From a virus: a stretch of 24,669 bases of DNA. Within the stretch, counting starts at the first letter, position 1; every line of letters begins with the position of its first letter. Made by a program: the position numbers and the translations under genes. The stretch covers positions 1-24,669 of the IMG/VR virus record IMGVR_UViG_3300042392_002062. One strand, given 5' to 3'. This document shows positions 1-24,669 of the stretch, piece by piece. Below the pieces are notes generated by a model. The model saw only the letters and a program-made list of their open reading frames with translations, was not told the DNA's origin and ran no database searches.

Positions 1-648
1 GTAGTTACATTATTAGCATTTGTCGGTTTGGCCAACGGTGAGATTGTTATCTGGTATGATCAATCTGGCAATGGTCGTCATGCAGTTTCAACGGCGGGGC
101 TGCGACCGCGCATTGTGAATGCAGGGGTGATTGAGACACAGAACGGTCGACCAACAGTAGCGCAGTTAAATCAGAATCAGACTTTGCCAATCAGCGCGAC
201 CTTTACTGGTCTCACAAGTGCCACTGGTATTTTTGTCTTTAGGCAGCTTACAAATAATGCGGGCGCGCATGATTTTAGGTCTCAGTCAACTGGTGGCAAC
301 AATCATTCGCCGTTTAGTGACGGAAAGGCTTATGACTCATTTTTTAGTGCGTCTAGGCAGGTATTTAACAATTATGGACCTGCATCGTCGCCCTCGACAA
401 ACACATTAACAATCCACACCGTTCGCCAAACCGGCACAGCTTTGCAGTTGTTCAAAAACGGCGTACAAATCGACGGCGATAAAACAGCTAGTTTTCAACT
501 GCCCGATATCCGCTCTTTATTTAGCTCAAGTCCGACAGGAACCGTGGCGTTGTCTGAGGCAATTATCTTCGGCACAGCCCTCTCCACCACCGACCGCCAA
601 AACCTTGATCGTAATCAGGGTAAGTACTACAGCATCACAGTAGCTTGA
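1..648 (+). CDS. Tail-associated LamG / arabinofuranosidase-like lectin domain protein (5' truncated by window edge)
   Basis: The reading frame is open from base 1, so the gene starts outside the window; the TTG at 28 is an internal codon, not a start. The visible C-terminal 215 residues begin with LLAFVG and then WYDQSGNGRHA, a signature of the concanavalin-like domain found in alpha-arabinofuranosidase B-like modules and in many phage tail or fibre proteins. The rest is a beta-rich sandwich ending in LSTTDRQNLDRNQGKYY, the usual last strand of such domains. Inferred role: glycan binding at the phage tail or fibre. No enzymatic residues can be assigned. The next gene follows after 31 bp on the same strand. 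The domain call is fairly sure; the virion location is inferred from the neighbourhood. Confidence 0.75.
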   Translation, partial: VVTLLAFVGLANGEIVIWYDQSGNGRHAVSTAGLRPRIVNAGVIETQNGRPTVAQLNQNQTLPISATFTGLTSATGIFVFRQLTNNAGAHDFRSQSTGGNNHSPFSDGKAYDSFFSASRQVFNNYGPASSPSTNTLTIHTVRQTGTALQLFKNGVQIDGDKTASFQLPDIRSLFSSSPTGTVALSEAIIFGTALSTTDRQNLDRNQGKYYSITVA

Positions 649-679
649 GGAAAATCATATTAGTGGATAATTAAAAACC

Positions 680-1111
680 ATGACAAAACAACAATGGCTG
701 ATTACCCAAATTGAACAATTCCCTGAACTATCTCCTAGGGAATTAGTATCTTACTTGAACGATAAAGTATTAGTTAATAATCCAGTTCTTATCGGACAAA
801 TACCTGTATTAACTACACTAGAAGAAGTATCGGACGTAGTTACGGATGATGAAGTTTTAGCTATAGCTGAAAGTCCTGTTTATAATAAAATTCTAGACGC
901 AATTAATCAGAATAGACTTGATTGGATTGTCGGAAACCTGAACACTTTAAAACGTGGAGGGAAGTTAAGTCAAGAAAGTTATGATGCAATCATAGCGTTA
1001 CTGCAACGAACTGAACCAGACCCCAATTACCAAGAGCAAATAAGTATAAGCCCTGCTGAGTTAGCGGGGCATGGGGCTATTTTAGTTAGTGATGTAGAAG
1101 AGTTGATTTAA
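680..1111 (+). CDS. Unknown 143-aa acidic protein, probable tail accessory
   Basis: A 143-residue soluble protein, acidic and mostly helical, without membrane segments or recognised catalytic motifs. Its middle (about residues 47-65) is rich in Asp, Glu and Val and is followed by a predicted helical stretch with LDWIVGNLNTLKRGGKLSQ. ATG 680 lies 31 bp after the LamG-like gene, so the two are probably co-transcribed, and a terminator hairpin follows at 1161-1195. I do not recognise the family. Its position directly behind a tail lectin gene suggests a fibre partner or assembly factor, but that is inference only. Confidence 0.7.
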   Translation: MTKQQWLITQIEQFPELSPRELVSYLNDKVLVNNPVLIGQIPVLTTLEEVSDVVTDDEVLAIAESPVYNKILDAINQNRLDWIVGNLNTLKRGGKLSQESYDAIIALLQRTEPDPNYQEQISISPAELAGHGAILVSDVEELI

Positions 1112-1160
1112 AACCACTTAGAAATCAGGGGGTTTTCATTTTCTAAATTCTAGCAGAAGA

Positions 1161-1195
1161 AAGAGCGAAACTTTTACTATTATTCGCTCTTTTTT
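1161..1195. terminator. Bidirectional intrinsic terminator between convergent genes
   Basis: AAGAGCGAA (1161-1169) pairs with TTCGCTCTT (1183-1191), a perfect 9-bp stem with a 13-nt loop, followed by a T run on the + strand. The A-rich left flank gives a shorter U-rich tract on the minus strand. It sits between the + gene ending at 1111 and the minus gene ending at 1231, where a shared terminator is expected. Confidence 0.75.
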
Positions 1196-1230
1196 CCGTT
1201 GATAATCTGGTGTTTTCTACCAAGGTTTCG

Positions 1231-2748
1231 TTAATCACTGCTTATAAAACCTGTATTCTCAGCAGTTTTGTTGTTAGAAATTTCCCCTAAAGCCTTTTCA
1301 ATAGCGATCGCATCAAGGTCGTAGCTCCTAGCCGCCCGTTTTACAAAATGCTTCTGTATTTCCTTCTTAAAAGTTGGGGACGGGATAGCAGCAACATCCA
1401 TCAACTGCATATCTTGTAAAAGTTCTGTCAGTGAAAAACCCAGAAACTCGTCATAGCCTGTAATTTCCCAATCAACAATTTCACCGTGAGCGATCGCCGC
1501 AGGTTCGAGAATTTGTAGCACAAATTCTTTGACACATTGCCCATATCGCTCTAATAAAATTTCTTCTGGTCTTCTATCTTCTGCCTTGGAAACTCCCGAC
1601 CGAGCAATTATAGCCGCACCATCCGACGCGCTCATGGCTATTTGTTGAAGTACGTCATAAATATCTCGCTTAATCTCAGAGCGATAACTAATAGCGGTTT
1701 GGATATTTCCGCCGCTACGCTCAAATGATGTGATGGATTGCCCTGTTTTTAATGTTAAATAATATCCGTCCCCCATCTTCCGATTTTGCAGTGGATCATC
1801 ATCTTCATCATCCACGCCCGTGATTATAGGCATTGAATAATTGCTTGTATAAAGCGCGTATTCTGCCGCCGCAGTTTGGTTAAAATAAGACTTTTGGCAA
1901 TCAAATAATTGTGCCGCCATCCATAGTGATTTTGGTAAAGTCAAGGTAACAATCGGAAATTCAAATTTACCCCGGACATTAAAAATCGGTGCATCTTCAA
2001 TAACAGTTTCAATCGTGATTTCTTTGCGGTCTACTGTATCAATAAACGACTGAGGTGGCACTGGCTTATTATCTTTAGGAATCTTTTTAACAATATATTT
2101 GGAGGTAAAAACCGCGCCATCTGCTAAACGATAAAAAACAGTAAAAGTATGCTGTGGAATTGGCGCACTATCCCATGTTTGTTGCACTAATTGGAATTGG
2201 TGCAATTTACAAAAACTAAATCCCTCCCGTCCGCTTTTCCAGTCCCACATTGCAGTCCTGGGGTGAAGGATTACATACGGGTTTAGCTCTCCCGATTCCT
2301 TTTGTTGCGCCAACGATACCGCGCCAACTGCCGATTTAGTATCTATTTGTGCGATCGCTTTACCAGTTGTCAATGCCATAAACATCGAGTTCATCAAGAA
2401 AGTGTTGAACGATGCTCTACCGTCGTCGTCGCCTTCCAGTAATGCCCCATTTTTAAAAAACTCATTACTCCAAAACGGATCGGTACTTCCAGTGGGTACA
2501 GCCGGATTTTTAAAAAGTTCTGAGTTGAATCTGGATAAAATTGGTGAGATTTTATTACAATATGTGGCTAACCTTGTCCGTTCCTTCATAACTCCCTCTG
2601 GCCTGCCGTCGGGATTAGGTAAAAGTTTCCGCTTCATGTCATCTGTCATGGAATCACCACCCTCAACTACTGCGGTTAGGAGTTCCCAGTATTCGCAAAA
2701 TTGGATGTGTTCAGGATGACGGCGTTTAAGTGCTTCTAATGTTGGCAT
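1231..2748 (-). CDS. Portal-like protein (DUF4055-like phage portal)
   Basis: A 505-residue protein with the layout of DUF4055-type portals. The N-terminal HPE...EYWELL and GGDS region leads to a Tyr/Arg-rich helix (RTRLATYCNKISPILSRF) and then LFKNP. The middle has PYVILHPRTAMWDW, and later comes a helix with AAAEYALYTSNYSMPIITG. The C-terminal third has ISYRSEIKRDIYDVLQQIAMSAS and RSGVSKAEDRRPEEILLERYG, resembling the conserved late helices of that family. Portals form the dodecameric vertex through which DNA is packaged and the tail attaches. The gene lies at the downstream end of an inverted minus-strand block, which is odd because portals normally sit with terminase and capsid genes. No clear Shine-Dalgarno precedes the ATG. 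The family call is pattern recognition and not certain; a large structural phage protein is very likely. Confidence 0.6.
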   Translation of the reverse strand: MPTLEALKRRHPEHIQFCEYWELLTAVVEGGDSMTDDMKRKLLPNPDGRPEGVMKERTRLATYCNKISPILSRFNSELFKNPAVPTGSTDPFWSNEFFKNGALLEGDDDGRASFNTFLMNSMFMALTTGKAIAQIDTKSAVGAVSLAQQKESGELNPYVILHPRTAMWDWKSGREGFSFCKLHQFQLVQQTWDSAPIPQHTFTVFYRLADGAVFTSKYIVKKIPKDNKPVPPQSFIDTVDRKEITIETVIEDAPIFNVRGKFEFPIVTLTLPKSLWMAAQLFDCQKSYFNQTAAAEYALYTSNYSMPIITGVDDEDDDPLQNRKMGDGYYLTLKTGQSITSFERSGGNIQTAISYRSEIKRDIYDVLQQIAMSASDGAAIIARSGVSKAEDRRPEEILLERYGQCVKEFVLQILEPAAIAHGEIVDWEITGYDEFLGFSLTELLQDMQLMDVAAIPSPTFKKEIQKHFVKRAARSYDLDAIAIEKALGEISNNKTAENTGFISSD

Positions 2749-2792
2749 AGGGAAAACTCATAATGTTGTTGATAAGAATTTTCCCTGTGAGC

Positions 2793-2885
2793 TTATAAGA
2801 CCTCGCGGTAAGCGTAAAACTCAGCGGCTTTAGCCCTGAGAGTGTCAATTGTCAGGTTATAATATTTTTTCTGCTTGCAAATCAT
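2793..2885 (-). CDS. Possible 30-aa small protein between the 191-aa gene and the portal-like gene
   Basis: A minus-strand ATG at 2885 opens a 30-codon frame ending at TAA 2795-2793. The product is basic and then amphipathic (MICKQKKYYN, later RAKAAEFYAYREVL). It overlaps the last 29 bp of the upstream 191-aa gene in another frame and ends 44 bp before the portal-like start, filling an otherwise empty gap in the operon. The amphipathic C-terminus looks protein-like, but the frame is short enough to be chance. Confidence 0.3.
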   Translation of the reverse strand: MICKQKKYYNLTIDTLRAKAAEFYAYREVL

Positions 2886-3432
2886 GGGAACTATCGGCTA
2901 GTTCCCAACGAATTTCTTTTTCTAATAGAGAAATCCAGTTGGTTCTCTCTATTTGCGATCGCCAAGGAAACTTTTTGCTATTGGATACCTTTAGAGCATG
3001 AAAGGCTACGGATGCGATCGCATTTTTGGAGGCATTTCTAACGAATCCACTACTCTCGATCCTGTCACCGCAAAGATCAACGTCCCACAAATAAGTAGGA
3101 GTGACAGTGCCATTAATGCCAGACCTGAATACACCGAAACGGTGTGTCTGGTTTTGATATTCTCGATTTCTTCCGGCGGAGAAATTAGATCGCCGTAGAT
3201 TTCCGCCCAGGGTGGACAGGCTATCAAGGGCAATGATGAGGTCGTAATCTCCGACTCTGGGGAGAGGGATAATCCTGTATCCGTCCCCTTTTTTTCTGTC
3301 AATCTTGGCGACGGCGCAGTGGAATCCGTATTCCACAGAAACCAATGTGCGGTTTTGTGGTTTTGATTTGCCCGTGATTCTAAGCCATGCTTTGGTAATG
3401 AGCTTTTCAATTTTTTTTATCCAATTTTTCAT
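2857..3432 (-). CDS. Unknown 191-aa basic protein in the inverted block
   Basis: A 191-residue protein with a strongly basic, Trp-containing N-terminal helix (residues 1-25: several Lys, WIKKIEKLI, AWLRI), a beta-rich middle (VSVEYGFHCAV, IIPLPRVGDYDLIIALDSL) and a C-terminus rich in Asn, Ser and Lys. I do not recognise the family. It sits between a small membrane protein gene (50 bp upstream) and the portal-like gene and was probably transcribed with them. A second frame on the same strand (3410-3006) is also open for 134 codons and encodes a hydrophobic helix near its end. I prefer the 191-aa frame because it is longer and covers the whole interval between neighbours, but codon statistics are needed to settle this. 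Confidence 0.55.
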   Translation of the reverse strand: MKNWIKKIEKLITKAWLRITGKSKPQNRTLVSVEYGFHCAVAKIDRKKGDGYRIIPLPRVGDYDLIIALDSLSTLGGNLRRSNFSAGRNREYQNQTHRFGVFRSGINGTVTPTYLWDVDLCGDRIESSGFVRNASKNAIASVAFHALKVSNSKKFPWRSQIERTNWISLLEKEIRWELADSSHDLQAEKIL

Positions 3433-3482
3433 AAGATTACCATTTAAGTAACAATGCTTAAAAAACTAAAATAATAATTTAA

Positions 3483-3812
3483 CTATTCTCGATCTTCATT
3501 ATCTAAGAATTTAGCATCTAAGAATTTAGCGATTTTAGTAGCTATGCCATCAGTAGGTGCGCCTAGTAAATAGGCTATCAATGATATTTGGGCGATCGCC
3601 AATACTTGGGGAATTTCTTCAATAGAAAATGATTTTATTTCTGGTATATTTTGGGGGAATTCAATCTCGATCCGAACAGTTTGCACCCCCATCAATCCGA
3701 TGATCATAAATGCGAAAAAATAACTATATCCTTTCCCAACACTAGAATCTTTTTTCATAATTAGTAAATAGCGACCACCCGTGATTGCGATCGCTAAAGC
3801 TAAAGAGTGCAT
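3483..3812 (-). CDS. Small membrane protein, holin-like possibility
   Basis: A 109-residue hydrophobic protein. Segments at about residues 2-18 (LALAIAITGGRYLLI), 29-45 (YFFAFMIIGLMGV) and 67-84 (IPQVLAIAQISLIAYLLG) could be membrane helices, and the C-terminus is charged (KIAKFLDAKFLDNEDRE). A start at the internal Met19 (MKKDSSVGKGY) is also possible and would leave two helices and 91 residues. Size, helix number and charged tail are compatible with a phage holin, but no separate endolysin gene is next to it, so this remains a guess; any small inner-membrane protein would fit equally well. It lies between the gpM-like gene and the 191-aa gene. Confidence 0.6.
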   Translation of the reverse strand: MHSLALAIAITGGRYLLIMKKDSSVGKGYSYFFAFMIIGLMGVQTVRIEIEFPQNIPEIKSFSIEEIPQVLAIAQISLIAYLLGAPTDGIATKIAKFLDAKFLDNEDRE

Positions 3813-3879
3813 CTATTGATAAATTGATTATAGCATTTTATTGACTGATATTACAACTTGTGCAGTCGTCTCCCAGGAA

Positions 3880-4221
3880 TCACAAAAACCTCCTGACCTG
3901 TTCAAATTTTCCACTAAAAGCAGCCGCCGTCACGCCCTGCTGCTGGATAGTCCACTCTTTGCAAATGTAAAGTTTTCCGTCGTCGGTAGTGCCATCAAGC
4001 GACAATCTGAATGGTGAACCCCGTCGCGTCCTCAAAAATTCATCTACTTCGGCAAAATTAATAATATTTACGTTGATATCCCACGCGCTGCTAATGGTAT
4101 TAATGCCCTTGGTGGTACGTTGTTCTACCCCAACTTCACCATATTTAGTTTTGGCAATATCAGCGGTTTCGGTTTCTGGATTACTCCAAGTTGGGGTTAA
4201 GGGAATTATTGGGTAAGTCAT
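3880..4221 (-). CDS. Minor tail protein, lambda gpM-like (Phage_min_tail family)
   Basis: A 113-residue protein with the family pattern: N-terminal proline-rich strand, KYGEVGVEQRTTKGIN, then a Trp strand (SSAWDINVNIINFAEVDEFLRTRRGSPFRL), a Cys-Trp strand (YICKEWTI) and the closing FSGKFEQVRRFL. In lambda, gpM belongs to the tail tip complex between the tape measure end and gpL/gpI/gpJ. The start codon overlaps the stop of the upstream 95-aa gene as ATGA (4221-4218), implying translational coupling. Its orientation opposes the rest of the tail tip genes. A second, longer gpM-like protein is encoded at 9193 on the + strand. Confidence 0.75.
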   Translation of the reverse strand: MTYPIIPLTPTWSNPETETADIAKTKYGEVGVEQRTTKGINTISSAWDINVNIINFAEVDEFLRTRRGSPFRLSLDGTTDDGKLYICKEWTIQQQGVTAAAFSGKFEQVRRFL

Positions 4222-4505
4222 AGAATATTTACCTTATAACCAAGCGCCATTAACTTGACGCTTACTGTACTTGTGTCGTCAGCGTGTCTCATCCCATTTA
4301 CCTGAAACGTGAACGTCATAGGAGACAAGCAAACGCCCGTCAAGACACCATTAATAAGTAATGTTTTTAGTTCAGGAATAATCTTGATTAAGTCCGAAAA
4401 CCACGATTCATCCAATAAACTGGAAATGGGTTTTCCCTTTATCACAACTTTAATTTCAGGATCTTCGCCCATATTGCCTATATTGTTTAAACCTAAATAA
4501 CTCAT
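4218..4505 (-). CDS. Unknown 95-aa protein coupled to gpM-like gene
   Basis: A 95-residue soluble protein of mixed alpha/beta character without a motif I can name. It is first in the inverted block and couples to the gpM-like gene by an ATGA overlap. Its start codon (CAT at 4503-4505 on the + strand) overlaps the start codon of the divergent gpI-like gene (ATG 4504-4506), leaving no intergenic space, and no Shine-Dalgarno is visible. The position next to gpM and gpI suggests another tail tip or assembly component. That is inference from context. Confidence 0.6.
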   Translation of the reverse strand: MSYLGLNNIGNMGEDPEIKVVIKGKPISSLLDESWFSDLIKIIPELKTLLINGVLTGVCLSPMTFTFQVNGMRHADDTSTVSVKLMALGYKVNIL

Positions 4506-5115
4506 GATTACAATCTATTTACAAGGGGAACTTGCAGATTATTTTACCCCACAAATTACCGTTGCTGTATCTAGTGTTGCCGAAGCTATCGCAGCATTAA
4601 AAGCCAACTTCAAAGACTTTGCTAATTACTTGTTTGAAGCGGCTTCGTTTGGGGTAAATTATCAAATCCGGGTAGGGTATCAAGAGATTGGGGAGGAGCA
4701 TCTAAAATGCCCAATTTCCAAAAAAGTCCAATCAATCCGCATTACGCCTATAATTGCTGGGGCTGGTGCGGCTGGCAGGATTATCGCCGGGGTGGCACTG
4801 ATTGGGTTGGCTGTAGCGGCTTCGTTTGGGGTTGTTGGGCTATTGGGAGTAGCGCCGCTGACAGTTGGGCTAACTGGGGGCGCGTTGTTGTTTCAGGGCA
4901 TTTCCGCGCTATTCAGTAGACAAGATTCACCCAGCGGGGATGATAAAAAATCCCTAGTGTTTGGTGGCACGTCAACAACCGTTAAAGAAGGGGGTCGCGT
5001 GCCGATTATTTACGGGGTGGCGTTGGTGGGGATCTACGTTATCAGTGCCAAGATTACAACTTCCTATGTTTCCGGTGGTAGTGGTGGAGGCGGTGGTGGA
5101 GGTGGTGGGAAATAG
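4504..5115 (+). CDS. Tail assembly protein, lambda gpI-like
   Basis: A 203-residue protein. Residues 1-75 have the ubiquitin-like fold pattern of lambda gpI (GELADYFTP, a helix with VAEAIAALKANF, then YQIRVGYQEIGEEHL). Residues 83-135 form a Gly/Ala-rich hydrophobic stretch with IIAGAGAAGRIIAG, typical of the family. Residues 155-180 (GGTSTTVKEGGRVPIIYG) match its conserved end, and the tail is a run of glycines. gpI is required for tail tip assembly together with gpJ. The gene for J follows, but 1.4 kb downstream instead of adjacent. The start overlaps the divergent 95-aa gene, and the region before ATG 4504 has no Shine-Dalgarno. Confidence 0.8.
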   Translation: MITIYLQGELADYFTPQITVAVSSVAEAIAALKANFKDFANYLFEAASFGVNYQIRVGYQEIGEEHLKCPISKKVQSIRITPIIAGAGAAGRIIAGVALIGLAVAASFGVVGLLGVAPLTVGLTGGALLFQGISALFSRQDSPSGDDKKSLVFGGTSTTVKEGGRVPIIYGVALVGIYVISAKITTSYVSGGSGGGGGGGGGK

Positions 5116-5123
5116 GCAATAAA

Positions 5124-5147
5124 AAACCCGCCATTGCTGACGGGTTT
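5124..5147 (-). terminator. Intrinsic terminator for the minus-strand 49-aa gene
   Basis: AAACCCG (5124-5130) pairs with CGGGTTT (5141-5147). Read on the minus strand, the stem is followed by a run of six T before ATTG, a strong terminator; the + strand has only a short T stretch inside the stem. It overlaps the stop codon of the minus-strand ORF ending at 5146. It may also act weakly on transcripts leaving the gpI-like gene. Confidence 0.7.
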
Positions 5148-5295
5148 AACTATTTGCTTCTTGCTTTTTCACCCTCTTTCGCTGTTCTGGGTTTTGACTT
5201 CGGTGGTTTTTGCAATATCCTGTCCTATTTTGCGGAGACAGAGATTTGCAGCAAACGGTGTAGGGATTTTTTAAACCCTGGCAAATATTTATCAT
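5146..5295 (-). CDS. 49-aa Cys/His mini-protein, zinc-knuckle-like
   Basis: ATG 5295 on the minus strand opens 49 codons ending at TAA 5148-5146. The product has Cys5, Cys15-Cys16, and a GYCKNH motif with Cys28 and His31, followed by a very basic Gln/Lys/Arg tail. The C-x9-C(C)-x11-C-x2-H spacing resembles short zinc-binding proteins with a G..CK...GYC..H pattern (DUF5763-like); this is recognition by eye. An in-frame stop lies 15 bp upstream, so ATG 5295 is the only good start. A strong minus-strand terminator begins at its stop codon, which supports a real transcription unit. It is inserted against the direction of the tail operon between the I and J genes, as phage moron genes often are. 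Confidence 0.5.
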   Translation of the reverse strand: MINICQGLKNPYTVCCKSLSPQNRTGYCKNHRSQNPEQRKRVKKQEANS

Positions 5296-5310
5296 GGGAG
5301 TAGCATTTTA

Positions 5311-5781
5311 ATGAATACCATGACATTTGATGTAGCTAAATTTGTTGATCCGAATATCGCGCACTCACCAATACTAATTTCTTCAACTAATCTCACGCCT
5401 AAAAAATGCGTCAAATTAGCTAATGGCAAATACGGCATTTATGATGCTGGAATATTTGCTAATATTGGGGATAATTGGTGGAATGTTGATGGGGAGCATA
5501 TAAAGATTTTTCGCGCTCAATTTCTATTGCAATTACAAACTTTCTATCAAGATTTGGTTTATAAAAGCGCACACCCCGATAACTTTAAATTCCGCCATTT
5601 CTCAGGCGCTAATATTTCTGGTTTTGCATGGGAATTAGAGCGTGCATTAATCCCTCTCTATTTCCCAGACGGAATATATATCCCTGATCAAAATGGTGAT
5701 ATATTCCGTCACATAGTGAGAAATTACAAGCTTGCGTCTGAGTTTATAGAAATAGAATTTAGATGCCAGGGACGAATATAA
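5311..5781 (+). CDS. Unknown 156-aa protein in the I-J accessory insertion
   Basis: A 156-residue soluble protein rich in aromatic residues (DNWWNVDGEHIKIF; FRHFSGANISGFAWELERALIPLYFPDG). No signal peptide, membrane helix or catalytic signature is recognisable. It starts at ATG 5311; a second ATG is three codons downstream. It lies between the gpI-like and gpJ-like genes on the same strand, so it is likely carried by the tail transcript, but it belongs to a stretch of small non-lambda genes and could be a moron with its own role. Confidence 0.6.
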   Translation: MNTMTFDVAKFVDPNIAHSPILISSTNLTPKKCVKLANGKYGIYDAGIFANIGDNWWNVDGEHIKIFRAQFLLQLQTFYQDLVYKSAHPDNFKFRHFSGANISGFAWELERALIPLYFPDGIYIPDQNGDIFRHIVRNYKLASEFIEIEFRCQGRI

Positions 5782-5871
5782 TTTAACTGAAATGGGGGTA
5801 ACTTTAATGACACAAAAAATAATTTCAGCCTTGCGTGGCAAAGCAATCTATTAAGGAAAAGACTTCTGTCC

Positions 5872-6018
5872 ATGAGAAGTTTTGGTAAACCACTATATAC
5901 TGAAGATGATCTAGAGTTCTGGACAAGCTACAAGTTTCTCGCGCTCCGTAATGGGAAAACAGTCGATGAGATTATTGACGAAACTTGGGATGATTACTAT
6001 ACAGCACTAGAATATTAA
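5872..6018 (+). CDS. Small 48-aa protein, C-terminus duplicated downstream
   Basis: ATG 5872 opens 48 codons to TAA 6018. The product is acidic (LYTEDDLEFWTSYKFLALRNG, then VDEIIDETWDDYYTALEY) and probably helical. AAGGA lies about 14 nt upstream at 5853. The last 14 codons recur with synonymous and conservative changes at 6175-6219 (IDETWDDYYAALEC), fused behind a copy of the start of gene J. Maintenance of the frame in both copies suggests that this is a genuine coding sequence. Function unknown. Confidence 0.5.
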   Translation: MRSFGKPLYTEDDLEFWTSYKFLALRNGKTVDEIIDETWDDYYTALEY

Positions 6019-6068
6019 ACAGTCTTACCAATTAGCCATGGCGGTAATCATTTCCCATCCTGGCAAAA

Positions 6069-6095
6069 ATAACCACAAACATCAATTGTGGTTAT
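6069..6095. other. Hairpin overlapping the start codon of the J-start duplicate
   Basis: ATAACCACAA (6069-6078) and TTGTGGTTAT (6086-6095) form a perfect 10-bp stem with a 7-nt loop. The last two stem bases are the A and T of the ATG at 6094. A hairpin in the same position but of different sequence precedes the intact J gene (6463-6492). On the minus strand the stem is followed by TTTTTG, so it would also look like an intrinsic terminator there. Confidence 0.6.
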
Positions 6096-6219
6096 GCCGA
6101 AAAAACAATTTAAAGGATTTGGCGGTAGTGGCGGCGGAGGCGGCAAACCTCCAGAAACCGCAGTATCAGGAACTATTGATGAGACTTGGGATGATTATTA
6201 CGCAGCGTTAGAATGTTAA
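6094..6219 (+). pseudogene. Chimeric 41-codon ORF: copy of the gpJ start fused to the 3' end of the 48-aa gene
   Basis: From ATG 6094 the frame reads MPKKQFKGFGGSGGGGGKPP and ETAVSGT, almost identical to the first 29 codons of the intact J gene at 6491, and then switches at about 6174 to IDETWDDYYAALEC, the end of the 48-aa protein encoded at 5872-6018. The stop is TAA 6217-6219. The arrangement is that expected from a tandem duplication spanning the end of the small gene, a spacer and the start of J. The ORF may be translated but is most simply a recombination scar. Confidence 0.65.
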
Positions 6220-6416
6220 ATCAACTTAAAGCCATCTTGCCGAAAGGCAAATACAACGGCGCGACAATTGACGGGATTGAGATAAAATTCCAGTTAACAT
6301 TGCTAGACTGGCGGTTGGTCTATATCAATTGGAGCTACGGCAACTTGATAATTCAGTTTGCTTGCTTCAAGTTTTGGCTTGATTGGCATTACGTATTTGA
6401 GAAACAAAAATCATGA
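6213..6416 (+). CDS. Unknown 67-aa aromatic-rich protein upstream of gpJ
   Basis: A 67-residue protein with a short basic N-terminal part (AILPKGKYNGATIDGIEIKF) and an aromatic, hydrophobic second half (LVYINWSYGNLIIQFACF, FWLDWHYVFEKQKS). Its ATG overlaps the end of the chimeric ORF (gaATGTTAA), which suggests reinitiation or coupling. The hydrophobic half is not long or clean enough to be called a membrane helix. It lies only in the second unit of the local duplication. No family recognised. Confidence 0.45.
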   Translation: MLNQLKAILPKGKYNGATIDGIEIKFQLTLLDWRLVYINWSYGNLIIQFACFKFWLDWHYVFEKQKS

Positions 6417-6462
6417 GTGAATGCTACTGGTTCCTGAATTATAAAGGCTTGTACAGGCAAAT

Positions 6463-6492
6463 ATAATCTCAGATTTTGTTATCTGAGATTAT
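6463..6492 (+). promoter_or_regulatory. Perfect hairpin sequestering the start codon of the gpJ-like gene
   Basis: ATAATCTCAGAT (6463-6474) pairs perfectly with ATCTGAGATTAT (6481-6492), 12 bp with a TTTGTT loop. The stem includes the A and T of ATG 6491. No Shine-Dalgarno is visible upstream, so folding would strongly affect initiation. The duplicated J start at 6094 has an equivalent hairpin with a different stem sequence. Confidence 0.55.
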
Positions 6493-8755
6493 GCCAAAAA
6501 AACAAGAATTTAAAGGATTTGGCGGTAGTGGTGGTGGCAAGCCCGCAAAACCGCCAGAAACCGCAGTATCAGGAACTTCCGTTTCAATCGCATCAGTTTT
6601 AGGGATTGTGTCAGAGGGAGAAATAGAAGGACCAATAGCTGGGCTAAAATCTGTCTACCTTGATGAAACTCCTATTCAAAATACCGACGGCTCTCTGAAC
6701 TTCGACGGATTTACATGGGATTACAGGCTCGGAACTCAAGGGCAAAGCAGGATGCCTGGTTTTGGGGATGAAATAACCTCAGAAACTAGCGTTAGTTCTG
6801 AAGTGAAAAACCTACTCCCAGTTACCCGCACAATTACCAACGCCAATCTAGATATTATTCGTGTTCGATTGGGTGTGGTCCTACAGGAATATCCGCCAGA
6901 TGGGGGCGTGCTGGGGTTAAATGTAGGGTTTAAGATTTTTATTAAACAGGGTGCGGGTGCGTTTGTTCTCGTTTATGAAGGCAATATAGGCGGACGCTTT
7001 GCCACGATAACAGAATTTGAATACGCCTTTGCAGTTAATAACACCGGTGGCACGGTTTCAAGCTTCAGCGTCCGCGTAGAACGAACTACGCCGCAGGACG
7101 CAGACGAAACACGGTATCAACGGGTTTTAAGGTGGCAATCCTACACACAAGCAACTGAAGTTAAACTTGCATATCCCAACAGCGCATTATTTGGGTTTAG
7201 TTTTAAGGCGGCTCAGTTCCAATCATTGCCCCAAATATCCCTGAAGTTAGCAGGGCGGAAAATTCAAATTCCCAGCAATGCCACCCCTACCGCTACAAGG
7301 GGGCTAACATTTAGCGGAACTTGGAATGGGACTTTTACTACGCCATCGGTAGCAGTGGCAGATCCGGCGTGGATTTTATATGACTTAATCACCAATACTC
7401 GCTACGGACTTGGTAGATTTATCAATCAGTCCCAAATTGATAAATGGGCATTATACGAAATTAGCCAATACTGCAATGAGTACGTCCCTAATGGCTATGG
7501 CGGCACAGAGCATAGGTTTCAATGCCATTTATTGCTAGAGGGCAAAGACGAGGCGTACAAAGTAATTCAGCAGTTTCTATCAATATTTCGTGGCTTCTCC
7601 TACTGGATGTCTGGAGCAATCGGATTTGTGGCAGACAAACCCGGATCACCAGTGGCACAATTTACCCAATCTGATATTGAAGAGGGGATGTTTTCGTACA
7701 CTCGCACAGGGCTGAAAACCAGACACACTATAGCATTAGTAACTTGGGCAAATCCTGACGACTTCTACCGTCAATCCGTAGAAGCAATTGACGATCCTGA
7801 TGGAATTGCTAAATATGGCGTAAGGGAAATTGAGCTATCTGCTTTTGCTTGCACGTCAAGAGGACAAGCGCGACGGGCTGGGTATGCCACGCTGCTAACT
7901 GACAGACTGGAGCAGGAAACCGTAACTTTTAAAAGCAGGGCATACGGGACTTATACAAAGCCCGGCGATATTATCAGGATCATGGACTCAAAAAGGGCTG
8001 ATATCCGGTATGGCGGGCTGATCGCGGCGGCCACTACAACAGCAATCACTCTTGATAATCCTGTGGAAATTCTAGAGGATGAAACTTACACCCTCACGGT
8101 AATGCTTGCTGATGGCACGGTTCACGAAAGAGTCGTTACCAACTCGCCAGGAACAGCCGCGATAATCCTCACTTTAAATTTAGCCCTATCATCAGCACCA
8201 CCCCCGGAGTCAAACTGGATTCTCGCGTCATCTACGGTACAGCCGCAGTTATTCCGGGTTTTGAATCGTGTTCCAAGTGCTGGCAGCATGGAAATGTTTC
8301 ACGAAATTACGGCCATCGAGTACAATCCCGCCAAATATTCTCGAATTGAAAATGGCTGGAGTCTTGAGCCGTTGCCAGAGCGGCGTAATCCTCCCGTCGT
8401 TGTGTCAGTTCCTAGAAATATCACCTTTAGCTACCGAACAATTGACCTGTTTGATCTCAATGCAGTATGGGATTTTCCATTGCTAAATAGTAAGCGTGAT
8501 CCATATATCACAGGCTACACAATTGAATTACGCCTTGGCGACGATGGTTTGTGGGGGAATACCAGATTTACATCAACTGCCTCAACACAATTTACAAACA
8601 TATCGGCTGGGAAATATTACGTCAGAGTCGCCGCAGTTGATGTTAATAACAAATCGTCGCTCTGGGTAGTTTCAAGCCCGATTAGCCTGACTAAAAATAA
8701 TTGGGTAGGGGTTTTTGCCTCTCGATATGCCTCTGTTTTTGCAATGGAATTTTAA
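6491..8755 (+). CDS. Tail tip / host-specificity protein, lambda gpJ-like
   Basis: ATG 6491 gives 754 residues (MPKKQEFKGFGGSGGG). The upstream TTG at 6476 lies inside a hairpin loop and is not a likely start. After the Gly-rich leader comes the gpJ N-terminal signature (VLGIVSEGEIEGPIAGLKSVYLD, DWRLGTQGQ-like DYRLGTQGQ, VTRTITNANLDIIRVRL). The central part has WILYDLITNTRYGLGRFI and FRGFSYWMSGAIGFVADKPG, typical of the tail tip hub. Residues about 640-735 look like a fibronectin type III domain (DLNAVWDFP...YITGYTIELR...YYVRVAAVD). The protein forms the cell-contacting tail tip. At 754 residues it is shorter than lambda gpJ (1132), so receptor binding may be supplied by the downstream proteins. 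The next gene starts 3 bp after its stop. Confidence 0.85.
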   Translation: MPKKQEFKGFGGSGGGKPAKPPETAVSGTSVSIASVLGIVSEGEIEGPIAGLKSVYLDETPIQNTDGSLNFDGFTWDYRLGTQGQSRMPGFGDEITSETSVSSEVKNLLPVTRTITNANLDIIRVRLGVVLQEYPPDGGVLGLNVGFKIFIKQGAGAFVLVYEGNIGGRFATITEFEYAFAVNNTGGTVSSFSVRVERTTPQDADETRYQRVLRWQSYTQATEVKLAYPNSALFGFSFKAAQFQSLPQISLKLAGRKIQIPSNATPTATRGLTFSGTWNGTFTTPSVAVADPAWILYDLITNTRYGLGRFINQSQIDKWALYEISQYCNEYVPNGYGGTEHRFQCHLLLEGKDEAYKVIQQFLSIFRGFSYWMSGAIGFVADKPGSPVAQFTQSDIEEGMFSYTRTGLKTRHTIALVTWANPDDFYRQSVEAIDDPDGIAKYGVREIELSAFACTSRGQARRAGYATLLTDRLEQETVTFKSRAYGTYTKPGDIIRIMDSKRADIRYGGLIAAATTTAITLDNPVEILEDETYTLTVMLADGTVHERVVTNSPGTAAIILTLNLALSSAPPPESNWILASSTVQPQLFRVLNRVPSAGSMEMFHEITAIEYNPAKYSRIENGWSLEPLPERRNPPVVVSVPRNITFSYRTIDLFDLNAVWDFPLLNSKRDPYITGYTIELRLGDDGLWGNTRFTSTASTQFTNISAGKYYVRVAAVDVNNKSSLWVVSSPISLTKNNWVGVFASRYASVFAMEF

Positions 8756-8758
8756 ATT

Positions 8759-9193
8759 ATGCCCACACCACGCATTTACATTGGGGGAGATGGAAATCCC
8801 TATCAGCGTTCTCTCACAAACTCCTCCGCAGGTACAATGAGCAACCCTGACGTGGCTCATTTTGCCCTCAATTATTCTGAAGAAAGTCCGATTACTGGGG
8901 CAACGATGCCGACTGGAGGGGCAGGAATACTCGGCTGGCTGTCAGCAATTTGGAGACAGCTATCGGGAAATCAACGAACTCCAGGCTTTCTTAGCGCAAC
9001 TACCACAGGCACGGTAACAGCAGGGGCTAAATCTGTGGTCATCAAAAACGTTGGTGGTGCGGTAGGAACGGTTTTGACGGCCAATCTACCGACAGGGGAA
9101 AGCCTCAGCTTTGCAACTACCGGAAACGACACTCTTGGGGCGATCGCTTACAACGCCACCGGAACAACTTTTCTGATCTCAGAGGTTCGCTGA
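8759..9193 (+). CDS. Small tail tip-associated protein
   Basis: A 144-residue protein. Its middle has MPTGGAGILGWLSAIWRQLSG, a phrase seen in many phage tail proteins, followed by a beta-rich C-terminal part with TVTAGAKSVVIKNVGGAVGT. It starts 3 bp after the gpJ-like gene and its TGA overlaps the next ATG by one base (TGATG), so the three genes are coupled. Probably a structural minor tail protein; the exact role is unknown. Confidence 0.65.
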   Translation: MPTPRIYIGGDGNPYQRSLTNSSAGTMSNPDVAHFALNYSEESPITGATMPTGGAGILGWLSAIWRQLSGNQRTPGFLSATTTGTVTAGAKSVVIKNVGGAVGTVLTANLPTGESLSFATTGNDTLGAIAYNATGTTFLISEVR

Positions 9194-10575
9194 TGCCGAA
9201 CTATGATTACATTAATTTTAGTTGTACATTGTCCGGTGTTTACGGCTCACCGGGGCTTTATGCAACTTTGGCTGATTGCGAAAACGCCGTAAATGATGGC
9301 AGTGTAAAGCCTGTTTTAATCCTGAATCCGTTGTGGAGTGCGTCTAAAAAAGCGTCACTTCCACTATTGATAAATAAATTGGGTGACGGGTATCAACAAA
9401 TTGTTTTTCAGGGCGTTGATCTCATCAATGAAGAATGGTCTATAACTTCGCCTGTTTTGATAGGGACAGAAGTAGATGAATTACTAAATCAATTACGAAG
9501 TCTCTGTACAATTTCGTTTTTCTGGAGTCCCAATAACGGTGTAATTGATTATCGGGAGTTCGTCTGTGATGAATGGCAAAAAATACGGGTTGGGGTAAAT
9601 CAATATCAGCTTACAACAACATTTAGGAAAATTGGGGACAAGAAAGATCGGTTTTTGAATTTGTTAATCCCTTCCTATATCGTTGTTTGTCCTCCTACTG
9701 CTGGGTTTAAATTAGGCGGAACTATTGAAAGTGATGCTACACAATTCAAGTGGGAGCAAATAGCAGGAAATAAAACGGTATTATTTGATAATAATACGAT
9801 CAAAGAGCCTACTATATTTATTCAATCAACCTGTTATACCACTGGGTGTGATGACGGTACTGGATTGCCTATTATTCTTAGAGTTAGTTTGGAAAGCGAC
9901 CCAAATATTTTTGAAGATTTAATTATCTACAATCATCTTACTTCCACTCACTTCGGCAATTCTGTAAGTAAAGGTATTGTGAGTGATAGAGCTTGTCGGA
10001 AGGTAACACCTATACCTTATATTTCTCCACCAGCCTTCTTACAAAAAGCTTATTGTGGAGACGTAGGGGAAACTTTCTTTGTTACCTGGAATCCACCTTC
10101 TTGCGATAGTGAGTTTGTGACCGGATATAGTTTAGTTGTTAATACAACTGGTAGCTATGTTGAGATTGATTCAGTCACGGCTAATGAAGAAAAGATATTT
10201 GGAATGGAGTTAAATAAACACTACAAAATAATAACTCACTTCAATATTTACGGGAAATTAATTAGCACCCCATCAAACATAATTTATTATATTATCAATA
10301 GTATTTCCCCTTTTGTTTATGGGGATGATTCTTATAACGGAATAAGTGCTAATAAATTAACTAATAGCTATTCCAAAGCAGACTTGAAAGCTACCATTCT
10401 AGAACACATTGACGATTATCAAGGGATATCTTACAATAAGCTGGACTCTAATTATTCCAAAGTAGATTTAAAGGTTAGCGTCTATGAATATGAAGATGAA
10501 TACAGTGGCATATCAGCTAGTAAATCAACTAGTAGTTATGTTAAAATAAACTTAGGCGGCATTGTTATTGGTTAA
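9193..10575 (+). CDS. gpM-like minor tail protein with Fn3-like domain and C-terminal 28-residue repeats
   Basis: A 460-residue protein. Residues about 20-155 follow the gpM pattern (PVLILNPLWSASKKASLPL, LGDGYQQIVFQGVDLINEEW, then FVCDEWQKIRVG and LTTTFRKIGD). Residues about 275-375 resemble a fibronectin type III domain (FFVTWNPPSCDSEFVTGYSL). The end carries three tandem repeats of about 28 residues with consensus D.Y.GIS..K....Y.K..LK, encoded at 10327-10410, 10411-10494 and 10495-10572. The gene is AT-rich and lacks HIP1 sites, unlike its upstream neighbours. It is a fusion compared with the stand-alone gpM-like protein at 3880. Likely a tail tip component extended with exposed, possibly receptor-contacting, modules. 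Confidence 0.7.
   Translation: MPNYDYINFSCTLSGVYGSPGLYATLADCENAVNDGSVKPVLILNPLWSASKKASLPLLINKLGDGYQQIVFQGVDLINEEWSITSPVLIGTEVDELLNQLRSLCTISFFWSPNNGVIDYREFVCDEWQKIRVGVNQYQLTTTFRKIGDKKDRFLNLLIPSYIVVCPPTAGFKLGGTIESDATQFKWEQIAGNKTVLFDNNTIKEPTIFIQSTCYTTGCDDGTGLPIILRVSLESDPNIFEDLIIYNHLTSTHFGNSVSKGIVSDRACRKVTPIPYISPPAFLQKAYCGDVGETFFVTWNPPSCDSEFVTGYSLVVNTTGSYVEIDSVTANEEKIFGMELNKHYKIITHFNIYGKLISTPSNIIYYIINSISPFVYGDDSYNGISANKLTNSYSKADLKATILEHIDDYQGISYNKLDSNYSKVDLKVSVYEYEDEYSGISASKSTSSYVKINLGGIVIG
10327..10572 (+). repeat. Three tandem 84-bp coding repeats (28-aa units)
   Basis: Units start at 10327 (DSYNGIS), 10411 (DDYQGIS) and 10495 (DEYSGIS; this last one is 78 bp). Each contains GIS, a Lys three residues later, and Y.K..LK-like residues. 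DNA identity is lower than protein similarity, so the repeats are old or under selection. Confidence 0.75.
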
Positions 10576-10579
10576 AGAT

Positions 10580-13156
10580 ATGAAAATTACAGGTAGCGTA
10601 GAAATAAGACGGATTGATAGTGTTACTGGGGAAATCGTAGAAGTAATTAAGCAGGATAACTTAATACCTGCCGCTAGTTTATTGGGTGTATTAGCTTGGA
10701 ACGGAACGTATAGATATTTTGGCGATAGACGTATTTCTATTTCTGCTTCTACCACGACACCAACGATTTTTAATTCAACATTAACTAATATTATTGCGAC
10801 TGGCTATATTCCTACTAACGTTACTTCTCCTACTTGGCATCCCGCCATTAATCCTCCTTATGGACAAATACAAAATAGAATAGATTTTACGGGATCTGCT
10901 AGAACATTTAACTCTGTTGGTTTAACAAATGAGTTCCCTAACAATAATCAAAATAATGTGTCTGCCACAACTTACGCTTATCTTAAATTAGATACCCCAT
11001 GCACACAAGGTGCGACAGAGTTTTTAGATATATTTTACAGAATACAATTCACTAATAGTGTCGGTGGACAAGGGTTTTTAAGTGACAATATTAGGTATGA
11101 CTTTGGGGAAAGATTATTTACAGCACCATCATGGTATTTCTCCACTGTTGGTGAGTTTGGAATGTCTGCCGGCTTTGTATCTCCATTTAATCTAAACCCA
11201 TCGTACGATGGGTTGTTTGCTCACTCTGGGAATTATCTTTATCGAGATCAGCCTGGAAACTTTTTACATGGTTGGAATCCGGCTTTGAGTGGTGCTGTAA
11301 CCTCTCATTACAAATGGAAGTATGTAGCATCCCATGACCGTGATACTTATGTAGGAAATATTTATAATACTATTCTTCAAGGTACAGGATTACAGACAAA
11401 AAAAGCGTATACTGCATCTAAAGTAGATTACCCACAAGAACCATTCCAAACAGGGTTTTGGCATAGTTCCGCAGCCCCCACACCTTTCTTTGATGCCAGC
11501 TTTGCGGGTAGTTCTAATGGTGTTCCCACACTTGCAGGAACTTGGACTGGTAAACTACCTGAATTATTTAAACTAACTATTACCAATACGGGTGCGGTTG
11601 GTGTAGCGACCTATAAGTTATCTGTTCGTAAACACCTTGGTTTTAATGGTAGCAACTACACCGATTTAACAGTAGGAACTCCATTTAGAAACCCTAATGC
11701 TCCAGCGCATCCCAGACATCATGGGTGGAGGAAAGAAAATAATGATTTACTCCGTTGGTCTAACACGCAGATAGTTCAATATGATGATACTGGGGTAACT
11801 TTACTTGATATATTTGACGGAACTTTTACCACTTGGGATAGTTTGTCAACTCCGGTATTAGGTGCAACTCAAATAAGACAGGTAGCGGTAAACCCTGCAA
11901 ATAATTTAATTTATGTTGCCTGTAGAAATAACGGTCTTTATATTATTAATACCAGTTTAAATACTGTCACGTTACAATTAAATAATCCTTGTTACGGGGT
12001 TGATGTAGGAAGAAATGGTAGAACTTTTGCTTTGGTTAGTGGCGGTCTTTATAGTAGTAACAATTGGGCTGTTCCTGAGACTTTTACCTTTACTGGAATC
12101 AGTGACGGAAATTGGTCAAGAGTCTATTTCTTAAAAGCAGATCCTGAAAATGTTAATGACCAAATAGCTATTATTGCTGACAATACAGGTGGCACGAATA
12201 GGAGAATGGTGTGGTGGCAACCTTCTACCCCAACGGCTGTACTAGGCTATGAAGGAAGTCAGATAAAAAAATATCCTGCTAGTTTAGACGTAAGTAATAC
12301 CGGAAGTTTTTGGGCTGGAGGATTTAATATAGAACAATTTATTCCGTATAATTTTGTAGCTCTTAAATTTACCTATGGCACTACTGCAACGGTAGCGTTA
12401 ACTGTTGGTGCTATTACCCAGGAACAATTTACTCACTCTATCTTCGGTTCTGATGCTTACTATAAAATAGATTTCTTTAACGGCAACTTAATTGGTCGCA
12501 ATATGTTGATTACTCCAAACAACACTTCAGTCGTTACATACACGGAATTAGGAACTATCCCAACACTCCTACATCTGGATAGTGGAATAGTTCTCTACGC
12601 ATCCATGAGGCAGCTATTTACAGATAATGCCTATTGCTGGACTGATTACGGCTGGAATGGCAGTGCTTGGGTTGCTGGTAATCCTAACTCTAAAACTACT
12701 CATTCAGGGGCGGAAACATTAATAAACGGAATTACAGTTGCATTTGCTAATGGGGCTAATCCACCGCATTTTACAGCTACCAATTACTTTACCCAGGGGA
12801 TTTGTTACGGATTGTGGAAAGATAATGCCACTTCCTTAGATTACTCATCTGCTTGGTACTCAATCCCGGTCATTTTCAACCAAGCTGTAAGTCTGACTAT
12901 TCCTGCGGTCGCGCCTTACACACTTACTCTGACTGACGCAACTACTCATCCCACATTCATTAGATTAGAAACTGACACCCCACAATTGCATAAGCTTACA
13001 ATTAATGGGACACCTGTTACACAAATCTATACTAATGGCGCAGCCCCAGCCCCAGGAGAAATTAGTATGCAATCTTCCGGGAATGGGGTGCTGACATTTA
13101 ATGCTGCCGATGCTGGAAAAACACTTGGAGGGACTTATACGTGGTTAAAATTTTAA
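10580..13156 (+). CDS. Large beta-rich tail fibre / putative receptor-binding protein
   Basis: ATG 10580, 4 bp after the previous stop, gives 858 residues; a TTG at 10562 overlaps the upstream gene and is less likely. The N-terminus (MKITGSVEIRRIDSVTGEIV, later DNLIPAASLLGVLAWNG) is the kind of opening seen in phage tail proteins that make an N-terminal virion-attachment beta domain. The remainder is rich in Asn, Thr, Tyr and Trp. Residues about 425-560 resemble beta-propeller blades (QVAVNPANNLIYVACRNNGLYII, YGVDVGRNGRTFALVSGGLY). The C-terminus again looks like a beta-sandwich. No enzymatic motif is visible. The gene is AT-rich with no HIP1 sites. Likely exposed at the tail tip; the receptor-binding role is inferred from size, composition and position. 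Confidence 0.65.
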   Translation: MKITGSVEIRRIDSVTGEIVEVIKQDNLIPAASLLGVLAWNGTYRYFGDRRISISASTTTPTIFNSTLTNIIATGYIPTNVTSPTWHPAINPPYGQIQNRIDFTGSARTFNSVGLTNEFPNNNQNNVSATTYAYLKLDTPCTQGATEFLDIFYRIQFTNSVGGQGFLSDNIRYDFGERLFTAPSWYFSTVGEFGMSAGFVSPFNLNPSYDGLFAHSGNYLYRDQPGNFLHGWNPALSGAVTSHYKWKYVASHDRDTYVGNIYNTILQGTGLQTKKAYTASKVDYPQEPFQTGFWHSSAAPTPFFDASFAGSSNGVPTLAGTWTGKLPELFKLTITNTGAVGVATYKLSVRKHLGFNGSNYTDLTVGTPFRNPNAPAHPRHHGWRKENNDLLRWSNTQIVQYDDTGVTLLDIFDGTFTTWDSLSTPVLGATQIRQVAVNPANNLIYVACRNNGLYIINTSLNTVTLQLNNPCYGVDVGRNGRTFALVSGGLYSSNNWAVPETFTFTGISDGNWSRVYFLKADPENVNDQIAIIADNTGGTNRRMVWWQPSTPTAVLGYEGSQIKKYPASLDVSNTGSFWAGGFNIEQFIPYNFVALKFTYGTTATVALTVGAITQEQFTHSIFGSDAYYKIDFFNGNLIGRNMLITPNNTSVVTYTELGTIPTLLHLDSGIVLYASMRQLFTDNAYCWTDYGWNGSAWVAGNPNSKTTHSGAETLINGITVAFANGANPPHFTATNYFTQGICYGLWKDNATSLDYSSAWYSIPVIFNQAVSLTIPAVAPYTLTLTDATTHPTFIRLETDTPQLHKLTINGTPVTQIYTNGAAPAPGEISMQSSGNGVLTFNAADAGKTLGGTYTWLKF

Positions 13157-13190
13157 GGGGAAAACTGAAAACAACTTATAAAAACGTCCT

Positions 13191-13904
13191 ATGCCTTTAG
13201 TTATTGCCCGCCCCTCAGTTGTTGAAACTACGCTGGGAATTACCTTCCAGATTGGTGAATTACCCACGCAAACAGTCGGCAACATTGTTATCAGTTCTAG
13301 AACACCGCCCTCCTACACAATCACCACCTCTGCATCTGCACTATCTGGCGCGGAATCTATTAATGTGGCAGCCTTGCCAGTGGCGTTGGATGCTGGGACT
13401 ATCCTAACCTTCGGAAGTACCACAGTGACAGTCAGTAATCGCGCTGCCGCTGCTGCAACGTCAATCCACACCTTGCCGCTATCAGCCTCAGTTGCCAGCG
13501 CGGCAACTGCAACAACTAAAGCCCTTGTGTTCGTCGCAGGGTGTACAAACGCTACCATTACACCCCAGATAAAAAACTCCGACACCACTAATTATTTAAG
13601 TGGCTTAGGCATGGAAAAAGTGACGGTAGGTAATGCCAAGACAATGGCTTTAGACTTCAACCTAGTCTATGGAGACCTAGGCGGTGGCATTCTTCGGAAG
13701 ATTGCTCATCAAGACGCTTTTGCTGGGCGTGAGTTTTATTTTAGGCTGGCATTCCCAAGCGGTGAAGCCCATGAGGGTGTAGCCTTACTTGAATCGGCAT
13801 CACCTCAAAACCCAGTTCAGGAAAAACGGGCTTTCAGTTGTAGCGCACAGATCCAAGGTGATAGCTATTTCTATACACCCCCGACAACTGTAACTATTTC
13901 CTAA
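13191..13904 (+). CDS. Major tail (tube) protein with an inserted beta domain
   Basis: A 237-residue protein. The first part includes residues about 45-100 with ALSGAESINVAALPVALDAG, GTILTFG and AAAAATSIHTLPL, a repeat-like pattern common in phage tail proteins. The second part (LGMEKVTVGNAKTMALDFNLVYGDLGGGILRKI, DAFAGREFYFRLAFPSGEA, KRAFSCSAQIQGD) has the beta pattern of siphovirus tail tube subunits. It directly precedes the G/GT chaperone pair, the canonical position of the tube gene. A short gap of 34 bp separates it from the fibre gene. The family call rests on pattern and synteny. Confidence 0.7.
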   Translation: MPLVIARPSVVETTLGITFQIGELPTQTVGNIVISSRTPPSYTITTSASALSGAESINVAALPVALDAGTILTFGSTTVTVSNRAAAAATSIHTLPLSASVASAATATTKALVFVAGCTNATITPQIKNSDTTNYLSGLGMEKVTVGNAKTMALDFNLVYGDLGGGILRKIAHQDAFAGREFYFRLAFPSGEAHEGVALLESASPQNPVQEKRAFSCSAQIQGDSYFYTPPTTVTIS

Positions 13905-13907
13905 TAG

Positions 13908-14171
13908 ATGACATTGCATAAATGCCTCCACTCAACCGGACATACAGTAGCGTTGATTAATTGTAAGCTGCGCTCAGATCACTTGATTTGTGGTGCGGCT
14001 TATTTCACATCTGGACTACCTGTAAATATGCCTGTGTACAGTTTATCTGGTGAGAAAATCTGTTTAATTGTCGTACCAGAAGCCATTAGGAAAAATCCCA
14101 CTTTTACCCGATTACTCTCACCACAAGACGATATAAGGATAGAATATGCAGAACCCCTGGGGAATCCCTGA
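13908..14171 (+). CDS. Unknown 87-aa protein between tail tube and chaperone genes
   Basis: An 87-residue protein with three Cys and two His near the N-terminus (MTLHKCLHSTGHTVALINCK, then HLICGAAYF), which could bind metal, and a charged C-terminus. ATG 13908 lies 3 bp after the tube gene stop, and its 3' end overlaps the chaperone gene by 26 bp, so all three are likely coupled. In siphoviruses this slot sometimes holds a tail assembly or completion protein. I do not recognise it. Confidence 0.6.
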   Translation: MTLHKCLHSTGHTVALINCKLRSDHLICGAAYFTSGLPVNMPVYSLSGEKICLIVVPEAIRKNPTFTRLLSPQDDIRIEYAEPLGNP

Positions 14172-14934
14172 GATAGTTGTTATTGCTGGTTTTCCGCTGC
14201 CTAAAATGGGCGGATTAAACCCAGAAGAAAAAGATTATATGGCAGATAAAATCCGTAATGTGCAATTCCAAGAAATTGCTCCATTGGCGGAAATTGCAGA
14301 TATTGTTGTTGAGAAAGAAAAAATTTCCCAACAAGAAGCAATTGGTTTAATTCGCAGAACTTTAGAAGGAAACGCGGGTAAAACTGAGGAAGAAATAGAC
14401 CGATTGCTTACATTTGCGATTGACTACCGCAACGAACTAGGTAGAATTAAAAAGCCTGAAATGATGGTTGAGCGACAATCTCAGGAAGTTGCAATCATGA
14501 TTTTAAAATCACGACTTGCGCCTGATTGGATATTGGCTAATATTGATAATCTCAAAGCATCATTCCGCTGTTCGCCTGACAAGGAAAAATGCTCTCAATT
14601 GATGGCAGTTCCCGAAGAAAGATGGATGTCTGATCAAAACAGAGATGATATTATCCGTCAAATTGTCCGCAAACTTCCCCAAAACTTATACTCACAATTA
14701 TTCTCATTCACGTTAGGCGAAGAGAGGGAATGGGCGGAATTGCCAATATTTACAGTTGAACAAGAACCAGAGGAAGTAACGCTGGGGGAGCAATCAAAAG
14801 GCTTCAAGAGTACCAAGAGCTCACGGAAAAAGAACGTGAGTTCTACCGAGAGTCCTATTACACCATCCAGTATTTTGGAGTCACAGACCCCAGTTATCAC
14901 AGAAAAAACTTCCACCGCGTCCCTTGTTGGGTAA
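14146..14934 (+). CDS. Tail assembly chaperone, gpG-like zero-frame product
   Basis: A 262-residue, mostly helical, charged protein in the position of lambda gpG, between tube and tape measure genes. AAGGA lies about 7 nt upstream of the ATG. Residues 1-205 look folded; the last 48 are low-complexity Ser, Thr, Lys and Pro (SSRKKNVSSTESPITPSS), as expected where a second frame is under selection. In the -1 frame the sequence from about 14760 onward is open, and from RLQEYQELTEKEREFY on it encodes a much better protein that continues to 15212. In lambda-like phages G and GT coat the tape measure and recruit tail tube subunits, and the ratio is fixed by frameshifting. Confidence 0.75.
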   Translation: MQNPWGIPEIVVIAGFPLPKMGGLNPEEKDYMADKIRNVQFQEIAPLAEIADIVVEKEKISQQEAIGLIRRTLEGNAGKTEEEIDRLLTFAIDYRNELGRIKKPEMMVERQSQEVAIMILKSRLAPDWILANIDNLKASFRCSPDKEKCSQLMAVPEERWMSDQNRDDIIRQIVRKLPQNLYSQLFSFTLGEEREWAELPIFTVEQEPEEVTLGEQSKGFKSTKSSRKKNVSSTESPITPSSILESQTPVITEKTSTASLVG

Positions 14935-15212
14935 TTCGGGAAATGGTGGAAAGTTTGTACCGTCAGTACAAATTGCACACCAATTTAGAATCAAGTGCGA
15001 TCGCTAAAATTGGCGCGTCGTTCTCTGAGAAAGCGACATTACAAGACTTCTTGCCATTTCCAGATACGGAACAGGGGCAAAAGCAGAAAATACCAATGTC
15101 GCGGGAAACAGCACAAATTTATATTGAGTTGCGCGACATTGGTGTTCTTCCTCCCCGTGTGCTTGGGGCATTTGCAGATATTGAGGGAGAGATTGAGAAA
15201 TTAGTTAAATAG
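14146..15212 (+). CDS. Tail assembly chaperone fusion, gpGT-like, by -1 frameshift
   Basis: Reading 14146 to about 14790-14800 in frame 1 and then the -1 frame to TAA 15212 gives 355 residues. The -1 frame has no stop between 14760 and 15212 and encodes a coherent domain (EFYRESYYTIQYFGVTDP, FHRVPCWVIREMVESLYRQY, later PFPDTEQGQ and IYIELRDIGVLPPRVLGAF). The in-frame ATG at 14943 would cut this domain in half, so an independent start there is unlikely. Candidate slip sites are the five-G run in ctG_GGG_GAG (14784-14790) and tcA_AAA_GGC (14796-14802). A 9-bp hairpin follows at 14817-14843. The frameshift is inferred from reading frames and synteny. Confidence 0.7.
14784..14843 (+). promoter_or_regulatory. 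Programmed -1 frameshift region with stimulatory hairpin
   Basis: Candidate slippery sites lie at 14784-14790 (G run) and 14796-14802 (A run). GAGCTCACG (14817-14825) pairs with CGTGAGTTC (14835-14843), 9 bp with one G-T pair and a GAAAAAGAA loop. The hairpin begins 14 nt after the second candidate and 26 nt after the first, so the A run fits the usual geometry better. Confidence 0.5.
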
Positions 15213-15216
15213 CGTG

Positions 15217-15250
15217 TTAGATTTATCTTTTATTTTGCGGATCACATTTA
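15217..15250 (+). promoter_or_regulatory. Degenerate copy of the repeated promoter-like leader (exonuclease gene)
   Basis: TTAGAT at 15217 is followed by CTTTTATTTTGCGGATCAC and then ATG 15250. It aligns with the leaders at 15932 and 16601 but has GCGGATCAC where they have CGATCGCA, and a 33-nt instead of 31-nt distance to the ATG. Upstream is the end of the chaperone gene. Confidence 0.4.
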
Positions 15251-15930
15251 TGACCAAATATTTTCTAGACACAGAATTTATAGAGGACGGAACGACTATA
15301 TCATTGATATCTATAGGGATTGTCTGCGAGGATGGCAGAGAATTTTATGCCGTCAATAGGGATTGTGATTTAACTAAAGCATCCCAATGGGTAAAGAATA
15401 ATGTAATTTCTAAGTTACCTCCCAAAGATCCGTTGCCTATTGAGGTTTCACCACGTCTTTGGGAGGAATCAAAAGCATGGAAAACGAAGGCTGAGATAGC
15501 GGAAGAAGTTGCTAATTTCTTCCATTGCTATGGTGAAGTAGAATCAGTAAAACCAACCGGATGGAATAAATTTCTACTAAAAATTCAATCTCAATCTCCA
15601 ATTTGGCTAATCAGGTTAATGCAAGCAACCCAGGTGTTTGCTTATCATTCAAAGACTAAAACAAAATACAGCTTAGGGATTGGTAGAGCAAAGCCTGAAA
15701 TATGGGGTTACTATGCAGATTACGATCATGTCGTATTCTGCCAATTATTTGGGGCAATGATTGCATTGCCAAATGGATTTCCTATGTACACAAAAGACAT
15801 CAAGCAGTTGTGTGATGACTTAGGTAATCCTGAACTACCAAAACAAGAATCTGGTGAGCATAATGCTTTAGCTGACGCGAGACACAATCAAGTCATGTAT
15901 CAATTTTTGATGAATTTAAAGCAGGGTTAG
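15250..15930 (+). CDS. DEDDh 3'-5' exoribonuclease, Rv2179c-like
   Basis: From ATG 15250 the protein is 226 residues; the upstream GTG at 15214 adds 12 unconserved hydrophobic residues. Catalytic residues of the DEDDh fold are visible: Asp7 and Glu9 in FLDTEF, the second Asp in YADYDHV (Asp157 or Asp159), and His204 and Asp209 in EHNALADARHN. The LDTEFIEDG start and YADYDHV motif are characteristic of the Rv2179c-like 3'-5' exoribonuclease family (PF16473). The expected role is trimming of RNA 3' ends. It lies between the chaperone and tape measure genes, where structural genes are normally contiguous, so it is a moron-like insertion. It has its own copy of the repeated leader. Confidence 0.85.
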   Translation: MTKYFLDTEFIEDGTTISLISIGIVCEDGREFYAVNRDCDLTKASQWVKNNVISKLPPKDPLPIEVSPRLWEESKAWKTKAEIAEEVANFFHCYGEVESVKPTGWNKFLLKIQSQSPIWLIRLMQATQVFAYHSKTKTKYSLGIGRAKPEIWGYYADYDHVVFCQLFGAMIALPNGFPMYTKDIKQLCDDLGNPELPKQESGEHNALADARHNQVMYQFLMNLKQG

Positions 15931-15931
15931 G

Positions 15932-15963
15932 TTACAATACTTCTTTTATTTTACGATCGCAGA
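15932..15963 (+). promoter_or_regulatory. Repeated promoter-like leader, copy 2
   Basis: TTACAAT at 15932-15938 (TACAAT is a 5/6 match to a -10 box), then a T-rich segment TTTTATTTT, ACGATCGC, and ATG at 15963, 31 nt from the first T. Copy 3 at 16601 has exactly the same spacing. No Shine-Dalgarno is present. It precedes a 24-codon ORF and, further on, the 95-aa gene. Confidence 0.5.
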
Positions 15964-16037
15964 TGACTTTTAGTTATGTGTTCGTTGACGTGAAAATCCC
16001 TGTTAATTTGCGGTTTAGCTTCACATCACAAAAATAA
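15963..16037 (+). CDS. Possible 24-aa leader peptide or gene remnant
   Basis: ATG 15963, behind the promoter-like leader, opens 24 codons (MTFSYVFVDVK then IPVNLRFSFTSQK). The stop TAA lies inside the left arm of the hairpin at 16034-16061. The MTF start and leader resemble the 206-aa gene at 16632, so this could be the remnant of a paralogous cassette whose body was lost, or a leader peptide for the 95-aa gene. Translation is not certain. Confidence 0.3.
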   Translation: MTFSYVFVDVKIPVNLRFSFTSQK

Positions 16038-16061
16038 CCATTGGATTGATCCAACGGTTAT
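16034..16061 (-). terminator. Minus-strand-oriented intrinsic terminator
   Basis: ATAACCATTGGA (16034-16045) and TCCAACGGTTAT (16050-16061) pair over 11 of 12 positions with a 4-nt loop. On the minus strand the stem is followed by TTTTGTG. The + strand side lacks a T run. The outer stem (ATAACC/GGTTAT) and flank match the hairpin at 6069-6095. No intact minus-strand gene ends here, only the fragment described at 16095-16185. Confidence 0.5.
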
Positions 16062-16094
16062 CGGTAGTGGTTTCGGCATATTCAGCCGCACGAT

Positions 16095-16185
16095 TTACAA
16101 ATCTTCTAGGTCATCTATAATTGATTTTGCTGCCGACTTTGCGAGACGCTGAGTTTCCCACTTACCACGAGGTCTTATGAAAAGG
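16095..16185 (-). pseudogene. Possible 3' remnant of a minus-strand gene
   Basis: A minus-strand frame with no start codon ends at TAA 16097-16095 with a protein-like stretch (RGKWETQRLAKSAAKSIID, then DLEDL). It stops 33 bp before a minus-strand terminator. It is closed upstream by a stop and overlaps the 5' end of the 95-aa + gene. This could be the tail of a gene replaced by the present cassette. It is short, so chance cannot be excluded. Confidence 0.25.
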
Positions 16186-16464
16186 CAAATTCGCCGTAAC
16201 CGACATCAGGCTAAACAGCGATTAAGAGAACTGGATGCCGTTGCTAAAAAGCAAATCCACAGAAGTTACAATCTTTTTATGGATTCATGGGGTGGAACTC
16301 GCTGTCCTGGTTGTGGAATAAATATTAGACCACACCAACTACTTGATACTGACTTTAGTGGAACTGGTGTAGATGAGCAGGGTAAATTGGCTGTACACAT
16401 TTCAGGTTATTTACTACCTTGTGAAAATGTTAAAAAATGCCCTGGCGAGAAAGATTGGTGCTGA
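16177..16464 (+). CDS. 95-aa Cys-rich, probable zinc-binding protein
   Basis: The N-terminal third is very basic (MKRQIRRNRHQAKQRLREL), followed by a TRCPGCGINIRPHQ motif with a CxxC pair and a nearby His, and a C-terminal group PCENVKKCPGEKDWC with three Cys. This pattern suggests a zinc-bound fold that binds nucleic acid, but no known family is recognised. GAGG lies 5 nt upstream of the ATG. It is the second gene of the accessory cassette between the chaperone and tape measure genes. Confidence 0.65.
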   Translation: MKRQIRRNRHQAKQRLRELDAVAKKQIHRSYNLFMDSWGGTRCPGCGINIRPHQLLDTDFSGTGVDEQGKLAVHISGYLLPCENVKKCPGEKDWC

Positions 16465-16478
16465 CACCCAGCAAAGAT

Positions 16479-16550
16479 GTGATATATTGATTAATGAGGA
16501 CTGCCTCGTAATGGGATAGTCGTATGACTGTTGATTAATGGCAATATCAC
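16479..16550. other. Candidate structured RNA or DNA: three-way junction
   Basis: GTGATATATTG (16479-16489) pairs with CAATATCAC (16542-16550) with a two-base bulge. Inside are two hairpins: GAGG/CCTC (16496-16507, ACTG loop) and GATAGTC/GACTGTT (16515-16532, GTAT loop, two G-T pairs). TTGATTAATG occurs twice, at 16487 and 16531. It lies between the 95-aa gene stop and the terminator at 16573. The active strand and function are unknown. Confidence 0.35.
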
Positions 16551-16572
16551 GTCCTGCATTAACTGTCGCAAC

Positions 16573-16600
16573 AACCGCTACACAAGTGGCGGTTTTGTTG
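16573..16600 (+). terminator. Intrinsic terminator upstream of the 206-aa gene
   Basis: AACCGC (16573-16578) pairs with GCGGTT (16589-16594), followed by TTGTTGTT. The stem is short, and the terminator runs directly into the TTACAAT of the next promoter-like leader, separating the 95-aa transcript from the next unit. Confidence 0.5.
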
Positions 16601-16632
16601 TTACAATGGTGATTTTATTTTGCGATCGCACA
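16601..16632 (+). promoter_or_regulatory. Repeated promoter-like leader, copy 3
   Basis: TTACAAT at 16601-16607, then GATTTTATTTTGCGATCGCA and ATG 16632, 31 nt from the first T as in copy 2. It contains a full HIP1 octamer. A terminator sits immediately upstream, which fits a real transcription start. A start near 16614 would give a 5' UTR of only about 18 nt without a Shine-Dalgarno. Confidence 0.55.
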
Positions 16633-17240
16633 TGACCTTCAATATAGATATCCCCCACTTCAAATGTTTTATTAACAAGTCATTTCTTTATGATTGGGAT
16701 TTACAGCAAACAGGATACGTACCCGTCCGGGTATTCGGCATGACTTCTATTCCTGGCCGGGCAGTTGGGTTTAATTTAGTTACTAACCAGGGAGCGCAAT
16801 TTGCTAGAGTCCCAATTCATGCTCTCGCTTGGAGAGAAGATTGCGAGCAACTACCATTAGATTGGTTGCAATTGTGGGATTGCTTGAGTTATCAGCCATG
16901 TGCGATCGCCTATTCCTACCTTTCCGAACTACGTTGTAAAACCATTCTCAAAGATGGAAAATGGTATGACGGTGAGTATATGTTCACAATTGATTGGGTT
17001 GGTGGAGATTGGGCGGAAGATCCAAGCGAACATAAATGTGGCCATGTTTTAAAACTTGATAACGGTTGTTTCGCCATTCAACCCAACAACCGAATAATCT
17101 GGTTTGACCCCAGTTTTATTACTGAACCATTAACGAAAAATCCTGGCTACAAAATCCATGCTCACAGATACAATAGCGAATCTTCTGGATGGATATCAGA
17201 AAATAATGGCAATTTTTTCTATGAGATAATTCGATTATAG
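16632..17240 (+). CDS. Conserved phage protein of unknown function (202 aa)
   Basis: ATG 16632 (MTFNIDIPHFKCF) gives 202 residues; the TTG at 16620 overlaps the HIP1 site and is not favoured. The protein has a distinctive block: LPLDWLQLWDCLSYQPCA, then KWYDGEYMFTIDWVGGDW, EHKCGHVLKLDNGCFAIQ and PNNRIIWFDPSF. I have the impression that this block recurs in hypothetical proteins of other tailed phages, without an assigned function. It is beta-rich, with no membrane segment or signal. It has its own terminator-bounded leader, and the tape measure gene follows after 79 bp. Confidence 0.7.
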   Translation: MTFNIDIPHFKCFINKSFLYDWDLQQTGYVPVRVFGMTSIPGRAVGFNLVTNQGAQFARVPIHALAWREDCEQLPLDWLQLWDCLSYQPCAIAYSYLSELRCKTILKDGKWYDGEYMFTIDWVGGDWAEDPSEHKCGHVLKLDNGCFAIQPNNRIIWFDPSFITEPLTKNPGYKIHAHRYNSESSGWISENNGNFFYEIIRL

Positions 17241-17319
17241 CAATTTTAGATGATCTAATCCTAGCTTTTTAAGGGAAAAATCATTCAAATGCCTATAACA
17301 TTGAGGCGGGTTTATTCCT

Positions 17320-20300
17320 ATGACTTCCCTTGGTACTCTTGAACTACAGCTAACGGCCAACCAAGCCGCACTATACCAACAATTGAATCAAACCAAGGCT
17401 TACGCCACGCAGGTAGCCAAGGGTATTGAGAAGCAGATAAACCAAGCCTTTGGAAGTGTCGGAGGAAACAGGCTAGGAGGTTTAAACCAAGCAACTGCTC
17501 AAGCTGCGAGTGCCGGACAGGCCGCGGGGAGAACTTTCACGGATAGATTCAAGAACGCAGTTGAGCCGATTAAGGGCATTTTAAGCAATGTCTTTAATGG
17601 TGTTTTTGTTGGGGCTGGGATTGGGGCGTTTAACTCAATTACTGGTGTAGTTGGTTCGGCACTGGGTGCGGTTCAACAATTCGCGGGTGAGATTTTCAAT
17701 GTTACCAAAGACTTCCAAAACTTTGAATCTTCACTAAAAACCTTCCTCAAGGGCAATCAAAAAGAAATTGATGATTTTGTCGGCAAGTTAGAGAAGTTTG
17801 CAGCTACTACACCGTTTGAGCTAAAGGATTTACAGCAAGCAGCAATCCAAAACTTAGCAACCGGTGCAAAACCAGATCAGATTATCAAAGACCTCAAAAC
17901 CATTGGTGATGTCGCCGCAGGTGCTAACGCCAGACTTGGCGACTTGATGGAAGTTTACGCCAAATCACGGACTGAGGGGAAATTACAGAATGAAGACATT
18001 GACCAATTTACGGGGCGCGGGGTGCAGCTTCGGGCTGAACTTGCCAAAATGCTAGGGGCAAAGGAATCTGAAATTAGACAACTGGCCACAGACGGAAAAC
18101 TAGAATTTCGTCACCTTGAGGAAGCTTTACGCCGCATGAGTGCTGAGGGCGGGGCGTATTTTGGGGCAATGGAGAATAAAGCAAAAACTTTAGAAGGTCG
18201 TCTATCCAACGTCCAAGATACTTTTTATCAGTTCCAGAAATCAATCGGCGTGGCATTTGAGCCGATCATGAATTTCATTGTCCAGACATTTGGTGATATT
18301 GTGTCTGGCTTGACATCTTCTAACGGAATCATGAAGGATGTCCGCAAAGAATCTGAGAAATTAGTCGGAACTTTTAAAGCTAATCCGCAGTTGGTTCAAT
18401 CCCTAAATAAAGCTATTCAAGAGTTAGTAGCGGGTGCGTTTAAATTATTATTAGACGGGATAACAAGTTTCACCAAATATTTAGAAACTAACCCGAATAT
18501 TATCAGGGATATGTCTACTGCCTTTAATGATTTTTGGGGAGTAGTTAAAGTCGTTTTTGACGGGTTAAAATTTATTTTTGATGGGATAAATTTAATTGTT
18601 GGTGGTATCCAAGCAGGTGCTAGAGGCGCGGCTGATATTTGGGTTGCCAGTGAACCAACTTTAAATAATATTTGGCAGAAAACCATTGATATATCAAAAG
18701 CGATCGCTGATGGAATTGTTGCGGCATGGAATACCTGTGTAAATTTAGTTAAATCATTGATTAAGTTGATTCAGTCCTTATTTAATGGTGTTGTAAATCT
18801 CACAACTAACGGCATTAATTTGTTGAATGCAGGGCTAAAAACCGCAGTTTCAATTACTCAAGCTATTGGCGAAAATATTGGTAAATGGACATCAAATATT
18901 GGTAGTGCTATTCAAAAAGCTGGGGAATTTGCAAGTCAAGGAATACCGGGAATTGGCAGCGCGTTTCAATTAGCTACCAAGAAGGCTGAGGAATTTTGGA
19001 AATGGGCAACAGGACAAAATCAACAACCAACGACACAGCCGCAAGCACAGCTACAGGCATCGTCACCTAACTCTGGTAATGGTAATAACATAATAGGGAA
19101 CATCGTTCAGGGCGTGCAAGGTTTTTTTGGGTTAGGATCACCCGCGAACCCCAAAAGCAAGGTAATCATGCGCCGCACTGGGCAAAAAGACGAAAACGGG
19201 CTAGAGAAAATAGCCTTGGTAGTTTATGACGATCAAGGACGGGCGATCGCTCAACACACTGTAAATAGCGGTACTCGTCGCACCCAAGGAATGTTCGGGG
19301 CAGGTGGAACTACTCAAAGCGGATCACTAGCACCTGTTGAATATGGCACTTACAATATTGGTGGCGAAGTTGCAGGGATGGGAGCAGGAGTTGGATCAAG
19401 ATTTATTCCTGTAAATCCCACTTTTCGCACTCAACGATCTGCAATTGGTTTTCACTTAGATGCAAACCGACAGACAGCCCCAGGGAGTGCTGGGTGTATT
19501 GTTTTTGCCAACCAACAAGAGTTTGACAGTTTCCGAAATGCTCTCAAGCAAAGTGGCGCAAAACAATTGATTTTTGATGAAGGGAAGGGGCAAGTAGGTA
19601 TTGTGAACGCCGTCGTCGGGACAGAGCTTAATAGCTTTAAGCCTATCCAAGAAGCAGCGAAAAATGCACTACCCACAGGTGCGGGTTTATCGTCTCGCAC
19701 TGCCAATATTGTGCGTGGTAAGAATGAGGAGATTTTCGGTAAAGCTGGCTTGACAGATAGCTTAGTTGCGCTAGTTAAAAAATCAGAAGGTTTTGCAGCA
19801 ACACCATACTTTGATCGAACTCAATACTCGGTTGGTTTTGGGACTAAGGCTAAATCATCAGGCGAGCGCTTAACAGTTGAAGAAGCAAACCAACGGCTAT
19901 TAAATGAGCTACTTTACAAACGTTCTCGCGTTCAGAAAATGGTCAAAGTCCCCATCAACAATAATCAATTGGATGCTTTGACCTCGTTCGCTTTTAACGT
20001 GGGTGAAGGGGCATTAGGAGAAAGTACCCTACTCAAAAAACTAAACTCTGGAGATTATGCAGGTGCGGCTAAAGAGTTTCTGAGGTGGAATAAAGGTAAA
20101 CATCGCGGAGTTAAACAAGCATTGCCAGGATTAACCAAGCGGCGTAACTCTGAGATGCAATTATTTCTGAGCCAGTCAAATACTACACCTGCTCAACAAG
20201 CAGCTATTGGAGAACGGAGAACGGGGAACGGGGAATTAGCGCAAACCCCAGGTGTCGCTCAAGGTGGCAATGCCGGAGATCAACGGAATTTATTAGCAGC

Positions 20301-22431
20301 ACGGCGTAAACTTGCAGAAACCAAATATCGAGAAATTAAAGATGAGATTGACGCGGCTACTAAACAGGCTGATAACGCTCAAAAACAGCAGCGAGAATTA
20401 GATGCTAAAAAACGTGATCAACTAGACAAAGAAAAACGGGCTGAGTTTGCAGCTTACGAGGCTTTAGCCCCAGATGATGAAGCTAAAAAGATTATTCAGA
20501 AACGCGCCAAACAATACGAGATTGATCTACGTTATCAGGAGAATTTGATCAAATTTTCTCAGGAACGCGAGGATCTTCTTGATGCCAGAAATAAGAAATT
20601 AAAGATTTTGGCAGAGGCTAAAAAGCGTGGTGAAACTGTTACGCCGGATGATGCTGGCGTGGATTACTCCAAAGCAATTAATCAGTTAGATGAAATCATC
20701 AAATCTCAGAAACAGTTGCGAGACTTGGAGTTAGAAACCAATAATTTAAACCAGTCCAGTGCAGAAAAAGAAATCGAGAAGAACAAGGATCGTCAGCGAG
20801 AAATTGAAAAGTTATCTCGCGTCCATGAAGCGTACATTAATCAGTTGAAATTGCAGCAATCATTAGTTGGCGATGATGCGACAAAACAGGGTATCCAATT
20901 AACAATTGATAAGGCGCAGATTGAATACAGTGCTAAGGCCGCATTAATGCCACTGCAAAATCAACTTTATGATTTACAGGATCGGAAAGTTTATTTGTTG
21001 GGTGAGGGGGGATTGAAAAAAGATTCTGAGGAAGTCAAGCGGCTTCAGAAAGATATTAATAATTTAGTTGCTCAAATTCATTCAATTGCCAATAAGGGTG
21101 GCGTGGATTTAAAACTATTTGAGAATCAGCGTAAACAAATTGAGTTGCAAAATCAACGGCTAAGGGAGTCGGAAAAACAGGAAATTGAACACAACAAACA
21201 AGTTCTTGAGCTTAATAAAGAAATTTCTACCGCACGGACTCAACAACAAAAAGCTGAGTTACAGTTTCAATTAGATAAAATAAACGCAATTCAACAAGAA
21301 AAGCAGGTGTTAACCACTCTCAAGCAGGAATATGATGATTTAACCCAAGGACGCGAGAAATTAATCAATGAAGGCAAACTAGACGCTGCTAGTGATGTAA
21401 TTAAAGTTTTAGACGGTAAGATTGCTGACTTAAACGAAAAAATTAAAATATTGGGCGAACAGTCAAAATCAAGTTTTGAAACCCTTACCAGAGAAGGACA
21501 AAAAACCATTGAACAAGGCAGGTTTGCGGATCTAGAATCTGCGCTTTCTAAAGAAGCATCAATGTTACCAGCACAAACTGGTTTAATTCGCAGACGTGGT
21601 GGCAATGAATATGAAGTCTCCGCATTAGAAGCTGAAGCCGCAAGAATGGAGGAACAATTTAGATATAAACAAGAATTACTACAAATTGAACAACAAATAG
21701 CCGCCGCGAAAGGAAAAGCCAACGAGTACACAGAGCAAGAAATAGCTGCACTACAAGCCAATGCCGAAGCAATTAACAAGATTAATTTAGAGGGTATTTC
21801 TCAACAAGTGAAAACACTCGGCAAAGACTTATTAGATGTTGGTAAAAACGCCCTCGGTTCATTCTTTGGTGACATCATTTCTGGGTCTAAATCTGCGGGG
21901 GATGCCTTCAAAGACCTGATCGGAAGCATCGCCCAACAATTAACCCAATTGGCGGTTAACTCCCTTATTTCTAGTATCTTTGGTGGAGGTGGTGGTTTGT
22001 TCGGCGGTGGAGGCGGTAAAGGCGGTGGGATACTGGGATTTAGTGAAGGATATGTCCCCAATTACGCCACAGGAAATAGTAACCCCATATCAGAAGCACT
22101 AAACCGCGAGAGGGTTCAGTCAGGGGGCAGGAAAGCAATACTGGGCGTGTTTAATGAAGATGAGATGATATTGACCGCAGAACAATCTAAGCGTTTTCAA
22201 GAACTGCGATTAGACAAAATATTGAATTTTGCGAATGGTGGTATTGTCGGAGGTGGTCAAAATTTAAGTAATGAAATCGGGTCTAAAAACATGAACATAA
22301 ATATCCCCGTCACTGTAGAGGGCGGCGGGGATAGCTCGGTCAATGTTCCACAATTGCAAAATTCTCTAAGATCAGTTGTGTTGGCGGAAATTCAGAAACA
22401 ACAGCGTCCGGGCGGGGCGTTGAATAGGTAA
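17320..22431 (+). CDS. Tail tape measure protein with embedded YkuD-like and GH24 lysozyme domains
   Basis: A 1703-residue protein. Residues about 128-320 form the tape measure N-terminal domain (FESSLKTFL, FAATTPFELKDLQQAAIQ, GRGVQLRAELAKML, FQKSIGVAF). Hydrophobic stretches lie near 85-126 and 405-450. Residues about 612-757 resemble an L,D-transpeptidase (YkuD) type domain: His712 in GFHLD and PGSAGCIVF with Cys726. Residues about 806-955 are a GH24 lysozyme-like domain: Glu823 (KKSEGF), Asp832 (YFDRTQ), Ser837 where most members have Thr, and the closing GLTKRRNSEMQLFL. Long coiled coils follow (about 980-1480), then a Gly-rich segment near 1552-1570 and GYVPNYATG. It sets tail length and probably delivers wall-cutting activity during DNA entry. 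The stop abuts the convergent gene at 22432. Confidence 0.9.
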   Translation: MTSLGTLELQLTANQAALYQQLNQTKAYATQVAKGIEKQINQAFGSVGGNRLGGLNQATAQAASAGQAAGRTFTDRFKNAVEPIKGILSNVFNGVFVGAGIGAFNSITGVVGSALGAVQQFAGEIFNVTKDFQNFESSLKTFLKGNQKEIDDFVGKLEKFAATTPFELKDLQQAAIQNLATGAKPDQIIKDLKTIGDVAAGANARLGDLMEVYAKSRTEGKLQNEDIDQFTGRGVQLRAELAKMLGAKESEIRQLATDGKLEFRHLEEALRRMSAEGGAYFGAMENKAKTLEGRLSNVQDTFYQFQKSIGVAFEPIMNFIVQTFGDIVSGLTSSNGIMKDVRKESEKLVGTFKANPQLVQSLNKAIQELVAGAFKLLLDGITSFTKYLETNPNIIRDMSTAFNDFWGVVKVVFDGLKFIFDGINLIVGGIQAGARGAADIWVASEPTLNNIWQKTIDISKAIADGIVAAWNTCVNLVKSLIKLIQSLFNGVVNLTTNGINLLNAGLKTAVSITQAIGENIGKWTSNIGSAIQKAGEFASQGIPGIGSAFQLATKKAEEFWKWATGQNQQPTTQPQAQLQASSPNSGNGNNIIGNIVQGVQGFFGLGSPANPKSKVIMRRTGQKDENGLEKIALVVYDDQGRAIAQHTVNSGTRRTQGMFGAGGTTQSGSLAPVEYGTYNIGGEVAGMGAGVGSRFIPVNPTFRTQRSAIGFHLDANRQTAPGSAGCIVFANQQEFDSFRNALKQSGAKQLIFDEGKGQVGIVNAVVGTELNSFKPIQEAAKNALPTGAGLSSRTANIVRGKNEEIFGKAGLTDSLVALVKKSEGFAATPYFDRTQYSVGFGTKAKSSGERLTVEEANQRLLNELLYKRSRVQKMVKVPINNNQLDALTSFAFNVGEGALGESTLLKKLNSGDYAGAAKEFLRWNKGKHRGVKQALPGLTKRRNSEMQLFLSQSNTTPAQQAAIGERRTGNGELAQTPGVAQGGNAGDQRNLLAARRKLAETKYREIKDEIDAATKQADNAQKQQRELDAKKRDQLDKEKRAEFAAYEALAPDDEAKKIIQKRAKQYEIDLRYQENLIKFSQEREDLLDARNKKLKILAEAKKRGETVTPDDAGVDYSKAINQLDEIIKSQKQLRDLELETNNLNQSSAEKEIEKNKDRQREIEKLSRVHEAYINQLKLQQSLVGDDATKQGIQLTIDKAQIEYSAKAALMPLQNQLYDLQDRKVYLLGEGGLKKDSEEVKRLQKDINNLVAQIHSIANKGGVDLKLFENQRKQIELQNQRLRESEKQEIEHNKQVLELNKEISTARTQQQKAELQFQLDKINAIQQEKQVLTTLKQEYDDLTQGREKLINEGKLDAASDVIKVLDGKIADLNEKIKILGEQSKSSFETLTREGQKTIEQGRFADLESALSKEASMLPAQTGLIRRRGGNEYEVSALEAEAARMEEQFRYKQELLQIEQQIAAAKGKANEYTEQEIAALQANAEAINKINLEGISQQVKTLGKDLLDVGKNALGSFFGDIISGSKSAGDAFKDLIGSIAQQLTQLAVNSLISSIFGGGGGLFGGGGGKGGGILGFSEGYVPNYATGNSNPISEALNRERVQSGGRKAILGVFNEDEMILTAEQSKRFQELRLDKILNFANGGIVGGGQNLSNEIGSKNMNINIPVTVEGGGDSSVNVPQLQNSLRSVVLAEIQKQQRPGGALNR
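20209..20236 (+). repeat. Four tandem 7-bp repeats inside the tape measure gene
   Basis: GGAGAAC, GGAGAAC, GGGGAAC and GGGGAAT in a row at 20209-20236. Such heptamer runs resemble the short tandemly repeated sequences scattered in filamentous cyanobacterial genomes. Here they are translated as ERRTGNGE-type residues in the linker just after the GH24 domain. Confidence 0.7.
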
Positions 22432-22851
22432 TTATCTGTGCAGTCTCAACTTCAAATCCCAACCCTGATCCTTTAATTGTTGATGGGAAAACGTTTCGCT
22501 CCCACGTCGCCCTATCTCGACGCTATAAAAAACTGATTTTGGGATATTCTCAACCCGAAAATTAAAAATACATCTTACCGCTGAATGTTCTTCGGGTTGT
22601 TTACCTGTCTCTGTTTTCCCGACGGCAATAACTGTCCCCGACTCGTTTTTGATGATTACCGGGATTTGACCCATTATGTCGATAAATCCATTTCGCCCAT
22701 AACACTCACCCCTACTATTTACGCCCATGCCAGATGAGATTAATTCCAAGTATCCAGTCAATGTATCGCCATTTTGTGCATTTTGTGCGATCGCGTAAGG
22801 GCTAGGTATTGCGACCATTAACATAGTTCCGACAATTATTTTGTGCAACAT
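22432..22851 (-). CDS. Secreted small beta-rich protein of unknown function
   Basis: A 139-residue protein with a clear signal peptide: Lys4, hydrophobic core at residues 5-15, and an AIA|Q cleavage site after Ala22. The mature part has GECYGRNGFIDIMGQIPVII, a Cys in AVRCIFNF and a C-terminal FYSVEIGRRGSETFSHQQL and GWDLKLRL, a pattern of small exported beta-sandwich proteins in which the two Cys could form a disulfide. The gene converges on the tape measure gene with no gap (22431/22432). A hairpin stands 8-43 nt upstream of its ATG. It could be a lysogenic-conversion (moron) gene or, if this is a prophage, a host gene. No known family is assigned. Confidence 0.75.
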   Translation of the reverse strand: MLHKIIVGTMLMVAIPSPYAIAQNAQNGDTLTGYLELISSGMGVNSRGECYGRNGFIDIMGQIPVIIKNESGTVIAVGKTETGKQPEEHSAVRCIFNFRVENIPKSVFYSVEIGRRGSETFSHQQLKDQGWDLKLRLHR

Positions 22852-22858
22852 AAATTAG

Positions 22859-22894
22859 ATCAGATTGGTTGTTTATCCAGAATACCAATCTGAT
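22859..22894. other. Hairpin in the 5' leader of the secreted-protein gene
   Basis: ATCAGATTGGT (22859-22869) and ACCAATCTGAT (22884-22894) form a perfect 11-bp stem with a 14-nt loop. Neither side has a good T run. It lies just upstream of the minus-strand ATG at 22851, so it may control that mRNA. Confidence 0.5.
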
Positions 22895-23081
22895 TTACCA
22901 GTTTTACGGATATTTATCACCCCATACCCAAAGAACAGGGAATGAACATTCTACGTAATTCCCAATGAAAAGTAAGCCAAGATACATCAATAAACCCAAT
23001 TACACCCAAAAAGTAACGTTGTTCACTATCTGTAAGGTTACTCGATATTTATCACGGTAGTTGCTAGATTTCAGCACACAT

Positions 23082-23114
23082 AAGGCATACACGCATTTTT
23101 TGTATGCCTTTTAT
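23082..23114 (+). terminator. Hairpin resembling an intrinsic terminator
   Basis: AAGGCATAC (23082-23090) pairs with GTATGCCTT (23102-23110), 9 bp, followed by TTAT. The T tract is short. No + gene ends nearby. It is one of five hairpins in the 423-bp spacer between 22851 and 23275, in which I found no gene. Confidence 0.4.
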
Positions 23115-23132
23115 CCCTCATAATTAAATTTA

Positions 23133-23175
23133 AAAATCCTCCAAAGTCTTATACAAAAGCACTTTGGAGGATTTT
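23133..23175. terminator. Strong bidirectional hairpin / terminator
   Basis: AAAATCCTCCAAAGT (23133-23147) and ACTTTGGAGGATTTT (23161-23175) form a perfect 15-bp stem with a 13-nt loop, ending in T-rich arms on both strands. It would stop transcription in either direction and insulate the secreted-protein gene from the operon on its right. Confidence 0.65.
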
Positions 23176-23190
23176 AAATTATTTTAATAG

Positions 23191-23225
23191 AAACTAAATG
23201 GCCGTTGACTTCACGCCATTTGTTT
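23191..23225. other. Additional hairpin in the spacer
   Basis: AAAC-t-AAATGGC (23191-23202) pairs with GCCATTTGTTT (23215-23225), 11 bp with one bulged T. It stands between two stronger terminator hairpins. Confidence 0.4.
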
Positions 23226-23237
23226 AAGTAACTGTGC

Positions 23238-23269
23238 AAAAGACAGGGTATCTAAGTACCCTGTCTTTT
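23238..23269 (-). terminator. Intrinsic terminator of the minus-strand ribozyme operon
   Basis: AAAAGACAGGGTA (23238-23250) and TACCCTGTCTTTT (23257-23269) form a perfect 13-bp stem with a 6-nt loop. It starts 5 bp beyond the stop of the minus-strand 143-aa gene, with TTTT at the end of the stem on that strand. Confidence 0.75.
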
Positions 23270-23274
23270 AAAAA

Positions 23275-23706
23275 TTATGAATTGTGCAACGCCGATCTCT
23301 CGGCGTGTTTCTGTTCAATGGTAGGTGAAACACCTACCCACTGCTCTTTGTCTATTATTATTCTCTTTATCCGCACCAGTCCAGTGTAGGAGAAAATCGG
23401 TTCTCCGTCAACCACTTCCCGTGTGGTCTGGGGGATAAGGAAGGTCCTTATCCCCGCGTTAAGCCAGTCTATTTGGAGGTTTAGTGGTGCAACTGCTACC
23501 ACTATTGAGTCAGCCGAGATCGTATGGCATACTATCTCTTGAACGCTATCTGTGTCTTGAGCAAGAATTATCTCGCTGAATGTGATAGTGTCGCCAGTGC
23601 GGCGAATATCTTTGATCGTCCCTCTAACCTGGTTTATAGCACCACCCCCCAGGTCTTCGACCATTTTAGGGTCTATTTTGTGCCGACTGAAAAAATAAAC
23701 ACTCAT
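23275..23706 (-). CDS. Unknown 143-aa 'FFSRH' protein
   Basis: AGGAG lies about 6 nt before ATG 23706. The protein opens with MSVYFFSRHKIDPKMVEDLG, continues with a beta-rich part (GTIKDIRRTGDTITFSEIILA), then ADSIVVAVAPLNLQIDWLNAGIRTFLIP, and ends in a charged tail. The opening strand plus SRH and a following helix recall small Rossmann-like proteins such as the Csx15/16/20 ring-nuclease families, but similarity is limited to that motif, so this is only a hint. It is the last gene of the minus-strand operon, preceded by a 14-bp hairpin and followed by a terminator. Confidence 0.7.
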   Translation of the reverse strand: MSVYFFSRHKIDPKMVEDLGGGAINQVRGTIKDIRRTGDTITFSEIILAQDTDSVQEIVCHTISADSIVVAVAPLNLQIDWLNAGIRTFLIPQTTREVVDGEPIFSYTGLVRIKRIIIDKEQWVGVSPTIEQKHAERSALHNS

Positions 23707-23739
23707 TTTGAACTCCTAATGTTATGTTTGCGAATAAAC

Positions 23740-23776
23740 CGCCAAGATATAAGCAAATATTACTTGTATCTTGGCG
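23740..23776 (-). promoter_or_regulatory. Long hairpin in the spacer before the 143-aa gene
   Basis: CGCCAAGATATAAG (23740-23753) pairs with CTTGTATCTTGGCG (23763-23776), 14 bp with one G-T pair and a 9-nt loop. A second small stem, GCGGA/TCCGC (23780-23799), is adjacent. It lies 34 nt upstream of the minus-strand start at 23706 and might act as a processing or attenuation site. Confidence 0.5.
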
Positions 23777-23805
23777 ATCGCGGAACTAAGAAGCTCCGCA
23801 AAAGT

Positions 23806-24168
23806 CTAACCCCACTCTAAAAACTCTATTTTCATCTTTACAGATTGCTTGAACAGTCTGTAGTCAAACTTAGATGACAGCATCAGGTTCGATTCATAGG
23901 GCTTTATGCCTTTACACCAACTAACAGATATGTGAGGATATTTGTTAGCGCAGGGAATATGATCAGGAAGTTTGACAGCTACAGCTTGTATTTTGCCGTT
24001 CCAAGCTTCATATAAAGTTGTGGCTTGGAACTCTTCGCCTATCCAGTGTGTCCAGTTTTCCCGATGCACCCCAAACTGAAGGGTTATATGGCGGGGACTC
24101 CCAACGGGGTAGCGTTGGGGAATTAATAGGGGTGTCTGGATGACAGCCCACAAAATTCCTTTAGTCAC
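23806..24168 (-). CDS. 2H phosphoesterase-like protein
   Basis: The 120-residue protein has two H-x-[T/S]-hydrophobic motifs about 50 residues apart: His27-Ile-Thr29 in SPRHITLQFGV and His79-Ile-Ser81 in NKYPHISVSW. The second is followed by GIKPYESN, a context seen in LigT / tRNA-ligase-type and phage 2H enzymes. This superfamily cleaves 2',3'-cyclic phosphates or 2'-5' bonds, and one phage branch (Acb1, T4 gp57B) degrades CBASS cyclic nucleotides. Which substrate applies here is unknown. It starts with GTG 24168, overlapping the upstream gene by 8 bp, so it is translationally coupled. It is short for the superfamily but contains both motifs and the strand between them (GKIQAVAVKL). Confidence 0.7.
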   Translation of the reverse strand: MTKGILWAVIQTPLLIPQRYPVGSPRHITLQFGVHRENWTHWIGEEFQATTLYEAWNGKIQAVAVKLPDHIPCANKYPHISVSWCKGIKPYESNLMLSSKFDYRLFKQSVKMKIEFLEWG

Positions 24169-24523
24169 CTAAAGAAACCAGTGAATAAATAATATCCGCT
24201 TTTATGTCCTCCGTCTGTTGCTCCAGTGGCAACCCTACCAACTCTGAATCAAGCAGACTAACCCTAACACCGACTTTGAACAACTTGATCAAGGTCAGTC
24301 CACCTACCGAATCAGCGATTATGTGGTCGCCTTTATTTAGGATGATTTTAACCTCTTTCACGAGGTCTTTATCGTCGTAGCAGTGTTCAAATTCCTCAAC
24401 TACGAGGACACCTTCCCTGATATAGAAATAAAAGGTGTTACCTTGACTTTCCCTCTCGTAGGAAAAGTCGGGATTAATCCCTAACTTCTGGTTAAATTCC
24501 TGACTTAAAAACGAGTAGATCAT
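24161..24523 (-). CDS. Unknown 120-aa protein directly downstream of a hammerhead ribozyme
   Basis: ATG 24523 (MIYSFLSQEFNQKLG) is preceded at 24536-24531 by AGAGGA, a strong Shine-Dalgarno with 7-nt spacing. The GTG at 24562 is an alternative in-frame start but is exactly the first base after the predicted ribozyme cut and has no Shine-Dalgarno. The product is a small acidic alpha/beta protein (NTFYFYIREGVLVVEEFEH, IILNKGDHIIADSVGGLTLI). I do not recognise the family. It overlaps the 2H phosphoesterase-like gene by 8 bp, so both are coupled. Confidence 0.65.
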   Translation of the reverse strand: MIYSFLSQEFNQKLGINPDFSYERESQGNTFYFYIREGVLVVEEFEHCYDDKDLVKEVKIILNKGDHIIADSVGGLTLIKLFKVGVRVSLLDSELVGLPLEQQTEDIKADIIYSLVSLGD

Positions 24524-24537
24524 GTTTATTTCCTCTT

Positions 24538-24562
24538 GTGGGGTGAAATTGTGACTTCCCAC
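24538..24562 (-). other. Alternative hairpin at the new 5' end after ribozyme cleavage
   Basis: GTGGG (24562-24558), the 3' strand of stem I, can also pair with CCCAC (24542-24538). After cleavage this would make a 5-bp hairpin at the exact 5' terminus of the downstream mRNA, ending just before AGAGGA. It competes with stem I and could make cleavage irreversible or protect the 5' end. Confidence 0.4.
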
Positions 24563-24613
24563 GACTACCAGGTGGTAGTTTCGTCCGGTAGTCAGCCGGA
24601 CTCGTCAGGCGGG
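24558..24613 (-). ncRNA. Type I hammerhead ribozyme
   Basis: All elements are in order on the minus strand: stem I 5' side CCCGC (24613-24609); core CTGACGA (24608-24602, CUGANGA consensus); stem II GTCCGG (24601-24596) with CCGGAC (24588-24583) and a 7-nt loop; core GAAA (24582-24579); stem III ACTACC (24579-24574) with GGTAGT (24569-24564) and an ACCT loop; cleavage base C17 at 24563 in a GUC triplet; stem I 3' side GTGGG (24562-24558), five pairs including one G-U. The outer ends leave from stem I, hence type I. Cleavage is predicted between 24563 and 24562, 39 nt upstream of ATG 24523. Confidence 0.9.
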
Positions 24614-24617
24614 CTAT

Positions 24618-24668
24618 TCAAACTTTATGCCCCTCTCTTGACTCTTGTTTGAGCCACTTCTCAAAGGG
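24618..24668 (-). CDS. C-terminal end of an upstream gene in the same operon (partial)
   Basis: Reading the minus strand inward from 24668 gives 16 codons (PFEKWLKQESREGHKV) ending at TGA 24620-24618, only 4 bp before ribozyme stem I. The charged composition looks coding. The gene continues beyond the right edge, so its identity is unknown. Confidence 0.4.
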   Translation of the reverse strand, partial: PFEKWLKQESREGHKV

Positions 24669-24669
24669 C

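Follow-up and report, generated by a model that had tools for sequence, protein, structure and literature searches.

The window, the whole stretch of 24,669 nucleotides analysed here, holds on its minus strand a candidate self-cleaving RNA between two phage genes. This raises the question of whether the element is a genuine hammerhead ribozyme and of what its cleavage would do to an mRNA spanning both genes. What hammerheads do in bacteria and phages is still an open question (PMC6155905).

Structure of the element and its Rfam score

Both strands were searched for structured hammerheads (stem I of at least 4 bp, stems II and III of at least 3 bp each, the A15.1-U16.1 pair and H17). One was found, with 17 canonical or G-U pairs (Table 1), and 400 dinucleotide-preserving shuffles, also searched on both strands, gave a single weak hammerhead of 11 pairs and none above 11. 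The core is complete (C3 U4 G5 A6 C7 G8 A9, G12 A13 A14, A15.1-U16.1 and C17) and agrees with the type I core (CUGANGA, GAA, A15.1-U16.1, H17 other than G). Stems II and III are closed by loops and stem I is open, both in the MFE fold and in the family alignment; the MFE structure computed for the 56 nt (-22.3 kcal/mol, z -2.39) coincides exactly with the three-stem hammerhead. Taken together, the sequence features support a type I hammerhead, complete in all its parts, lying between two phage genes that run in the same direction. The initial annotation had proposed this, on the minus strand between the stop codon of the upstream gene (24620-24618) and the Shine-Dalgarno and ATG of the downstream gene, with 39 nt from the cut to the ATG at 24523, and its coordinates were confirmed; it had recorded neither the loop II pseudoknot strand (24556-24552) nor the conserved CCCAC (24542-24538). 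An intrinsic terminator and a sigma-70 promoter were looked for at the hammerhead and none was found; two terminator-like sites lie inside gene B on the opposite strand.

Table 1. Features of the hammerhead locus in the window. Letters of the ribozyme segments were read directly, 5' to 3' on the minus strand (24613-24558).
Feature	Position	Strand	Description or evidence
Gene A, 3' end	24618-24669	(-)	upstream gene; ends ...KPFEKWLKQESREGHKV and stop; cut by window end
Type I hammerhead ribozyme	24558-24613	(-)	sequence, fold, covariation, shuffles, leave-out model
Stem I	24613-24609/24562-24558	(-)	CCCGC/GUGGG
Core	24608-24602	(-)	CUGACGA
Stem II	24601-24596/24588-24583	(-)	GUCCGG/CCGGAC
Loop II	24595-24589	(-)	CUGACUA
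GAA	24582-24580	(-)	GAA
Stem III	24579-24574/24569-24564	(-)	ACUACC/GGUAGU, closed by ACCU
H17	24563	(-)	C; predicted cleavage between 24563 and 24562
Pseudoknot strand AGUCA	24552-24556	(-)	partner of loop II UGACU (24594-24590); 5 bp complementarity, two-sided changes
Capture strand CCCAC	24538-24542	(-)	complement of GUGGG (24562-24558), with which the downstream product starts
Shine-Dalgarno and ATG	24521-24536	(-)	AGAGGAAA (24536-24529), ATG (24523-24521) of the downstream gene
Gene B	24161-24523	(-)	downstream gene, 120 aa, MIYSFL... family
Probable 2H-type phosphoesterase	23806-24168	(-)	next operon gene, 120 aa; HITL and HISV motifs, PF08302
Last operon gene	23275-23706	(-)	143 aa
13-bp inverted repeat	23238-23269	(-)	AAAAGACAGGGTA-CTTAGA-TACCCTGTCTTTT, direct read

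A score below the Rfam threshold had been named beforehand as grounds for rejecting the hammerhead, and such a score was obtained. The RF00163 model aligns end to end with the element and gives it 23.1 bits (an E of 0.0018 in 270 nt). The gathering score, which is a curators' cut-off and not a structural definition, is 34, and at this threshold the window hammerhead yields no match. This miss was not accepted as a refutation because no match in 12 phage records with hammerheads reaches 34, and these records include contigs with up to eight complete hammerheads in the fetched stretches. The cut-off is uninformative here for phage hammerheads, and phage ribozymes of this kind are hidden by it. 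When a covariance model was trained on 15 relatives from other phages, leaving out the window and its near-identical copy, it scored the window at 79.8 bits (E = 1.1e-17) and also recovered both copies of phage CL131 (see below). Despite the Rfam score, the sequence data support the earlier reading in substance. As a separate observation, complete type I hammerheads number five to eight in each of the contigs L017, L053 and L100, many of them sitting immediately before a gene start, and at least 120 stretches in IMG/VR match one narrow hammerhead pattern.

Family, covariation and gene context

Relatives of the element were retrieved from 17 IMG/VR records by a pattern scan and model R1 (one of them, L045, is a weak match with E = 2e-6) and from a cultured phage of Aphanizomenon, vB_AphaS-CL131 (MG209611). 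Two copies lie on the minus strand of CL131: the one at 105158-105232 is canonical, and the one at 98366-98441 is damaged, having a mismatch in stem I. Neither is annotated in MG209611, and the genome paper does not mention hammerheads or ribozymes (PMC6293099). A scan of bacterial genome contigs with the family pattern gave 37 matches, none convincing under model R1 (best E = 0.12). Because of CL131 and the shared gene module, the host of the window is probably a cyanobacterium. Contig L004, near-identical to the window (99.4%), carries the same element; L003, 78% identical in the region, keeps it, with GGACGG/CCGUCC in place of GUCCGG/CCGGAC as stem II; in L127, four successive gene boundaries have one copy each.

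In the alignment of 18 members, standard pairs fill 97.2% of pair cells, two-sided changes occur at nine pairs (3.7 in shuffles) and pairing drops to 23-55% in slid registers. Compensatory changes are found in stems II and III, and stem I is paired in 18 of 18 members. An extra U follows A9 in seven of the 19 members with a GUGGG product end, which was counted against the main explanation. Such a U between A9 and stem II (CUGAYGAU) was seen in L003, L029, L117, L128, L140, L150, L151 and L160; judged by sequence, it is a recurrent core insertion in many phage hammerheads.

Loop II of the family, CUGACUA or CUGGCUA, is complementary to the strand just beyond stem I, AAGUCA or AAGCCA, giving the two-sided variants UGACU/AGUCA and UGGCU/AGCCA. 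Considered alone, this pseudoknot helix is 87.8% paired (19-57% when slid), with two-sided changes at two pairs; one of its shuffle controls was no more than moderately strong (78/500 for pair counts). Such pseudoknots were found in about 40% of the hammerheads of an earlier study, in which disrupting one strongly slowed cleavage (Perreault 2011, PMC3088659).

Gene A is 383 aa long in L004. Homologues of gene B lie directly 3' of hammerheads in relatives too; gene B had no match in Pfam, PHROGs or PADLOC, and a fold search gave weak, mixed matches (NifX/NafY-like and others). The product of the next gene is a probable 2H phosphoesterase and a possible RNA-end enzyme: it matches Pfam tRNA_lig_CPD (PF08302) above the cut-off (E = 1.4e-7), and the His and T/S residues of its HITL and HISV motifs are invariant in four phages. 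Its fold model is of low confidence (pLDDT 67), with weak matches to CNPase; a match from the PDB sequence search was dismissed as chance, and a search for relatives in bacterial genomes returned none. The 143-aa gene keeps its synteny in L041, L125 and L127. The inverted repeat behind it is likely, from its sequence, to be a transcription terminator and would form the 3' end of the cleaved mRNA.

Hammerheads also stand directly before a Shine-Dalgarno and ATG in relatives, with different downstream genes. Exceptions among the 19 members are two whose next start codon lies over 100 nt beyond the cut and one for which no start codon was found. Of 147 phage hammerheads, 87 have a Shine-Dalgarno and start no further than 70 nt from the cut, versus 38 in shuffles (maximum 50). 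Five small gene families are shuffled around the hammerheads, in the orders A to B, A to C, B to C, C to B, C to D, E to B and E to D, and many of the boundaries hold one.

Several further observations were made in these contigs. Beyond the other side of gene A, L004 has a truncated hammerhead duplicate (4670-4755; 73 nt repeat, 97% identical), which stops in loop III and is followed by an 8-bp hairpin. Because this 3'-truncated copy flanks the other side of gene A, it suggests that the gene arrived or was duplicated together with the repeat. At 23806-23811 of the window, similarity to L004 ends abruptly with the phosphoesterase gene, and L004 continues into an FGE-sulfatase-like gene; this is either a module junction or an assembly join. 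A second short, conserved intergenic element, GACCUAAGCACGUC(A/G)NUAAACUGCU, lies at 5175-5199 of L003 and also occurs in L099 (8228), L134, L139, L148, L150, L151 and L160; in these phages it precedes gene E and several other genes. Its sequence would allow an H-type pseudoknot (GAC/GUC plus AGCA/UGCU). It was also considered as a known ribozyme or riboswitch of gene E and, having no Rfam match, rejected. Elsewhere in the window, a complete lysozyme domain of phage type (PF00959) is embedded midway in the tape measure protein (17320-22431 on the plus strand, 1703 aa).

The CCCAC strand downstream of the predicted cut

CCCAC is present in all 19 family members whose product begins with GUGGG. 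It starts at product nt 16-26, usually immediately 5' of the Shine-Dalgarno, and the intervening sequence and its length vary among the members. In the predicted fold of the window product, the first five nt pair with CCCAC with a probability of about 0.99 and the Shine-Dalgarno is mostly unpaired, except for two A's. In the MFE fold of the uncleaved 141-nt RNA, GUGGG likewise pairs with CCCAC, not with the CCCGC of stem I. CCCAC competes with the 5' strand of stem I in the uncleaved RNA; it therefore matters which pairing forms first, and the strand may act as a brake. GUGGG and CCCAC never vary within the family and the capture hairpin has no covariation there; its support comes from conservation and from other families.

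Outside the family, helices of 4 bp or more joining the product 5' end to positions +3 to +20 past stem I were counted in 81 phage hammerheads, one per locus, with swapped partners as control. They numbered 26.4 versus 9.2 in the control (maximum 17 in 200 draws), and an upstream control gave no excess (13.0 versus 12.5). The enrichment was first calculated on all copies and then redone with one copy per locus; this and the upstream control were used since copies repeated in one contig do not count as independent. The enrichment is moderate: the helices are mostly of 4 bp, and at 5 bp or more the excess was small (6.3 versus 2.0). Part of the signal at +3 to +12 could reflect overlapping pseudoknot strands. 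These sequence comparisons indicate that capture pairing outside the family is a clear tendency, not universal and weak at 5 bp or more.

Proposed processing of the operon mRNA and its alternatives

On balance, a pseudoknot-stabilised type I hammerhead probably cuts the operon mRNA here, and the freed 5' end would be captured in a hairpin with CCCAC. Following hammerhead chemistry, the cut would separate gene A from an mRNA for gene B, the 2H phosphoesterase and the 143-aa protein, and this downstream mRNA would receive a defined 39-nt leader with a 5'-OH. GUGGG would then pair with CCCAC across a 15-nt loop, forming a 5'-terminal hairpin immediately 5' of the Shine-Dalgarno. Such a hairpin would make cleavage irreversible by preventing religation and may protect the 5' end against 5'-end-dependent RNases, slowing decay, and the ribosome site beside it would stay open. 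The upstream fragment would retain stems II and III, so that its 3' end, carrying a 2',3'-cyclic phosphate, would be structured.

The same pairing can be read in another way. Since GUGGG pairs with CCCAC in the MFE fold of the uncleaved RNA instead of with CCCGC, the strand could equally restrain cleavage: CCCAC duplicates the 5' strand of stem I and the two pairings are mutually exclusive, as would suit a brake or switch that dissolves stem I and leaves part of the operon mRNA uncut, with cleavage depending on how fast transcription runs, on translation of gene A or on a bound factor. We consider this unlikely, as the pseudoknot strand is transcribed earlier than CCCAC, so that the active fold should be locked before CCCAC appears, RNAfold cannot score the pseudoknot, and the loops have no conserved feature resembling a ligand site. 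That the element is a look-alike or a relic without a relevant cleavage rate is highly improbable. Its Rfam score lies under the gathering cut-off and decayed copies exist (L004:4701, with GAC and a broken stem I, and CL131 98366-98441), but every invariant core base is present along with the 17 pairs, 0 of 400 shuffles come near it and the relatives covary.

Two other explanations concern the surroundings of the element. The near-identical 75-nt intergenic repeats may mainly be module boundaries, providing homology for recombination by which small phage genes are shuffled, with self-cleavage incidental or harmless; the variable gene order around them, the second copy flanking gene A in L004 and the exact end of window/L004 similarity at the phosphoesterase gene would all fit. 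Recombination homology by itself would not covary, however, and the compensatory changes in stems and pseudoknot and the conserved catalytic bases need selection on RNA structure, which makes this explanation unlikely as the main one; module boundaries and RNA processing are compatible ideas. The phosphoesterase two genes downstream is suggestive because hammerheads leave 2',3'-cyclic phosphates, and cleavage ends could be fed to phage RNA repair including this enzyme, yielding ligated, circular or end-healed RNAs. CL131 combines two family hammerheads with the phosphoesterase and an annotated polynucleotide kinase/phosphatase. Yet most family contigs, many of them fragments, have no phosphoesterase near the hammerhead, enzymes of this type also act in tRNA repair or in the destruction of nucleotide signals, the fold model is poor, and spliced or circular products of clustered hammerheads were sought and none was seen (Perreault 2011, PMC3088659). 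As the gene lies near the hammerhead in some relatives only, a functional link is very unlikely.

Cleavage of the operon mRNA followed by capture of the new 5' end, the reading favoured here, has several known counterparts. The initial annotation was right that hammerheads are known in phages, and such arrangements have been published: clustered phage and prophage hammerheads cleaved in vitro, and one cluster also did so in E. coli (Perreault 2011, PMC3088659). These clusters (RF00163) share with the present family the core, three stems with an open stem I, H17 and the loop II pseudoknot, and in prophages several copies flank single genes. By contrast, the present family is lineage-specific, occurs in cyanophage-like contigs, has a conserved downstream strand complementary to the product, lies below the Rfam cut-off and is unannotated in CL131. 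HHphage of haloviruses HF1/HF2 also lies a few nt (13) before a phage gene start, but is a structural variant ahead of a helicase gene in viruses of halophilic archaea (Perreault 2011). RiboJ is a synthetic insulator in which the sTRSV hammerhead is joined to a 23-nt hairpin; in E. coli it increases protein levels two- to tenfold and mRNA levels about twofold (PMC6206723). By analogy the window element is much like it in layout, with a hammerhead, a (here predicted) hairpin at the new 5' end kept on the mRNA and then the ribosome site. RiboJ is engineered, follows a promoter and has an appended hairpin, whereas the window element lies between genes and its hairpin would use the 3' strand of stem I, so that forming the ribozyme excludes the hairpin and the reverse. 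In bacterial mRNAs, glmS ribozyme leaders likewise cleave themselves and leave a downstream mRNA with a 5'-OH, as is proposed here; glmS is another ribozyme, depends on a ligand and lowers expression.

The window element is a hammerhead of a kind already known in phages, and what sets it apart is the conserved capture strand, of which the open-access papers covered by the search give no description. We tentatively propose that phages widely use hammerheads with a capture strand as per-gene mRNA processors: the product 5' end would refold with its leader into a terminal hairpin, which would make cleavage irreversible and standardise leaders, a natural counterpart of RiboJ. If true, this would give prokaryotic hammerheads a testable function. 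Ribozyme, conserved capture strand and ribosome binding site form one 75-nt unit repeated at gene boundaries; since the unit links these three parts, the idea of processing and insulation could be tested with a few point mutants, for which CL131 and Aphanizomenon provide a cultured phage-host pair.
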